Made by a program: the position numbers and the translations under genes
Notes under the pieces: generated by a model
Databases searched by the model: none
What the model was told of the DNA's origin: nothing
Seen by the model: the letters and a program-made list of their open reading frames with translations, nothing else
Shown here: positions 1-64,000 of the stretch, piece by piece
How the letters are laid out: the number at the start of each line of letters is the position of its first letter
Numbering within the stretch: the stretch's first letter is position 1
Source: Duganella sp. BuS-21
GTDB taxonomy: Bacteria; Pseudomonadota; Gammaproteobacteria; Burkholderiales; Burkholderiaceae_D
Assembly: GCA_041874725.1 (NCBI GenBank)
Contig: CP097466.1
Location: 3,100,001 to 3,164,000 of the forward strand
Direction of reading: 5' to 3'
DNA: 64,000 bases

Positions 1-2152
1 GCTTGGTCAGGTGCAGGTCGAAATCGCCGTCGTAGGCGCGCGCCACGTCTTCGCGCTGGCCGTAGCCGGTCAGGGCCACCAGGCGCAGTGCGGCGCCGTC
101 TGCCAGCAGGCGGATCGCGGCCGCCAGCGCGTAGCCGTCCATGTCCGGCAGGCCGATGTCGAGAATGGCGACTTGCGGCATCCGGTCGTTGACTGCTGCC
201 AGCGCCTCGGCGGCGCTGTGGGCGACCCGCACCTCATGCCCCAGCAGCTCCAGCAGCGCGGCGCCGGCCTGCGCGGCGTCGACGTTGTCGTCCACCAGCA
301 GCAAATCCATGCGCGTTGCCTCGGGCGCGGCGGTGCGCTCGGCCTCGGCCGGGGGCGCGGCGCCGAGCGGCAGGATCACTTCGAAGCGGCTGCCCATGCC
401 GGCGCCGGCGCTGTGGGCGCTGACCGTGCCGCCGTGCAGGTCGACGATTTTGTGCACGATGGCCAGGCCCAGGCCCAGCCCGCCGGTGCGGCGTGCCAGC
501 GATTGCGGCGCCTGCTGGAAAGGTTCGAACACGCGGGCAATCAATTCCTCGCTCATGCCGATGCCGTTGTCGCTGACTTCGAGCCGGGCGTGGGTGGGGT
601 CCGCGCTCAGCGTGACCTGTGTAAAACTGCTGCCGAAGCGCGAGGCGTTCGACAGCAGGTTGTTGAGCACCTGCGTCAGCCGGCTGTCGTCGCCGTTCAC
701 CCACACGGCGGTCGGCGCCAGCAGACGCACCTGGGCTTCGGAGGCCGAGGCCACCGCGTGGCGCACCACCTCGGCCAGGTTGACGGGACGGGCATCCAGC
801 TCCAGCTTGCCGGAGGTGACGCGCGAGACGTCGAGCAGGTCGTCGACCATGCGCCGCAGGTGGTCCACCTGGCGCCGCATGACGGCGCGTTCTTTGCTGC
901 TGGACGGGTCGTCGCGGATGTCCAGCAGATCGAGCGAGGTGACGATGGGGCTGAGCGGATTGCGCAGCTCGTGGCCGAGCACGGCCAGGAATTCATCCTT
1001 GGCGCGGCCGGCCTCGCGCGCTTCGGCCAGCGCCGCCTGGTGGCTGGCCAGCGCGCGGTTCAGCGATTCCAGCAATTGCGCGCGTTCGTGTTCCTGGACG
1101 TTGCGCTGGTGTTCGGCCTGCCGCAGCGCCGCGCCGATCGCCGCCACCTCGGTGATGGCGGAAGGCGCCAGCGTCAGCGGCGCTCCCGAGCCCAGTGCGG
1201 CGGCGTTGCGCTGCAGCGTGTCGATGGCCGCCACCAGGCGGTTCGACAGCAGCGAGGCCAGCAAGATGCCGCCCAGCAGCGACAGCGCGAGGCCGATGCC
1301 GAACACCCCCATGCGTTCGAAGGCGGCGGCACGCAGGCCGTCGACCGGCTGGCCGACCACCACCGCCCAGCCGTAGCGCGAGCGGGTGGTGTAGCCGGTG
1401 GTCATCCGCTCGCCTTCACTGGAGAGGGCGCTGCCGTAGCCTTCCGCACCCTGGCTGCGCATCAGCGCCATAAACGATGGGCTGGGCTGGCCGCCGACCT
1501 TGCGTTCCTGGTCGCGCGAGCGCGCCACCAGGGCGCGCGCGCCGTCGCGGATGGCGATGATGGTGCTTGCCGGCACCTGCTGGCGTGCGATCAGGCGTCC
1601 CATGCGGTCCGGCAGGATGACGGCGGTCAGGCTGTAGAGCTTGCCCTTGGCGTCGTTGACGGGCACCCGCACCGGGAAGGCGGCGCGGCCGCCCGGGCCG
1701 CGCGCGATTGCGCCGGCCACCGGCTGGCCGGTGGTCAGCACCGTTTGCAGGCTGCGCGGATCGGCTGCCGGCGGCGCCGACACCCCGTAGGCGTCCATGG
1801 TGCGCAGCAGGACCTTGCCGCTGTCGTCGGTGAGAATCACGCCCAGCCAGTCCGGCTGCGCCTTGACGACGCTGCGGGCCGCCTCGTGGAAAGTGCGCAG
1901 GTCGCCGCCTTGCAGCGAAGGCACGCCGCCCAGGCCGGTCAGCACGGCGACTGCGTTGTCGAGTTCGGCATCGGCGGCGCTCGACAGCGCACGCGCCAGG
2001 TCCAGCATCCAGCGCTCCTGCTCGCGCTCCTTGTATTCGGCCGCCGCGTGCAGGCTCCACGCCCCCAGCAAGGCCAGGGGCAGCAATCCTATCGCGGTGA
2101 GCATAATCAGCAAATGCCGCAAGGAAAACGTCAACCGTGGCCGTGGAGGCAT
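1..2152 (-). CDS. Hybrid sensor histidine kinase/response regulator (C-terminus cut by window edge)
   Basis: The gene reads leftward off the window; 717 codons are visible and no stop is reached. Seen in order: a membrane helix at about residues 10-30, a roughly 250-residue extracytoplasmic region that resembles a Cache-type sensor, a second helix at about 283-303, a linker, HisKA with the H-box GHELRNP (His at residue 394), HATPase with NGIGM and GGLGLGLAI, and a receiver with VDDN and phospho-acceptor LDIGLPDMDGY that is nearly complete at the edge. The ATG at 2152 was chosen because it lies just before the first helix. Family knowledge: autophosphorylation on His, then transfer to the attached receiver. 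The ligand and the output partner cannot be seen. It is divergent from icd. Confidence 0.9.
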   Translation of the reverse strand, partial: MPPRPRLTFSLRHLLIMLTAIGLLPLALLGAWSLHAAAEYKEREQERWMLDLARALSSAADAELDNAVAVLTGLGGVPSLQGGDLRTFHEAARSVVKAQPDWLGVILTDDSGKVLLRTMDAYGVSAPPAADPRSLQTVLTTGQPVAGAIARGPGGRAAFPVRVPVNDAKGKLYSLTAVILPDRMGRLIARQQVPASTIIAIRDGARALVARSRDQERKVGGQPSPSFMALMRSQGAEGYGSALSSEGERMTTGYTTRSRYGWAVVVGQPVDGLRAAAFERMGVFGIGLALSLLGGILLASLLSNRLVAAIDTLQRNAAALGSGAPLTLAPSAITEVAAIGAALRQAEHQRNVQEHERAQLLESLNRALASHQAALAEAREAGRAKDEFLAVLGHELRNPLSPIVTSLDLLDIRDDPSSSKERAVMRRQVDHLRRMVDDLLDVSRVTSGKLELDARPVNLAEVVRHAVASASEAQVRLLAPTAVWVNGDDSRLTQVLNNLLSNASRFGSSFTQVTLSADPTHARLEVSDNGIGMSEELIARVFEPFQQAPQSLARRTGGLGLGLAIVHKIVDLHGGTVSAHSAGAGMGSRFEVILPLGAAPPAEAERTAAPEATRMDLLLVDDNVDAAQAGAALLELLGHEVRVAHSAAEALAAVNDRMPQVAILDIGLPDMDGYALAAAIRLLADGAALRLVALTGYGQREDVARAYDGDFDLHLTK

Positions 2153-2530
2153 AATGTTTAAGCAATGTAAATTGGAATCCGACAATCTACAGGAAGATCG
2201 CCGCCTTGTCGTGCGCGGTTGAACCCCCTGGGCGGTTTTCGCGCCGTCGATCGCAGCCGAATCAGTGTACCAGCGGTCTCCTTAGTTTTGGTGCGACGAT
2301 CACCGTCAAGATATAGGACGTCGTACAACCTGAAATCGTCTTGCGCCTTGCTAGTAACCGTTTAACTTGTTGATTTATATACCGATGCACCACGCGGTTG
2401 TGTGCTTCGGTTGTACGATGACAAGAATGCCTATGATTAGAGTGGCATCGTTTGCACAAATACGGGGGGGAAGGTTTAAAATAACGGGCGGAATTAAACC
2501 AAGCACCGATCGTTTACCGAGGAAATCGAC
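2153..2530. other. Intergenic region between divergent kinase and icd
   Basis: These 378 bases hold no convincing gene and are AT-richer than their surroundings. A run of seven G at about 2464-2470 is followed by an AT-rich TTTAAAATAA stretch at 2475-2484, a possible -10 region for icd. The best -35 match (TTGCAC at 2452) sits 18-19 bases away and fits poorly. A purine-rich AGGAAA ahead of the icd ATG is the likely ribosome binding site. I see no hairpin terminator and no convincing leftward promoter. Confidence 0.5.
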
Positions 2531-4759
<2,229 letters not shown>

Positions 4760-4764
4760 TCGGT

Positions 4765-4939
4765 AAAAAAGGCAGCCTCGGCTGTAATGCCGTTAAGTTA
4801 AGCGATGTCGTCCCGGCGAAAGCCGGGATCCATGCTGAGTTAGCCGGGCATGCGCCTCATGGATTCCCGCATGCGCGGGAATGACGAAGCCTATTTTCAG
4901 CGTAACTTACCGGCATTACAGCCTCGGCTGCCTTTTTTT
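4765..4939 (+). terminator. Intrinsic terminator of icd, split by a MITE-like insertion
   Basis: Five bases after the icd stop the sequence reads AAAAAAGGCAGCCTCGGCTG (4765-4784). The 3' half, CAGCCTCGGCTGCC followed by seven T, is at 4919-4939. Joined, these form a perfect A-tract/GGCAGCC-TC-GGCTGCC/T-tract terminator. A 134-base element with its own inverted ends (4785-4918) lies between them. The 12-mer CAGCCTCGGCTG is present on both sides (4773-4784 and 4919-4930) in direct orientation. The 3' copy still contains CAGCC-TC-GGCTG, and the outer arms can also pair across the insert, so termination may survive. That it still works is inference. Confidence 0.75.
4785..4918. mobile_element. 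MITE-like element with 16-bp terminal inverted repeats and two inverted REP-type units
   Basis: The element begins TAATGCCGTTAAGTTA (4785-4800) and ends TAACTTACCGGCATTA (4903-4918). These are inverted repeats of 16 bases with one mismatch. Inside are two units in opposite orientation: TCCCGGC-GAAA-GCCGGGA at 4811-4828 and ATTCCCGC-ATGC-GCGGGAAT at 4863-4882. Each is next to an ATCCATG/CATGGAT edge, the widespread betaproteobacterial and neisserial GGGAATCCATG repeat style. It is flanked by a 12-bp direct repeat, CAGCCTCGGCTG, consistent with target duplication. It has no coding capacity, so it would need a transposase supplied in trans; that is inference. Confidence 0.7.
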
Positions 4940-5035
4940 GGTTCATCGCGGTTAGCGGGGGAAGACGGGCTTGGTGCCGCGTGCTGCTAAAGCGACAAGC
5001 AACGTCCAGCCCGTCCTGCCAGGCCTCTTCCCGTA
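4933..5035. repeat. Post-terminator repeat, copy A
   Basis: This stretch shares ordered blocks with 12370-12453 downstream of prc. The 16-mer TTTTTTTGGTTCATCG (4933-4948) and the 14-mer AGCGACAAGCAACG (4991-5004) are identical in both, and TTCCCGTA (5028-5035) closes both copies. The segments between differ in length and sequence. In this copy the conserved blocks have stops in the corresponding reverse-strand frames, so I do not treat it as a gene. Function unknown. Confidence 0.55.
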
Positions 5036-5054
5036 AATCCGCGATCAACCCTTT

Positions 5055-5420
5055 TTATTGCGGCGTCTGCATCTGGCGCGCGTAGCGCAGGCCGACGCCG
5101 TAGCCGCCGCCGTTTTTCTCGACCACGGCGCGCGCGGCGTCGTAGGTGTCGTGGCGGGTCCAGTCGCGCTGCAGTTCCAGCAGCACTTGCAGCCAGCTGC
5201 TGAGCTGCGCGCCATTGCTGGCCATGCGTTGCAGCGCCAGGTCGCGGCCGGCCACGGTCGGTCCGCCGCAGGCATCGCCCACCACATAGCATTCATAGCC
5301 GGCTTCGAGCGCGCTCAGCACTGCAAAGCTGATGCACGCTTCCGTCAGCATGCCGGAAACGATCAGCTTCCCGCGGCCGGTCGCTTCGATGGCCGCCTTG
5401 GCAGGCCAAGCCTCTGCCAT
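5055..5420 (-). pseudogene. Isochorismatase-family hydrolase remnant (N-terminal half missing)
   Basis: The 121 residues from the ATG at 5420 match only the C-terminal half of YcaC-like isochorismatase-family cysteine hydrolases: AAIEATGRGKLIVSGMLTEA (cysteine-loop region), CISFAVLSALEAGYE, VVGDACGG and the tail VVEKNGGGYGVGLRYA. Family members are about 200-210 residues. Here the first 90 or so, with the catalytic Asp and the first Lys region, are absent. The sequence upstream of 5420 does not continue the fold before reaching the divergent gene at 5467. I read this as a truncated, probably inactive remnant. The cause of the truncation is not visible; a small CTGCCA/TGGCAG palindrome sits at the breakpoint. 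Confidence 0.7.
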
Positions 5421-5466
5421 AGGTGGCAGAAATTGACGGCGCGGCCCTGGCGTGCGAGGATGCCGC

Positions 5467-6000
5467 ATGAACACCCTGTTCGAATGTAGCGTGCTCGCGC
5501 CCTCGTGGTTGTGCGATCATCGCGACATCCTGATCTACCTGGCGCCGTCGCTGCTGCTGGCGCTGTTGATCCGCGCCCTGTCGGCACGTCATCCCTTCTT
5601 TTTCCTGTTTACGGTGGCCGGCACCATCTGCCATGAGCTGGCGCATTTTGTCGCCGGCCTGCTCACGGGCGCGCGGCCGGCCGCGTTCACGGTGATACCG
5701 CGCCGCATCGGGCAAGGCTGGGAGCTGGGATCGGTAAGGCTGACGCGGGTGCGCTGGTATAACGCGGCGCCGTCGGCGCTGGCGCCGTTCGCGGTGGTGG
5801 TGCTGCCGTTTGTGGTGGCCTGGTGGCGCACGCGCAGCGGATTGCATTTCCAATGGGTGGATGTGGCGCTGGCGTTTGCCGTGGCGCCGCAATTTCTGGC
5901 GTGCTGGCCCTCGACCACAGACTGGAAAATCTCGCTGCGGTCGTGGCCTTATTTGCTGATCGCCGTGTTGGCGTGGTGGGCGTTCAGCGTGCTGCGCTAG
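5467..6000 (+). CDS. M50-like membrane metallopeptidase
   Basis: A 177-residue protein made mostly of membrane helices (about 20-40, 50-72, 105-125, 135-155 and 160-176). The second helix carries HELAH in TICHELAHFVAGLLTG, the HExxH zinc motif of M50 site-2-type proteases. The distal Asp motif (NxxPxxxxDG) of full M50 enzymes is not evident, so it may be a short M50-like or M48/M50-related family of unknown substrate. The ATG at 5467 is preceded by GAGGA; a GTG 15 bases upstream is less likely. It is divergent from the isochorismatase remnant and convergent with the copper cassette. Confidence 0.7.
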   Translation: MNTLFECSVLAPSWLCDHRDILIYLAPSLLLALLIRALSARHPFFFLFTVAGTICHELAHFVAGLLTGARPAAFTVIPRRIGQGWELGSVRLTRVRWYNAAPSALAPFAVVVLPFVVAWWRTRSGLHFQWVDVALAFAVAPQFLACWPSTTDWKISLRSWPYLLIAVLAWWAFSVLR

Positions 6001-6006
6001 TCAGCT

Positions 6007-6435
6007 TCAATGGGCGGCGTTCAGGGGTTTGACCGGAGCGTCGACCACCACCTTGCTGCGCACTTTCTGGGCGTCTTCGATTTCCAGTGTCAGCGCGACC
6101 TTGTCACCGTCTTTCAGTTGCTGTTTCAGGTCCAGCAGCATCAGGTGGTAGCCGCCCGGCGCCAGCTTGACCGACTTGCCGGCCGGCAGATCCAGCGCTG
6201 GGATCTGGCGCATGCGCATCATGTCGTTGTCCATTTTCATTTCATGTACTTCAACGATGCCGGCGGCGGGCGAGCTGACGCCGACCAGCTTGACGTTTTG
6301 CGTCGAGGTCAGCGTCATGAAGGCGCCGGTGGCTTTTTGCGCAGCCACGGTGGCGCGCACCCACGGTTCGCCGACGCTGACTTGGGCCAGCGCGGGCAGG
6401 GCCGCCATCAGCAGCAGGGAGAGTAGTTTTTTCAT
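6007..6435 (-). CDS. Periplasmic copper chaperone PCu(A)C
   Basis: A 142-residue secreted protein with a signal peptide (MKKLLSLLLMAALPALAQ). It has the PCu(A)C copper ligands: HEMKM followed by MMRMRQ, then GGYHLML, fitting the H(M)x10Mx21HxM pattern. Family knowledge: it carries Cu(I) in the periplasm and, with SCO, helps metallate the CuA site of cytochrome c oxidase. The ATG overlaps the stop of the upstream SCO gene by four bases (ATGA), indicating translational coupling. It is the last gene of the cassette and ends six bases from the convergent M50-like gene. Confidence 0.93.
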   Translation of the reverse strand: MKKLLSLLLMAALPALAQVSVGEPWVRATVAAQKATGAFMTLTSTQNVKLVGVSSPAAGIVEVHEMKMDNDMMRMRQIPALDLPAGKSVKLAPGGYHLMLLDLKQQLKDGDKVALTLEIEDAQKVRSKVVVDAPVKPLNAAH

Positions 6436-7046
6436 TGGAACAGTCCTTTCAGGAAGCCGGTTTCTTTTTTAGGGTTCAACAGCAGGCGCAGGTCGGCTGC
6501 GCACTGTTGTGCGGTTTGCTCGTGCTTCATCGCCAGGCGGATTTTGCCGCTGGCGTCGAACACGTAGGTGAGGGCGGTGTGGTCCATGGTGTAGGCGCTG
6601 CCGCTGGGCACCTTGCGGTAGAAGATCTTGAAGTCCTTGGCGGTTTTGGCGGTCTGCTCCAGGTTGCCGCGCACGGCCACGAAGGTCGGATCGAAGGCGC
6701 GCATGTACTCGTCCAGCAAGGGCGAGGTGTCGCGCTCCGGGTCGACGGTGACGAAGACGACTTGCAGCTTGTTGCCGTCCTCGCCGAGCAGGCGTTTGAT
6801 CTCCACCGCGCGCGACAAGGCGGTGGGGCAGACGTCCGGGCATTGGGTGAAGCCGAAGAATAGCAGCACCAGTTTGCCCTTGAAGTCGCGCAGCGAGGCC
6901 GGCTTGCCATTGGTATAAGACAGTTGGTAGTCCGGGCCGAGGCTGGCGCCGGTGATGTCGATGGCGGTGAAGCCGGAAGCGGCATGCGCCGTGGAGGCCA
7001 GCAAAGGCAGGGCGGCCAACGACGAGATAAACAAACGACGTTGCAT
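6432..7046 (-). CDS. SCO1/SenC family copper/thiol protein
   Basis: A 204-residue protein with a signal peptide (cleavage near AHA-ASG). It has a thioredoxin-like fold with the copper/redox motif CPDVCP inside FFGFTQCPDVCPTALSR and the distal ligand His in YTMDHTALTY. SCO proteins deliver copper to, or reduce, the CuA site of cytochrome oxidase subunit II. It lies between DUF2946 (75 bases upstream) and PCu(A)C (4-base overlap), the usual setting for a copper-delivery operon. The first residues MQRRLF could also be read as a weak twin-arginine start, but the RR is not followed by a convincing Tat motif. Confidence 0.93.
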   Translation of the reverse strand: MQRRLFISSLAALPLLASTAHAASGFTAIDITGASLGPDYQLSYTNGKPASLRDFKGKLVLLFFGFTQCPDVCPTALSRAVEIKRLLGEDGNKLQVVFVTVDPERDTSPLLDEYMRAFDPTFVAVRGNLEQTAKTAKDFKIFYRKVPSGSAYTMDHTALTYVFDASGKIRLAMKHEQTAQQCAADLRLLLNPKKETGFLKGLFQ

Positions 7047-7121
7047 GGAATATCCTGTAAAGCGGATGGGATGGGAGCAGCGCCGCGCGGCAAGGCCGGC
7101 GCGGTGCTGCGGCTGACGGCG

Positions 7122-7475
7122 TCAGGCCGGAGCGGGCGGGCCGCGCGGCCGCGCGTCGGTCCAGCTCGCGGACTGTGACGGCGTAGCGTAAAGGAGGAAG
7201 GGATGTGGCGCGTGGCCGGTCAGCACCGCCAGCAGACCCGCAGCGGTGGGCGGCGGCGCGGCGTCGCCGGCCTGGGCGGCGCAGAATACGCAATGTTTGA
7301 AACCGTGGACCGGATGCTGCTTCGGCGCAGGCAGTCCTGTGCGGCAAATATCCTGCGCCAGCGGCTCGGATGCGGCCTGGCCCAACCCCGGCGCACACAG
7401 ATTCAGCAGGATCGCCATCAGGACGACCATGCTGGTCCAACGCCGGCGCGGGGTAAAAGTAAGCATGGCCAACAT
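7122..7475 (-). CDS. DUF2946-family small secreted/membrane protein
   Basis: A 117-residue protein with an N-terminal hydrophobic segment (about 15-33) and the family hallmark HCVFC within GFKHCVFCAAQ, plus a Pro-rich tail. DUF2946 proteins commonly sit beside SCO, PCu(A)C or TonB-type copper genes. The CxxC with neighbouring His suggests metal or redox work in the periplasm, but no function is proven. Two in-frame starts exist, ATG at 7475 and ATG at 7466. A TATAAT overlaps the first ATG (on this strand TATAATGTTGGCCATG). If it is the -10 element, transcription would begin near the second ATG and the message would be leaderless. Confidence 0.75.
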   Translation of the reverse strand: MLAMLTFTPRRRWTSMVVLMAILLNLCAPGLGQAASEPLAQDICRTGLPAPKQHPVHGFKHCVFCAAQAGDAAPPPTAAGLLAVLTGHAPHPFLLYATPSQSASWTDARPRGPPAPA

Positions 7476-7529
7476 TATAATGCGCTTCCACCCCGCATGC
7501 TTTTAGCGATACGCCAGCGCTACCGCTTA

Positions 7530-7559
7530 GGGGTCGTACCCCGTGCGGGGTACGACCCC
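7530..7559. repeat. Perfect 13-bp-arm palindrome (GGGGTCGTACCCC type)
   Basis: GGGGTCGTACCCC (7530-7542), loop GTGC, GGGGTACGACCCC (7547-7559). Each arm is itself nearly self-complementary. It lies between the end of the chemoreceptor gene and the start of DUF2946. No T-run follows on either strand, so it is not a classical terminator. It resembles the GGGTCAGACCC-style palindrome at 26729. Confidence 0.7.
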
Positions 7560-7588
7560 GCGTGGCAGTACGGGACTGGCGTGGAAAA

Positions 7589-9595
7589 CTACTTCAGCGC
7601 CAGATACTGCTGCTTCTGCGCCGGCTGGCTGCCCAGCTTGAAGATGCGCACCACGTCTTCCAGTTCATGCGCCTGATCCTGCAGCGCCTGTGCGGCGGCC
7701 GCAGCTTCTTCCACCAGCGCCGCATTCTGCTGCGTCACCTGATCCATCTGCGTAATGGCCTCGTGTACCTGGCCGATGCCGGCGCGCTGCTCTTCGCTGG
7801 CATGGCTGATCTCGGCCATGATATCGGTCACGCGGCGCACGCTATCGACCACTTCCTGCATGGTGGTGCCGGCCTGCTCAACCTGCTTGCTGCCGACTTC
7901 GACCTTGCTGACCGAATCATCGATCAGCGCCTTGATCTCCTTGGCGGCCGTGGCCGAGCGCTGCGCCAGGTTGCGCACTTCCGAGGCCACCACCGCAAAG
8001 CCGCGACCCTGCTCGCCGGCGCGGGCCGCTTCCACGGCGGCGTTCAGCGCCAGGATGTTGGTCTGGAAGGCGATCCCGTCGATGACCGAAATGATATCGA
8101 CGATCTTGCGCGACGAAGCGTTGATCGAACCCATGGTCTCGACCACCTGCGCCACCACCGCGCCACCCTTGGCCGCGATGCCGGAGGCGGCCAGCGCCAT
8201 CTGGTTGGCTTGCGATGCGTTCTCGGCGTTCTGCGTGACGGCGCTGCTCAGCTGCTCCATCGAGGCGGCGGTTTCCTCCAGGCTGGAAGCCTGTTCTTCC
8301 GTGCGGCCGGACAAGTCGAGGTTGCCCTGGGCGATTTCCGCCGAGGCCGTGGTGATCTGTTCGGCGCCGGTGCGCACCTGGCCCACCACGCCGGACAGGT
8401 TGTCGCTGATATTGTTCAGCGAGCGCAGCACCAGGCCGATTTCATCCTTGTTGTCGATTTCCAGGTGCACGTCCAGGTCACCCTTGGCGATGCGCTCGGC
8501 CGCTTCGGTGGCGCGCGCCAACGGACGCGACACCACGGTGCGCACCAGGACGAACAGCACGCCGGCAAACAGCAGCAGCGCGACCAGGCCCAGCAGCGCA
8601 TAGCGGTTGCGCAGTGTCGCCGCCTCATGGGTGATTTCTTCGGTGTAGGTGCCGCCGACGATCAGCCAGTTCCATGGCTTGAAGGTGTGGAACTCCACCA
8701 TCTTCTCGCGCGGCGTATCGCCTGCCTGGTCGGCCCAGTCGTAGCTCAGACCGCCGGATTTGGCTTCCAGCATTTCCTTGATGAAGGTGCGGCCGTCGCT
8801 GCTCTTCAGCTCCAGCACGTTCTCGCCTTCCTTGGTCGGGTGTACCAGTTCCACGCCCTGGTTCTTGCCCGGCGCGGCGTTGATCACGTAGATGTAGCCG
8901 GTATCGCCGATCTTGATGGCCTTGATTTTTTCCTTCAGCATCGCCATGTTCTTGGAGATGTCGAGGCCGATGAACAGCACGCCGATGACCTTGCCGCTGC
9001 CGTCCTTGATCGGGTCGTACTGGGTGATGAACTGTTTGCCGAACAGCGTGGCCAGGCCGATGTAGTTGTTACCGGTGCGCAGCAGCGGATAGCTCGGGTG
9101 GGCGTGGTCGAGCTGGGTGCCGACGGCGCGCTCGCCGTTTTCTTTCTTCAGCGAGGTGGTGACGCGCACGAACTCGTCACCATTGGCGGCGAAGATGGTG
9201 ACCACGACACCGGTGTCGCTGGTGAACTTGTCGGGAATGCTGAAGTCCATGTTCAGCGTCTTGCCGCCATACAGCAGCGACGGCGTCGGCTTGCCGGCGA
9301 TCTCGACCGTGGTGGCCGGATCGAGCGTGAACTGGCCGTTGCTGAACTGCGCTGCAAACAGGCGCGCGAAACTCGAGGCTTCGTTCATCATGGCGGTGTT
9401 GAACACTTCCACCGTATTGCTGATGCCGGACAGGGTGTTGGCGACATTGGCCTTGGCGCGGTCCTGCAGCATGGCCGAGGTGCTCAGGTTAATCAGGGTC
9501 AGCAGAAGTGCCAGGATGACGGCAATCAGGCCGAACGTAAAAACGGTAATTTTGCTACCGACACCCCAATTACGGGGATTGAATATTTTTTGCAT
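7589..9595 (-). CDS. Methyl-accepting chemotaxis protein with Cache sensor
   Basis: A 668-residue chemoreceptor: membrane helix at about 14-36, a periplasmic Cache_3/Cache_2-type domain to about 335, second helix at about 340-360 ([18 protein letters not shown]), HAMP, then a signalling domain with the conserved tip [20 protein letters not shown]. The periplasmic part binds small ligands; the cytoplasmic part controls CheA. I start at the ATG at 9595 ([10 protein letters not shown]). An in-frame start at 9709 would add a low-complexity peptide ahead of the membrane helix. There is no C-terminal NWETF-type CheR tether; it ends QQYLALK. It stands alone. Confidence 0.93.
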
Positions 9596-9978
9596 TTTTT
9601 TTAGAGAAAAAGGTACTGCGGTTGAGGTCGCTCGATTTCGAGCATGCTCCAGGGATGGAGCACAGCAAAGGCAAGTGGGCACTGCCGTGGTACTTGTGCA
9701 GGCCGTCAAGATGAAACGAAGAAGAGAATGATACCATGATTTTGCTATAAGGCAACTAAATACAGCGGTTTTTCAAAAGATTTCTATTTATAAAACAATG
9801 ACTTGTGAAGAAATTGCATAAAAGTAAGTAATTCTACCGAGTAAATCCAGGTGAACAGATGTTTCGTTTCAGCTACCCTTAAGCTTAGACAGGGAAACTC
9901 GGAATTACCAGTCCCGTGCGCATAGCGCTATCCTGTAGAATGAAGCAACTGATGATTAACACGTTTCGGAGTAAGCCG
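9596..9978. other. Intergenic region between divergent chemoreceptor and prc
   Basis: These 383 bases are AT-rich and contain no convincing gene. The leftward chemoreceptor promoter candidate is listed separately. For prc, TTACCA (9916-9921) and TATCCT (18-base spacer) are a weak promoter match; a perfect 10-base palindrome ATAGCGCTAT (9922-9931) overlaps it. GGAG at 9968-9971 is the prc ribosome binding site. No terminator or repeat element is seen. Confidence 0.45.
9728..9755 (-). promoter_or_regulatory. Candidate sigma-70 promoter for the chemoreceptor gene
   Basis: On the reverse strand TTGCCT (9755-9750) and TATCAT (9733-9728) are separated by 16 bases: 4/6 and 5/6 consensus matches. 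This leaves a 5' leader of about 125 bases before the ATG at 9595. No sigma-28-type motif was spotted. This is a pattern match only. Confidence 0.4.
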
Positions 9979-12234
9979 ATGAAGAAGCAATTGCTGTTGG
10001 TGGCCGTCCTGTCGGCCCTGTCAGTGCAGGCCGGCGCCGCCGTGCCAGAGAAAACGGCCGACACCATCCTCAAACCCCAGCCGGGCCAAACCCAGGCCGC
10101 CCTGTGGGCCTCGCGTGTGCTGGGCAAGCTGCACTACAAGCCCGCGCCGCTCGACGACGCCATGTCCGAGAAAATCTTCGACCGTTACTTCAAGTCGCTG
10201 GACGGGGAAAAAATGTTCTTCACCCAGGCCGACATCGACCAGTACGCCATCGTGCGCACCCGCCTGGACGACGCCATCAACGGCGAAAACCTCAGCGTAC
10301 CGTTTGCCATCTTCAATCTCTACCAGCAGCGCTTCAACGAGCGCATCGCCTATGCGCGCGACCTGGTCAAGAACGGCAAATTCGAATTCAGCTCCGACGA
10401 AAGCTACCAGTACGACCGCGAAAAAGCCGACTGGGGCAAGAGCGACGCCGAGGTCAAGGACTTGTGGCGCAAGCGCGTCAAGAACGAGTGGCTGCGCCTG
10501 AAGCTGGCCGGCAAGGAAGACAAGGCCATCCGCGAAACGCTGGACAAGCGCTACGAGGGCTACCTGAGCCCGTCGCGCAAGCTGACCAATGAAGACGTGT
10601 TCCAGATCTTCATGAACGCCTACGCCATGTCGATCGAGCCGCACACCAACTACCTCGGCCCGCGCGCCGCCGAGAACTTCGACATCGCCATGCGCCTGTC
10701 GCTGGAAGGCATCGGCTGCGTGCTGCAATCGCGCGACGACTACACCGTGGTGCGCGAAGTGGTGCCCGGCAGCCCGGCCGGCCTGTCCGGCAAGATCAAG
10801 GTCGGCGACAAGATCGTCGCCGTCGCCAAAGACGAGAAAACGCCGCTGACCGAAGTGCTGGGCTGGCGCCTGGACGACGTGGTGGCGCTGATTCGCGGTC
10901 CCAAGGATTCGACCGTCAAGCTGGAGATCATTTCCGCCGACGCCGGCCCGGACGGCAAGCACAACTTCGTCTCGCTGGTGCGCCAGAAGATCAGCATGGA
11001 AGAGCAGTCGGCCAAGAAAACCATCTATGAAGTCAAGGATGGCGCCGCCAAAAGGCGCGTGGGCGTGATCTCGCTGCCGACCTTCTACATGGACTTCGAA
11101 GCGCGTCGCAAGGGCGACAAGGACTTCAAGAGCGCCACCCGCGACGTTCAGCGCCTGCTGGTGGAACTGAAGAAGGATAAAGTCGACAACGTACTGATCG
11201 ACCTGCGCAACAACGGCGGCGGCTCGCTGACCGAAGCGGTGGAACTGACCGGCCTGTTCATCGACAAGGGCCCGGTGGTGATGCAGCGCAGCGGCGACAA
11301 CAAGGTCGAAGTGGAGAGCGACACCAACGCCGGCATGGCGTGGGACGGCCCGATGGGCGTGCTGATCAACCGTGGCTCGGCCTCGGCGTCGGAGATCTTC
11401 GCGGCGGCGATCCAGGATTACGGCCGTGGCGTCATCATCGGCGAACCGAGCTTCGGCAAGGGCACGGTGCAGACCCTGTTCGGCCTGGACCGTTTTGCCC
11501 AGAGCGAGAAAGTGCATTACGGCGAGCTGAAGTTCACGATCGCGCAGTTCTTCCGCATCAACGGCGGCACCACGCAGCTGCGCGGCGTCACGCCGGACAT
11601 CAAGCTGCCGACCATGGGCGATTCGGACAGCTTCGGCGAATCGAGCTACGAGAACGCCTTGCCGTGGACCCAGATCAAGCCTGCCATCTACATCCCGGCC
11701 GGCGAGGTCAAGGAAGTGGTACCGCTGCTCGACAAAAAGCATGAGGCCCGCGTCGCCAAGGACAAGGACTTCCAATACCTGGCCGAGGACATCGCGCTGG
11801 TGAAAAAGCAGCGCAAGGAAAACTCGATCTCGCTGAACGAAACCGTGCGCCGCAAGGAGCGCGACCAGCAGGAAGCGCGCGCCAAGCTGCGCGAGGCGCG
11901 TCTGCTGGCCAATACGCCGGGGGCCGACGATCCTATCCTGGTGCCGGATCCGAAAGATGCGCTGAACAAGGCGATCTCGGCCAAGCCGGCCAACGGCAAG
12001 CCGGCGCCGTCGCCGAAGGTGGCGGGGGTCAAGGGCGCGCTGCGCAGCGACGACGGCCTGCAAGGCGCCGAGCGTTCGCTGGCGGCCGAGCTGGAGGCGG
12101 AAAAAGCCGCCAAGGCGGCCAAGGATGTGCTGCTGAATGAAGCCGTGCACATCCTGGCGGACGAAGTCAGCCTGCTGAAGACCGATACCCGCATGGCTTC
12201 CCGCGTGCTGCCGTACGCGGCCGATGCCAAGTAA
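9979..12234 (+). CDS. prc: Carboxy-terminal processing protease Prc/Tsp (S41A)
   Basis: A 751-residue periplasmic tail-specific protease. It has a signal peptide (MKKQLLLVAVLSALSVQAGA), an N-terminal Tsp domain, PDZ at about 230-330 (SLEGIGCVLQ..VVPGSPAGLSGKIKVGDKI), and the S41 core with the Ser in NRGSASASEIFAAAIQDYGR (about residue 465) and Lys in PSFGKGTVQT (about 492). The long C-terminal region is typical of the Prc/DUF3340 family. It degrades or trims proteins with nonpolar C-termini, such as PBP3 and lipoprotein partners. The start at 9979 was chosen over 9916 because it gives the signal peptide and sits seven bases after GGAG. A strong terminator follows. Confidence 0.95.
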   Translation: MKKQLLLVAVLSALSVQAGAAVPEKTADTILKPQPGQTQAALWASRVLGKLHYKPAPLDDAMSEKIFDRYFKSLDGEKMFFTQADIDQYAIVRTRLDDAINGENLSVPFAIFNLYQQRFNERIAYARDLVKNGKFEFSSDESYQYDREKADWGKSDAEVKDLWRKRVKNEWLRLKLAGKEDKAIRETLDKRYEGYLSPSRKLTNEDVFQIFMNAYAMSIEPHTNYLGPRAAENFDIAMRLSLEGIGCVLQSRDDYTVVREVVPGSPAGLSGKIKVGDKIVAVAKDEKTPLTEVLGWRLDDVVALIRGPKDSTVKLEIISADAGPDGKHNFVSLVRQKISMEEQSAKKTIYEVKDGAAKRRVGVISLPTFYMDFEARRKGDKDFKSATRDVQRLLVELKKDKVDNVLIDLRNNGGGSLTEAVELTGLFIDKGPVVMQRSGDNKVEVESDTNAGMAWDGPMGVLINRGSASASEIFAAAIQDYGRGVIIGEPSFGKGTVQTLFGLDRFAQSEKVHYGELKFTIAQFFRINGGTTQLRGVTPDIKLPTMGDSDSFGESSYENALPWTQIKPAIYIPAGEVKEVVPLLDKKHEARVAKDKDFQYLAEDIALVKKQRKENSISLNETVRRKERDQQEARAKLREARLLANTPGADDPILVPDPKDALNKAISAKPANGKPAPSPKVAGVKGALRSDDGLQGAERSLAAELEAEKAAKAAKDVLLNEAVHILADEVSLLKTDTRMASRVLPYAADAK

Positions 12235-12347
12235 GTAAGGTCATAGGTTTTGTGAATAGCCGCTATTGCTAATATAAATTGGATTAATATGCTGTGATGC
12301 AGCATACTTCATTTGTCTCCTCTATCTCCTCCAAGGAAATAGACTTC

Positions 12348-12376
12348 AGCCCGCTCCCTGAGCGGGCTTTTTTTTT
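12348..12376 (+). terminator. Rho-independent terminator after prc
   Basis: Arms AGCCCGCTC (12348-12356) and GAGCGGGCT (12360-12368), loop CCT, then a run of T through 12376. It is perfect over nine pairs and about 115 bases after the prc stop. The rest of the 12235-12533 gap holds an AT-rich stretch before the hairpin and copy B of the post-terminator repeat after it. Confidence 0.88.
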
Positions 12377-12453
12377 GGTTCATCGTGCTTGGTGGGGCGC
12401 GCTTTTACAGCGACAAGCAACGCCAGGCCTAGCCCACCAAACCTATTCCCGTA
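12370..12453. repeat. Post-terminator repeat, copy B
   Basis: This is the counterpart of 4933-5035: TTTTTTTGGTTCATCG (12370-12385), AGCGACAAGCAACG (12409-12422) and TTCCCGTA (12446-12453) occur in the same order, with a shorter first spacer (23 versus 42 bases). It again begins inside the T-tract of a terminator. Function unknown. Confidence 0.55.
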
Positions 12454-12533
12454 CATACGTGAGGATGCTTTTTTTCGTCTAAACGCCGAAGATCGGGTAA
12501 GCTTTCTACAGGTCAACGTTTAGGTTCGGATAC

Positions 12534-14681
12534 GTGTCTCCAACTCAATTCAAAATAGCCGTGCTGGCCCTGGCGCTGGGCGGTGCGGCGGTCGGCGGCG
12601 GTGTCGCTTATCTGCTGGTCCACACACCAAAACAGGACGCCGGTGGGCAAGCAGCGCCTTTTGCCGTCAAGGGCACGCCCTCGGGCTGGCCGGCGCGCGT
12701 CGGTACCCTCGCCGGCGACGGCTTGCCGGGCGCCGCCAATGGCAGCGGCCGGCGCACCCGCTTCTCGGATCCGTTCGGCGTGGTGCTCGACCGGCAAGGC
12801 AATCTCTACGTTGCCGACGGCGGCGACAACAACAGTATCCGCAAGATCGATCCGGCCGGCGTCAGCTCCACCCTGGCCGGCGGCAACGAGGGCTATGCCG
12901 AAGGCAAGGGCGGCGCGGCGGCCTTCCACACGCCGTCGGGCTTGGCAATCGACAGCGCCGGTAATCTGTACGTGGCCGACACCGGCAACAACGCCATCCG
13001 CAAGATCACGCCGGAGGGCGTGGTATCGACGTTGGCCGGCGACGGCCTGGCGGGCGACAGGGACGGCAACGGTGCTGCGGCGCAGTTCAACGGCCCGGTC
13101 GGCGTGGCGATCGACGCCGAGGGCGTGCTGTACGTGGCCGATACCTATAACGACCGCATCCGCCGCATTACGCGCGACGGCACCGTGAGCACCATCGCCG
13201 GTGGCAAGCGCGCCGGCATGGCCGACGGCCCGGCCGCCCAGGCGCGCTTCGATACGCCGACCGGGCTGGCCGTCAGCGCCGCCGGCGACATCTATATCGC
13301 CGACACCGCCAACCACGCCATCCGCAAGCTGGGCAAGGACGGCAAGGTCACCACCATCGCCGCCGCCAAGGACGACGACCGCGATGCGCTGCTGCGCTCC
13401 CCGGTCGGCATCGCGATAACCGGCGACGGCTTCCTGTACCTCGCCAGCAGCGCCCACGGCCGCGTGGCGCAACTGACCCCGGCCGGCGAGGCGGTGGCGC
13501 TGCGCGACGTCGATCACCCGGCCCAGCCCGGCTACGGCGCCGACGGCGGCGTGCGCCTGTACTCGCCGCGCGGCATCGCGCTGGCGGGCGACGGTTCGCT
13601 GTTCGTGACCGATGGCGCCACGTTCCGCCTGCATCATATCGCCATGGTCGGCGCCGATGAGGCACCGCTGCCGGACCCGCCCTGGCCCGGCCTGCCGGTG
13701 CGCAGTGCGACCATGCAATGGCCGGTCAAGCCGCACAACCAGCCGCATGAAGTGGTGGGACTGATGGGCGAAGTGCGCGGCAATTTCGACGGCGAAAGCC
13801 GCGACCATTTCCACACCGGGCTCGACGTGCAAGGGGCGATCGGCACGCCGGTGCAGGCCATCGGCGCGGCCAAGGTCAGCGACCCGCGCGCCGGCTGGGG
13901 CTATGGCGAATTGTCGGAAGGCCTGGCGCTGGGCGGCCTGCAATATGTGCACATGCGTGTCGGCCGCGACGGCAAGGATAAAGTCCTCGATGCGCGCTTC
14001 CTGGTCGCCAAAAACGACCAGGGTGCGGCGCAGGCGGTGCGGGTCAAGCGCGGCACCCGCTTCGCGGCGGGCGACACACTGGGCACCATCAACCGCATGG
14101 CGCACGTCCACCTCGACTACAAGCCCAACGGCGGCCCGGTGAATCCCTTGCTGCTGCCCTTCATCGGTCTGGAAGATACGATTGCGCCGCAGATCAAGCG
14201 CATCAGCGTGGTGGACGGCAAGGGCAAACCCTTGACCGAGAAGCGCGACGGCCGCCTGCTCATCCGGCGCAGCCTGGGCGAGGCGCAGATCGTGGTCGAT
14301 GCCAGCGATCAGATCAACGGCAACCAGCAGCGCCGCCGTCTCGGCCTGTACCGGCTCGGCTATCAGCTGCTGAACCAGCAGGGCGATACCATACCGGGCA
14401 TGACCGAGCCCATCATCACGCAGCAATATGACCGCCTGCCGCGCAATCGCGAGGCGGTCAAGCTGGCGTATGCGCCCGACAGCGGCATCACCGTGCACGG
14501 CGCGCGCGAGACACGTTTTGCCTACGCCATCAACAACCGGCTGATCAACGGCAAAATGACGCCGGGGGCTTGGAAAGTGGGGGAGTTAGGGCCGGGCAAT
14601 TACATCCTGCGCATTACGGCCGAGGACTATGCCGGCAACGCAGCCGACCGTAACCGCGAGCTGGCGGTCACGATCGACTAG
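12534..14681 (+). CDS. NHL-repeat beta-propeller fused to M23-like metallopeptidase domain
   Basis: A 715-residue protein with an N-terminal signal anchor (about 6-28). Five to six NHL repeats follow, each with the pattern GVAIDAxGxLYVADTxNxxIRKI...STLAG (residues about 55-380). An M23/lysostaphin-like domain then carries HTGLD (about 428-432) and HVHLDY (about 523-528), matching the HxxxD and HxH zinc ligands. The C-terminal about 180 residues look like a beta-rich, Ig-like domain (APQIKRISVVDGKG to DYAGNAADRNRELAV). Inference: an envelope protein whose propeller binds a partner and whose M23 part may cut peptidoglycan. The start is GTG at 12534; the ribosome site is weak. I know of no named family with this architecture. 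Confidence 0.72.
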   Translation: MSPTQFKIAVLALALGGAAVGGGVAYLLVHTPKQDAGGQAAPFAVKGTPSGWPARVGTLAGDGLPGAANGSGRRTRFSDPFGVVLDRQGNLYVADGGDNNSIRKIDPAGVSSTLAGGNEGYAEGKGGAAAFHTPSGLAIDSAGNLYVADTGNNAIRKITPEGVVSTLAGDGLAGDRDGNGAAAQFNGPVGVAIDAEGVLYVADTYNDRIRRITRDGTVSTIAGGKRAGMADGPAAQARFDTPTGLAVSAAGDIYIADTANHAIRKLGKDGKVTTIAAAKDDDRDALLRSPVGIAITGDGFLYLASSAHGRVAQLTPAGEAVALRDVDHPAQPGYGADGGVRLYSPRGIALAGDGSLFVTDGATFRLHHIAMVGADEAPLPDPPWPGLPVRSATMQWPVKPHNQPHEVVGLMGEVRGNFDGESRDHFHTGLDVQGAIGTPVQAIGAAKVSDPRAGWGYGELSEGLALGGLQYVHMRVGRDGKDKVLDARFLVAKNDQGAAQAVRVKRGTRFAAGDTLGTINRMAHVHLDYKPNGGPVNPLLLPFIGLEDTIAPQIKRISVVDGKGKPLTEKRDGRLLIRRSLGEAQIVVDASDQINGNQQRRRLGLYRLGYQLLNQQGDTIPGMTEPIITQQYDRLPRNREAVKLAYAPDSGITVHGARETRFAYAINNRLINGKMTPGAWKVGELGPGNYILRITAEDYAGNAADRNRELAVTID

Positions 14682-14689
14682 TGAGGCGA

Positions 14690-14947
14690 TCAAGCGGCGG
14701 TCAGCATGCCGGACAGCAGGAACGGCACCATGGTGCCGGTGCTTTCCAGCTGTTTCATCAGTTCGTTGCGGTCACCGGCGATCTCGGCCTTCGATGGCAG
14801 GCTGAGCTCGTCCGGCAAGTCTTGCGGCGACAGCGCGATGCCGAGGCCGGCGAGGGTGGCAACGGGATCGTTCAGGAGCTGTGCGCGAAACTTGTCATCG
14901 CTCGCCAGTTTGTCGAGGACGGCGCTGAGTTCGTTGATAGTTTGCAT
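14690..14947 (-). CDS. NHLP/Nif11-like leader peptide, putative modified-peptide precursor
   Basis: An 85-residue acidic protein without signal peptide or membrane segment. Residues 1-35 (MQTINELSAVLDKL, then FRAQLLNDPVATLAGLGI) follow the nitrile-hydratase-like leader pattern: helix, FRxxLLxDPxxxLxxxGI, then a segment starting LSPQDLPDELSLP. The C-terminal about 25 residues include STGTMVPFLLSGMLTAA, a short Thr/Ser and hydrophobic tail that could be a core peptide. The flavin-dependent SagB-type gene lies divergently 143 bases away. From memory, NCBI families for putative modified peptides of this type co-occur with SagB-related dehydrogenases; assignment by homology search is needed. There is no GG cleavage motif, and Cys is absent. 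Confidence 0.65.
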   Translation of the reverse strand: MQTINELSAVLDKLASDDKFRAQLLNDPVATLAGLGIALSPQDLPDELSLPSKAEIAGDRNELMKQLESTGTMVPFLLSGMLTAA

Positions 14948-15090
14948 GATGTATTGAGCCCTATAAAGGATTTAGAGGCACGGCTGTGCCCCAATCCATC
15001 CTACGCCGAACACCGTTGAATGCCAAGAACTTCATTGCTTACTTGCTAACGATAAGCTAGACTCGAAGCACCCCGAGCAAGGAGGAAAAG

Positions 15091-16251
15091 ATGAAGCTAC
15101 GCCGTTGCGCCGTGCTGTATCTGGAGTCCCGTGAAGCACTGGCTATCGATTGGAAAAGTGTGTTGTCAGGCGGCAACGCGCTGGCCGCCAGCACGCATTG
15201 GGTGGCGCTGGCGCCGCATCTGGACCTGGAACTGGACGTCGGCGCGGCGCAGGTGGCCGCGCTTGGCGCCATCGGTCAGACCGTCTGGAGCGAGCGCGCC
15301 GACGCCGAGCGGGGTTTCGGCGAAGACCTCATCGCCCAACTGCTGGAGCTGGGCCTGCTGATCGGCGACACGCCGCAGTACGCCGCCCAGCGCGAGCGCG
15401 ACGATACCTTGCGCAATACCCACTGGCGGCCGCTGTCGGCGCTGGCCCATACCTTCGGCCGCTGGCGCGGGGTGACCGGCGAGACCGGCATGGAGGCGCC
15501 CAGCTTCCAGGCCTTGCTGGAGCGTTACGGCGAACCACCGCCGCCGACCCTGGACCTGGCGCCGGAGGCGGCCGTCAAACTGCCCGGCGCCGCCAGCGGA
15601 CGCCTGGACGAGCAACTGCTGCAGCGCTACACGGGCCGCAATTTCGATCTGCAGGCCAGCGTGCCGCTGGATGTGGCGGCGCGGCTGCTGCAGCGCACCT
15701 TCGGCGCCCAAGAGGTGCGCAAGGTCGGCCCGCATTCGTCGGTGCTGAAGAAAACCAGTCCTTCCGGCGGCGGCCTGCACCCGATCGAAGCCTACGTGCT
15801 GGTGCAGCGCGTGGACGGCGTGGCGCCCGGCCTGTATCACTACCACCCGATCGCGCATGAGCTGCGTCCGCTGCGTGCGCTTGACGCCGAGGCGGCCGGC
15901 GCGCTGGCGCGCTACATGCTGGCCGATCAGCACTGGCTGGCGAGCGCGCCGCTGCAGGTGGTGATGGTGGCACGCATGGAACGCAGTTTCTGGAAGTACC
16001 GCAATCACCAGAAGGCCTACCGCGCGCTGGCGCTGGACGCCGGCCACCTGTCGCAGACCTTCTACCTGCTGGCGGCCGAGGCGGGACTGCCGGCCTTCAT
16101 CACCGCCGCCATCAACGACGCCGATATCGAGCAGACGCTGGGACTGGACCACCTGCGCCACGCGGTGGTGGCGATGTGCGGCTGCGGCCCGGCCGGCAAG
16201 GGCGAGCGCACCATGGTGGAATTGCGTTACGGCGAGACCGAAGCGATCTGA
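15091..16251 (+). CDS. SagB-family peptide maturation dehydrogenase
   Basis: A 386-residue protein. The C-terminal about 250 residues are a nitroreductase/SagB FMN fold: YTGRNFDLQASVPLDVAARL, the phosphate-site loop TSPSGGGLHPIEAYV, GLYHYHPIAHELRPL, and the helix YRALALDAGHLSQTFYLLAAE. SagB-like enzymes oxidise azolines or related bonds in ribosomally made peptides. The N-terminal about 120 residues are extra; WVALAPHLDLELDVGAAQ through AQLLELGLLIGD resembles a winged-helix peptide-recognition (RRE/PqqD-like) unit. A strong AGGAGG precedes the ATG. A weak promoter match TTGCTT-17-TAGACT is at 15035-15063. The 3' end overlaps the convergent kinase gene by 25 bases. No YcaO cyclodehydratase is present in the window. 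Confidence 0.8.
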   Translation: MKLRRCAVLYLESREALAIDWKSVLSGGNALAASTHWVALAPHLDLELDVGAAQVAALGAIGQTVWSERADAERGFGEDLIAQLLELGLLIGDTPQYAAQRERDDTLRNTHWRPLSALAHTFGRWRGVTGETGMEAPSFQALLERYGEPPPPTLDLAPEAAVKLPGAASGRLDEQLLQRYTGRNFDLQASVPLDVAARLLQRTFGAQEVRKVGPHSSVLKKTSPSGGGLHPIEAYVLVQRVDGVAPGLYHYHPIAHELRPLRALDAEAAGALARYMLADQHWLASAPLQVVMVARMERSFWKYRNHQKAYRALALDAGHLSQTFYLLAAEAGLPAFITAAINDADIEQTLGLDHLRHAVVAMCGCGPAGKGERTMVELRYGETEAI

Positions 16252-19200
16252 CCAGGCGTGTCGCTGGCCGCCTGCACGCCGTCGAGCACGGCTTCAAGGG
16301 CGGCGCCGAAGGCGGCCAGCGCGTCCTCGCAATGCACGCGGCGCGGCGACAGCAGCAATTGCTCCAGTTCGCTGGCGGCGTGGTGCAGCGCGTGCATGGA
16401 GAGGTTGCCGGCCGCGCCGCGCACCTTGTGCACCAGCTGCGCGGCCTGCTCATAAGCGCCGTGTTCCATCGCCGCGAGCAGCTGCTGCGGGCTGGCCTGG
16501 AAGTCCGTCACGAAGCGCTCCAGCAGCATGGCCAGCAGCTTGCGGTTGCCGCCGAGACGCGCCAGCACCGTCGCCATGTCGATGCCCGGCAGGGCGGGCG
16601 GCGGTTCGGCGGATGTGGCGTCGGCAAGCTCCGCCGCTTCTGACGCGGTCTCGGCGGCGGGCGCTGGCACTGCCGGCTGCACCCGCTCCGGCGGGCGCCG
16701 GATCTGGCTGGCCAGCACTGCGAACAGGCGTTCCGGCTCGATCGGCTTGGTCACATAGTCGTTCATGCCCATGGACAGGCTGCTTTCGCGGAAGCCGGCC
16801 ACCGCATGCGCCGTCATGGCGATCAGCGGCAGTTGTGCGTGCTGCGGCTTGCTGCGGATGTGGGCCGAGGCCTGGTAGCCGTCCATGCCCGGCATCTGGA
16901 TATCCATCAGCACCGCATCGAAGTTGTGCTGGTCGACCATCTGCACCGCCGCCGCGCCGCTGTCGGCCAGTTCCACCATCACGCCGGCGCGCAGCAGCAC
17001 TTCGCGCGCCACCTGCTGGTTGATCACATTGTCGTCGACCACCAGCACGCGCGCGCCGGCGATGCGTTGCGCCATTGCCGACGGCGCGTTCGAGGCCGCG
17101 CCGGCCGGCCGTGCCGGCAAGGCCAGCCCAAGCCCGACCAGCACCGCCTCCAGCAACTGCTGCGCCTGCAACGGCTTGACCAGCACGGCGGCGACGCCGG
17201 CCAGGCCGACCGCCTGCGCCGCCGGTTCGCGCGCGAACTCGGTCATCATCATCACCAGCGGCGGCACCGGCGCCAGGGCCAGCGTCAGCTCGGCGTGCAG
17301 CAGGTGGGCGGCGCCGGCGCCGTAGCCGCCGGGCAGGTCCCAGTCCAGCAGTACCAGGTCAGCGCCCTCCGCGGCACCCTGGCCGTGGCCTGCTCGCAGC
17401 AAGTGTTCGACCGCCGCCGCGCCGCCGTCGACGCTGTGCACGCCGAAGCCGTCGCTGCGCAGCTGGCGTTCCAGCATATCGCGCAGCATGGGGTTGGCCG
17501 TCACCACCAGCAGGCGCCGGCCGGCCGCCTCGGCCGGCAGCGGCGCCGGCGCCGGTTGCGCGCCTTGCTGGCGCTGCAGCGTCAGGTCGAAATGGAAGCG
17601 GCTGCCCACGCCGGGCTGGCTCTCGATGCCGATCACGCCGCCCATGGCCTGCACCAGTTGCTGCGAAATGGCCAGGCCGAGGCCGGTGCCGCCGTACAGG
17701 CGCGTGGTGCTGGTGTCGGCCTGCGAGAAGGCGCGGAACAGGCGCGCCTGCTGTTCTTCGCTGATGCCGACGCCGGTGTCGTCGACCATGAAGCGCAGCC
17801 GCACCGCCGTATCGGGCTGGTCGGCGACCGCCTGCAGCAGTTCCACGCGCAGGCCGATATGGCCGCCGGCGGTGAACTTGAGGGCGTTGCCGACCAGATT
17901 GACCAGCACCTGGTTCAGGCGCAGCGGATCGCCGATCAAGCGCAGCGGCACCTCGGGCGCGGCCCAGGCCAGCAGCTCCAGGCCTTTTTCGGCCGCGCGC
18001 CACGAGAACAGGTCGGCGATCTGGCTCAACGTATCGTCGAGGTCGAAGGGCAGGGCTTCCAGCTCCAGCTTGCCGGACTCGATCTTGGCGAAGTCGAGCA
18101 CGTCGTCGATGATGCTCAGCAGGTTCTGGCCGGCGCGGCCGATCTTGGTGAAATAGTCGCGCGGCTTGGCCGGCAAATCCAGGTGGGTGCCGAGGCCGGC
18201 GAAGCCGAGGATGGCGTTCATCGGCGTGCGGATTTCGTGGCTGATATTGGCCAGGAACTCGCTCTTGGCGCGGGTCGAGGCTTCGGCGTCGGCGCGCGCC
18301 TGCTGGATGGCGCGGATCGCACTGGCCTTCTGGAACGCCGAGACGAACGGTTCCTTGAGCGCCCGGAACATGTCCAGGTCCTTGCGGGCGAACGGCGTGT
18401 CCTGCTTGAACACGAGGTAACCCTGCACCTGCTGCTCGACCCGGATGCGCACCGCCAGCAGGGTGCTTTGCTTGAGGAACATGTCCGGCGCGATGCTGCT
18501 GGCGCCGTCGACGAACTGCGCGCGCGCCGCCGCCAGCGACATGCCGGCGCAGGCCGACGGCAGCGCGTCGTGGCCCCAGCTGGCGCGGATCTCCAGTGTG
18601 TCGCCGGGCGCTTCGCAGGTCAGCGCGTAGGCCACGCCGACTTCGCCGATGGCGCTCGATTCGCGCAGGATGGTGTGCAGCAGGGCGTCGAAATCCAGCT
18701 CGTCGTTGATCGACTTGACGATGGCGTGCACGCGCTCCAGGTGCAGCGTGCGCGAATACACCTGCTGCTGCAGGTTGCGCACGCGCCAGCGGTACATGCC
18801 CCACGCCAGGGCCAGTACGCCCAGCGTGGCGCCCAGGCGCGTCCACCAGGTCTGATACCAGGCCGGCAGGAAGTGCAGTTCCATGCTCAGTTCATGCGGA
18901 CTCCAGGCGCCGTCGCGGTTGCTGCCGCGCATGGCCAGCCGGTAGCGGCCGGGGGGCACGTTGGCGTAGGTGGCGGCGCGGCGGCTGGCATCGGCCTCGA
19001 TCCATTCCTTGTCGTAGCCTTCCAGGCGGAAGGCGTAGCGGTTGCGCTGGCTGGCGGAAAAGTCCAGCGACGCCACCTCCACCTCCACCTTGCGGGTGCC
19101 GGGCGGGATCGCCAGCGCCGGCCCGCCCGCGGCCAGCAGGGGCGCCGCCGCCACCGCGTCGCGGTCCAGATGCACCGCGCTGACCACCAGCGGCGGTTGG

Positions 19201-21260
19201 TAGCGCCAGGGCTGCGGCGTTTCCGGCCGCACCACCACATAGCCGCCCGAAGTGCCGAACACGACCTCCGATTGCGCCGTCATGCCGACCGCGCCGACTA
19301 TGTAAGGCTGGAACACCAGGCCGGCGGCGCGGTCCAGCACCTGCACTTGCAGCGTGGCGGTATCGATCGCGGCGATGCCGTCGGAACTCGAGGCCCACAT
19401 GCGGCCGCGTTGGTCCGGGTGCAGGGCGGTGGCGGTGTTGTTGGGCAGGCCATTGCCGACGCCCACGCGGCGGAACTGCGGCGTGCCGTCGGCCGCGCGG
19501 CCTTCCAGGATGGCGATGCCGTCGCCGATACTGCCGACCCACAGCCGGCCTTGGCCATCGAAGGCCAGGCTGGTGATGAAGCTGCGCGGCAGCGACGTGG
19601 CGGACGTCGGGCCGGGCGTGAACTGCTCGGCCTTGCCGGTGGACGGCTCTACGCGATTCAAGCCGTTGCGGGTGCCGACCCACAGCGCGCCGTCGGGCCC
19701 GGCACGCATGGCGGTGATGCGGTTGTCGCTCAGCCCGCCGCTGGCTGCGCTGTCCTGGCTGAACACCTGGGCGCTGCGGTGGCGCAGTTCGTAGCGCATC
19801 AGGCCGGTGGGCACGGCCAGCCAGAGCACATCGCCCTGGCGCACGATGCTGCCGATGCGCGGGTAGGGATCGCCCAGCGGCAGCGGGACGCGGGTGGCGC
19901 GGGTGCCCTTGCCGCTGGTGTGGTAGAGGCCCAGCGCGGTGGCGATCCAGGCTTCCTGCGGCTCGGCTTCGACCATGCCGAGGATCAGGCGCTTGGGCAG
20001 GGCGGTGTCGGGGTGGTCGGGATCGGGCCGCAGGCCGGCGCTGCGGCTGCCGTCCGGCCCGACCAGGTCGATGCCCTGGTCGCCCAGCGCCACCCACAGG
20101 CGGCCGCCGGCGTCGTTCATGAAGGCGAAGGCGGAGATTTCCGGCAGGCCGACGCCATCGAGAATGGTATCGACGGTGCGGTTGGCCGGGTTGTGGATGT
20201 CGACGCCGCGCTCGTTGGCCACCCATACCAGGCCGCTGCGGTCGCGCCACAGGGCGGCCACGCGGTCATGGCCCAGGCTGATGGGGATGGCGGGCCGGTG
20301 CACGATGCGGCGGCCGCGGCCGTTGGTGTCGAACTCGATCAGGCCGCCGCCGTAGGTCGCGGCCCACCAGGTGCCGGGCATGGTTTCGGTCAGCGACAGC
20401 ACCATCGCATTGCCGGCGTCCGGCACCTGATCGATGCTCAGCAGGCGGGCGCCGTCGCCGGCGCGGGCCACGCCGATGCCGCTCTTGAGCGTGCCGAACA
20501 CCACTTCGCCCGCACTGCTGCTGGCCAGCGACAGGACGGCATCGCCGGCACCGTTGACGATCGGCAGATCTTCGAAGCGCCCGCTGCGGGCATCGCGCCG
20601 CGTCAGGCCGGCGTTGGAGCCGATCCACAGGTCGCCGGCGGTATCGGTCACCAAGGCGCGGATCTGGTTGGCGCTGGCGCCGCCGGCGGCGCTGGCGTCG
20701 CGCGCGACATGGCGGACCGCGCCCTGGCGCGCGGCATCGATGTAGTCGAGGCCGCTGGCGGTGCCGACCCAGATGCCGCCATGGGCATCGCTGGCCAGCG
20801 CGATGATGGCGGGGCTGCTCAAGCCTTTCGGCCCGGCCGCATAGCGCACGAAGCGTTCGGTGTACTTGTCGTACATGGCGACGCCGCCGGTGGTGGTGCC
20901 GAGCCACAAACGGCCTTGGCGGTCGACGTGCAGGGTCTGGACGAAATCGCCGGGCAGGGAATGGGGATCCTCGGCGCTGAAGAAGAAATTGCGCATGCGG
21001 TAGCCGTCCCAGCGGCCGAGGCCGGACTGGGTGGCAAACCACATGAAGCCGTCGCCGTCCTGCGCGATGTTCATCGTAATGGGATTGGGGAAGCCGCGTT
21101 CGGCCGGCACCAGGTGCTCGAACATGGTGGGCGCCAGCTTTTGCCAGGGAGTGGGCGCAGCCCACGCCAGCAGCGGCGCCAGGGTCAAGGCCGCCGCCGT
21201 GCTGCGTCCAGCAAAAGTAGAGAAAAAAGTGCGCACAGAGGACCGTTTAAGAGCTCCCAT
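16227..21260 (-). CDS. Two-component-propeller hybrid histidine kinase with two receivers and Hpt
   Basis: A 1677-residue one-gene phosphorelay of the hybrid type. Seen in order: signal peptide, a 14-bladed-style regulator propeller (about 35-730, many WIGTxxGL/LWVGT blades), Y_Y_Y domain (about 735-800), membrane helix (about 805-825), a GAF-like cytosolic region, HisKA with [11 protein letters not shown] (His about 1008), HATPase (GTGLGLAIS), receiver 1 (about 1247-1376), receiver 2 (VDDN, LMDIQMPGMDGY, about 1400-1520) and Hpt with VHKVRGAAGNL (about 1610). Receiver 1 has VVTANPM where the acidic pair is expected. I start at the ATG at 21260; a TTG 12 bases upstream is possible. In related systems such kinases sense oligosaccharides, and the next leftward-reading genes encode GH105/DUF4861. 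Confidence 0.92.
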   Translation of the reverse strand: MGALKRSSVRTFFSTFAGRSTAAALTLAPLLAWAAPTPWQKLAPTMFEHLVPAERGFPNPITMNIAQDGDGFMWFATQSGLGRWDGYRMRNFFFSAEDPHSLPGDFVQTLHVDRQGRLWLGTTTGGVAMYDKYTERFVRYAAGPKGLSSPAIIALASDAHGGIWVGTASGLDYIDAARQGAVRHVARDASAAGGASANQIRALVTDTAGDLWIGSNAGLTRRDARSGRFEDLPIVNGAGDAVLSLASSSAGEVVFGTLKSGIGVARAGDGARLLSIDQVPDAGNAMVLSLTETMPGTWWAATYGGGLIEFDTNGRGRRIVHRPAIPISLGHDRVAALWRDRSGLVWVANERGVDIHNPANRTVDTILDGVGLPEISAFAFMNDAGGRLWVALGDQGIDLVGPDGSRSAGLRPDPDHPDTALPKRLILGMVEAEPQEAWIATALGLYHTSGKGTRATRVPLPLGDPYPRIGSIVRQGDVLWLAVPTGLMRYELRHRSAQVFSQDSAASGGLSDNRITAMRAGPDGALWVGTRNGLNRVEPSTGKAEQFTPGPTSATSLPRSFITSLAFDGQGRLWVGSIGDGIAILEGRAADGTPQFRRVGVGNGLPNNTATALHPDQRGRMWASSSDGIAAIDTATLQVQVLDRAAGLVFQPYIVGAVGMTAQSEVVFGTSGGYVVVRPETPQPWRYQPPLVVSAVHLDRDAVAAAPLLAAGGPALAIPPGTRKVEVEVASLDFSASQRNRYAFRLEGYDKEWIEADASRRAATYANVPPGRYRLAMRGSNRDGAWSPHELSMELHFLPAWYQTWWTRLGATLGVLALAWGMYRWRVRNLQQQVYSRTLHLERVHAIVKSINDELDFDALLHTILRESSAIGEVGVAYALTCEAPGDTLEIRASWGHDALPSACAGMSLAAARAQFVDGASSIAPDMFLKQSTLLAVRIRVEQQVQGYLVFKQDTPFARKDLDMFRALKEPFVSAFQKASAIRAIQQARADAEASTRAKSEFLANISHEIRTPMNAILGFAGLGTHLDLPAKPRDYFTKIGRAGQNLLSIIDDVLDFAKIESGKLELEALPFDLDDTLSQIADLFSWRAAEKGLELLAWAAPEVPLRLIGDPLRLNQVLVNLVGNALKFTAGGHIGLRVELLQAVADQPDTAVRLRFMVDDTGVGISEEQQARLFRAFSQADTSTTRLYGGTGLGLAISQQLVQAMGGVIGIESQPGVGSRFHFDLTLQRQQGAQPAPAPLPAEAAGRRLLVVTANPMLRDMLERQLRSDGFGVHSVDGGAAAVEHLLRAGHGQGAAEGADLVLLDWDLPGGYGAGAAHLLHAELTLALAPVPPLVMMMTEFAREPAAQAVGLAGVAAVLVKPLQAQQLLEAVLVGLGLALPARPAGAASNAPSAMAQRIAGARVLVVDDNVINQQVAREVLLRAGVMVELADSGAAAVQMVDQHNFDAVLMDIQMPGMDGYQASAHIRSKPQHAQLPLIAMTAHAVAGFRESSLSMGMNDYVTKPIEPERLFAVLASQIRRPPERVQPAVPAPAAETASEAAELADATSAEPPPALPGIDMATVLARLGGNRKLLAMLLERFVTDFQASPQQLLAAMEHGAYEQAAQLVHKVRGAAGNLSMHALHHAASELEQLLLSPRRVHCEDALAAFGAALEAVLDGVQAASDTPGQIASVSP

Positions 21261-21379
21261 GCCCAATAGCAATGGGAATTGCGTTTGGAAGCATACGGAA
21301 TACTGGGTCTACTGTCTATGGAATACAGCACGGTGCGCACGCCGGCGCACACGCGTTGACAAACAAAACAAAGTCGGGT

Positions 21380-22582
21380 TCAGTCTGTGGTGACGGTGGC
21401 TTTCAGCGGATGGGCGGCGCGGGCGGCGACCAGTTTGACTTTCTCCTGCCATACGGCCGGCGTTGTGACGTGGCCCGCGCGGTCCCACGCCGCACCGAGG
21501 TAATAGCGCAGCGGCTTGCCCGATTCCACCGGCGCGACGATCAGCTCGTTCAGGGCGTCTTCCGCCGTGCCGCTCGCCGTCGGCAGCACGATGGCCGTGC
21601 CGAAGGCGCCGTTGCTCGCTTGCGTGACCCATTGCGTCAGCGCCACGCCGTCGCGGCCAACCGTGACTTTCTCATCCTGCTTCTTGTCGGACGGCTTTTT
21701 GTTCAAGCCCACCGCCACCGTCAACTGCGCCGGGCCGCTGAAGGTGAAAGTACTGTCCATGGTGTCGAAGTCCTGGCCGGCGTCGACCGTGAAGCGCTTG
21801 ACTTCGCTGACCTTGGCGCCGGCCGCGTCCCAGCTGTCGTAGCTCAGTTCGAAGACGGTGCGGATCGGGCCGTTGGCCAGCACCTTCCAGCTGGCGTAGT
21901 TGCGGCCGACGTAGAGCTGCTTGCCGTCCCACACGCCGGTGCCGCCGGCGCCGCGCGATTTGCCGACGTTGTACAAGTCCATGCCTTCACCTTCGTCGTG
22001 GTGATAGTGGTCGTGGCCCTTGTTGTACCAGCGGTCGACCACCGGATAGGCGACGCGCTTGAACCAGATGTCGAGGCCGCTGGTCACCAGCACTTCCTTG
22101 CCGACGCCCGCCTTGTCCGGCGCACCGAGCGCCGGGCCGTAGGTGCGGTGGGCAATATGGTCGTTTTCCCACGCGAAGTCGTCCAGTCGTTCCGGGATGT
22201 AGCGGCCGAAGGTCTTGGCGGCGAACGGTGGCGTGACGGCCTCGGTTTTTTCAACCGTGAAGCTGGCCTGCCGTTCACCGGCGGCGAAGCTGTGCTGGAA
22301 GTACAGCTCGCCATAGGCGATGCCGACCCCCTGCGGGTCCTTGGCCTGCGGCTTGACGTTGCTGACCTGGTAGGGCAGCACATTGCCACGGCTGTCCTTG
22401 ACCGCGATCTTCTGGATCAGCGCGCCCGGCAGCGCGCGGTTGATCTCGCTCCACGGGATGGCGATGGTTTCCGAAGGCCGCGCCAGGTTGAGGTCGTGGG
22501 TGACGGTGATGCGTGCCAGCTCGGCGGCGTGCAGGGCGCCGCCGGCCAGCAGTGCGGCCAGGGGCAACAGGCGGATACGCAT
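21380..22582 (-). CDS. DUF4861-family secreted protein
   Basis: A 400-residue protein with a signal peptide (LLPLAALLAGGALHA). It is a beta-rich secreted family recognised by blocks such as GIAYGELYFQHSF, RYIPERLDDFAWENDHIAHRTYGPAL and DRWYNKGHDHYHHDEGEGMD, with several conserved His/Asp residues that could bind metal or sugar. DUF4861 proteins are often encoded beside pectin and rhamnogalacturonan enzymes; activity unproven. The start at 22582 is preceded by AAGAGGA. An in-frame ATG at 22603 lies inside the end of the upstream gene and lacks a ribosome site. It is in an operon with GH105 (14-base gap). Confidence 0.8.
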   Translation of the reverse strand: MRIRLLPLAALLAGGALHAAELARITVTHDLNLARPSETIAIPWSEINRALPGALIQKIAVKDSRGNVLPYQVSNVKPQAKDPQGVGIAYGELYFQHSFAAGERQASFTVEKTEAVTPPFAAKTFGRYIPERLDDFAWENDHIAHRTYGPALGAPDKAGVGKEVLVTSGLDIWFKRVAYPVVDRWYNKGHDHYHHDEGEGMDLYNVGKSRGAGGTGVWDGKQLYVGRNYASWKVLANGPIRTVFELSYDSWDAAGAKVSEVKRFTVDAGQDFDTMDSTFTFSGPAQLTVAVGLNKKPSDKKQDEKVTVGRDGVALTQWVTQASNGAFGTAIVLPTASGTAEDALNELIVAPVESGKPLRYYLGAAWDRAGHVTTPAVWQEKVKLVAARAAHPLKATVTTD

Positions 22583-22595
22583 GGCGGTGTTCCTC

Positions 22596-23996
22596 TTATT
22601 CATGGCTGTAGTTGGTGGCGCCGGCTTCCTTCGGCACGTAGTGGTAGGTGCGCAGCTTGACCTGGACCTCGATCTTCGGATTGTTGAGCAGCTTGATCAT
22701 CTCGGCGCCGGCCAGCAGTGCCGGGCCGTAGCCGTGCAGCGCGTCGACGCTGGTCGGACGGTTGTAGTAGTAGATATGGTCGCTGGCGAAGGTGGTGCCG
22801 ACGCAGCTGCCTTCCACCTGGCCGCGCGGGTTGATGCGGGTCGACAGGCCGACCCAGCCGGCCTGCGCGATCGAGCCGTAGGTCGCCGGGCTGATCCAGC
22901 CTTGGTTGATGGCGTGCGCGATCACGTAGATGAAGATGGCGCTGGCCGAGGTCTCCAGGTAGGAATCGTGACGGTCCAGCATCTGGTGCCACAGGCCGCT
23001 GCCCGATTGTTGTTCGGCGATGCCGCGCAGCGTCACGCGCAGTTGCGCCAGCACTTTCGGATAGCCGGGATGGTCTTTCGGCAGCACGTCCAGCAGGTCG
23101 CTCATGGTCAGCACGGCCCAGCCGTTGGCGCGGCCCCAGTAGAAGCGCGGCGCGTCCGGATTGTTGGCGTTCCAGCCGTGGGTGTACAGGCTCAGCTGCG
23201 GATTGAACAGATAGCCGGTCATCTGCAGCACGTTCTTGACGGCGTCGTCGTAGTATTCGCGCTTGCCGGTCAGGCGGCCCATTTCGGCCAGCGCCGGCAC
23301 GCCCATGTACATGTCGTCGGCCCACAGCGACACCGCCTGCGGGCGTTCGCGCGCCAGCGTGCCGTCCTTCAGGCGGAACTGCTTCTTGTAGACCCAGTTG
23401 CTGCAGATATCGATGAACTGGCGCATGTCCGGCCCGACCTTGGCGAAGCGGGCGCGGATCAGGGCGGCGCACATGGAGCCGGAGTCGTCCAGCGAGCGCG
23501 GCTCGATGAAGCGGGCGAAGCTGTTGGCGCGCTTCAGCTTGAACTGGTCTTCCTGCGCCTTGAAGTAGGGCAGCTTGTCGTGCATGAACTGGAAGTGGCG
23601 CTCGATCATGGCCGTGTATTTCTTGTCGCCGGTGACGGCAGCGCTGTTCAGCAGGCCGGCGTGCACCACGCCCATTTCATACACCTGGATGCCCCACTCG
23701 GCGCTGCTCGGCTCGACGACGGCGTCGGCCACCGGTTGGCTGAAGTCGGTGATCTGCACGCCGCTGTCCTTGTGCACCACCTTGGTCGGCGTGGTCGCCT
23801 CCATATAGCCACGGATGCGGTCCAGCGCCGCCGTGATTTCGGCGACGGTCGGCTTTTTGTAGGGCACGGTGTAACTGCCTTCGCCGGCGTCGTAGATGCT
23901 TTTGTTGTCGGGATTGCGGTACGGGCCTTCGGCGTGGACGGGAAGGGCGAACAGGGTGGCGGCAGCGGCCACCAGCAGGGCTTGGGGAGAGGTCAC
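22596..23996 (-). CDS. Glycoside hydrolase family 88/105 (unsaturated glucuronyl/rhamnogalacturonyl hydrolase)
   Basis: A 466-residue secreted protein with signal sequence cleavage near PVHAEG. It has an alpha/alpha-barrel with the GH105 signatures SLWADDMYMGVPALAEMG, RFYWGRANGWAVLTMSDLLD and GLWHQMLDRHDSYLETSASA. The Asp residues in WADDMYMG correspond to the catalytic region of YteR/YesR. The reaction is hydration-type removal of the unsaturated sugar left by pectate or rhamnogalacturonan lyases. The GTG at 23996 starts directly before the signal peptide. The promoter just upstream carries three operator-like boxes. It is the first gene of a two-gene operon with DUF4861. Confidence 0.9.
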   Translation of the reverse strand: MTSPQALLVAAAATLFALPVHAEGPYRNPDNKSIYDAGEGSYTVPYKKPTVAEITAALDRIRGYMEATTPTKVVHKDSGVQITDFSQPVADAVVEPSSAEWGIQVYEMGVVHAGLLNSAAVTGDKKYTAMIERHFQFMHDKLPYFKAQEDQFKLKRANSFARFIEPRSLDDSGSMCAALIRARFAKVGPDMRQFIDICSNWVYKKQFRLKDGTLARERPQAVSLWADDMYMGVPALAEMGRLTGKREYYDDAVKNVLQMTGYLFNPQLSLYTHGWNANNPDAPRFYWGRANGWAVLTMSDLLDVLPKDHPGYPKVLAQLRVTLRGIAEQQSGSGLWHQMLDRHDSYLETSASAIFIYVIAHAINQGWISPATYGSIAQAGWVGLSTRINPRGQVEGSCVGTTFASDHIYYYNRPTSVDALHGYGPALLAGAEMIKLLNNPKIEVQVKLRTYHYVPKEAGATNYSHE

Positions 23997-24028
23997 GGTT
24001 TGTCGTCTCGTTGTTGTTAAACGTTTAT

Positions 24029-24082
24029 TTGGTCAGGCCATTCTAGATTGGTCCGGCCAATTTTGCAATCCGGACAGGCCAC
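24029..24082 (-). promoter_or_regulatory. Promoter with three operator-like repeats upstream of GH105/DUF4861
   Basis: Reverse-strand promoter TTGCAA (24068-24063), 17-base spacer, TAGAAT (24045-24040); 4/6 and 5/6 matches. Three related boxes surround it: TTGGTCAGGCCA (24029-24040) at the start site, TTGGTCCGGCCAA (24048-24060) filling the spacer, and ATCCGGACAGGCCAC (24068-24082), an inverted relative, just upstream of the -35. The first two start 19 bases apart. The TTGGTC..GGCCAA style resembles GntR/FadR-type operators; the placement fits repression relieved by a pectin breakdown product. The regulator is not in the window. Confidence 0.55.
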
Positions 24083-24213
24083 TTTGTGAAAAGCCAGAAC
24101 AACATCGCGGCCAGGCTCAGCGCGGCCCCAGGCAGGCAGACGCTGTGGTGAAAAAACTCGTGACGAAGTGAACAAACGCGTGCGTTCTGTCGCCCTTTTA
24201 AAGAGAGTTGGGC

Positions 24214-24219
24214 TACAAT
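24214..24219 (+). promoter_or_regulatory. Candidate -10 element for the acyl-CoA dehydrogenase pair
   Basis: TACAAT matches TATAAT at 5/6, about 50 bases before the ATG at 24271. No acceptable -35 lies 16-18 bases upstream, so an activator or alternative sigma factor may be needed, or the match is chance. The remaining bases between the GH105 operators and this site hold nothing I can support. Confidence 0.3.
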
Positions 24220-24270
24220 GAATTTTGAACGGTCGTGCTTTTTATTGAGGCCGCAAAAAAAGGAGACAGC

Positions 24271-25461
24271 ATGGATTTGACTTACACGGCTGCGGACCTG
24301 GCGTTTCGCGACATGGTGCGCAGCTTCCTGGACACCAACCTGCCGAGCGACCTGCAAAAGAAAGTCCGCAATCACCTGCGCCTGAGCCGCCAGGATTACG
24401 TGCGCTGGCACCAGATCGTCGCCCGTCAGGGTTGGGCCGCGCCCGGCTGGCCGGTGGAACACGGCGGCACCGGCTGGAGCGCCACCCAGCGCCACATCTG
24501 GGAAGAGGAGTGCGCGCGCTCGGGCACGCCGCCGATCCTGCCGTTCGGCGTCAATATGGTGGCGCCGGTCATCATGGCGTTTGGCAACGAGGCGCAGAAA
24601 GCGCATTACCTGCCGCGTATCCTGAATTGCGACGACTGGTGGTGCCAGGGGTATTCCGAGCCGGGCTCGGGTTCCGACCTGGCCTCGCTGAAAACCAGCG
24701 CCGAACGCGCGGGCGAGCACTACATCGTCAACGGCCAGAAGACCTGGACCACGCTGGCGCAGCACGCCGACATGATTTTCTGCCTGGTGCGCACCGACAG
24801 TAGCGTGCGCAAGCAGGAGGGCATTTCCTTCCTGCTGATCGACATGAAATCGCCGGGCATCACGGTGCGCCCGATCATCATGCTCGATGAAGACCACGAG
24901 GTGAACGAAGTTTTCTTCGACAACGTCAAGGTGCCGGTGCAAAACCTGATCGGCCAGGAAAACAAGGGCTGGACCTACGCCAAGTATCTGCTGGGCCACG
25001 AGCGCACCGGCATCGCGGCGGTGGGCCGCTCCAAGCGCGAGCTGCTGTTCCTGAAAAAAATCGCTTCCGAACACTACAAGCACGGCAAGCCGCTGATGCA
25101 GGATCCGGTGTACGCGGCCAAGGTGGCCAGCCTGGAGATCGAACTGATGGCGCTGGAAACCACGGTGCTGCGCGTGATCACGCGCGAAGCGCACGCGCCG
25201 GGGCCGGAAGCCTCGCTGCTCAAGGTGCGCGGGTCGGAAATCCAGCAGCAGTTGACCGAACTGATGGTCGAAGCGCTGGGCCCGGACGCGCTGCCGTTCG
25301 ACACCGACTATCTCGAAGGCAAAGCCGACCATGCGGTGACCGGCGACGACGCCGCGGCGCCGCTGAGCGGCTATTACTTCAACTTCCGCAAGACCTCGAT
25401 CTACGGCGGTTCCAACGAGATACAAAAAAACATCATCACCCAGATGATCCTGGGTCTGTAA
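24271..25461 (+). CDS. Acyl-CoA dehydrogenase, large-subunit type (pimeloyl-CoA dehydrogenase-like)
   Basis: A 396-residue flavin enzyme that introduces the alpha,beta double bond in an acyl-CoA. Seen: an N-terminal helical domain, the FAD/substrate motif WCQGYSEPGSGSDLAS, a second block YIVNGQKTWTTLAQ, and the C-terminal IYGGSNEIQKNIITQMILGL. It resembles the large subunit of paired dehydrogenases acting on dicarboxylic or aromatic side-chain CoA esters (PimC/D style). The ATG at 24271 follows AAAGGAGACAGC; a start at 24235 is less likely. The second dehydrogenase starts 10 bases downstream, so a heteromeric enzyme is likely. The true substrate is not shown. Confidence 0.92.
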   Translation: MDLTYTAADLAFRDMVRSFLDTNLPSDLQKKVRNHLRLSRQDYVRWHQIVARQGWAAPGWPVEHGGTGWSATQRHIWEEECARSGTPPILPFGVNMVAPVIMAFGNEAQKAHYLPRILNCDDWWCQGYSEPGSGSDLASLKTSAERAGEHYIVNGQKTWTTLAQHADMIFCLVRTDSSVRKQEGISFLLIDMKSPGITVRPIIMLDEDHEVNEVFFDNVKVPVQNLIGQENKGWTYAKYLLGHERTGIAAVGRSKRELLFLKKIASEHYKHGKPLMQDPVYAAKVASLEIELMALETTVLRVITREAHAPGPEASLLKVRGSEIQQQLTELMVEALGPDALPFDTDYLEGKADHAVTGDDAAAPLSGYYFNFRKTSIYGGSNEIQKNIITQMILGL

Positions 25462-25471
25462 GGGAGCGGCG

Positions 25472-26608
25472 ATGGATTTCAATTTCAAGCAAGAGCAGCT
25501 GCAATTTGGCGACGCCCTGCGCCGTTGGGTCGACAAGGACTACGGCTTCGACGTCCGCCATCGCATCGTGCATTCGGCCAGCGGCGTCTCGGAGGCGGCT
25601 TGGAACACCCTGGTGGAACTGGGCATGACGGCCTTGCCGGTGCCGGAAGCGCAGGGCGGCTTCAGCGGCGACGCGGTCGACATGCTGGTGGTGATGCAGG
25701 AGCTGGGACGCGGCCTGGTGGTCGAGCCCTACTTCGCCACGGTGTGGGGCGCCAAATTCCTGCAACTGGCGGGCAACCAGCACCACCGTCTGGAGGACGT
25801 GGCCAAGGGCGAACTCAAGCTGGCGTGCGCGCTCGGTGAAAAGCATGCGCGCCACGACCTGGCCGACATCAAGACCATCGCCAGCATCAACGGCGAGGGG
25901 TATCGCATCGACGGCAGCAAGACCGTGGTAATCCACGGCGGCCAGGCCGGCGCGCTGATCGTCTCGGCGCGCAGCGCCGGCACCCAGCGCGACACCAACG
26001 GCATCAGCCTGTTCGTGGTGCCGGCCGACACGCCGGGCGTGGTGATCCGTGACTACCGCACCATCGACGGCCAGCGCGCGGCGACGGTGCAGTTCAGCCA
26101 TGTGGCGGTGCCGGCGTCGGCGCTGCTGGGCAAGCTGGGCGGTGGCTGGGACATGCTGGAAGAGGCGGCCGACTACGGCGTCAGCCTGTTGTGCGCGGAA
26201 GCGGTGGGGGCGATGGATGCGATCTTCGCCGCCACGCTGGAGTACGTCAAAACGCGCAAGCAGTTCGGGCTGGCGATCGGCAGCTTCCAGGCCTTGCAGC
26301 ACCGCATGGCGGACATGTACATGCACCTCGAGCAGGCGCGCTCGATGGCGATGTTGGCGGCGGCGCGCATGTCGTGCGATACGGAGGAGCGGCGCCGGGT
26401 GGCGTCAGCGGCCAAGGTGCGCATCGGGCAGGCGGCCAAGTTCATCGGCCAGCAGGCGGTGCAGCTGCACGGCGGCATGGGCGTCACCGACGAATTGCCG
26501 GCGGCCCACCACTTCAAGCGCCTGACCATGATCGACCTCACGCTGGGCGACGTCGACCACCATCTGGAACGCTTCGCCGCCCAACGCGGCTTCCAGCAAC
26601 ACTCATAG
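25472..26608 (+). CDS. Acyl-CoA dehydrogenase, small-subunit type
   Basis: A 378-residue acyl-CoA dehydrogenase. It is more divergent than its upstream partner: the usual SEPxxGSD motif is replaced by a weaker ALGEKHARHDLADIKT region, while the C-terminal FAD-contact block FIGQQAVQLHGGMGVTDELP is kept. In the paired PimC/D-type enzymes one subunit is catalytically weaker and supports the other; that role is inferred here. It starts 10 bases after the first dehydrogenase with GGAGCGGCG ahead of the ATG, so the two are co-transcribed. The phosphotransferase at 32412 belongs to a family often found beside such genes. Confidence 0.9.
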   Translation: MDFNFKQEQLQFGDALRRWVDKDYGFDVRHRIVHSASGVSEAAWNTLVELGMTALPVPEAQGGFSGDAVDMLVVMQELGRGLVVEPYFATVWGAKFLQLAGNQHHRLEDVAKGELKLACALGEKHARHDLADIKTIASINGEGYRIDGSKTVVIHGGQAGALIVSARSAGTQRDTNGISLFVVPADTPGVVIRDYRTIDGQRAATVQFSHVAVPASALLGKLGGGWDMLEEAADYGVSLLCAEAVGAMDAIFAATLEYVKTRKQFGLAIGSFQALQHRMADMYMHLEQARSMAMLAAARMSCDTEERRRVASAAKVRIGQAAKFIGQQAVQLHGGMGVTDELPAAHHFKRLTMIDLTLGDVDHHLERFAAQRGFQQHS

Positions 26609-26728
26609 CCGGTGGCACCTTTCGGGAATTCCCATTGTAGATCCAGCCACTCGGACGCTTCAACGGGATGCTCACAATGAACACTGGTTGGCGACTCAAC
26701 AGCCGTCCTTAAACGCAGCCCTAACGAA

Positions 26729-26755
26729 AGGGTCAGACCCTTAGGGTCTGACCCT
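26729..26755. repeat. Perfect 12-bp-arm palindrome (GGGTCAGACCC type)
   Basis: AGGGTCAGACCC (26729-26740), loop TTA, GGGTCTGACCCT (26744-26755). It lies in the 217-base gap between convergent genes (dehydrogenase and diguanylate cyclase) and could act as a bidirectional hairpin, though no T-run follows. From memory this palindrome recurs in many betaproteobacterial genomes. Nothing else is seen in the gap. Confidence 0.7.
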
Positions 26756-26825
26756 GGCCGCAGCGCTGTGCGGGGTGGGTTAGTGCCGCACGGGTTGGAT
26801 GCTCTTATTCTGTTCTTGCTACTAC

Positions 26826-27752
26826 TTAGCTATCCAGGCTGATGCAGTAGCGGTTGCGGCCGGTTTGTTTGGCGCGGTAGAGGTTGGCGTCGGCGGTGCG
26901 GATCAGGGTGCTCGGGTCGGTGCTGTCCGACGGCGGCAGGGTGGTGGCCAGGCCCATGCTCAGCGTCACGCGCGGCGCCGTCGGCGAGTTGGCGTGCGGG
27001 ACCGCCAGCTTGAGCACTTCCTCCATGATGCGCCGGGCCACCACTTCCGTGCCTTCGGCCCCTTCCTGCGGCAACAGCAGGATGAATTCCTCGCCGCCGT
27101 AGCGCGCCAGCAAGTCCTGCGGCCGCGTGGCGCAACGCTTCATCGCCGCGCTGATCTGCTGCAGGCAGGCGTCGCCGGCCTGGTGGCCGTAGTGATCGTT
27201 GTAGAGCTTGAAGTGATCGATGTCGATCATGATCACCGACAGCGGCAGGCCGGCGCGCGCGCAGCGGCGCCATTCGGCGTCCACGGTGTCGTTGAAGTTG
27301 CGGCGGTTGGCGACGCCGGTCAGACCGTCCGTCAGGCTCAGCTCGCGCATGGCGTCGGCCTGGCGCTTGATGGTCAGCTGGCTGCGCACCCGCGCCCGCA
27401 CCACCGCCACATTGAACGGCTTGCTGATGAAATCCACCGCGCCGCCTTCGAGCGCGCGCGTTTCGTCTTCCGGCTGGCTCAGCGCCGTCACGAAGATCAC
27501 CGGGATGTCCTGCAGCCGCGGCGAGCCGCGCATGGCGGCCACCACCGCGTAACCGTCCATGCCCGGCATGACGGCGTCGAGCAGGATCAGGTCCGGCTGT
27601 TGGTCGAGGGCGATCTGCAGCGCCTGCTCGCCGTCCAGCGCAAACAAGACTTCGTGCTCCTCGCGCAATGCGTGGTGCAGGATCTGGATATTTTCCATGG
27701 CGTCGTCCACCACCAGAATGCGTCCATTCCGCGCCAGGTCGGTCCAGCTCAT
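26826..27752 (-). CDS. Response regulator diguanylate cyclase (REC-GGDEF)
   Basis: A 308-residue cytoplasmic protein. The receiver at 10-125 (VVDDAMENIQ, phospho-acceptor ILLDAVMPGMDGY, Lys in ISKPF) is followed by a GGDEF domain with active-site RYGGEEF. The product-inhibition site RPQD sits exactly five residues before it, so both catalysis and feedback appear intact. It makes c-di-GMP on phosphorylation. Its ATG overlaps the stop of the upstream hybrid kinase by four bases, making that kinase the likely cognate donor, though the kinase also carries its own receivers and Hpt. c-di-GMP targets in the window include MshE and perhaps other motility functions. Confidence 0.95.
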   Translation of the reverse strand: MSWTDLARNGRILVVDDAMENIQILHHALREEHEVLFALDGEQALQIALDQQPDLILLDAVMPGMDGYAVVAAMRGSPRLQDIPVIFVTALSQPEDETRALEGGAVDFISKPFNVAVVRARVRSQLTIKRQADAMRELSLTDGLTGVANRRNFNDTVDAEWRRCARAGLPLSVIMIDIDHFKLYNDHYGHQAGDACLQQISAAMKRCATRPQDLLARYGGEEFILLLPQEGAEGTEVVARRIMEEVLKLAVPHANSPTAPRVTLSMGLATTLPPSDSTDPSTLIRTADANLYRAKQTGRNRYCISLDS

Positions 27753-30700
27753 GCACTTTCCTTTCGCTGCAACATGTCTTCCACCATTTGGCGCGCGGCC
27801 TTGAAATTGAGGGTTTCCACTGCTTCGCCCAAGGCCTGCGCCTGCGCCGACGATGCCAGCGCCGGACGCAATGCCTTGTAGTGCTCCAGTGCTTTCAGAT
27901 TGTTATTTTGAAGCAAACTTTGCAACTCCGCCAGTTTTTGCGCAAGTTCGACAGCATCGGTGTTGCTTGAGGGAATATCCTGGGCCGGGGCGGCCAGGTT
28001 GCGGGCGGTGCGCGTGACCAGCTCCAGCGCCTGCTCCAGCCGGCCCAGCGCGGCCGGCATGGCCAGGGTGTCGGCGTACTCGTCGTGCAGCACCGCTTCG
28101 GCGGCGGCGCACAGGCGCGCGACGTCGGTGGCGCCCAGATTGGCCGCCACGCCGCGCAGGCGGTGCAGCACCTGCAAGGCTTGCTGGGGCTCGCCGGCCG
28201 TCAGCAGCGCGCGCACTTCGGCCACGGTGCCGCCCTGCGATTGTTCGAAGCGCTTGAGCAGCGCGGTCAGGGCGTCCTGGTTGCCGCCCAGCCGTGCCAG
28301 CGCGGCGTCGACGTCGATGCCCGGCAGCGGCGACCAGGGCGGCGTCTGGCTGGCCGGCGGCGGCGCCTTGGCCGGCACCGGCGCCACCATTTCGCGCGTG
28401 GCGCCGCGGATCGTCACCAGCCGTGTCAGCACCGAGATCAGTTCCTCGACGTCGATCGGCTTGGCCACGTGGGCGTTCATGCCGGCCTCGGCGGCGCGGC
28501 GGCGGTCGTCTTCCAGCACATTGGCGGTCATGGCGATGATCGGCAGCGTCAGCAGGCCCAGGCGGCGGATTTCGCGGGTGGCGTCGTAGCCGTTCATGAC
28601 CGGCATCTGGACGTCCATCAGCACCACGTCGTAGCGCTCCGGCGCGCCCGCCAGCAGCGCCACGGCCAGCTCGCCGTTGACCGCCACGTCAACCGTGGCG
28701 CCGGCGTGCAACAGCATGTATTGCGCCACTTCCTGGTTGATTTCATTGTCCTCCACCAGCAGGATGCGCATGCCGTTCAGGCGGTCCTGCAGCGGCGTGT
28801 GTTCCAGTTGCATGGACAATCCGGCACTGGCGTGGTCGCCGGCCAACAGGGCGTTGACCCGTCCCAGCAGCCGGCCCGGGCTGACCGGCTTGGCCAGCAC
28901 CCCGGCCAGGCCCAGCGCCGCCGATTGCTGCACCAGCGTGGCGGCCTGGTGCTCGGACACCATCATCAGCACCGGCGGCAACTGCAGGCCGGCCGGCAGT
29001 TGTTGCAGCATGGCGGGACCGTCGATGCCCGGCATGTCGCGGTCCAGCAGCAACAGGTCGTAGGGCCGGCTGGACGCGGCGCGCGCCGTCAGCAGGGTTT
29101 GTGCCTGGGCGGCGCCGACGGCGCAGGCCACATGCCAGCCGAAGCTGTGGCCGGCCGCCTGCAGCGCCTGGCGCACGCTGGCGTTGTCGTCGACGATCAG
29201 CACCGACAGCGCGGCATCGGCCGGCAGCGGCGCGGACGCGGTCTCGGCCACCGCCGAGCCGCATTCGAGCGGGCAGGCGAACAGGAATTCGGCGCCGCGC
29301 CCCGCCGCGCTGATGACGCTGATGGCGCCGCCCATCATGTCGGCCAGCTGGCGGCAGATTGCCAGTCCCAGCCCGGCGCCGCCGAACTTGCGGCTGGTGC
29401 TGCTGTCGGCCTGCGAGAAGGCGTCGAAGATGCCGGCCTGCTGGCCGGCGGCGATGCCGATGCCGGTATCGCGCACGCGGAATTCGACCAGCAGCGCGCG
29501 GTCGCCCGGCCGGGACAGGCCGGGCGCCGGCCGCACCGACAGCACCACCTCGCCGTGCTCGGTGAATTTGATGGCGTTGCCGATCAGGTTGAGCAACACC
29601 TGCTGCAAGCGCATGGGGTCGCCCGCCAGCTCGGTCGGCATGGCCGGGTCGATGTCGTACACCAGCTCCACGCCCTTGTCGCAGGCGCTGCCGCTGAGCA
29701 TCACGCTGATGCTGTCGAGGATGTGCTGCAGCTGGAAGTTGGCGTGTTCGAGCACCAGCTGGCCGGCCTCCACGCGCGAGAAATCGAGCACGTCGTTGAC
29801 CAGGCTGAGCAGGGACTGGGTGGCGAACTGAATCTTGTGCAGGTAGCCGCGCTCGCGCGGCGCCAGCGGCGCTTCCTCCAGCAGGCGTGCAAGGCCGATG
29901 ATGGCGTTCATCGGCGTGCGGATCTCGTGGCTCATATTGGCCAGGAATTCGCTCTTGGCGCGGCTGGCCGCTTCGGCGCGGTCGCGCGCGACGATCAGCT
30001 CCTCGTTAACCTCCTGCAAATGCAACTCCGTTTCCTTTAATTCGGTGACATCAGAGACTAGCACAAAGAAACCCACTATCGTGCCGCCATCGTCGACATC
30101 GGGAATGTAGTTGACCCAGGTGTGGCTGGTCTCGCCCGAGGGCCAGCGCAGGCGGCCGGCAAAGCCCTGCGGCTCGCCGGCCAGCGCAGCTTTCACGTAC
30201 GGCGCGCTTTCGGCATATTGTTCGGCGCCGAGCAGCTCGGGCATGGAGGCGCCGAGAATGTCGTCCTGGCCGACGCCGTACCAGTCGAGGAAGTAGCGGT
30301 TGGCGAAGCGGCAGCGCAGCGTGGCGTCCCAGTAAGCCACCATGCCGGGCAGGTTGTCGGTGACGGCGCGCACGAAGTGCTCGCTGGCGGCCAGCCGTTC
30401 GGCGGTGGCGCGCAGCGCTTCCCTGGCCTGCTTGCGCTCGGTGATGTCGAAGGCGATGCCCAGCACGTGGGTGGCCTGGCCGTGTTCGTCGCGCAGGGCC
30501 ACCTTGCGGGTGGTCAGATAGCGCGTGCCGTCCGGCGTGGTAATCGGCTCCTCGGCGATTTCGGTGACGCTGCCCGGCTCGGATGCCAGCACGCGGCGGT
30601 CGGCGGCGGTGAAGCAATCGGCCTGCTCGGCCGGCACCATATCGTAGTCGCTCTTGCCGATCAGTTGTTCGCTGCCGTCCAGGCCGTACATCTGGGCGCC

Positions 30701-32320
30701 GTGGCGGTTGAACATGGCGTAGCGCAGGTCGTCGGCGCGTTTCAGGAAGATCATGGCCGGCATATTGTCCACGACCGAACTGAGCAACTGGCGCGAGCGC
30801 CGCAGTTCCGCCTCGACGTGCTTGTGTTCGGTCACGTCCAGCAACAGCGCGGTGATGCCGATCACCTTGCCGTCCGTGCCGAACTGCGGATAGTAGCTGA
30901 CCACCCAGTGGCGCAGCTGGTCGGGCGAGGAGGCCGGGTAGCCGCTGCGCGCGATGCCGGTCAGCGGCTTGCCGCTGTCCAGCACCTGGCGGTAATCCTC
31001 CAGCACGCGGTTGCGCACGTCGTCGTCGGGAATCATGTCGCCGATGTGGCGGCCGAGGTGGGCCACCACCTTTTGCTGGTTGAGGGCGGCCAGGTAGTCG
31101 TTGATGCGCAGCACGCGCAGCTCGGCGTCCACGTAGCTCAGGCCGACGGGCGCGGTGGCGTACAGGGTCTCCAGCTGGGTGCGGTTTTTTTCAAGCTGAA
31201 TGGTGCGTTCCTCGACCAGGCTTTCCAGTTCGTGACTGTGGCGCAGCAGCTCGCCCTCCAGCGAGCCCAGCGCGTGGGCCAGCATGTCGGCCTCGGCGAA
31301 GGTGGTGGCCGGCATGGCGAACGGCTTGCCGCTCGCCAGCGCCTGCGCCGGGCCGACCAGTTCGCGGATCGAGCCGGCGATGCGTCCGCCCACCGACCAC
31401 GCCAGCGAGAAGCCGGCCGCCAGCACGGCCAGCATGGTCAGCGCGATCATCGCCACCGTCGCCATCGACTCGCGGGTGGCTTTCGATTGCGGCGTCGACA
31501 GGGCCACGGCGACGCCGCTGACCGGCGCCCGGCTCAGGCCCGTGTACACCGGCGTGCCGCTGGCGTCGTCCATTTCCAGCAGCACTTCTTGCACCCGGTC
31601 CAGCTGCGCGCGCAGTTCGGGCGCCGCCGTGCGCCCCAGCAGCAGTCGCGGGCCGCCGGCCTGGGCAATGATGTTGCCGTCGGTGTCGAACAGGGTGACG
31701 GCCTGCTCGGCGGTGATGTGTTCGTCCTTGAGGATGCGTTCGAGCCGGTCCGGCTTGAGCAGCGAGGTGAAGGCGTAGGCGACCCGGCTGTCGAGAAACA
31801 CCGGCACGTCGATCGCCAGCAGCGCGCTGCCTTGCACCACCATCAGCGAGATCTGCGGCCGGCCGCGCTCGAACAGCGGCGCCAGCCGGCGCGCGTTGTT
31901 GACCGGGTTGAAGCGCTCGGGCAGGGGCGCACCGAGGTTGAGCATGGTCCGGCCGGCGTTGTCGCTGAGGATGAACTGGGACGCTGGAAAGTTCGGGCTG
32001 AGCAGGGCGCCGGCCTGCAGCCGCAGGGCGTTGAAGTCGGCGTTGCGCAGGCTCGGCGAGGTGGCCAGCGCGGTGATGGCGCCTTCGCTTTGCACCAGAT
32101 CGCGGTCGATGGCGGCGGCCACGGCGCGCGCTTCCTGCTGGGTGTCTTGCTTGAGGGACTCGCGCTCGCTGGTGTAGAACTTGCCGACCAGGGCGCCGAA
32201 GCCGATCACCGTCGGCAGCGCGCAAGCCAGCACCAGCAGCGCGATCTGCGAACGGATGGATGGTAACGGTTTGCGTTTCTGGTCTGGCACGCCCTTGGCC
32301 TCACTCTGTGCTGGCAGCAC
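27749..32320 (-). CDS. Multi-PAS hybrid histidine kinase with two receivers and Hpt
   Basis: A 1523-residue membrane kinase. Seen in order: helix at about 25-47, periplasmic dCache-like sensor to about 288, helix at about 290-312, HAMP, three PAS domains (about 370-480, 500-620, 640-770), HisKA with [11 protein letters not shown] (His about 796), HATPase (GAGLGLAIC), receiver 1 ([21 protein letters not shown]), receiver 2 ([21 protein letters not shown]) and Hpt ([12 protein letters not shown]). The start is GTG at 32320; a GTG at 32290 is also possible. It is translationally coupled to the diguanylate cyclase gene, so its output is probably c-di-GMP. The several PAS domains suggest redox or small-molecule input; ligand unknown. 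Confidence 0.93.
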
Positions 32321-32411
32321 GATAGTAGCCGAGCCAGACGGTTTTAACCAAGGGCTTTTCTGCCGTCGCCGGCCGTTCCGCCACAGCGCTAAGTGAGTCC
32401 CTTACGCGGTC

Positions 32412-33491
32412 TTAGATGGCCTTGCCGCAGGCGTAGGCCCAGCCCAGCTCGGCCATCGGCCGCGCCATCTGGCCCGATTCCAGCGCCTGCGCGCTGGCCG
32501 CCGTGCCGTCCACGTAGCGCTTCATGATGCCCTGCATGATGCTGGCGAGGCGGAACATATTGAACGCCAGGTAGAAATTGAAATCGGCCAGCTGGATGGT
32601 CTTGCCGGTGCGCTCGGCATAGCGGGCGATGTACTGCTGCTGCGAGGGGATGCCGAGCGCCGCCAGGTCGAGTCCGCCGATGCCGCGGAACTTGCCCGGC
32701 TCGATGTGCCAGCTCATGCAGTGGTAGGAGAAGTCGGCGAACGGGTGGCCCAGCGTCGACAGCTCCCAGTCCAGCACGGCCAAAATGCGCGGCTCGGTCG
32801 GGTGGAACAGCAGGTTGTCGAGACGGAAGTCGCCGTGGACGATGGCGGTGTCGTCGCCGGCCGGGATATTGGCCGGCAGCCAGGCGATCAACTGGTCCAT
32901 GGCTTCGATGGTCTCGGTCTGCGCGGCCAGGTATTGCTTGCTCCAGCGCTCGATCTGGCGCGCGAAGTAATTGCCGGACTTGCCGTAGTCGGCCAGGCCG
33001 ATGGCGGCGTAGTCGATGGTGTGCAGCTGGGCCATCACGCGGTTCATTTCATCGTAGATGGCGGCGCGTTCGGCCGGCGTCATGCCGGGCAGGGCCTGGT
33101 CCCACAGCACCCGGCCTTCGACGAATTCCATCACGTAGAAGGCGCGGCCGATCAGCGCTTCGTCGGTGCACAGCGCAAACTGGCGCGCAGCCGGGAAGCC
33201 GTGTTGTTGCAAAGCGTCCATGACCCGGTATTCGCGCTCGATGGCGTGGGCCGAAGGCAGCAGCTTGGCGGCCGGCGCCGGCTTGGTGCGCAACACGTAG
33301 TGCTGCACCTGCGGCGCGCTGCCGATGCTGAGCTTGAAAGTGGGATTGGACTGGCCGCCCTTGAACTGCTCGACCGTCAGCTCGCCCTGCGGGTAGCCGG
33401 CGACGTGCTGGCGCAGCCAGGCGTCCAGCGCCGCCAGGTCGAACTGGTGGCGGGCCGACACCGCCTTGGTACCGATGAATTCTTCGAACAT
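32412..33491 (-). CDS. APH-fold phosphotransferase (ACAD10/11-like)
   Basis: A 359-residue cytoplasmic protein of the aminoglycoside-phosphotransferase/choline-kinase fold. It has GGQSNPTFKL (nucleotide loop), VLRTKP (Lys region), the Brenner-type catalytic loop IVHGDFRLDNLLFH and metal-binding VLDWELSTLGHP. This subfamily is related to the N-terminal kinase part of ACAD10/ACAD11 and in bacteria often lies near acyl-CoA dehydrogenases. It may phosphorylate hydroxyacyl groups, which is inferred from homologues, rather than cause antibiotic resistance. GGAG lies eight bases before the ATG. It reads leftward alone, between a divergently read kinase region and the end of the pilus operon. Confidence 0.85.
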   Translation of the reverse strand: MFEEFIGTKAVSARHQFDLAALDAWLRQHVAGYPQGELTVEQFKGGQSNPTFKLSIGSAPQVQHYVLRTKPAPAAKLLPSAHAIEREYRVMDALQQHGFPAARQFALCTDEALIGRAFYVMEFVEGRVLWDQALPGMTPAERAAIYDEMNRVMAQLHTIDYAAIGLADYGKSGNYFARQIERWSKQYLAAQTETIEAMDQLIAWLPANIPAGDDTAIVHGDFRLDNLLFHPTEPRILAVLDWELSTLGHPFADFSYHCMSWHIEPGKFRGIGGLDLAALGIPSQQQYIARYAERTGKTIQLADFNFYLAFNMFRLASIMQGIMKRYVDGTAASAQALESGQMARPMAELGWAYACGKAI

Positions 33492-33566
33492 GCTGTCTCC
33501 GCTGGTTATGGGCAGTTATGGGTGACAGCTATTCTAGCCCATAAAAGTACGGGCGTGCTTTTAATT

Positions 33567-34136
33567 TCAGAAGAACAGGCCAGTGCGCTGGATCACGCTG
33601 CCGTTGTTGGTGTACGGGCCCGTGGCGCGCACCGAACCGGTGTTGTATTTTCCGTCGTCGAGCTTGCTGTCGACCTGTTCGGCGAAGGAGTCGGGCAGGT
33701 TGTCCAGGCGCACGCCGTTGCCGCCGCGACCGGCCACCACGTCGTTGTAGATGTAGACCGCGCCGCCCTGGGCGCTGGTCATGAAGTCGGTGGTGCCGTT
33801 GAAGGAACCGGTGATGAAGCCGGCCAGCGCCAGGTGCTGCGGCGCCAGCAGGTATTCGCCGATCTGGCCGTCGCCGTTGCCGTTGCCGGTGGCGCCGGGC
33901 GCGTGGGTGGTGCCTTGTACGTCGTCGCCGGGCAGGGCGCGGAATTTATCCTGGTAGGCGTTGACCGCCGCCGTCAGCGAGGTCGATTGCTGGATGATGT
34001 TCTTGACGCGGGCGCTGTCGATCAGGCCCTGGCCTTTCAGCACGCCGCCCAGCAGCAGGCCGATGATGACCAGCACGATGGCGATTTCGACCAGGGTGAA
34101 GCCGCGTTGACGGGCGGGTTGTGGACGGTGGCGCAT
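33567..34136 (-). CDS. Type IV pseudopilin (last gene of leftward pilus operon)
   Basis: A 189-residue prepilin-like protein with a short basic leader ending RG, then FTLVEIAIVLVIIGLLLGGV; the prepilin-peptidase Gly and Glu+5 are present. The remainder is a Gly/Asn-rich globular domain without an obvious Cys pair. Family knowledge: the leader is cleaved and N-methylated by PilD, then the protein enters the pseudopilus or pilus. It follows the TPR-like gene by 55 bases. It may be the major subunit of this second system, because it is last and separately spaced; this is inferred. Confidence 0.85.
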   Translation of the reverse strand: MRHRPQPARQRGFTLVEIAIVLVIIGLLLGGVLKGQGLIDSARVKNIIQQSTSLTAAVNAYQDKFRALPGDDVQGTTHAPGATGNGNGDGQIGEYLLAPQHLALAGFITGSFNGTTDFMTSAQGGAVYIYNDVVAGRGGNGVRLDNLPDSFAEQVDSKLDDGKYNTGSVRATGPYTNNGSVIQRTGLFF

Positions 34137-34191
34137 GGAAGTATCCTTTCGTTTTTATCTGGGTAGTATAGCAAGTGGAAGATCAAGTGCA

Positions 34192-34920
34192 CTAGGGCTT
34201 GCGGCCGGCATCGAGCTGGTTCAGGCGTTCGGAGAGGAACTGCAGTTCGCGCCGGTCGGTGACCTGGCCGCTGCTCAGCATGCCGCCGATCAGCGCGCGG
34301 GCGGCGTCGCGTTGGTTCATGTCTTCCAGGATGAAGATTTCCAGCTGACGGGCCCAGGCCGGCACCTGCGGGCCGGTCGCTTGCAAGCGGATCGCCGCAG
34401 CGTAGCGGCGTGCCAGCGGCAGGTCGTGCAGCTGGTGCTTGGCGGTCAGCGCGGCGTGCGCCAGCCACGGCCAGCGGCGGTTGGGGTCTTCGGCGTAGCG
34501 GGCGTAGACGAAGTCCAGCATCAGCCGCGCGCGCGCCGGATCGGCCACCGCGCCGTACACTTCGCTGGCGGCCAGCAGCGGGTACTGGCCGCGCGGGTCG
34601 AGGTCGAGCACGCGCTGCAGCCAGCTCACCACGCGGCCGTAGTCGAGCTTGCGCCAGGCGATGCTGACGCCGGCCTGGTCGTCGTGGCCCTGCACATATA
34701 GCATGGTGGCTTTCGACAGGGCGACCGGGTCGCCCAGCGCGGCCAGCTGCAAGGCGGCCAGCGATGGCGCGGGCGGCAGATCCTGTGCGCGGGCGCTGGC
34801 CGGCGGGCGGCTGGCTTGCCAGAGGATTTGCGCCGCCAGCGCCAGCAGCACGGCCAGCAGCACCGCGCGTGGCGCCCGGCGTGGCGAGCAAGGCGCGGGG
34901 TAGGTGGCGGCGGCGGGCAT
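34192..34920 (-). CDS. Membrane-anchored TPR-like protein in pilus/ABC operon
   Basis: A 242-residue protein with one N-terminal membrane helix (about 19-36, AVLLAVLLALAAQILW). A helical-repeat region follows, with TPR/SEL1-like spacing (SKATMLYVQGHDDQAGVSIAWRKL, VVSWLQRVLDLDPRGQYPLLAASEVY). I do not recognise a named family. It starts nine bases after the ABC permease stop, between that gene and the last pseudopilin, so it is probably an accessory of this transporter/pilus module. Confidence 0.6.
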   Translation of the reverse strand: MPAAATYPAPCSPRRAPRAVLLAVLLALAAQILWQASRPPASARAQDLPPAPSLAALQLAALGDPVALSKATMLYVQGHDDQAGVSIAWRKLDYGRVVSWLQRVLDLDPRGQYPLLAASEVYGAVADPARARLMLDFVYARYAEDPNRRWPWLAHAALTAKHQLHDLPLARRYAAAIRLQATGPQVPAWARQLEIFILEDMNQRDAARALIGGMLSSGQVTDRRELQFLSERLNQLDAGRKP

Positions 34921-34929
34921 GCGCGAACC

Positions 34930-35697
34930 TCAGATGTTCTTGCGGTGCAGGTCGAACAGCGCGGCGGCGGCCAGCAGCGCCACGTAGATGACGGTTTGCG
35001 CGGCGATGGCGGCCAGTTCGGCGCCGCCGCCGCTGTGGTACACCAGCCAGTCGCTGCGTGTGAACTGGTCCAGGTGCGGCAGCAGCAGCGCCAGGATGTC
35101 GATGCCGGTGTTGAGCACCCGCTGGCCGGCGCTTTGCACGCTGGAGGCGCCGTGGCCCAGCAACTGCAGCGTGGCAATCGCGCGCGCCAGCAGATAAAAG
35201 GAACAGACCGCTGCCAGCGCCGGCATCACCTGATTCAAGGTCAGCATGCACAGCACGCTGAAGGCGGCCACGATCCAGCATTCGCAGAGCAGCGAAACCG
35301 CCCATAGCCCGGCCTGCGCGGGCGGCGCGAAGCACAGGCCCAGCGCGCCGAACAGCAGCGCCGGCAGTAGCGCCAGCGCGCCGAAGCCGGCCAGCTTGCC
35401 GAACAGGTAGACCGCGCGCGGCAAGGGCAGGGCCAGCAGCAGTTCCAGCCCCTTGTCGCTGGCCTCGCGCGCCATGCTGGTGACGACGAAGGTGGCGACC
35501 AGGAACACCGCCGCCAGCCGCAGCACGGCGCCCAGCAGGGCCGCCTGCAGCGCGCGGCTTTCAGTCAGCGCCAGTTCGTTGAGGAAGCCGCTGACGGCCA
35601 CCGCGCCGGCCGCCATCAGCAGCAGCAGCCACAGCAGCCGGTTGCGCACGGCTTCCAGCAAGGTGTAGCGGGCGATGGTGACGGCCGGCGCGATCAT
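34930..35697 (-). CDS. ABC-2-type transporter permease
   Basis: A 255-residue integral membrane protein with six predicted helices (about 22-40, 53-73, 96-120, 130-152, 160-180, 228-246). The start AVTIARYTLLEAVRNRLLW and the loop REASDKGLELLLALPLPR are typical of ABC-2/NosY-like permeases. Its ATG overlaps the stop of the pseudopilin gene by four bases (ATGA), so it is translationally coupled to a pilus gene. The only ATPase nearby is the first gene of the same operon (46567-47283), over 9 kb upstream, which I propose as its partner. Substrate unknown. Confidence 0.8.
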   Translation of the reverse strand: MIAPAVTIARYTLLEAVRNRLLWLLLLMAAGAVAVSGFLNELALTESRALQAALLGAVLRLAAVFLVATFVVTSMAREASDKGLELLLALPLPRAVYLFGKLAGFGALALLPALLFGALGLCFAPPAQAGLWAVSLLCECWIVAAFSVLCMLTLNQVMPALAAVCSFYLLARAIATLQLLGHGASSVQSAGQRVLNTGIDILALLLPHLDQFTRSDWLVYHSGGGAELAAIAAQTVIYVALLAAAALFDLHRKNI

Positions 35698-36395
35698 GGC
35701 AGGCGCTGCGCCGCCACCATGCGGTTGTAGAGGATGTTGGGCGAGACCCAGTTCACCACGTCGTCGAAGGCGCCGCCGGCGGCGCGCGGGTCGTCGCTCG
35801 GGTCGCGCGCGATCAGCGCATTGCCGGAACTTTGCAGATTGGTTTTTTCATCGAGGTTGCCGCTGCCGGCGTCGGCCACCACGGTGTTCTGGTCGCTGGT
35901 GGCGCCGTAGCCGTTGCGGCCGAAGGAGATGATGGCGGCCGGGATGTCGCTGATGCCGGTGGCGGCCGTCAGCTGGCCGTTGGCGGCGCGGGTGGCGATG
36001 GTGATGTCGCGCGGCGTCTTCAGGGTGAACAGGGTGGCGGCGTCGGCGAAGGCCGGCGTGACGGTGTAGCCGAGCACGCGGTTCCAGCCGTCGAGCCGCG
36101 CCACGCCCAGCGTGGCCCACGGCAGATAGCCGTAGCGCTTGTTGCACAGGTTGCCGGTGCGGTCTTCCAGCCCGTTGCTCGACGAGATGGCCGGGCAGGG
36201 CAGGTAGCCGTTGCGCAGCGCGAAGCCGAACAGCGCTTCGCGCGCTTCGTCCATCACACGCCGGGTATCGGTCACGCGGCGCTGCTCCATCTGCGACGAC
36301 AGCGGCGCGATCAGGCCGCCGATCATCAGGCCGACGATCAGCAGCACTATGGCGATTTCCACCAGCGTGAAGCCCGCTTGGCGCTTATGGTTCAT
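35694..36395 (-). CDS. Type IV pseudopilin coupled to ABC permease
   Basis: A 233-residue prepilin: MNHKRQAG then FTLVEIAIVLLIVGLMIGGLI with Gly-1 and Glu+5. The globular part contains CP and C around RNGYLPCPAISSSNG..GNLCNKRYGYLPW, a pattern of type II/MSHA minor pseudopilins. I start at the ATG at 36395, five bases after AAGGA; ATGs at 36401 and 36419 would extend the leader. It overlaps the MshK-like gene end by 11 bases and the permease start by four. It is probably an initiating minor pilin, or a tip protein. Confidence 0.85.
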   Translation of the reverse strand: MNHKRQAGFTLVEIAIVLLIVGLMIGGLIAPLSSQMEQRRVTDTRRVMDEAREALFGFALRNGYLPCPAISSSNGLEDRTGNLCNKRYGYLPWATLGVARLDGWNRVLGYTVTPAFADAATLFTLKTPRDITIATRAANGQLTAATGISDIPAAIISFGRNGYGATSDQNTVVADAGSGNLDEKTNLQSSGNALIARDPSDDPRAAGGAFDDVVNWVSPNILYNRMVAAQRLP

Positions 36396-36864
36396 TGACA
36401 TCCTTGATGCGATTCTCATTCAGGTCGTAGCGCTGGCCGGCCTTGAGCACGATCTTTTTACCGGACGGCAGGGTCACCGTCAGGCTGTCCTGGCGCGACA
36501 GATTGGTTTGCAGGCCTGGTTGCGGCACGCCGTTGAGCCATACCGTGCCGCGATTGTCGCTGCTGCGCAGCACGCCGCTCATGGTCAGCGTGGGCGCCGC
36601 CGCTGGGGCTGCCGGTGCGGCGCCGGCGCCCATGCCCGGCGCGGCGGCCGGGCCGCCCGGCATGCCGGGGGCCGGCGCCACGCCCTGCGAATTGGGCAGC
36701 AGGGCGGCGCTGTTGCCGCGCCCGGCTTCCATCGTGTCGCGCTCGGCCGGCGTGGAGAACAGGCGGCCGAGCTGGGTTTGCGCCTGGGCCGGCGCGCTCA
36801 GGGCCAGCGCCGCCGCAGTGGCAACGGCGGCCAGTGCGGAGTTCAGGGCAGCGGCGCGCATCAT
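36385..36864 (-). CDS. MshK/PilP-like periplasmic protein
   Basis: A 159-residue protein with a signal peptide (LAAVATAAALALSAPAQAQ), a Pro/Ala/Gly-rich flexible linker (about 60-95) and a small beta domain: TLTMSGVLRSSDNRGTVWLNG, then LTVTLPSGKKIVLKAGQRYDL. This matches the pilus-assembly MshK/PilP-type fold that bridges the inner-membrane complex and secretin. It overlaps the PilO-like gene upstream by four bases and the pseudopilin gene by 11. It is 52 residues longer than the rightward mshK, mostly linker. Confidence 0.7.
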   Translation of the reverse strand: MMRAAALNSALAAVATAAALALSAPAQAQTQLGRLFSTPAERDTMEAGRGNSAALLPNSQGVAPAPGMPGGPAAAPGMGAGAAPAAPAAAPTLTMSGVLRSSDNRGTVWLNGVPQPGLQTNLSRQDSLTVTLPSGKKIVLKAGQRYDLNENRIKDVNEP

Positions 36865-37547
36865 GATTTGCCTTTCGGCGCGGCCACCGCCAGCGACGGC
36901 GCTTTCGGTGCGGTATTGAGCGTGATCCAGTTCAGCGTGCAGTCAGCGCCCAGCGTCGAAGCGCCCGGCGTGCCGGCCACCACGCCGAGTCGTTTGATCG
37001 AGCAATCCTGCACGGCGAAGTAGCTGTTGTCGCGCAGGTTGACGAAGAAGTTGAACAAGTCCAGCTCGTGCAGCAGTTCCATGTGCAGGTGCATGCGGCT
37101 GCCACGCAGCTGGAACTCGCCGAGGTCGAGCGGCGCCTCCAGTGTGACCACCTGCTGCGGCTCGATCTCGTAGCTCAGCGGCGGCAGCTTGAGCTGCTCC
37201 TGGGTCTGGCGGATCGCGTCCAGCCACGCCAGCCGGCGTTCGTCGCCGATCAGGCCGCGCTGGCGCAGCGCCACGAAGCGCTGCTGGAAGTTGCGGATGT
37301 CGCGCTTTTCGTTGTCCACCTGCGCGTAGCGCGAGTAGGCGGCGTCGCGGTTGCGCTGGGCGTGCTCGGCCAGGTCGATGGCGTCGCGCATTTTCGATTG
37401 GCTCAGCAGCACGCCGGTGATGGCGACGGTCAGCGCCGCCACCAGCGTCAGCACGGCCGGGCGGATCAGCGAGAATTCGTTGATCCAGTAGGGCAGCGCC
37501 ACGGCTTTGGCGGCTTTCTTTTTGACGTGGGCAGGGGCTAGGCTCAT
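36861..37547 (-). CDS. PilO/MshJ-like inner-membrane pilus protein
   Basis: A 228-residue protein: cytoplasmic N-terminus, one membrane helix (about 31-50, RPAVLTLVAALTVAITGVLL), a coiled coil (MRDAIDLAEHAQRNRDAAYS through RNFQQRFVALRQRG) and a ferredoxin-like periplasmic domain. This is the PilO/GspM layout. The ATG at 37547 overlaps the stop of the PilM-PilN-like gene (ATGA). The role is an alignment complex between the ATPase platform and the secretin; the assignment rests on layout and position. Confidence 0.75.
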   Translation of the reverse strand: MSLAPAHVKKKAAKAVALPYWINEFSLIRPAVLTLVAALTVAITGVLLSQSKMRDAIDLAEHAQRNRDAAYSRYAQVDNEKRDIRNFQQRFVALRQRGLIGDERRLAWLDAIRQTQEQLKLPPLSYEIEPQQVVTLEAPLDLGEFQLRGSRMHLHMELLHELDLFNFFVNLRDNSYFAVQDCSIKRLGVVAGTPGASTLGADCTLNWITLNTAPKAPSLAVAAPKGKS

Positions 37548-39124
37548 GGCTTCCACACCAGGTTCAGGGTGAATTTGGCGCGGCCCGAGGCCGCCGCTTG
37601 CGGACCGGCCTTGCCGGCCAGCTTGACTGAAGAGCGCGTGTCCACCGGCGGCTTGTCGATTTCCACCGTCATGCGCGGATGGCGGGCCAACGTCTGTGCA
37701 AACTGGTTCATGCTGTCGACGGCGGCGCGGTAGTCGTCCTCGGGCGTCATGATCTCCGCTTCCAGCACCAGCATTTGCGGCGCCCGCGTCGGAATGCCGG
37801 CCACCAGCGAGGAGATCGGCGCGGCCTGGTTGTCTTCCTGGCCCGGCGTCGGTGCCGAGGCCCCCGCAGCCGGCACGCTGACTTTCCAGTCCAGTTGCAG
37901 CAGGCGGATCTGCGGCGCGCCTTCCAGCGCCTGGCTGACGATGCTGGCCATGCCCAGCGGCGTGGCCGACTGCGTGGCCAGCATGCGCTCGACATTGACC
38001 GCCGCCCGCATATTCGCGGTGGTGGTCACGCGCGGCGGCATTTCGGCCATGGTGTCGCGATAGCGGCGGTCGAACTGCGAGGCTTCCGCCGTCAGGCGCG
38101 CGCTATCGTCGTCGGCGTCGATCTTCTGCCACAGGTTGTGGCCGGTCCAGGCGGCGCACACCACGGTCATCACGGCGCTGACGGCGTACAGCCGCACACG
38201 CGCGCGCCACAGCTTGAAGTAGCGCTGCCAGGCGCCCAGAGTGTAGTGGGTGTCTGGATCGCGCCGCGCCAGGAAGGCCAGCATGGCCGGTTCGGCCAGG
38301 CGCATGGCGCGTTGGTCCAGCTCGTCGTCGCCGGTCTTCAGGCCGGCGCGTGCGGCCAGCGATTCCAGCGTCATGAAGCGGAACTGGGTTTCCGTGCCGT
38401 CCTCGCATTGGGCGTCGAGCTCGGCGCTGTCGGCGGCCGGCGCCACCACCACCGTGTGCAGCACGTTGCCGCGCCCGAGCAGGCGCTGGCTGGTGAGGAA
38501 CTGCTGGGTCTTGGCGGTTTCCGTGCCGATGTTGACCGGATTGCCGTCGCGGTCGATGGCCGGCGTCAGCCGCGAAAACTTCAGCATGCCTTTCTGGAAA
38601 TAGCTCTGGCGCCAGCCGGCCGACTGCTGCGTCACCAGCAGCAGGTGCTCGTCGCGCAGGCCCAGCTTGTGTACCAGGTCTTCGCTCAGCAGCGTGGTGG
38701 TGTACAGGCCGGCCAGTGGAATCTGCATTTGCTCCAGCGCTTCCACCCACGGCTGCACCGAGGAGGGATTGGTCAGCGCCGACAGCAGCACGATGTCGTC
38801 GCGGCGGCCGCCTTCCTCGCGGCCCTGCACCTCGTGGTGACGGAACGGCGTTTCGCGGTATTGCTGCAGCAGGCGCCGCTGCAGCAGCTGGCGCGCTGAA
38901 CGCCCGCTCACATGCGGCATGGTAACGCGCTGGAAGTCCTCCTCAATCAGGTCGGCCAGCAAGTACACCGGTGCGGCGCGGTGATGGCTCTCGACGTAGT
39001 CCATGAAATCGTCGACGCCGCCACGGTTGTTGACGAAGCAGACGCCGCCGGTGAGCTTGCCGCCGTGCCACAGGTAGGCGCAGAGCTGGTCGCCGGTCAA
39101 ATAGAATAAATGTTTGCTGAACAC
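37544..39124 (-). CDS. PilM-PilN-type fusion (GspL-like) pilus assembly protein
   Basis: A 526-residue protein. The N-terminal about 300 residues are cytoplasmic and resemble a PilM/MshI actin-like domain (MFSKHLFYLTGDQLCAYLWH, LSEDLVHKLGLRDEHLLLVT). One membrane helix follows (about 308-328, YAVSAVMTVVCAAWTGHNLW), then a periplasmic PilN-like domain with coiled coil. In the rightward operon the same functions are two separate genes (54139 and 55080). Position between MshG and PilO homologues supports the role. It starts seven bases after the MshG-like gene. Confidence 0.65.
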   Translation of the reverse strand: MFSKHLFYLTGDQLCAYLWHGGKLTGGVCFVNNRGGVDDFMDYVESHHRAAPVYLLADLIEEDFQRVTMPHVSGRSARQLLQRRLLQQYRETPFRHHEVQGREEGGRRDDIVLLSALTNPSSVQPWVEALEQMQIPLAGLYTTTLLSEDLVHKLGLRDEHLLLVTQQSAGWRQSYFQKGMLKFSRLTPAIDRDGNPVNIGTETAKTQQFLTSQRLLGRGNVLHTVVVAPAADSAELDAQCEDGTETQFRFMTLESLAARAGLKTGDDELDQRAMRLAEPAMLAFLARRDPDTHYTLGAWQRYFKLWRARVRLYAVSAVMTVVCAAWTGHNLWQKIDADDDSARLTAEASQFDRRYRDTMAEMPPRVTTTANMRAAVNVERMLATQSATPLGMASIVSQALEGAPQIRLLQLDWKVSVPAAGASAPTPGQEDNQAAPISSLVAGIPTRAPQMLVLEAEIMTPEDDYRAAVDSMNQFAQTLARHPRMTVEIDKPPVDTRSSVKLAGKAGPQAAASGRAKFTLNLVWKP

Positions 39125-39131
39125 GATGGCC

Positions 39132-40334
39132 TCAGGTTCTGATCTTGCTGATCGTGTCGTAGATCGGGCCCATCACCGACAGCATGATCCAGCCCACCAT
39201 CACCCCCAGCACCACGGTGATGGCCGGTTCGATCATCGATTGCACCTTCTCGATCATCTCCTTGACTTCGCGGTTGTAGAAGTAGCTGACGTTGCGCAAG
39301 GCGCCGTCCAGCGCGCCGGTCGATTCGCCGACCTTGAGCATGCGGATCACCAGCGGCGGGAAGATGCCGGTGTTCTGGAAGGCGGCGGTGATGCCCTGGC
39401 CCTCGGAAATCTGCTGCGCCGCGCGGCGCAGGCCGGCCGCCACCACGCGGTTGCCGACGATGCCCTCGGACAGGCGGATGCATTCGAGGATGGTGATGCC
39501 GGACGCATACATCATGGCGAAGAAAGTGGCAAAACGCGCCAGAATGATCTTGTGCAGCACCGGGCCGATCAGCCAGATGCGCAGCTTGAAGCCGTCCGCC
39601 GCGTAGCGCGCCTGCTCGCTGCGCGCCAGCCAGGCGCGCAGCCCGAAGAAGGCGATCAGCGGCAGCGCCAGCATGACGTACCAGTAGTTGATGAAGATGT
39701 TGGAGACGAAGATCAGGGCCTTGGTGTGGAACGGCAGCGTGTTGCCCATGTTCTTGACGAAGGAAGTCAGCTGCGGCACCAGGTAGATCATCAGGAAGAA
39801 CATCACGCCGGTGACGAACAGGCCGACGGCGGCCGGGTACATGATGATCTTCTTGGTCTGCGAGGCCAGCTCGTCCTGCCACTTCAGGGTTTCGGACAGG
39901 TTGCGGAATACCTCGGTCAGCTTGCCGCTCTGCTCGCCGGCCATGATCAGGCTGGTGAAGGTGACGTCGAACACTTCGGGATAGGCCGCCATCGAGGCCG
40001 ACAGTTGCTTGCCGCCCTCGATGTTCTCGATCAGCCCGGTGATCATTTCGCGGAAGCGCGGGTGGTCGATACTCTCGCGCAGGTCGTTCAGGCCGTCCAG
40101 GATGGGCACGCCGGCGCCGGTCATCTGGTCCATGTGGAAGCAGAAGTTGATCAAGTCCTTGCGGTTGATCACGCGCTTGAGCGCCACCACGCGGCTGCGC
40201 GAGACGCGGCAGTCGATCAGGTCCAGCCCCATGCGGTGCAGGCGCAGCTCCAGGTCCGGCTCGTTGGCGGCGTCCATATTGCCGGGCTGGATAGCGCCGG
40301 CGGCGTCCATCGCGCGGTAGAGGTATTGCGGCAT
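39132..40334 (-). CDS. Type II/IV pilus inner-membrane platform protein (GspF/MshG-like)
   Basis: A 400-residue polytopic protein with two GspF domains (about 68-190 and 270-395). Membrane helices lie at about 165-190, 212-235 and 372-393. Signature segments include MDQMTGAGVPILDGLNDLRE, MAGEQSGKLTEVFRNLSE and MLKVGESTGALDGALRNVS. It forms the platform that couples ATPase rotation to pilin extraction. Its ATG shares one base with the stop of the ATPase gene. It is a paralogue of 49125-50357. Confidence 0.92.
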   Translation of the reverse strand: MPQYLYRAMDAAGAIQPGNMDAANEPDLELRLHRMGLDLIDCRVSRSRVVALKRVINRKDLINFCFHMDQMTGAGVPILDGLNDLRESIDHPRFREMITGLIENIEGGKQLSASMAAYPEVFDVTFTSLIMAGEQSGKLTEVFRNLSETLKWQDELASQTKKIIMYPAAVGLFVTGVMFFLMIYLVPQLTSFVKNMGNTLPFHTKALIFVSNIFINYWYVMLALPLIAFFGLRAWLARSEQARYAADGFKLRIWLIGPVLHKIILARFATFFAMMYASGITILECIRLSEGIVGNRVVAAGLRRAAQQISEGQGITAAFQNTGIFPPLVIRMLKVGESTGALDGALRNVSYFYNREVKEMIEKVQSMIEPAITVVLGVMVGWIMLSVMGPIYDTISKIRT

Positions 40335-42037
40335 CAGCCCAGCCTTTCGGTGAGGTCCACCACGCGGCCGACTTCCTCCAGCGTGGTGACGCCTTCGAGC
40401 ACGCGGCGCAGGCCGTCGTCGATCAGGCTATGGAAACCGCTGGTGGCGGCGGCCGTCTTGAGCTCGCGCGTCGAGGCGCGGCGGGCGATCAATTCGTCCA
40501 GTTCGGGCGTCATCTTCAGCAGTTCGATGATGGCGATGCGGCCCTTGTAGCCCTGGTGCGAGCACTTGGCGCAGCCGACCGGGCGGTACAGGGTTTGCGG
40601 GCCGCTGTCGTCGGCGATGGCCAGCAGGCGACGCTCGATGTCGTCGGCCACGTGGGCCTCGCGGCAGGCCGGGCACAGCTTGCGCACCAGGCGCTGGGCG
40701 ATGATGCCGATGATGTTGCCGGCCATGATGTCGGGCAGCACGCCGATGTCGAGCAGGCGCGGAATCGAGCCGATGGCCGAGTTGGTGTGCAGGGTGGAGT
40801 ACACCTGGTGGCCGGTCATGGCGGCGGCGAAGGCCATTTCGGCGGTTTCCTTGTCGCGGATCTCGCCCACTAGGATCACGTCCGGGTCTTGCCGCATCAT
40901 CGAGCGGATGCCTTCGGCGAAGCCCATCTTGGCCGATTCGTTGACCGAGGTTTGGCGGATCATGTTCATCGGGTATTCAACCGGGTCTTCCAGCGTCATG
41001 ATGTTGACGCTTTCGGTGTTGATGTGGTTCAGGATCGAATACAGGGTGGTGGTCTTGCCGGAGCCGGTCGGCCCGGTCACCAGGATCACGCCGTCGGGGC
41101 GGGCAATCATCAGCTTGAGCAGGCTCAGTTCTTCCTCGGCCAGGCCGAGGCCGTCGAGCGGCACGATGCCTTTCTGGCGGTCCAGCACGCGCAGCACGAA
41201 GTTCTCGCCGTGCGTGGTGGGCTGGGCCGAGGCGCGGAAGTCGATCTGCCGGCCGGAAAACTTGATCGAGATGCGGCCGTCCTGCGGCGCGCGGGTTTCG
41301 GCGATGTTCATGGTCGACATCACCTTCAGCCGTACGGCCATGGCCGGCCAGTAGGATTTGTGCAGGCTGCGGATCTGGCGCAGGATGCCGTCGATGCGGT
41401 AGCGGATGCGCAGGAACGATTGTTCCGGCTCGAAGTGCAAATCGGAGGCGCCGTTCTGCACCGCGTCGGCCAGGATGGCGTCGATCAGGCGCACCATCGG
41501 CTGACTGTATTCGTCCGAGGTGGTGCCCAGGCTGGCGTAGTTGACTTCGCCGGTTTCGATTTCGTGCAGGATGCCGTCGATCGACAGTTCGAAGCCGTAG
41601 AACTGGTCGATGGCGCGCTGGATGTCGGACTCGTTGACCAGCAGCGGCGTGATGGTGATGCCCTTGACCAGCATGGCGCTGATCTGGTCCAGCGCGACGA
41701 TGTTGCTGGTGTCGGACATGGCCAGTATCAGGTTGTCCGTGGCGCGCTCGTAGACGATGGGGAACACGCGGTAGCGCTTGGCCACGTCCTTGGGAATCAG
41801 CTTGAGGGCGATGGCGTCCACCACCAGGCTGTTGAGGTCGGCGCTTTGCGTGTTGAGGTTTTCGGACAGCGCTTCGCGCACCGTGGCTTCGGTGACGAAG
41901 CCCAGCGAGATCAGCAGTTTCCCCAGCGGTTCGTTGCTGCTTTTCTGCTCGATCAGCGCGATGCGCAGCTGATCTTCGCTGATGATGCCTTTTTGAATCA
42001 GCAGTTTGCCGAGCGGGAGTTTGGGTTGTTCTGCCAT
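40334..42037 (-). CDS. MshE/GspE-type pilus extension ATPase, MshEN motif altered
   Basis: A 567-residue hexameric secretion ATPase. It has an N-terminal MshEN domain (residues 8-60), a GspE N2 region, Walker A GPTGSGKTTT, Asp-box (TLEDPVEYP), Walker B (DPDVILVGEIRD), the His box (STLHTNSAIG), and a zinc-type tetracysteine CPAC..CAKC at about 440-480. MshEN motifs normally open with RLG or KLG, which contact c-di-GMP. Here both open with PLG (Pro8 and Pro37), so nucleotide control may be lost. The paralogue at 47415 keeps Arg8 and Lys37. It powers pilus polymerisation at the inner membrane. Confidence 0.93.
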   Translation of the reverse strand: MAEQPKLPLGKLLIQKGIISEDQLRIALIEQKSSNEPLGKLLISLGFVTEATVREALSENLNTQSADLNSLVVDAIALKLIPKDVAKRYRVFPIVYERATDNLILAMSDTSNIVALDQISAMLVKGITITPLLVNESDIQRAIDQFYGFELSIDGILHEIETGEVNYASLGTTSDEYSQPMVRLIDAILADAVQNGASDLHFEPEQSFLRIRYRIDGILRQIRSLHKSYWPAMAVRLKVMSTMNIAETRAPQDGRISIKFSGRQIDFRASAQPTTHGENFVLRVLDRQKGIVPLDGLGLAEEELSLLKLMIARPDGVILVTGPTGSGKTTTLYSILNHINTESVNIMTLEDPVEYPMNMIRQTSVNESAKMGFAEGIRSMMRQDPDVILVGEIRDKETAEMAFAAAMTGHQVYSTLHTNSAIGSIPRLLDIGVLPDIMAGNIIGIIAQRLVRKLCPACREAHVADDIERRLLAIADDSGPQTLYRPVGCAKCSHQGYKGRIAIIELLKMTPELDELIARRASTRELKTAAATSGFHSLIDDGLRRVLEGVTTLEEVGRVVDLTERLG

Positions 42038-42041
42038 GTGT

Positions 42042-43730
42042 CTAGTGCGTTACGTTGCCGGAGCTCAGTTCATGCATGCGCTTGCGCAGCGCGTTGCGGT
42101 CGAAGCCGACGGCCTTGTCCTGCGCCAGCGCCAGCGCGCGCTGGTAATAGGTCAACGCCAGCTTGGGCTGGTTCAGGCGGTCCAGGCCGACGGCCAGGTT
42201 GTAGGCGTAGTCGGGATTGTCCGGCGCCGCGCCGGTGGCGCGGAAGTAGGCCTGCTGCGCGTCCGACCAGCGGCCTTGCTGGGAGTACAGGTTGCCGAGC
42301 GCGAACAGCACCGGCGCCGCTTCGGGATTACCGGCCAGGATGGCTTTCAGGCGCGCTTCGCTCTGGCTGGTGTCGCCCTGGCGCAGGCCGATCAGGCCGG
42401 CGGTGGCGGCGCCGTCGTTGGGCGACAGGTCCAGCAGGCGCAGGTAGTAGGCGGCGGCCTTGTCCTTCTGGTTCTGGCGTGCGGCCACGGCGGCGGCGCC
42501 GAGCAGGGCGTCGCGGTTGTTGGGGTCTTGGCTTAGCGCATTGTCATACTGTTGCTGGGCGCCCGGCAGGTCGCCGCCGTTGAAGGCGCTGTAGGCGCCG
42601 TCCAGCGCCGGCGACACGGCCGAGGGTTGGGTGCTGCGGGCCACGCGGATCTCGCCGCTCTCGGCGGCGGCCAATGGCGGCATCTGTTCGACGCGCGGTG
42701 CGGTGGCGGCGGCCGTGGCCACCTGGATGGCCTGGCGCGCGGCGGCCAGGTCTTCCTCGGTCTTGGCGATGCGGCGTTCCAGCGCCTGCTGGGCGGCGCG
42801 GTTGCCGCCGCCGGTGGACAGCATCGGGTCGTCGAGGGCGGCGTCGGCGTTGGCCGACGGATCGCCGGCTGTACCGCCAGCCGAGCCGCCGGGAGCGATG
42901 ACGCTGACGATGGCTTGCGCGGGCGTGGCGCCGGTGGCGCCGGGGGGCGGCATCGGCACCGGCGGCAGATCGGCGCCGGCGCCCGGTGCGGTCAGGGCAC
43001 GCCAGTAGTACAGGCCGAAGCCGCCGACCAGGATGACCACCAGGGCGATCAGGCCGATCAGGCGCAGGCGTTCCGGGTCCATGCCGGTCGGTTCGGTGGT
43101 GGCTGCGGCGCGCGCGCGGGCGCGGGCTGCGGCGCGCGGCTTCTCTGCACCGGACCCGGCGCCGGACGCGGCGGCCTTGCCGGCGGCGCTGGCGCGCGTT
43201 GTGGCGGCGCTAGCTGCGGCTGCGCTAGCTGCGGCTGCGTTAGCGGCTGCGCCTGCTGCTGCCGCTGTTTCCGCAGCCGCCGTAGCTGCTGCTGGGGCGC
43301 TTGCTGCGGCGGCCTCGGCCGAGCGGGTGGCGTAATTCGATGGCTGGCCGGCCGCAGGCGCCGGCGCGCTGGCCGGGGCTGCCGCTGCCGGGCTGGCCGG
43401 CGCGGACGGATCGGGAACCAGATCCAGCGTCAGGCCGGCGTCCTTGTGGTCGCTGGCGGCGGGTAGTGGGCTCGGCGATGGACGCGCTACGCTGGCGGCC
43501 GGCGCAGCGCCGCCCGGTGCGTCGCCCGCCATCGGCTCCAGGCTCAGGCCTTCCAGGCTGAACGAACGCGCGGCCGGGGCCGGGGCCGGTGCGGATGCGG
43601 GCCTGGCCGGTTCCGGCGTCAGCGCCAGAATCTCGTCAAATGCTTCCGACGGTTTGTCCTGCTCGTCGTCGGCGAGCGAGTTTTGTTTTGCGCGCTCGGC
43701 TTTCTTGAGCGCCTGCATTAAGAGACTCAT
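42042..43730 (-). CDS. MshN-like TPR protein with Ala-rich linker
   Basis: A 562-residue protein beginning MSLLMQALKKAERAKQ, the short cytoplasmic motif seen at the start of MshN/GspB-like proteins. A long Ala/Pro/Ser-rich low-complexity segment (about 40-215) follows, then a membrane helix (about 226-246), a linker, and four to five TPRs (about 385-545). It is about 180 residues longer than the rightward MshN, mostly the alanine segment, where the DNA has 15-base tandem repeats (43207-43251). It overlaps the secretin stop by four bases. The likely role is a scaffold for the secretin and alignment complex. Confidence 0.75.
   Translation of the reverse strand: MSLLMQALKKAERAKQNSLADDEQDKPSEAFDEILALTPEPARPASAPAPAPAARSFSLEGLSLEPMAGDAPGGAAPAASVARPSPSPLPAASDHKDAGLTLDLVPDPSAPASPAAAAPASAPAPAAGQPSNYATRSAEAAAASAPAAATAAAETAAAAGAAANAAAASAAAASAATTRASAAGKAAASGAGSGAEKPRAAARARARAAATTEPTGMDPERLRLIGLIALVVILVGGFGLYYWRALTAPGAGADLPPVPMPPPGATGATPAQAIVSVIAPGGSAGGTAGDPSANADAALDDPMLSTGGGNRAAQQALERRIAKTEEDLAAARQAIQVATAAATAPRVEQMPPLAAAESGEIRVARSTQPSAVSPALDGAYSAFNGGDLPGAQQQYDNALSQDPNNRDALLGAAAVAARQNQKDKAAAYYLRLLDLSPNDGAATAGLIGLRQGDTSQSEARLKAILAGNPEAAPVLFALGNLYSQQGRWSDAQQAYFRATGAAPDNPDYAYNLAVGLDRLNQPKLALTYYQRALALAQDKAVGFDRNALRKRMHELSSGNVTH
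43207..43251. repeat. In-frame 15-bp tandem repeat in the MshN-like linker
   Basis: GCGCTAGCTGCGGCT occurs twice exactly (43207-43221 and 43222-43236), followed by an imperfect third unit (43237-43251). The unit length is a multiple of three and encodes alanine-rich peptide on the reverse strand, so copy-number change would alter linker length without a frameshift. Confidence 0.7.
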
Positions 43731-45619
43731 GATCCATTGGCCTTAGGAACGGGGGACGGTTCAGCTCGGGGCGTTTGGCCCGGCAGGATGTAGCGGTAAT
43801 CCTTGTAGTCGCCGTTGAGGCTGGCGTCCTTGACCACCACCGGGCGCATGAAGATCACCAGTTCGGTCTTGGTGGTGTTCTCGTTGCGGTAGGAGAACAG
43901 GTCGCCGAATACGGGAATGCGGCCCAGCAGCGGCACGCTGTCGCGGGTGTTGTCCACCGAATCTTGCATCAGGCCGCCCATCACGGCGATCTGGCCGCTG
44001 TTGACCTTCATGATGGACTCCAGTTCGCGCGCCTGGATCACCGGCACTTCGCTGGTGACGTTGGCGGCGGCCAGCGCCGGGTTCGGGTCCTTGACCTTGC
44101 CGACCACGCGGGTGATCGTCGGCCGCACGTTGAGGGTGACTTCGTCGCTGTCGGAAATCTGCGGCGTCACGCTCATGACGAAGCCGACCGGCACCGTTTC
44201 CAGGCGCGATTCGTAGGTGGCCGGCGTGCTGACGCCGCCGTTGGCGTTGAGAATGGCCGGCGTGACCTTGATCGAGAAGAACACATTGTTGTCGACCACC
44301 TTGAGCAGCGCGGTCTGGTTGTTCAACACACTGATTTTCGGGCTCGACAGCACTTTCACCTTGCCGAACGATTCCAGCAGCTGGATGGTGGCGGCGATAT
44401 TGCCGAGCCGGCTGGTCGGGTTGACGTAGTTCAGCACGAACAGTCCCGGCGTGGCGCCCACTGCCACATTGCTCGGCAGCCCGGCGGTGCCGACCGCGCC
44501 CTGGGTCATTTTCAGGCCGCCACCGCCGATACTGGCCCAGTTGATGCCCTGCTGGTAGGCATCGCTGAGCTTGACTTCAATAATGGTGGCTTCGATCAGC
44601 ACCTGGCGCTTGGCCGCGCCCAACACCACGTCGAGGAATTGCTGGATTTTGTCGTGCTGGCGCGCGGTGGCGCGCACGGCGATCAGGCCGCCCTCGGCGT
44701 TCACGATGACCGCGCTACGGGCCGCAGCGCGGCTCTGCCCGCCGCTCAGGTCCAATCCGCCGACAGCGCCGGCGGGTTGGCCGAGGCCGTTGGCTCCCGG
44801 TTGTCCCAGGCCGTTGGCGCCTGCCTGCGCCTGCTGCAAGCCGCCCAGGGAATCGGTGGCGCTATCCTGTGACGAAGCGCGCAGCATGTCGCGGATGTTC
44901 TTTTCCAGGACGAACCAGAAATTATTGTCCGAGCGGTTGTTGACCACCGTAGTGGAATTGTTGTTGCCATTTCCAGACGGGCCGTTGTTGGCCGGCGGCT
45001 GCGAATTGTTGTTGCTATTGTTATTGCTGATGTTGCTGCTGCTATTGCTATTCGACTGGTTGTTGTTCTGCTGTTGCTGCGAGCCCTGGCTGGCGCTGCT
45101 GGCGCCGGAATCGCTGCCGCCGCCAGTGGTGGAAATCTGGGTAGCGATATTCACGCTGCTGACGGTGCTGCGCGCGATGTTGACGTAGTCCACCTTGTAG
45201 TTGCGCCACTCCGGCGTATCGGGCAGCACAATCAGGGTGCTGCCGCTGATTTCATAGCGCATGTCGACCTGGCGCTGGATGCGGCTCAGCAGCTGCGGCA
45301 GCGTCTGGTCCAGCGCGTTCAGCGTCACCGTGCCTTCGATGCCGGGATGGACGTCCACGTTCAGCCCGGCGTCGCGCGCCAACGCGAACAGCAGCGACTG
45401 CACCGGCACCTTATGCACCGTCACGCTATAGGTCTCTACCTTGGCGGCCGGTTTCGGTGGCGGCAGGGCCACGCTTTGCTGCACTGTGTCAGGAATCGCT
45501 CCGGCCGCTGGCGGCGGCTCACTGATGTGGACCGGGGAAGGGGTAATGGTTTGACTGGCGCAAGCACTCAGCAGGACGCTGCAGACCACAGGGACCAGGG
45601 GGGAGCTGAATTTTTTCAT
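43727..45619 (-). CDS. MshL/PilQ-type outer-membrane secretin (second system)
   Basis: A 630-residue lipoprotein (lipobox LLSAC, Cys about 19). An STN domain (about 70-140, FALARDAGLNVDVHPGIEG) is followed by an Asn/Ser/Gln-rich linker (about 165-225), secretin N domains, and the C-terminal secretin barrel with VPLLGRIPVFGDLFSYRNENTTK. It forms the multimeric gate through which the pilus exits. It overlaps the MshN-like gene by four bases and follows MshM by about 40. It is paralogous to 56798-58561, which has its own Asn/Gly-rich linker. Confidence 0.92.
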   Translation of the reverse strand: MKKFSSPLVPVVCSVLLSACASQTITPSPVHISEPPPAAGAIPDTVQQSVALPPPKPAAKVETYSVTVHKVPVQSLLFALARDAGLNVDVHPGIEGTVTLNALDQTLPQLLSRIQRQVDMRYEISGSTLIVLPDTPEWRNYKVDYVNIARSTVSSVNIATQISTTGGGSDSGASSASQGSQQQQNNNQSNSNSSSNISNNNSNNNSQPPANNGPSGNGNNNSTTVVNNRSDNNFWFVLEKNIRDMLRASSQDSATDSLGGLQQAQAGANGLGQPGANGLGQPAGAVGGLDLSGGQSRAAARSAVIVNAEGGLIAVRATARQHDKIQQFLDVVLGAAKRQVLIEATIIEVKLSDAYQQGINWASIGGGGLKMTQGAVGTAGLPSNVAVGATPGLFVLNYVNPTSRLGNIAATIQLLESFGKVKVLSSPKISVLNNQTALLKVVDNNVFFSIKVTPAILNANGGVSTPATYESRLETVPVGFVMSVTPQISDSDEVTLNVRPTITRVVGKVKDPNPALAAANVTSEVPVIQARELESIMKVNSGQIAVMGGLMQDSVDNTRDSVPLLGRIPVFGDLFSYRNENTTKTELVIFMRPVVVKDASLNGDYKDYRYILPGQTPRAEPSPVPKANGS

Positions 45620-45658
45620 CGGTTTTGTTGTGCTTTTGCAATTATAGGTGCCATCATC

Positions 45659-46561
45659 TTATAAAAATGCTGCCGCTGCAAGGACGAGGCCGCAGATGCA
45701 CATAATTAATACGACCATCAAAACAACAGGTTTTGGCCGCCAGCGGCCGCGCCGTCGCCCGAATGGCGATTCGAGGATGGCCTGGCGGGCGTGATGCACG
45801 TCGACCGTCTCGGCGTCGTCGGCGAACGCGGCCAGCAGCGCCTTGTCGGCCAGGATGTTGATGCGGCGCACGATGCCTTCCGAGGCCTCGGCGATGAGCC
45901 GGGCGGCGCCCGGGCTGAACAGGGCGGGACCCGCATGGCCGGCAGCGCGCAGGCGGAAGGCCAGGAAGTCGCCGGTGAGGTCGGCCTGCAGGGCCGGCAC
46001 CTGGAAACTGTGGGTGATGCGTTCCTTCAACTGGCGCATGCTCGACAGTTCCAGATGTTGGTTCAGCTCCGGCTGGCCGAACAACACGATCTGCAGCAGC
46101 TTGCTGCGCGCGGTTTCCAGGTTGGTCAGCAGGCGGATCGCTTCCAGGGTGTCGAGCGGCATGGCCTGGGCTTCTTCCACCAGCAACACCACCTGGCGGC
46201 CGGCGCTGTGGCGGGCGATCAGCTCGGTATGCAGTGCGCGCTGCACCTCGTCGGCGCGCTGGCCGCTGGTCGGCAGGCCCAGTTCGGCGGCGATGGCGTG
46301 CTGTACTTCCAGCGGATTGAGGTTGGGATTGACCAGGTAGATCACGTCGATGTGCGGCGGCATGCGGCTTTCCAGCATGCGGCACAACATGGTCTTGCCG
46401 GTGCCGACTTCGCCGGTGAGCTTGATGATGCCTTCGCCTTGGGCCACCGCATACAGCATGGCTTCCAGGATATCGCCACGGGCGTTGCCGGAATAGAAAA
46501 ACGCCGGATTGGGCGTGATGTTGAACGGCGATTCGCGCAGGCCGAAATGGGATTGGTACAT
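45659..46561 (-). CDS. MshM/ExeA-like AAA ATPase
   Basis: A 300-residue protein starting MYQSHFGLRESPFNITPNPA, the hallmark of ExeA/GspA-type ATPases. It has Walker A GEVGTGKTMLC, Walker B VVLLVEEAQAMP and an AAA lid, and ends in a hydrophobic helix (about 278-298) that anchors it to the inner membrane. In type II and MSHA systems this protein helps assemble the secretin through peptidoglycan. I start at the ATG at 46561; an in-frame start at 46627 would lie inside the ABC ATPase gene. The tail lacks the extra peptidoglycan-binding domain of long ExeA forms. Confidence 0.9.
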   Translation of the reverse strand: MYQSHFGLRESPFNITPNPAFFYSGNARGDILEAMLYAVAQGEGIIKLTGEVGTGKTMLCRMLESRMPPHIDVIYLVNPNLNPLEVQHAIAAELGLPTSGQRADEVQRALHTELIARHSAGRQVVLLVEEAQAMPLDTLEAIRLLTNLETARSKLLQIVLFGQPELNQHLELSSMRQLKERITHSFQVPALQADLTGDFLAFRLRAAGHAGPALFSPGAARLIAEASEGIVRRINILADKALLAAFADDAETVDVHHARQAILESPFGRRRGRWRPKPVVLMVVLIMCICGLVLAAAAFL

Positions 46562-46566
46562 GGTCG

Positions 46567-47283
46567 TCACGCTATGCAATTCAGGAATGCTTGTTCCAGC
46601 GTTTGCGCGCCGTATTCGGCTCGGCACTGCGCCGGCGTGCCGCTAAAACGGATGCGGCCGTCGTGCAGGATGGCCATGCGGTCGCACAGTTCGTCCACGT
46701 CGGCCAGCGCGTGCGAGGTCAAGAACAGTGTACTGCCGGACTGATGCAGTGCGCGCAGCTGGTGTTTCAGCAATGCCCGCGCCTTCGGATCGAGTCCGCT
46801 CATCGGTTCGTCCAGCACGTACAGCGGCTTGCGCGCCAGCAGGCAGGCGGCCAGCCCGAGTTTCTGCGTCATGCCTTTGGAATAACTGCGCACCGCGCGC
46901 TTGAGCGCATCCGGATCGAGATCCAGCGCGGCCAGCATGGCGTGTACCGCTGGCGGCTGATAGGCCAGTCCTTGCAAGGTCAGCAGGTAACGGATGAAAT
47001 CGGCGCCGGTTAGATAGTAGGGCGGCGTAAACCGTTCGGGCAGAAAGCCCAGCGGCCGGCGCGCGGCGGGCTGGGTGTGCGACTGGCCGAAAATCTCGAT
47101 GGCGCCGCCGTCGAGCGCGCAAAAGTCGAGCAGGCATTTAATCAGGCTGGTTTTGCCGGCGCCGTTGACGCCGACCAGCCCGAAGCACTCGCCGGCGCGC
47201 AGTTCCAGGTCCACGCCGTGCAGCACGGAGGCTGCGCCGTAGCGTTTGACGACTTGCTGTAAGCGCAGGGCTGGAACGGTCAT
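46567..47283 (-). CDS. ABC transporter ATP-binding protein (first gene of leftward pilus operon)
   Basis: A 238-residue ABC ATPase with Walker A GVNGAGKTSL, a Q-loop region (LGFLPERFTPPYYLTG), signature YSKGMTQKLG (the usual SGGQ replaced by SKGM, common in ABC-2 exporters), Walker B LYVLDEPMSGLDP and switch His (LTSHALAD). It starts the operon and ends five bases before mshM. The matching permease appears to be 34930-35697 near the other end of the same operon. I start at MTVPALRL (47283), as the upstream 21 codons look unrelated. Confidence 0.88.
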   Translation of the reverse strand: MTVPALRLQQVVKRYGAASVLHGVDLELRAGECFGLVGVNGAGKTSLIKCLLDFCALDGGAIEIFGQSHTQPAARRPLGFLPERFTPPYYLTGADFIRYLLTLQGLAYQPPAVHAMLAALDLDPDALKRAVRSYSKGMTQKLGLAACLLARKPLYVLDEPMSGLDPKARALLKHQLRALHQSGSTLFLTSHALADVDELCDRMAILHDGRIRFSGTPAQCRAEYGAQTLEQAFLNCIA

Positions 47284-47318
47284 GGAGGCTGGGACGAATG
47301 AAACGAACCACACTGTAG

Positions 47319-47339
47319 CGCATTCGTGCGAAGAATGCG
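47319..47339. promoter_or_regulatory. Dyad in the divergent promoter region of the two pilus operons
   Basis: CGCATTC (47319-47325), 7-base spacer, GAATGCG (47333-47339): a perfect inverted repeat in the 131-base gap between the two operons. On the reverse strand a TACAGT (47317-47312) directly follows and could be the -10 of the leftward operon; on the forward strand TAGAAT at 47372-47377 could be the -10 of the rightward operon. Neither has a good -35, which fits regulator dependence. A shared regulator site is inferred. Confidence 0.45.
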
Positions 47340-47414
47340 ACATCACCTCGCGTTGGGTGCGGTTTCTGGACTAGAATGGCCGCAAGTTTTGTTGTGGATC
47401 TTCAAGGAGCGGGT

Positions 47415-49121
47415 ATGTCGAGGCCGGAGAAAGTCAGGCTGGGGGAAATCCTGGTGCAGCAAAAGCTGCTCTCGGAAGAACAGCTGGGTTTGGCGCTGGC
47501 CGACCAGAAACGCAGCGGGCGCAAGCTGGGGCGCGTCTTCGTCGAGAACGGCTATGTTACTGAGGAACAGATCGCCGGTGCGCTGGCGCGGCAGCTCAAC
47601 ATCCCGTACCTGAACCTGAAGTTCTTCAACATCAATCCCGAGATTGTGCGGCTGCTGCCGGAAACCCAGGCTCGCCGCTTCCGCGCGCTGGTGCTGGAAG
47701 ACCGTCACGGTGTACTGCTGGTCGGCATGTCCGATCCGACCGACTTGTTCGCGTATGACGAGATCGCCCGCATCGTCAAGCAGGGCATTGAGCTGGCCGT
47801 GGTCAACGAGACCGAGGTGCTGGCCGCCATCGACCGCATCTACCGCCGCACCGACGACATCTCCGACCTGGCCCGCGAGCTGGAGCAGGACCTGGGCGAC
47901 GTCTCGGTCGACTTCGGCGCGCTGGCCGCCGCCAATCCCAACCTGGAAGAAGCGCCGGTGGTCAAGCTGCTGCAGTCGGTGTTCGACGACGCGGCGCAGG
48001 TACGCGCTTCCGACATCCACATCGAACCGCAGGAAGGCCGGCTGCAGATCCGTTTCCGCATCGACGGCGTGCTGCACCTGCAGACCGAGTCCGATATCAA
48101 GATTGCACCGTCATTGGCGCTGCGCCTGAAGCTGATGTCGGATCTCGATATCTCGGAAAAACGCCTGCCGCAGGATGGTCGCTTTGCCGTGCGCGTGAAG
48201 AACCAGCGCATCGACGTGCGTATCTCGACCATGCCGACCCAGTACGGCGAATCGGTGGTGATGCGTCTGCTGAATCAGAGCGGCATGCAGCTCAAGCTGG
48301 ACGCCATCGGCATGCCGCGTGCCATGCTGGAGAAATTCCGCGCCATCGTCCAGCGTCCCAACGGCCTGGTGCTGGTGACCGGGCCGACCGGTTCCGGCAA
48401 GACCACCACGTTGTATTGCGCGCTGTCCGAGCTGAATTCGGTGGAAAAAAAGCTGATCACGGTGGAAGACCCGGTCGAATACCGGCTGGCCGGCATCAAC
48501 CAGGTGCAGGTCAATGAAAAGATCGAACTGAACTTCGCGCGCGTGTTGCGTTCCGCGCTGCGGCAAGATCCGGACATCGTGCTGGTGGGCGAGATGCGCG
48601 ACCAGGAAACCGCCGCCATCGGTCTGCGCGCCGCCATGACTGGTCACTTGGTGCTGTCGACGCTGCATACCAACGACGCCCTCAGCACGCCGCTGCGCCT
48701 GATGGACATGGGCGTGCCGCGCTACATGGTCGGCAGCTCGCTGCAGGCAGTATTGGCGCAGCGCCTGGTGCGGGTGATTTGCGAAAGCTGCACCACGCCG
48801 TATGAGCCGACGCCGACCGAGCGCGAATGGCTGAGTCTGGAACTGAACGACAAGGTCGACAAGGGCCGCTATTTCCACGGCAAGGGCTGCTCGCATTGCA
48901 ACGGCATGGGCTATCGCGGCCGTACCGGCGTGTATGAGCTGCTGGAGATGACGCGCGCGGTGGTGGACGCCGCCAACGACGCCGATCCGGCCAATTTCCT
49001 GAAGGCGGCGGCCACGCAGATGGCCGGTGAAACGCTGCGCCGGCATGCGGTGGCGCTGGTGATCCAGGGCCGCACCACGGTGTCGGAAGCGATGCGCATC
49101 AGTAACCAGGTCGAGGACTAA
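47415..49121 (+). CDS. mshE: MSHA pilus extension ATPase MshE
   Basis: A 568-residue ATPase. Two tandem MshEN motifs at residues 8-31 (RLGEILVQQKLLSEEQL) and 37-60 (KLGRVFVENGYVTEEQI) retain the basic residue and Leu-Gly that bind c-di-GMP in characterised MshE. A GspE-N region follows, then Walker A GPTGSGKTTT, TVEDPVEYR, DPDIVLVGEMRD, STLHTNDALS, and Cys motifs CESC and CSHC. The start at 47415 follows AAGGAG. It is the first gene of the rightward msh operon, followed after three bases by mshG. Extension of the pilus is expected to rise with c-di-GMP. Confidence 0.95.
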   Translation: MSRPEKVRLGEILVQQKLLSEEQLGLALADQKRSGRKLGRVFVENGYVTEEQIAGALARQLNIPYLNLKFFNINPEIVRLLPETQARRFRALVLEDRHGVLLVGMSDPTDLFAYDEIARIVKQGIELAVVNETEVLAAIDRIYRRTDDISDLARELEQDLGDVSVDFGALAAANPNLEEAPVVKLLQSVFDDAAQVRASDIHIEPQEGRLQIRFRIDGVLHLQTESDIKIAPSLALRLKLMSDLDISEKRLPQDGRFAVRVKNQRIDVRISTMPTQYGESVVMRLLNQSGMQLKLDAIGMPRAMLEKFRAIVQRPNGLVLVTGPTGSGKTTTLYCALSELNSVEKKLITVEDPVEYRLAGINQVQVNEKIELNFARVLRSALRQDPDIVLVGEMRDQETAAIGLRAAMTGHLVLSTLHTNDALSTPLRLMDMGVPRYMVGSSLQAVLAQRLVRVICESCTTPYEPTPTEREWLSLELNDKVDKGRYFHGKGCSHCNGMGYRGRTGVYELLEMTRAVVDAANDADPANFLKAAATQMAGETLRRHAVALVIQGRTTVSEAMRISNQVED

Positions 49122-49124
49122 TCC

Positions 49125-50357
49125 GTGCCTTTCTTCGCATACAAGGGACGCAATGCGCGCGGCGAGTTGATGCAGGGCGTGCTGGAGGCGGTCGATAGCG
49201 GCGCGGTGGCCGATCAGCTGTTCAACACCGGCGTGACGCCGATCGAGATCGTGGTGACCAAGAAAGCCGCCGCCACCGCCGACGGCGAGGCCTGGTGGGC
49301 CAAGCTGCTGGAGAAGAAGGTCACGTCGATGGACGTGCAGTTATTCAGCCGCCAGATGTACACCCTGCTCAAGTCCGGCGTGCCGATCATGCGCGGGCTG
49401 GCGGGCTTGCAGGAATCGGCGGTGAGCAAGTCATTCGCCAAAGTGATCAAGGATTTGCGCGAGTCGCTCGACGCCGGCCGCGAACTGTCGGCCGCCATGC
49501 GCCGCCATCCTGAGGTGTTTACGCCGTTTTATTTGTCGATGGTGCGGGTGGGGGAGATGACCGGGCGGCTGGAGGAGGTGTTCCTGCGATTGTTCGACCA
49601 CCTGGAGTTCGACCGCGACATGCGCGAGCGGGTCAAGAGCGCGACGCGCTATCCGTCTTTCGTGGTGATCGCCATGGTGCTGGCGATGGTGGTGGTGAAT
49701 ATGTTTGTGATTCCGGCTTTCGTCGGCGTGTTCGCGCGGTTTAATACCGAGCTGCCGCTGATGACGCGCATCCTGATCGGCACGTCCAACTTCACGGTGC
49801 GCTACTGGCCGGTGATGGCGGTGGCCCTGGTAGCCGGCATTTGGGGCTTTCGTGCCTGGATCGATACGCCCAAGGGTCTGTATCAATGGGATAAGTTCAA
49901 GCTGCGCGTGCCGGTCGCCGGGAAGATTATCCTGAAGGCCACCATGGCGCGCTTCGCCCGCAGCTTCGCCTTGTCCAGCCGCAGCGGCGTACCGATCGTA
50001 CAGGCCTTGACGGTGGTGGCGCAGACGGTGGACAACGCTTACCTGACCGCCCGCGTGGAACAGATGCGCGACGGCGTGGAGCGCGGCGACAGCATCCTGC
50101 GCACGGCCGCCGCCACCAATGTGTTCACACCGGTGGTGCTGCAGATGATTGCGGTGGGCGAGGAGAGTGGTTCCATTGACGATCTCATGGATGAGATCGC
50201 GCAGATGTACGAGCGCGAGGTGGATTATGAGCTGAAGACGCTGTCGTCGCAGATCGAGCCTATCCTGATTGTGTTCTTGGGGATCATGGTGCTGGTGCTG
50301 GCGCTCGGTATCTTCCTGCCGATCTGGGATCTGGGTAAAGCGGCGTTGCGTCACTAA
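49125..50357 (+). CDS. mshG: MSHA platform protein MshG (GspF family)
   Basis: A 410-residue inner-membrane platform protein with two GspF domains: FSRQMYTLLKSGVPIMRGLA, MVRVGEMTGRLEEVFLRLFD, SLSSRSGVPIVQALTVVA-type second repeat, and MIAVGEESGSIDDLMDEIA. Membrane helices lie at about 175-198, 220-242 and 380-402. It starts with GTG at 49125, three bases after mshE. Its partner is MshE on the cytoplasmic face. It is paralogous to 39132-40334. Confidence 0.94.
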   Translation: MPFFAYKGRNARGELMQGVLEAVDSGAVADQLFNTGVTPIEIVVTKKAAATADGEAWWAKLLEKKVTSMDVQLFSRQMYTLLKSGVPIMRGLAGLQESAVSKSFAKVIKDLRESLDAGRELSAAMRRHPEVFTPFYLSMVRVGEMTGRLEEVFLRLFDHLEFDRDMRERVKSATRYPSFVVIAMVLAMVVVNMFVIPAFVGVFARFNTELPLMTRILIGTSNFTVRYWPVMAVALVAGIWGFRAWIDTPKGLYQWDKFKLRVPVAGKIILKATMARFARSFALSSRSGVPIVQALTVVAQTVDNAYLTARVEQMRDGVERGDSILRTAAATNVFTPVVLQMIAVGEESGSIDDLMDEIAQMYEREVDYELKTLSSQIEPILIVFLGIMVLVLALGIFLPIWDLGKAALRH

Positions 50358-50367
50358 GGTTGACATT

Positions 50368-50895
50368 GTGACATTCTTGGCAATATTTGTGTCGGCGAAA
50401 CAACGGGGCGCGAGTTTGCTCGAATTTGCCGTGACGGTGGCGGTGATCGGTATTTTGATGACACTGCTGCTGAAAACGATGTGGTATTACCAAGGCGCGG
50501 CGGAGCAGCGAGCCGTACAGATGACGGTAGCGAACGTGCGCACCGCCTTAGAAATTAAGGTATCTGAAGCCAAATTGCCCGGGCGGAACATCGATTTAAC
50601 GTTTTTAGCCGAAGAAAATCCGTTTAATTTGCTAAAAGATAAGCCTGTGAACTACGTCGGCGAGTTATTTCGGCCTAGTGACAGCGACATCGGCCCTGGC
50701 AATTGGTGCTTTGACCGTTCTGACAAAAGTCTGATTTATTTGTTAAATAATAGAAACTCTTTTGCAGATGCTCAATCGAAACACTTGAAATTCAAGGTAA
50801 AATTATTTCGCTTGCCCCATCGCCCCGCCAAGCCGTCGGGCACACCAGAACTTCTAAGTGTGGCCTTTGAGCAAGTTAAGGATCATCCTTCTTAG
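50368..50895 (+). CDS. MshF-position pseudopilin-like protein
   Basis: A 175-residue protein with a short leader and the prepilin pattern RG then ASLLEFAVTVAVIGILMTLL (Glu+5 kept), followed by a hydrophilic globular domain. It occupies the slot of mshF between mshG and the major pilin gene. I start at the GTG at 50368, eight bases after AAGG and 10 bases after the mshG stop. The second half of the gene is clearly AT-richer than its neighbours and uses codons such as TTA, ATA and AAA that are rare elsewhere in the window. That suggests relaxed selection or foreign origin. Confidence 0.7.
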   Translation: MTFLAIFVSAKQRGASLLEFAVTVAVIGILMTLLLKTMWYYQGAAEQRAVQMTVANVRTALEIKVSEAKLPGRNIDLTFLAEENPFNLLKDKPVNYVGELFRPSDSDIGPGNWCFDRSDKSLIYLLNNRNSFADAQSKHLKFKVKLFRLPHRPAKPSGTPELLSVAFEQVKDHPS

Positions 50896-50914
50896 ACGAT
50901 TTGGAGAAAAGTAA

Positions 50915-51445
50915 ATGAACAAGCCAGCAATGACCGCAATGCGCAAATCAGCCCAAGGCGGCTTCACGCTGATCGAACTGATTGTAGTGATCGTGATCCT
51001 CGGCATTCTGGCGGCCACCGCCTTGCCACGTTTTTCCAGTTTGAGCGGCGATGCCCGCGTCGCGTCTCTGAATGCCGCACGCGGCGCGCTGGCATCCGTT
51101 GCCGCGACCGTTCACGGCCAGGCGCTGATGCATCCGGATACTGTCGGTGCCGGCTTTGACTACGAAGGCACGCTCGTCTCAGTCACCAATAATTACCCTG
51201 CGGCTGATGCGAACACTGCCTTGGCTGCTGGTTTGACCGTCGCCGACTATTCAACTTATACGGCGACTCCAGCGGTTGGATATCCGGTAGTTCCCGCTAA
51301 TTCGGTGGTTGTTCAGTCTGCGGCTCTCTTTGGCGCCACTACCACGGCTGCCCAGAATTGCTTCTTGATCTACACGCAGGCTGCGGCCAATGCACAACCC
51401 AACATTCGACTGGCGCCGACGGCCATTGCTGCCAACTGCAATTAA
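50915..51445 (+). CDS. mshA: MSHA major pilin MshA
   Basis: A 176-residue prepilin: leader [16 protein letters not shown], then [24 protein letters not shown] with the cleavage Gly and Glu+5. The globular part begins [21 protein letters not shown] and ends with a Cys pair ([15 protein letters not shown]) forming a D-loop, as in MshA. GGAG precedes the ATG. It sits between the MshF-position gene and mshC in the canonical order, and has its own ribosome site and small gaps on both sides, as expected for the most abundant subunit. Confidence 0.88.
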
Positions 51446-51474
51446 CTGATCGCAGGCGCTAGCCTGGAGTTGTT

Positions 51475-52050
51475 GTGCACCGCAAGTTGCTTCGCTCCTG
51501 TGCCGGCTTCACGATGGTGGAGCTAATCACAGTGATGGTGTTGATCGGTATATTGGGTGCGATCGGTTACGGACGCTTTGCCGATACCGCGACGTTCAGC
51601 AACCGCGCTTATGCCGATCAGGTCAAGAGCTTGATTCGCTACGCGCAAAAGCTGGCTATTGCGCAAAACCGTGCCGTGTTCGTACGTTCCCAACCGGGTG
51701 GTTTTGCAGTGTGCTTCGCAAATGGTTGCCCCAATGCCGGCCTGGCGCGGGCACCGGGCGGCAGCAATAGCGGTAGCGCGGGTACCCGTGCATTTTGCAC
51801 CCTCAACAATATCTATATCGCCACCTGGATGTGCGAAGGCCGGCCCGACGCCACCCTGATCGTCACCGCCGAAAGCGTTCGTAATGAATTTGGCGCCGCC
51901 GGTGTTTTCTCTTTCGATGCACTGGGCCGTCCCTACAACGCTAATGATGCCGGCGGCGCCTCGACCTTCACGCGTATGGTTCTTACATTCACGCAGGGAG
52001 CCAACGTCTCCAGCATCACCATCGAACCGGAAACTGGCTATGTTCACTAA
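51475..52050 (+). CDS. mshC: MSHA minor pilin MshC
   Basis: A 191-residue pseudopilin with a short basic leader ending CAG, then FTMVELITVMVLIGILGAIG (Glu+5). The globular part has several Cys (VCFANGC, FCTLNN, WMCEG). Its GspH-like body (FADTATFSNRAYADQVKSLI) is typical of MshC. The start is GTG at 51475 after GGAG. It overlaps mshD by 11 bases. The likely role is a minor or initiating subunit. Confidence 0.85.
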   Translation: MHRKLLRSCAGFTMVELITVMVLIGILGAIGYGRFADTATFSNRAYADQVKSLIRYAQKLAIAQNRAVFVRSQPGGFAVCFANGCPNAGLARAPGGSNSGSAGTRAFCTLNNIYIATWMCEGRPDATLIVTAESVRNEFGAAGVFSFDALGRPYNANDAGGASTFTRMVLTFTQGANVSSITIEPETGYVH

Positions 52051-52672
52051 GCGCCAGGCAGGGCTGACCCTGATCGAGCTGGTGATTTTCATGGTGATCA
52101 TGGGTGTCGCTGCGGCCGGTATTCTTGGCGTACTCAACATGGGCGCCAGCGCCAGTGCCGATCCTGTGCGCCGCAAGCAAGCTCTGATGATTGCGGAAGC
52201 TTTGATGGAAGAAGTTTTACTCGCGCGTTTCTCCTGCGCCCAGCCTGATCTCAACGTTGATATCGTGGCGGGGCCGGGTACCTGCGCAAATCAGCTGACC
52301 ATCGGCATACCCGTTGGACTTTCCCGGCCCTACGGCAATGTTGCCAACTACGGTAGCTTGGACGGCGTCGCCAACCGCACTTTTGCCGTTGGCGGCGTTG
52401 ACGTCGACATCAGCGGCGTGCCACTGGGACGGGACGCGGGCCTGAATACGGTCGGCAACGCTACGCTCGGCGGCATCACCAGTACGGTGACGTTGCGCTA
52501 CATGCCGGCTGTTGCGGACGGGCTCGGGCCTGCCGGTGCGAGCCTGATCAGGTCAAGCGCAACGCAGGTCAGGGCACTGCGCATCACCATTCGCACCACC
52601 TACGGTAGCGTCAACGAGTTTGTGGAGCTGGATGCCTACCGCACGCGGTATGCGCCGACGGTGACGCCATGA
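52040..52672 (+). CDS. mshD: MSHA minor pilin MshD
   Basis: A 210-residue prepilin-type protein: MFTKRQAG then LTLIELVIFMVIMGVAAAGIL, with Glu+5 and the body KQALMIAEALMEEVLLARFSC typical of MshD/GspI-like minor pilins. The ATG at 52040 lies within mshC, after GGAA, and was chosen because upstream in-frame sequence is the antisense-like shadow of mshC. It overlaps mshO by four bases. Confidence 0.87.
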   Translation: MFTKRQAGLTLIELVIFMVIMGVAAAGILGVLNMGASASADPVRRKQALMIAEALMEEVLLARFSCAQPDLNVDIVAGPGTCANQLTIGIPVGLSRPYGNVANYGSLDGVANRTFAVGGVDVDISGVPLGRDAGLNTVGNATLGGITSTVTLRYMPAVADGLGPAGASLIRSSATQVRALRITIRTTYGSVNEFVELDAYRTRYAPTVTP

Positions 52673-53565
52673 TGAAATCGCGCATGTTCATCGCACGCAC
52701 CCAGCGCGGCTTTACGCTGGTGGAAGCGATCATCGTCATGGTGCTGACCGGTATCCTGGCCGGGACCATGATGTTGTTCCTGCGCCAGCCGGTGCAGAAT
52801 TATGTGGACGCCGCCGCGCGAGCCGACCTTAGCGATACGGCCGATCTGGCCTTGCGGCGCATGGCGCGCGAGCTGCGCGGCGCGCTGCCCAACAGCATCC
52901 GGGCGTTGTTCGTCAACGGCGTCTGGTATGTGCAGTTCATTCCGGTCAAGGCCGGCGGCCAGTATCTGGCGGTGGAGGACGGCGCGGCCAACGGCATACC
53001 GCTGGATTTTGTTGGTGGGGGCGATAAATTTAACGTCGTCGGCCCCATGCCCGCTGGTGCCGCCATCATTCCGGGTACTGATTCCATCGTCATCTATAAC
53101 TTAGGTAACGAGATAGCCGGCGCAGACGCCTACGCGCAAACCAATCTCGCGGTGATCAAGGCGGTGAATAACACGCCGCTTGGCTGGGAAATTACGCTGA
53201 ACAACAATCCGTATGCGGTAGGGCCGAGCGGAGCGCCAAATGCATCGCCCGAGCATCGGTTCAGCGTGGTTACGAGGCCCGTCACTTTCCGCTGTGAGGG
53301 CAGGGCCGACGGTCAGGGTACGTTGGTGCGCATCGTTGAAGGGGGCTTCACCGCCGTTCAGCTGCCCTCGACAATCACGCCTGCGACCCCGCGACTGGCC
53401 GCCAATGTCCTGGCTTGCAACTTCAGTGTGGATCAGGCTGCCAATGTGAATGCCGGCATGGTCGGCATGTCGCTAGCACTGGCGCGGCCACGTACCGGCG
53501 GGGCCGCGAATGGGCTGGAGACGGTGACGCTGGTCCATCAAATTCACGTGGATAACACGCCATGA
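52669..53565 (+). CDS. mshO: MSHA minor pilin MshO
   Basis: A 298-residue pseudopilin: leader ending RG, then FTLVEAIIVMVLTGILAGTM (Glu+5), and a large body with LSDTADLALRRMARELRGALPNSIR, the GspJ/MshO-like signature, and an internal Cys pair (FRCEG, VLACNF). Four-base overlaps with mshD upstream and mshP downstream show tight coupling. It is the large minor pilin of the tip or initiation complex, by analogy. Confidence 0.87.
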   Translation: MMKSRMFIARTQRGFTLVEAIIVMVLTGILAGTMMLFLRQPVQNYVDAAARADLSDTADLALRRMARELRGALPNSIRALFVNGVWYVQFIPVKAGGQYLAVEDGAANGIPLDFVGGGDKFNVVGPMPAGAAIIPGTDSIVIYNLGNEIAGADAYAQTNLAVIKAVNNTPLGWEITLNNNPYAVGPSGAPNASPEHRFSVVTRPVTFRCEGRADGQGTLVRIVEGGFTAVQLPSTITPATPRLAANVLACNFSVDQAANVNAGMVGMSLALARPRTGGAANGLETVTLVHQIHVDNTP

Positions 53566-54020
53566 CACCACATAACTTACGCAAACAAACCGGGCTGGCG
53601 CTGGTGACCGCCATCTTCCTGCTGGTCGTGTTGGCCGGCTTGGCCGTGGCCGTGGTGTCGCTCAGAACCTCGCAGCAAGACTCGTCGGTCAAGGATGAAC
53701 TGGGCACGCGCGCTTACCTGGCAGCGAAAGCAGGCATGGACTGGGCCTTGTTTACTGCGCTGCAAGGCCCTGGCACGCCAAATGCTAACTTGTGCGCAGC
53801 GGGCCCTGTGACCTTTCGCATGCCGCTGAATACCACGCTGGACGCGTTTTTCGTCAACGTTACTTGCGGCGCAGTGGCAGGCCGTTATGGAGTCGGCGCC
53901 GGGGCTGATCCGACCGACGGCCACTTTCTGATCACGGTCACCGCATGCAATGCCGCAGTCTGCCCTGCTGCCGTTCCGGGACCTGATTACGTGAAGCGGG
54001 TGATTACTGCGCAGCTTTAA
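53562..54020 (+). CDS. mshP: MSHA biogenesis protein MshP
   Basis: A 152-residue PilX/MshP-type protein: short basic N-terminus, a single helix (LALVTAIFLLVVLAGLAVAVV) lacking the prepilin Glu+5, and the body RTSQQDSSVKDELGTRAYLAAKAGMDWALF, a hallmark of PilX-like minor components. Cys residues lie near the C-terminus. It overlaps mshO by four bases. It ends the pilin module: no mshQ follows, and a 118-base AT-rich gap separates it from mshI. Confidence 0.85.
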   Translation: MTPHNLRKQTGLALVTAIFLLVVLAGLAVAVVSLRTSQQDSSVKDELGTRAYLAAKAGMDWALFTALQGPGTPNANLCAAGPVTFRMPLNTTLDAFFVNVTCGAVAGRYGVGAGADPTDGHFLITVTACNAAVCPAAVPGPDYVKRVITAQL

Positions 54021-54097
54021 AGACGCAACTGTGTGGAAATGTGTGTATTTTTGGGGAATCATTGTAATTTTAAGCATGAAAAGATACATAACTTGAA

Positions 54098-54103
54098 TAT
54101 AAT
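54098..54103 (+). promoter_or_regulatory. Candidate internal -10 element before mshI
   Basis: A perfect TATAAT lies in the AT-rich 118-base gap between mshP and mshI, 36 bases before the mshI ATG. No good -35 is found 16-18 bases upstream. It could allow the assembly module (mshI to mshN) to be transcribed separately from the pilin module. Pattern match only. Confidence 0.35.
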
Positions 54104-54138
54104 CAATCGTCTAGCGCGCAAACTTCGTGTGTTGATCT

Positions 54139-55083
54139 ATGAGCTTCTTTAAGCGAGCTAAAAAAACCGATGGATGGCTTACTGTCACTTTTCTGAGGGA
54201 CGGTATTTGCGCGGGCCGCGTTCAGCGCAGGACCGACGCCAAGGCCATCGTCGAGCTGTCGGCGTTCTATCCGTCCGACGCCGCCGTCTCGCCCGAAGCG
54301 CTTGACAAGCTCAATAAAGACCTGAAAGCCGGCGGCTATTCCTGCGGCACCATGCTCAGCGGCGGCGAGTACCAGCTGCTGATGGTCGACGCTCCCAACG
54401 TGCCGCAAGACGAATTGAAAACCGCCGTGCGCTGGCGCTTGAAGGATATGCTCGACTTCCACGTCGACGATGCCACCATCGACGTGCTCGACATTCCGGT
54501 CGATGCCAGCAACGCGGCGCGCGGCCACTCGATGTTCGCCATCGCCGCCCGCAATTCCTTGATCCAGTCGCGCCAGGCGCTGTTCAGCGAGGCCAAGCTG
54601 GCGCTGACGGTGATCGACATTCCCGAAATGGCGCAACGGAATATCTCTGCGCTGCTGGAGACCGAGGGCCGTGGCCTGGCGATGCTGTCCTTCGACGGCG
54701 ACGGCGGCCTGCTGACGATTACCTTCAAGGCCGAGCTGTACCTGTCGCGCCGCATCGATGTCACGCTGGCCCAATTGTTGGAGCGCGATTCCGAGCGCCA
54801 GCAAACCTATTTCGACAAGATTACGCTGGAGCTGCAGCGCTCGCTCGATCACTTCGACCGCCAGTTCTCGTTTGTGAACGTGATCAAGCTGCTGCTGGCG
54901 CCGACCGGCGCCGATGGCCTTCATGAGCACCTGGCCACCAATCTGTACATGCCGGTGGAAGCGATGACGCTCGATGATGTGTTCGACCTCAGCAAGACAC
55001 CGGAATTGCAGGACGCGGCCCAGCAGCAGCGTTTCTTCCTGACGCTGGGTGCAGCGTTGCGGCATGAGGAGGTGCATCTGTGA
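54139..55083 (+). CDS. mshI: MSHA biogenesis protein MshI (PilM-like)
   Basis: A 314-residue cytoplasmic actin-fold protein of the PilM/MshI type, with no membrane segment. Recognisable segments: MSFFKRAKKTDGWLTVTFLR at the start, VPQDELKTAVRWRLKDMLDF, and the C-terminal lobe FDKITLELQRSLDHFDRQFS. It couples the cytoplasmic ATPase to the PilN/PilO-like inner-membrane proteins encoded next. It overlaps the PilN-like gene by four bases (GTGA). Confidence 0.85.
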   Translation: MSFFKRAKKTDGWLTVTFLRDGICAGRVQRRTDAKAIVELSAFYPSDAAVSPEALDKLNKDLKAGGYSCGTMLSGGEYQLLMVDAPNVPQDELKTAVRWRLKDMLDFHVDDATIDVLDIPVDASNAARGHSMFAIAARNSLIQSRQALFSEAKLALTVIDIPEMAQRNISALLETEGRGLAMLSFDGDGGLLTITFKAELYLSRRIDVTLAQLLERDSERQQTYFDKITLELQRSLDHFDRQFSFVNVIKLLLAPTGADGLHEHLATNLYMPVEAMTLDDVFDLSKTPELQDAAQQQRFFLTLGAALRHEEVHL

Positions 55084-55727
55084 GCCAGCAGATCAATCTC
55101 TTCAATCCCATCTTCCTCAAGCAGAAGAAGATTTTCACGGCCTTGCCGATGGCGGAAGCGCTTGGCGTGATCGTTGCCGGTGCCTTGCTGCTGACCTGGT
55201 ATGCAGGCCAGAGTGTGGCCGCGCTGGAGCAGGAAGCCGTTGCCGGCAAGGCCGCACTGGCCAAACGCGAGCAGCGCCTGGTGCAGGCCAAGGCGCAGTT
55301 CGCACCACGCGCCAAGGATCCGGCGCTGGCCGTGCAACAGGCCGAGGCCGAGGCGGAACTGAAGGCGCTGCATGATGTGACCTCGGTGCTGCAGGGTGGC
55401 GCGCTGGGGAATACGTCCGGCTATGCGGAATACTTCCGCGCGCTGTCGCGCCAGAACGTCAGCGGCTTGTGGTTGACCGGTGTGAGCATCAATGGCGCCG
55501 GCAATGACATCGGGGTGCAGGGCAGGGCCATGCAGGCGACCTTGATTCCGAACTACATCGCCCGCCTGACCGCCGAACGCGTCATGCGCGGCAAGAGCTT
55601 TGCCACGCTGGATATCGGGCGGCCGCAGAACGCCGTTGCGGCTGTGGCCCCAGGGCCGGCGGTATCGGCGGCATCGCCGTTTGTGGAATTCAACCTGCAA
55701 ACGACGGCGCTGGAGGCGGCCAAATGA
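55080..55727 (+). CDS. PilN-like pilus assembly protein
   Basis: A 215-residue bitopic protein: MSQQINLFNPIF (the NLL/NLF motif that binds the PilM groove), a membrane helix (about 24-45), coiled coil (ALEQEAVAGKAALAKREQRL) and a PilN-type periplasmic domain. The start is GTG at 55080, overlapping mshI; its ATGA end overlaps mshJ. It corresponds to the C-terminal half of the fused protein at 37544 in the leftward operon. Confidence 0.82.
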   Translation: MSQQINLFNPIFLKQKKIFTALPMAEALGVIVAGALLLTWYAGQSVAALEQEAVAGKAALAKREQRLVQAKAQFAPRAKDPALAVQQAEAEAELKALHDVTSVLQGGALGNTSGYAEYFRALSRQNVSGLWLTGVSINGAGNDIGVQGRAMQATLIPNYIARLTAERVMRGKSFATLDIGRPQNAVAAVAPGPAVSAASPFVEFNLQTTALEAAK

Positions 55728-56464
55728 AACAGCAGCTTCTCCAACAATGGATTAAGCTCAGCACCAAACTGGATGCCATGACACTGCGCGAGCGCGCCAT
55801 GGTGTTTGCGGCGATCGTGTCGGGCATTCTGTTCCTGCTGTACACGATGTCGGTGGAGCCGCTGCTGAACAAGCAAAAGCTGCTGCGCATACAGATCAAA
55901 CAGCAGCAGAACCAGATCAGCGGCATCGACATGGAGATCGCCGCCATTGCGCAGGGCTTCGTGGTCGATCCGGATGCGGACGCGCGCGCCAAGCTGCAAG
56001 CGCTGCGGCGCGACATCGACACCACCAGCGCCGGCCTGATGGCGGTGCAAAAAGGCCTGGTGGCGCCGGACAAAATCGTGCCGTTGCTGGAGCATCTGTT
56101 GCGCGGCCATGGCAAGCTGAAGCTGATGTCGATGAAGACCTTGCCGGTGACCGGCTTGAATGAAGCCGCGCTGCCGGCCACCACGGCGCCTGCGGGCCAG
56201 GCAGCGAACCTGCCAGCGGCAGCAGCGCCGAATGCGCCGGCCACGCCGGTGGCCAAACCGCGCGAGCTGCTGTACCGCCACGGCGTCGAGATCGTGCTGC
56301 AAGGTAGTTATCTGGACATGGTGAGCTATATGGAAGCGCTGGAATCCTTGCCGGTGCAGCTGTTCTGGGGCAAGGCTCGGCTGGACGCGCAAGAGTACCC
56401 GAATTCGCGTCTGACCTTGACCCTGTACACCTTGAGCCTGGATCAGAAATGGATGAAACTATGA
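55724..56464 (+). CDS. mshJ: MSHA biogenesis protein MshJ (PilO-like)
   Basis: A 246-residue protein: MKQQLLQQWIKLSTKLDAMT, a membrane helix (about 25-44), coiled coil (LLNKQKLLRIQIKQQQNQIS), a PilO/GspM-like periplasmic domain and an Ala/Pro-rich insert (about 150-180). It is the partner of the PilN-like protein in the alignment complex. ATGA overlaps join it to both neighbours. Confidence 0.85.
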   Translation: MKQQLLQQWIKLSTKLDAMTLRERAMVFAAIVSGILFLLYTMSVEPLLNKQKLLRIQIKQQQNQISGIDMEIAAIAQGFVVDPDADARAKLQALRRDIDTTSAGLMAVQKGLVAPDKIVPLLEHLLRGHGKLKLMSMKTLPVTGLNEAALPATTAPAGQAANLPAAAAPNAPATPVAKPRELLYRHGVEIVLQGSYLDMVSYMEALESLPVQLFWGKARLDAQEYPNSRLTLTLYTLSLDQKWMKL

Positions 56465-56784
56465 AGCGCCTGTTCTGCTCAGTGTTATTGCTAGCCGGGT
56501 CGGTGCAAGCGCAAACCCTGGTCGATCCGACCCAGCCGCCGCCGGAATCGCGCCTGTTGCCGATGTCGGAGGCGGCAGTCGCGACGCCGATAGGCCCGCA
56601 GCTGCAATCGGTACTGATCGGCTCGCGCGGGCGTGAGGTCGCGGTGATCGATGGCCAGACCGTGCGCAAAGGTGAAAAGTTTAATGGTGCGGTGCTGGTG
56701 GAAGTCCGCAAGAATCAGGTAGTCCTGCAAAACGGCCGGAACAGGCAAGTGTTGACCTTGTTCCCCGAACCGCCGCACAAATAA
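56461..56784 (+). CDS. mshK: MSHA biogenesis protein MshK
   Basis: A 107-residue protein with a signal peptide (MKRLFCSVLLLAGSVQAQ), the motif TLVDPTQPPPE shared by MshK/PilP-like proteins, and a small beta domain (LQSVLIGSRGREVAVIDGQT). The ATG at 56461 overlaps the mshJ stop (ATGA). It is thought to link the inner-membrane complex to the secretin. Compact compared with the leftward homologue at 36385. Confidence 0.85.
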   Translation: MKRLFCSVLLLAGSVQAQTLVDPTQPPPESRLLPMSEAAVATPIGPQLQSVLIGSRGREVAVIDGQTVRKGEKFNGAVLVEVRKNQVVLQNGRNRQVLTLFPEPPHK

Positions 56785-56797
56785 ACGAAGAACGCTC

Positions 56798-58561
56798 ATG
56801 CAAAAAATTCTGACCATTGCTATCGTGACGCTGCTGCTCGGCGGCTGCCAGACGCCATCCACGCGCGATACCTACGACAAGATCAACAGCGAAGTCAACG
56901 CCGCCAGCGCCAGGCCGGCCGTCGCCACCCAGAGCGACGCCGTGGCCAGCGCCTTGCTGCCGCCGGTGTCGCAATTGGCCGACCAGCTGCCGAAGGCGCG
57001 CGCGGTGCTGGATGAACGCTTCAACGTCTCGTTCAACAATGTGCCGGTGCAGCAGTTCTACAACTCCATCGTGGCCGGTACGCGCTACAACATGCTGATC
57101 AATCCCGAGGTGACCGGCAACATCACCGCCAATCTGAAGGACGTGACGCTGTTCGAGGCGCTTGATGCCGTGCGCGAACTGTACGGCTACGACTACAAGG
57201 TGGAAGGCACACGCATCTATATCCGTCCGCTGACCATGCAGACCAAGATGTTCAAGATTAACTACTTGACCGCTGTCCGCAAAGGCGCATCGAGCCTGCG
57301 CGTGTCGTCGACTTCGGTGGCCAATGCCGGCACCAGCAATAGCGGCGGCCAGAGCAACAACGGTTCCGGTGGCAACAATAACAATAACAACGGCTCCGAT
57401 CCGAACAATCCCAGCGGTGGCGGTTCGCAGTCGCAGCGCGACTCGGCCAATGTCTCGACCCGCTCGGAAAGCGACTTCTGGCTGGAACTCAAAACCGCGC
57501 TGGACGCACTGGTGGCGACCGGCAAGGACGGCCGCAACGTCACCATCAGCCCGCAGTCGGGCGTGATCGTGATCCGCGCCATGCCGGAAGAATTGCGCAA
57601 TGTCGATATGTATCTGCGCGCCACCCAATTGTCGGTGGACCGTCAGGTGATTTTGGAAGCCAAGATCCTGGAGGTGGAGTTGAACAGCAATTTCCAGAGC
57701 GGCGTCAACTGGGCGGCGTTTGGCAAGTTTGCTTCTGGCGGTAACAACCGCTTCTCGGCCGGCGCCCTGCAACCGGGCTCCACCTTGGGTCCGCTCGGTA
57801 CGCCGCTGAGCAGTACCGGTCCGGCCGGCATCAACGCCACGCCGGGCAGCCTGATCGGCGCGTCGGCCGATGCCGTCGGTTCGCTGTTCGGCATGGCTTT
57901 CCAAACCAGTAATTTCGCCGCCCTGATTTCCTTCCTTGAAGGGCAGGGCACGGTGCATGTGCTGTCCAGCCCGCGCATTGCGACGATGAACAATCAGAAG
58001 GCGCTGCTGAAGATCGGCACCGATGAGTTCTACGTCACCGGCGTCAGCACCACCACGACCACCAACAGCTCCGGCGGCGGCACCAGCTCGCCGACTGTGA
58101 CGCTGCAGCCGTTCTTCTCCGGCGTGGTGCTGGATGTGACGCCGCAGATCGATGAAGACGGCAATATCCTGCTGCACGTCCATCCATCGGTCAGCCAGGT
58201 ATCGACCGTGAACAAGGGCTTGAACCTCGGCTCGCTGGGCACCTTCAACCTGCCGCTGGCGGCTTCGTCGACTTCGGAAATGGACAGCATGGTACGCGGA
58301 CAGAACGGCCAGGTGGTGGCCATTGGTGGCTTGATGCGCCAGGCCACGACTACCGACCGTTCCGGCGTGCCGGGCGCGAACAGCGTGCCGGTGTTGGGCG
58401 CGCTGTTCGGCAGCAAGAGCGAAGTGATCCAGAAACGCGAACTGGTGGTACTGATCAAGCCGACCGTGATCGAATCGTCGTCGGACTGGAATCAGGATTT
58501 GCTCGATAGCGGCCGCCGCATGAAAGAGCTCGATCCGGGCCGCGCCAAGGGACGCAACTGA
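56798..58561 (+). CDS. mshL: MSHA outer-membrane secretin MshL
   Basis: A 587-residue lipoprotein secretin (lipobox LLLGGC, Cys about 17). An STN domain (FNVSFNNVPVQQFYNSIVAG) and N1 region (ITANLKDVTLFEALDAVREL) are followed by a Gly/Asn/Ser-rich linker (about 178-215), then the secretin core with VHVLSSPRIATMNNQKALLK and the barrel end VPVLGALFGSKSEVIQKREL. It forms the outer-membrane gate for the pilus. It starts 13 bases after mshK and ends two bases before mshM. Confidence 0.95.
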   Translation: MQKILTIAIVTLLLGGCQTPSTRDTYDKINSEVNAASARPAVATQSDAVASALLPPVSQLADQLPKARAVLDERFNVSFNNVPVQQFYNSIVAGTRYNMLINPEVTGNITANLKDVTLFEALDAVRELYGYDYKVEGTRIYIRPLTMQTKMFKINYLTAVRKGASSLRVSSTSVANAGTSNSGGQSNNGSGGNNNNNNGSDPNNPSGGGSQSQRDSANVSTRSESDFWLELKTALDALVATGKDGRNVTISPQSGVIVIRAMPEELRNVDMYLRATQLSVDRQVILEAKILEVELNSNFQSGVNWAAFGKFASGGNNRFSAGALQPGSTLGPLGTPLSSTGPAGINATPGSLIGASADAVGSLFGMAFQTSNFAALISFLEGQGTVHVLSSPRIATMNNQKALLKIGTDEFYVTGVSTTTTTNSSGGGTSSPTVTLQPFFSGVVLDVTPQIDEDGNILLHVHPSVSQVSTVNKGLNLGSLGTFNLPLAASSTSEMDSMVRGQNGQVVAIGGLMRQATTTDRSGVPGANSVPVLGALFGSKSEVIQKRELVVLIKPTVIESSSDWNQDLLDSGRRMKELDPGRAKGRN

Positions 58562-58563
58562 TC

Positions 58564-59457
58564 ATGTACAGCAAACACTTCGGCCTGCGCGAGGCGCCGT
58601 TCAGCATCACGCCGGATACCAGCTACTTCTTCACCAGTCCGCATTCACAGGAGGCCTTGAATACGTTGCTGGTGGCGGCCAAGAGCGGCGAAGGGTTTAT
58701 CAAGATCACCGGCGAGGTGGGCACCGGCAAGACGCTGCTGTGCCGTAAGTTCATCGCCACCATCGGCCCGGAATTTGTGACGGCCTACATTCCGAACCCC
58801 TATCTTGAGCCGCGCACGCTGATGCTGGCCCTGGCCGATGAGCTGGAAGTGCCGCTGGAGCGCGATGTGGACCAGCACCAGTTGCTGAAGTCGATCACGC
58901 ATCGGCTGATGGACCTGGCGCGCGACGGCAAGCGGGTGCTGCTGCTGCTCGATGAAGCGCAGGCGATTCCGACCGAGAGTCTGGAGGCGTTGCGGCTGCT
59001 GACCAACCTGGAGACCGAAAAGCGCAAGCTGCTGCAGATCGTGCTGTTCGGCCAGCCGGAACTGAACCAACATTTGCAGGAAAATTCGATCCGCCAGCTG
59101 GCGCAGCGCATCACCTTCCATTACCACCTCGGCCCCCTGTCGCGCGACGATATCGAATACTATCTGGCGCACCGTCTGCGCATCGCCGGCTACGGGGGCG
59201 GACGCCTGTTTAGCCGTGGGGCGATCGCCGGCTTGTATAAATCGAGCGGCGGCATTCCGCGCCTGGTGAACATCATGGCCAACAAGGCCTTGATGCTGTG
59301 CTATGGCGAAGGCAAGCAGCAGGTCACGCGTCGCCATGTCAACCTGGCCGCCAGCGACACGGTAACGCCGGCCAAGCGCATGCGCTGGACCTGGATGGCG
59401 GCGGGCGTGGGCCTGCTGATTGCCGCTTGCGGCCTGACCTGGGCGTTGACCAAATGA
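58564..59457 (+). CDS. mshM: MSHA biogenesis ATPase MshM (ExeA-like)
   Basis: A 297-residue AAA protein: MYSKHFGLREAPFSITPDTS, Walker A GEVGTGKTLLC, Walker B VLLLLDEAQAIPTESLEALR, sensor and lid region, and a C-terminal membrane helix (about 277-295). It is closely related to the leftward copy at 45659. The likely job is helping the secretin assemble. The gene overlaps mshN by four bases. Confidence 0.93.
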   Translation: MYSKHFGLREAPFSITPDTSYFFTSPHSQEALNTLLVAAKSGEGFIKITGEVGTGKTLLCRKFIATIGPEFVTAYIPNPYLEPRTLMLALADELEVPLERDVDQHQLLKSITHRLMDLARDGKRVLLLLDEAQAIPTESLEALRLLTNLETEKRKLLQIVLFGQPELNQHLQENSIRQLAQRITFHYHLGPLSRDDIEYYLAHRLRIAGYGGGRLFSRGAIAGLYKSSGGIPRLVNIMANKALMLCYGEGKQQVTRRHVNLAASDTVTPAKRMRWTWMAAGVGLLIAACGLTWALTK

Positions 59458-60593
59458 GCCTGATTAATAAAATGCTGCAGGACCTGGATGCGCGCGGCGG
59501 CGAGGGTGCGTCGGCCATGCAACAGGAACAAGTGAAGGCGGTGCCGTCGACGGAACGTGAGCGCCGTCCGCTGCTGCTGGGCGCCGCTGCGCTCGGCGTG
59601 CTGGTGCTGGCCGCAGGTGGCTGGTATGGCTGGCAGTGGTGGCAGGCGCGCAGCGCGCCGCCGGCGACCATGGCCAAGGTGATCGACAATCGCGTGCCGG
59701 ACAAGCCGCGCTTTCAGGAGCCGCCTTCGGCCGTCAAGGCTGAGCCGTCCCCGGCTTCGGCCCCGGAGGCTCTGGCGGAGGCCAAGCCTGAAGCGGAGGC
59801 GGTGCAGCCATCGCCTGCCGCCAAGCCGAACCGTGCGGCGCCCGCGACAGCGGAACAGGCGGAGCGTGGCGAAGCTGCGCCGCGCAAGCACAGCGCGGAA
59901 CGTGGCGACCGGGTAGCGCGTGCTGACCGTGCTGAACGTGCTGAAAGCGCCGAGCCGGTCCGTCCGCGCAAAGCCGCTGCGTCGGCGGCGAAAGCCGAAG
60001 ACGGCGTGGTGCTGCGCGAGCTGACGCCAAAACAGATGTCGGAAAACAGTTATCGCCGCGCCCTGGCCGCCTTACAGGAAGGCCGCGTGAGTACGGCACT
60101 GGCCGATCTGGACAAATCCGTCGAAATCGATCCGCGCAACGAAGCCGCGCGCCAGACCTACGTCAGCCTGTTGCTGGAAAACCGCCGCACCGACGACGCG
60201 ATCCGTCAGTTGCGCCTGGCGCTGGGTGTCGATCCGCGTCAGCCGGGACTGGCGATGGTGCTGGCGCGGCTGCAACTGGAGAAGGGCGAACCGGCCCTCG
60301 ATACGCTGCTGAAGACCTTGCCATACGCCGGCAACAACGCCGACTATCACGCCTTCCTGGCCGGTGTGCTGCAACGCCAGCAAAAACACGCCGACGCCGT
60401 TGAGCACTATCGGCATGCGCTGCAATTGGCGCCGCAAAACGGCGTCTGGTGGATGGGCTTGGGTATCTCCTTGCAGGCGGACCAGCATCTGCCCGAGGCG
60501 CGCGAAGCCTTCGTCCGCGCGCGCGGCGCCGCCGGCCTTACGCCCGAACTGCGCGCCTTCGTCGAGCGCAAGATCGAACAGCTCTCGCGCTGA
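59454..60593 (+). CDS. mshN: MSHA biogenesis protein MshN (TPR)
   Basis: A 379-residue protein: MSLINKMLQDLDARGG (the MshN/GspB cytoplasmic motif), a membrane helix (about 41-61), a Pro/Ala/Glu-rich charged linker with degenerate RADRAERAES repeats (9-base DNA units near 59930), and TPRs (about 195-365). The ATG at 59454 overlaps mshM. It ends the rightward operon; its TGA directly abuts the stop of the convergent HD-GYP gene. Confidence 0.88.
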   Translation: MSLINKMLQDLDARGGEGASAMQQEQVKAVPSTERERRPLLLGAAALGVLVLAAGGWYGWQWWQARSAPPATMAKVIDNRVPDKPRFQEPPSAVKAEPSPASAPEALAEAKPEAEAVQPSPAAKPNRAAPATAEQAERGEAAPRKHSAERGDRVARADRAERAESAEPVRPRKAAASAAKAEDGVVLRELTPKQMSENSYRRALAALQEGRVSTALADLDKSVEIDPRNEAARQTYVSLLLENRRTDDAIRQLRLALGVDPRQPGLAMVLARLQLEKGEPALDTLLKTLPYAGNNADYHAFLAGVLQRQQKHADAVEHYRHALQLAPQNGVWWMGLGISLQADQHLPEAREAFVRARGAAGLTPELRAFVERKIEQLSR

Positions 60594-61574
60594 TCACAGG
60601 CTGGCCTGCGGGCCCCAGATCTGCTTCATGCTGAAGCGGATCGCGGCCTGGTCCTCGCTGAGCGCTTCGGCGATGCAACAGCCGTCGTCGGTGCGGCGCT
60701 GTGCCGCCGGCGACAACACGCCGCCCGCCGGGTCGCGCAGACAGTGGATGGTGCGCGCCTCGCCGCCGTCCAGTCGCTGGCTGACCACGCCGATCTCGCC
60801 GCTCTCCAGGCGCACCAGGCAGCCCGGCGGGAAATCGCCCAGCTCGCGCTGGAAATACTGCACCAGCAGCGGGTCGACCGGCGCCGCCTTGTCCTCGATC
60901 AGGTTGCGCAGCGCTTGCTGCGCCGGCAACGAACGCCGGTAATTGCGCGCCGACACCTGGGCGCAATAGCGGTCGGCCAGGCTGAGCAGCTTGGCGTTCA
61001 AGGTGACTTGCGGGCTGGCGATGCCGGCCGGATAGCCGCTGCCGACGTCGTTCTCATGGTGCATCAGCACGCAGGAAATCCAATCGTCGTCCTCGATGCC
61101 TACGCAGCGCAGCATGTCCACGCTTTCCTCGGGATGGCGGCGCACAATCGCCATTTCCTCGCTGGTCAGCGGCGTGTTCTTGTTCTGGAAAGTTTCGTGA
61201 TGGCGCAGCATGCCCACGTTCATGGTCAGGGCGGCGGCCGTCACGGTCAGCGTATCGACCGCGCTCAGCGCCATGGCACGCGCGATCACCACCGTCACCA
61301 CCGCCGTTTCGATGCAGTGGCGTACCGCATAGGTGCCGTTGATCTGGCTCAGGAAGATGCAGGCCAGCGCGATGTCCGGATTGATGGCCACGGCCTGGAT
61401 CACCTCGCGCGCGATGTCGCGGATTTCGCTTTCGGCGTTGTGTTCGTTACGCAGGTTGTGCAGCAGGCGTTCCAGCAGGCGGTTGCACAGGTTGAGCTGA
61501 TGCAGCACCGACGGCGTGGATTCCGCAAACGCCGGCGCCTCCAGCGGCGATTGCAGTTGATTTGCTTCGGACAT
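60594..61574 (-). CDS. Degenerate HD-GYP domain protein
   Basis: A 326-residue cytoplasmic protein with the fold order of HD-GYP c-di-GMP phosphodiesterases. The HD pair is missing: where LLHDIGK is expected it reads AALTMNVGML. Later pieces remain in part: RHPEESVDMLRCVG, then VLMHHENDVGSGYPAGI for the HHExxDGxGYP motif. Loss of the HD metal ligands suggests no hydrolysis, perhaps a c-di-GMP sensor. A C-terminal small beta region (PPGCLVRLESGEIGVVSQRL) resembles other HD-GYP tails. It is convergent with mshN, with zero bases between stops. Confidence 0.75.
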   Translation of the reverse strand: MSEANQLQSPLEAPAFAESTPSVLHQLNLCNRLLERLLHNLRNEHNAESEIRDIAREVIQAVAINPDIALACIFLSQINGTYAVRHCIETAVVTVVIARAMALSAVDTLTVTAAALTMNVGMLRHHETFQNKNTPLTSEEMAIVRRHPEESVDMLRCVGIEDDDWISCVLMHHENDVGSGYPAGIASPQVTLNAKLLSLADRYCAQVSARNYRRSLPAQQALRNLIEDKAAPVDPLLVQYFQRELGDFPPGCLVRLESGEIGVVSQRLDGGEARTIHCLRDPAGGVLSPAAQRRTDDGCCIAEALSEDQAAIRFSMKQIWGPQASL

Positions 61575-61588
61575 GATTCGATCCCGAT

Positions 61589-62767
61589 CTACACTTTGCC
61601 CAGTCGCTCCAATGCGAGCGCCAGGGTCTCATCTTTTTTGGCAAAACAGAAGCGCACGATGCCCGACTCCTTGCCCTGCTGGTAAAAGGCCGATACGGGT
61701 ATCGCCGCCACCTTGATTTCGGTGGTCAGCCATTCCGCGAACTCGGCCTCGGTTTGTGTTGAGATTTTATCGTAGCGCACGCATTGGAAGTAGGTACCGT
61801 CGGCTGGCAACAACTCAAAACGTGTATTTTTCAAGCCGTCGCGGAACAGATCGCGCTTGCGCTGGTAAAACGCCGGCAATTCCAGGTAGGGCTTGGGATC
61901 GGCCATATAGCTGGCGATGCCGTGCTGCATCGGCGTATTCACGCTGAACACATTGTATTGGTGGACCTTGCGGAACTCCGCCATCATGGCGGCCGGCGCG
62001 GCCACATAGCCGACCTTCCAGCCGGTGACGTGGTAGGTCTTGCCAAAGCTCGACGCCACGAAGGCGCGCGCCGCCAGTTCCGGGTGGCGGCTGACGGACT
62101 CGTGCTGATGGCCGTCATAGACCATGTGTTCGTAGACTTCGTCCGACAGGATCAGCACGTCGGTGCCACGCACGATGTCCGTCAGCGCCTGCATGTCGGC
62201 CGCGCGTAGTACGGTGCTGGTCGGATTGTGCGGCGTGTTGATGATGATCAGGCGCGTCTTGCCGTTGACGGCAGCCGCCACCTTGGCCCAGGGCACGGTG
62301 TAGCCGTCGGCGCCGAGTTCCATCTCCACTGCCACCGGCACGCCGCCGGCCAGCGTAATCGCCGGCACGTAGCTGTCGTACACCGGTTCGATGACCACCA
62401 CCTCGTCGCCCGGATGGACGCAGCAGAAGATCGCCGTGGTCAGCGCCTGGGTGGCGCCGGCGGTGACGGTGATCTCCTTATCGACGTGGTACTGGTGGCC
62501 GTACAGGGCCGCGATCTTGGCGACGATGGCCTGGCGCAGCACCGGCGCGCCGCTCATGGCAGGGTACTGGTTGAAGTCGGCCTGCATGGCCTCGGTCACC
62601 GCGTTCATCAGGCTGCGTTCACAGCCGAAGTCGGGGAAGCCCTGACCGAGGTTGACGGCGCCCGCTTGCGCGGCCAGCACCGACATGCGGGTGAAAACAG
62701 TGGTGCCAACCGCCGGCAGGCGGGTGGTCAGGGCAGGCGTCGTCGGCAGGGTTGTGCGGCTATTCAT
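61589..62767 (-). CDS. PLP-dependent aminotransferase (methionine aminotransferase YbdL/MtnE-like)
   Basis: A 392-residue fold-type I class I/II aminotransferase. The N-terminus has VNLGQGFPDFGCE (typical of YbdL/kynurenine aminotransferase-like enzymes), then NQYPAMSGAPVLRQAI, TAGATQAL, NTPHNPTSTVL and DEVYEHMVYDG. The Schiff-base Lys is in SSFGKTYHVTGWKVGY, and the carboxylate-binding Arg in VRFCFAK. The closest type transaminates methionine and aromatic 2-oxo acids, including methionine-salvage 2-oxo-4-methylthiobutanoate. It starts 14 bases before the HD-GYP gene, so the two may be co-transcribed. Confidence 0.9.
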   Translation of the reverse strand: MNSRTTLPTTPALTTRLPAVGTTVFTRMSVLAAQAGAVNLGQGFPDFGCERSLMNAVTEAMQADFNQYPAMSGAPVLRQAIVAKIAALYGHQYHVDKEITVTAGATQALTTAIFCCVHPGDEVVVIEPVYDSYVPAITLAGGVPVAVEMELGADGYTVPWAKVAAAVNGKTRLIIINTPHNPTSTVLRAADMQALTDIVRGTDVLILSDEVYEHMVYDGHQHESVSRHPELAARAFVASSFGKTYHVTGWKVGYVAAPAAMMAEFRKVHQYNVFSVNTPMQHGIASYMADPKPYLELPAFYQRKRDLFRDGLKNTRFELLPADGTYFQCVRYDKISTQTEAEFAEWLTTEIKVAAIPVSAFYQQGKESGIVRFCFAKKDETLALALERLGKV

Positions 62768-62792
62768 GGTGGCGAAGTAGTGGACGGATAGG

Positions 62793-63230
62793 CTATTCTA
62801 GCGCAATCCACTTCTCCGGCAACATGACCTTGAACATCCCTTCGCGGGCCAGGCGGCGGGCCAGTTTCAACAGCGCCTTGTCCTTGGTGATCAGCACCTC
62901 GGCCTGGGCGTCGCGGGCGATCTCCAGGAACTTCTGGTCGTCCTTGTCGGTGCATACGGGCAGGCGCACGCCGGACACGGGCGGCGCCACCACTTTGATC
63001 AGGGCGTCGAAGCGGGCGGCGGCCAACATGCGGCTGTCGTCGTCCAGCGGCAGGTGCTGGTAGTGGAGCACGATGTTGTACTCATCGCGGCAATCGGAGC
63101 GGGTGACCGCCTCCAGCTCGCCGCTCTCGATGGCGGCCACCAGTTTTGCCCAGCGCAGATCGTTGAACACGAACAGGTCGAGGCAAACATTGGTATCGAT
63201 GACGATGCGTTTCTTTGGAACAGGTATCAT
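62793..63230 (-). CDS. PIN-domain protein (putative toxin-antitoxin toxin, COG1569 type)
   Basis: A 145-residue PIN fold protein: acidic site residues in RIVIDTNVCLDLF, SDCRDEYNIVL, and VCTDKDDQKFLEIA, and the C-terminal ITKDKALLKLARRL. PIN toxins are metal-dependent RNases. No antitoxin gene is visible on either side: the aminotransferase is 25 bases downstream and yaaA is divergent 37 bases upstream. It may therefore be an orphan or a housekeeping nuclease. Confidence 0.8.
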   Translation of the reverse strand: MIPVPKKRIVIDTNVCLDLFVFNDLRWAKLVAAIESGELEAVTRSDCRDEYNIVLHYQHLPLDDDSRMLAAARFDALIKVVAPPVSGVRLPVCTDKDDQKFLEIARDAQAEVLITKDKALLKLARRLAREGMFKVMLPEKWIALE

Positions 63231-63267
63231 GTAGGGCTAGTTTTGTGAAAATGTTTTTTGGAATCTT

Positions 63268-64000
63268 ATGCTGATAGTGCTTTCCCCGGCAAAAAGTCTC
63301 GACCTGGAGACGCCGCCCACCACCAAGTTGCACACCCAACCGTCGTTTCTGGACCACTCCGAGCAGCTGATTCATCGCTTGCGGGAATTTTCGCCGACCG
63401 AGCTCGGCGAGTTGATGGACCTGTCCGACAATCTGTCGGCACTGAACGTGGCGCGCTACGCCTCGTGGACCAAGGACACCAGCGAAGCGCGCCAGGCGGT
63501 GATGACCTTCAACGGCGACGTCTACGACGGCCTGGATGCCCGCAGCCTGAAGCCGGGCCAGCTCGACTACGCGCAATCGCGCATCCGCATCCTGTCCGGG
63601 CTGTACGGCATGCTGCGGCCGCTGGACCTGATCCACCCGCACCGGCTGGAAATGGGCACACGCCTGAGTACGCCGCACGGCAAGGACTTGTACAGCTTCT
63701 GGGGCGAGACCATTACCCAGGCTTTGAACCGGCAGGCGGCGGAGCAGGGCGCCGACACGCTGGTCAATCTGGCGTCGGAGGAATACTTCAAGTCGGTCAA
63801 GCCGAGACTGCTGCAGGTGCCGGTGATCACGCCGATGTTCGAGGACTGGAAGAACGGCAAATACAAGATCATCTCGTTCTACGCCAAGCGCGCGCGCGGC
63901 CTGATGGCGCGCTACGCTGCCGTCAAAAACATCACCGATCCGCAAAAGCTGAAGAAATTCAACGTCGACGGCTACACCTTCGACAAGAAGGATTCGACCG
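63268..64000 (+). CDS. yaaA: Peroxide stress protein YaaA (DUF328), C-terminus cut by window edge
   Basis: 244 codons are visible of a family about 257 residues long. [17 protein letters not shown] at the start, [17 protein letters not shown] helix, [24 protein letters not shown] and [11 protein letters not shown] are YaaA signatures. Family knowledge: it protects against hydrogen peroxide by limiting free iron and has a DNA-binding fold. The ATG at 63268 lies about six bases after TTGGA. It is divergent from the PIN gene. No stop is reached. Confidence 0.93.

Follow-up and report, generated by a model that had tools for sequence, protein, structure and literature searches.

The window analyzed here is a stretch of 64,000 nucleotides of the Duganella sp. 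BuS-21 genome. An earlier note on this DNA had described an open reading frame of 85 residues and, 143 bases away on the opposite strand, one for a SagB/nitroreductase-fold enzyme (386 residues). Both frames, their strands and their spacing were reproduced here. The features of the locus are listed below in order of their coordinates.

9916-12234: gene for a tail-specific protease (S41), two genes away from that of the precursor
12534-14681: NHL-repeat protein, conserved, adjoining window-type cassettes (sub-threshold M23 peptidase match)
14690-14947, reverse strand: precursor-like protein, 85 aa, Cys-free, with an NHLP-type N-terminal region (TIGR04509)
14708-14722, reverse strand: codons of residues 76-80, tail motif FLLSG (F-x-L-[SAT]-G), proposed modification site (conserved in the genus)
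14998-15026, reverse strand: TTGGCA-17-TAGGAT, precursor-gene promoter of the sigma-70-like kind (generic scan)
15091-16251, forward strand: SagB-family dehydrogenase of the nitroreductase fold, 386 aa including an additional N-terminal segment (TIGR04511, TIGR03605)
15991-15999, forward strand: codons of W301-K302-Y303, invariant in 51 aligned enzymes and aligned with the WKY of ThcOx
16227-21260, reverse strand: hybrid histidine kinase, approximately 1677 aa, start inferred, the open reading frame extending to 21272 (Pfam)

The 85-residue protein scored 57.5 bits against the NCBIfam profile TIGR04509 (NHLP-related RiPP peptide; cut-off 34), and the proposal of an NHLP-type precursor was thus borne out by the HMM check. 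Its score for the Os1348 family (NF038399) was 39.1 bits, just below the cut-off of 40, and the classic NHLP leader model TIGR03793 matched it weakly (18.5 bits against a cut-off of 50.9). Among solved structures, 6LK7 ranked first as a relative when the precursor profile was used (E 3.8e-4). Residues 20-37 of the precursor are FRAQLLNDPVATLAGLGI and its tail is MVPFLLSGMLTAA. The motif F-x-L-[SAT]-G was present near the C-terminus in all 48 called copies of the genus. The absence of Cys, pointed out before for the window's precursor, extends to 44 of the 48 genus precursors, while the other four have Cys at residues 48-51, outside the tail; a tail Cys was seen in none of the 48. A GG pair occurred in 13 of them, mostly at residue 35, and stood directly before the tail motif in L105 only; the window's precursor has none. 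The promoter was the sole site returned by a generic scan of 14650-15200 (mean of 0.2 in shuffled sequences). The pattern TTGGCA...TAGCAT, which was derived from the same sequences, was found with 11 or 12 of its 12 letters kept upstream of the precursor in 18 of the 21 loci where precursor and enzyme genes diverge.

The assignment of the 386-residue protein to the SagB family was likewise upheld by the HMM check, with 505.3 bits over residues 3-380 for TIGR04511 (SagB_rel_DH_2; cut-off 240) and 125.3 bits for TIGR03605 (SagB domain; cut-off 78.4). Because the scores for TIGR04509, TIGR04511, and TIGR03605 all exceed their cut-offs, the pair is not a chance one. The genome of Duganella sp. BuS-21 has a single match each for the precursor and the enzyme. 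The alignments prepared for structure modelling comprised 51 enzymes and 43 precursors picked for spread, and the AF2 model of the enzyme had a mean pLDDT of 92.6. Its top relatives in Foldseek were BmdC, ThcOx, and McbC, with which plain nitroreductases tied in a further structure comparison, and 3eo7, a putative nitroreductase, led by sequence. The K-Y pair is catalytic in azoline dehydrogenases. The enzyme has the fold of the SagB/McbC azoline dehydrogenases, ThcOx, and BmdC with K-Y in place, and the alignment with BmdC and ThcOx begins at its residue 1; unlike in those systems, there is no adjoining cyclodehydratase and the substrate tail is Cys-free. Kinship to the AlbA-type cyclodipeptide oxidases, filament enzymes that act on free cyclic dipeptides, is at the level of the fold only. 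The earlier statement that no YcaO gene adjoins the pair holds, as the sole match in this genome, at 3582405, is about 467 kb away and outside the window. The cluster thus contains no YcaO cyclodehydratase of the kind that defines TOMM/LAP clusters.

The pair had also been described as a minimal cassette, a view that had to be given up, since the hybrid histidine kinase, which lies outside the range covered by that description (14690-16251), is a third conserved neighbor. Its 3' end overlaps that of the enzyme (16227 versus 16251) by 25 bases. Propeller (Reg_prop), Y_Y_Y, HisKA, and HATPase domains, two receivers, and Hpt all scored over the Pfam cut-offs, a composition that identifies a hybrid sensor histidine kinase with a propeller sensor; a GAF match was just under the cut-off. 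Another close kinase belonging to this clade (L185, G000:C1:3446909-3449236) is encoded in the same genome without adjoining precursor or enzyme, at a place that carries a full cassette in other genomes. On the other side of the precursor, the tail-specific S41 protease is kept in 17 loci, all of the window's setting. Since this gene is two genes away, the statement that no protease adjoins the pair is valid for the direct neighbors only. No peptidase or exporter recurring across settings was seen among the flanking clusters, which were mostly judged by eye and in some cases scanned.

In a neighborhood survey of 198 genomes (own genome included), TIGR04511 and TIGR04509 each exceeded the cut-off in 36. 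A comparison by eye indicated that these are the identical 36 genomes, all of one genus group, and the pairing suggested by the window is therefore conserved. Fifty-one stretches around these genes were fetched, their genes were called by a simple script that set some starts wrongly, and the products were clustered. The kinase cluster was present in 44 of the 51 loci. Two of the seven loci missing it (L074 and L094) terminate in a fragment with 83-92% identity to the kinase, L111 is a 4.2-kb contig, and L117 is a weak match from another family, without the cassette. A propeller protein with a GGDEF end replaces the kinase beside precursor and enzyme in L105 (10071-13106). In L107 (10384-12405), the enzyme adjoins a shortened open reading frame with kinase domains and no precursor was called; the same genome has a precursor-kinase locus on a separate contig (L108). 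At L070 (genome G025), the pair is kept and the kinase is missing. A set of named Oxalobacteraceae-type loci, drawn largely from the same genomes, showed the kinase in 43 of 50 printed stretches. Four of the misses are at contig ends (L223, L234, L237, and L258), L222 and L259 are the places of L070 (pair without kinase) and L107 (shortened kinase frame), and in L265, the place of L102, the kinase lies beyond the printed stretch, L102 itself having the kinase.

The order of the genes varies. In the window's order, precursor and enzyme are divergent and the kinase is convergent on the enzyme; in the second, the enzyme is convergent on the precursor and the kinase is upstream of the precursor; in the third, the kinase is downstream of the precursor; and in the fourth (L108-L110), precursor and kinase are together with no enzyme adjoining. 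L108, L109, and L110 continue with a PEP-mutase-family gene and a protein of 111-124 aa, whose L108 copy had no Pfam or NCBIfam match. The kinase has a GGDEF end in L083 and L103. Grouping of 57 loci by at least two shared flanking genes (three of 60, L077, L107, and L258, were excluded for lack of a called precursor) sorted them into 14 groups. Of these, 11 contain the kinase and one the propeller-GGDEF protein of L105, whereas two, L237 (contig end) and L117 (weak match outside the genus), contain neither. The 14 groups do not equal 14 independent origins, because contig ends may split off single-locus groups.

Among the matches listed for 45 genomes of the genus, the precursor and a kinase of at least 700 bits occurred together in 26 genomes, the kinase alone in one, the precursor alone in none, and neither in 18 (Fisher 1.1e-11, uncorrected for kinship, with the 700-bit threshold placed at a gap in the data). 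The 42 kinase matches of at least 700 bits among those listed were sorted by eye into linked and unlinked ones, and nine, including one in the own genome, had no adjoining precursor. Eight of the nine occupy places that hold full cassettes in other genomes, where they adjoin cytochrome oxidase-like genes (by eye) or the other flank of that place; the pair was therefore acquired or lost next to a kinase that stayed where it was. The remaining one (G040) extends as far as the end of its contig.

The distances between proteins, calculated for the 41 of the 51 loci in which all three were called, were correlated at 0.967 for enzyme and kinase and 0.892 for precursor and kinase, and none of 2000 permutations reached these values; the correlation partly reflects shared descent. 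Eight genomes have cassettes in both main settings. The mean identity within a setting and between the two, calculated from 15 and 18 loci, was 80-82% and 57.5% for the enzyme, 63.5-83.5% and 39.1% for the precursor, and 76-77% and 50% for the kinase. Since identities are higher within than between settings, each cassette descends as a unit. A kinase tree was constructed from 57 of 60 long proteins, three without a match to the propeller query having been dropped, and was rooted at the midpoint with long branches flagged. A branch with 100/100 support separates the 45 linked propeller proteins, together with nine unlinked ones, from three distant proteins that are unlinked. The linked or unlinked label changes six times on this tree, and linkage was therefore gained or lost more than once. 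Shared descent is not completely corrected for in any of these comparisons. The linkage between the pair and the kinase is well supported.

The third gene differs in a Xanthomonadaceae-type family (f62), in which TIGR04511 was found in 91 and TIGR04510 in 95 (93 over the cut-off) of 149 genomes. TIGR04510, by comparison, did not exceed its cut-off beside the pair, elsewhere in the own genome, or in any of the 198 genomes of the survey (four candidates per genome scored, controls silent). In a sample of 24 cyclase-type loci, one of them from another family, many were ordered cNMP-GGDEF, cyclase-like protein, precursor, enzyme. As in the window, precursor and enzyme genes often diverged, and some loci had no precursor by profile. 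The cNMP-GGDEF partner was domain-scanned in one protein; the cyclase-like protein has TPRs, with a weak sub-cut-off Guanylate_cyc match in one of two scanned. The cyclase was printed in 18 of 27 named Xanthomonadaceae-side loci and none of three Streptomyces loci, and the propeller kinase in none of these 30. The cyclase-like protein, often with the cNMP-GGDEF protein, thus takes the kinase's place in the Xanthomonadaceae-type family. As the partner differs by family yet is a signalling protein in both, a conserved pair is combined with exchangeable partners from signal transduction. Three Streptomyces contigs (L280, L281, and L290) carry the pair at 47-49% identity with no kinase or cyclase printed adjoining, which may represent horizontal transfer or contamination.

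The pair belongs to two already annotated families, and the kinase-linked form is a variant. The NCBIfam trio TIGR04509/TIGR04510/TIGR04511 resembles the locus in that precursor and dehydrogenase pass their own models, whereas TIGR04510 does not exceed its cut-off here and the propeller hybrid kinase is in its place. TIGR04510 is named "putative peptide modification system cyclase" and TIGR04511 "putative peptide maturation dehydrogenase". Our literature search found no description of the kinase-linked form and no study of TIGR04509/TIGR04511 as a system. The Pseudomonas clusters PflA-PflD and Os1348-Os1351 share with this locus an NHLP-type small precursor and a YcaO-free nitroreductase-fold enzyme; they encode exporters together with GNAT, HEXXH, and MNIO-fused enzymes (PMC12636437, PMC7726476), in contrast to the kinase here. 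According to a preprint, the nitroreductase domain of PflD converts Phe to Z-dehydro-Phe on an Os1348-related NHLP precursor without YcaO, and other YcaO-free nitroreductases may form further dehydro residues (PMC12636437). PflD is the best precedent for the chemistry of this enzyme, and the suggestion in the earlier note that the chemistry is different now has an outside precedent in that preprint.

The chemistry and the signalling role described next are inferred. The cassette would have three members. A RiPP-type precursor would be modified by a dehydrogenase of the flavin type, and the product would be used by, or would govern, a hybrid histidine kinase of the propeller type. The enzyme would hold the folded precursor and take two hydrogens (a 2-Da oxidation) from a residue in the F-x-L-S-G tail, without YcaO. 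The oxidized residue would most likely be the invariant Phe, giving dehydro-Phe, an assignment that we make tentatively; in the cyclase-type set, 16 of 36 precursor matches (24 loci) lack Phe among their final 22 residues, and Phe is therefore not the modification site everywhere. The product would remain mostly intracellular and serve the neighboring signalling protein as ligand or regulator, and in the Xanthomonadaceae-type family the cyclase-like protein, often with cNMP-GGDEF, would substitute for the kinase. Either direction of control is conceivable, with the peptide acting on the kinase or the kinase governing production of the peptide. Because signalling proteins recur across settings and no exporter or peptidase was seen to do so by the inspection described above, the peptide is read as serving signalling. 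The usual company of a large sensor kinase in related bacteria from soil and water suggests that the altered peptide is made for signalling and not as an antibiotic.

A functional link among the three genes is highly probable. Whether the product has a signalling role is evenly balanced, and the three-gene cassette with tail modification and a signalling product has, as a whole, about an even chance of being correct. Several observations count against it: the nine of 42 listed close kinases without an adjoining precursor, the missing kinase at L070, the three Streptomyces loci, all without kinase or cyclase beside the pair, and the S41 protease of the window's setting, which would be in keeping with secretion or trimming of the peptide. 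Exporters are present in the related Pseudomonas clusters (PMC7726476, PMC12636437), and the propeller of the kinase is expected to be outside the membrane and the precursor inside.

If the three-gene reading is true, YcaO-free peptide dehydrogenation would extend beyond one Pseudomonas example. Both annotated families are widespread (over the cut-off in 36 of the 198 surveyed genomes; TIGR04511 in 91 of 149 of f62), and a signal-transduction link with an output protein exchanged between families gives the pair a testable function. It also points to what might serve as an input to propeller sensor kinases, for which few ligands are known. It is conceivable, if doubtful, that the pair forms a general module, in which a ribosomal peptide oxidized intracellularly by a flavoenzyme, with a dehydro-amino acid in its tail, would be the input to exchangeable output proteins. 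These would be the hybrid kinase, kinase-GGDEF, and propeller-GGDEF proteins in Duganella and its kin and the cyclase-like and cNMP-GGDEF proteins in the Xanthomonadaceae-type family. The flavin step would then let the signal report the redox or flavin state.

The locus might instead be an ordinary RiPP pathway with a secreted product such as an antibiotic or a pheromone, with processing and export genes nearby or elsewhere and a kinase that only controls expression of the pair. We consider this unlikely. The nearest relative with a solved structure, Os1348 from Pseudomonas sp. Os17, is required for part of an antibiotic activity and adjoins efflux genes. The same report also describes Os1348 in cells with the medium below the detection limit, a higher cellular level upon loss of one efflux gene, and a signalling role raised by the authors (PMC7726476). 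The S41 protease of the 17 same-setting loci would fit a secreted peptide, and leader removal by proteins encoded elsewhere has precedent in the preprint (PMC12636437). However, no peptidase or exporter was seen to recur across settings by the inspection described above, the GG pair, present in 13 of the 48 precursors and absent from the window's, directly precedes the tail motif in L105 only, and the partner that varies between families is a signalling protein in both.

An improbable alternative is that the kinase is a mere long-standing neighbor of a pair that works alone, for example in making a peptide-derived cofactor. The Streptomyces loci, which all carry the pair alone, and the nine unlinked kinases among the 42 listed are in keeping with it. 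Against it stand the linkage across several settings and more than one gene order, with the enzyme-less loci L108-L110 among them, and the co-occurrence of precursor and kinase among the matches listed for 45 genomes. It is still less probable that the precursor stays unmodified as a folded protein partner, such as an inhibitor or a redox-sensitive adaptor between flavoenzyme and kinase, given that the models passed are of the SagB type and that BmdC, ThcOx, and McbC head the Foldseek list. Formation of an oxazole or another azole via a YcaO encoded elsewhere, for which this genome's single YcaO match, the Ser in the precursor tail, and the invariant W-K-Y could be cited, is very improbable. 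Each of the 45 same-genus genomes searched has at least one YcaO match, whether it carries the pair or not, as would be expected if the protein had a housekeeping role, and the tail is Cys-free in all 48 precursors.

A gene for a CRP-family regulator is divergent from the enzyme in L090 (10762-11520), and likewise in L094 and L098. Several precursors are arranged in arrays with very diverse tails in the loci L206, L207, and L202, the first two of which also contain several enzymes and cyclases.
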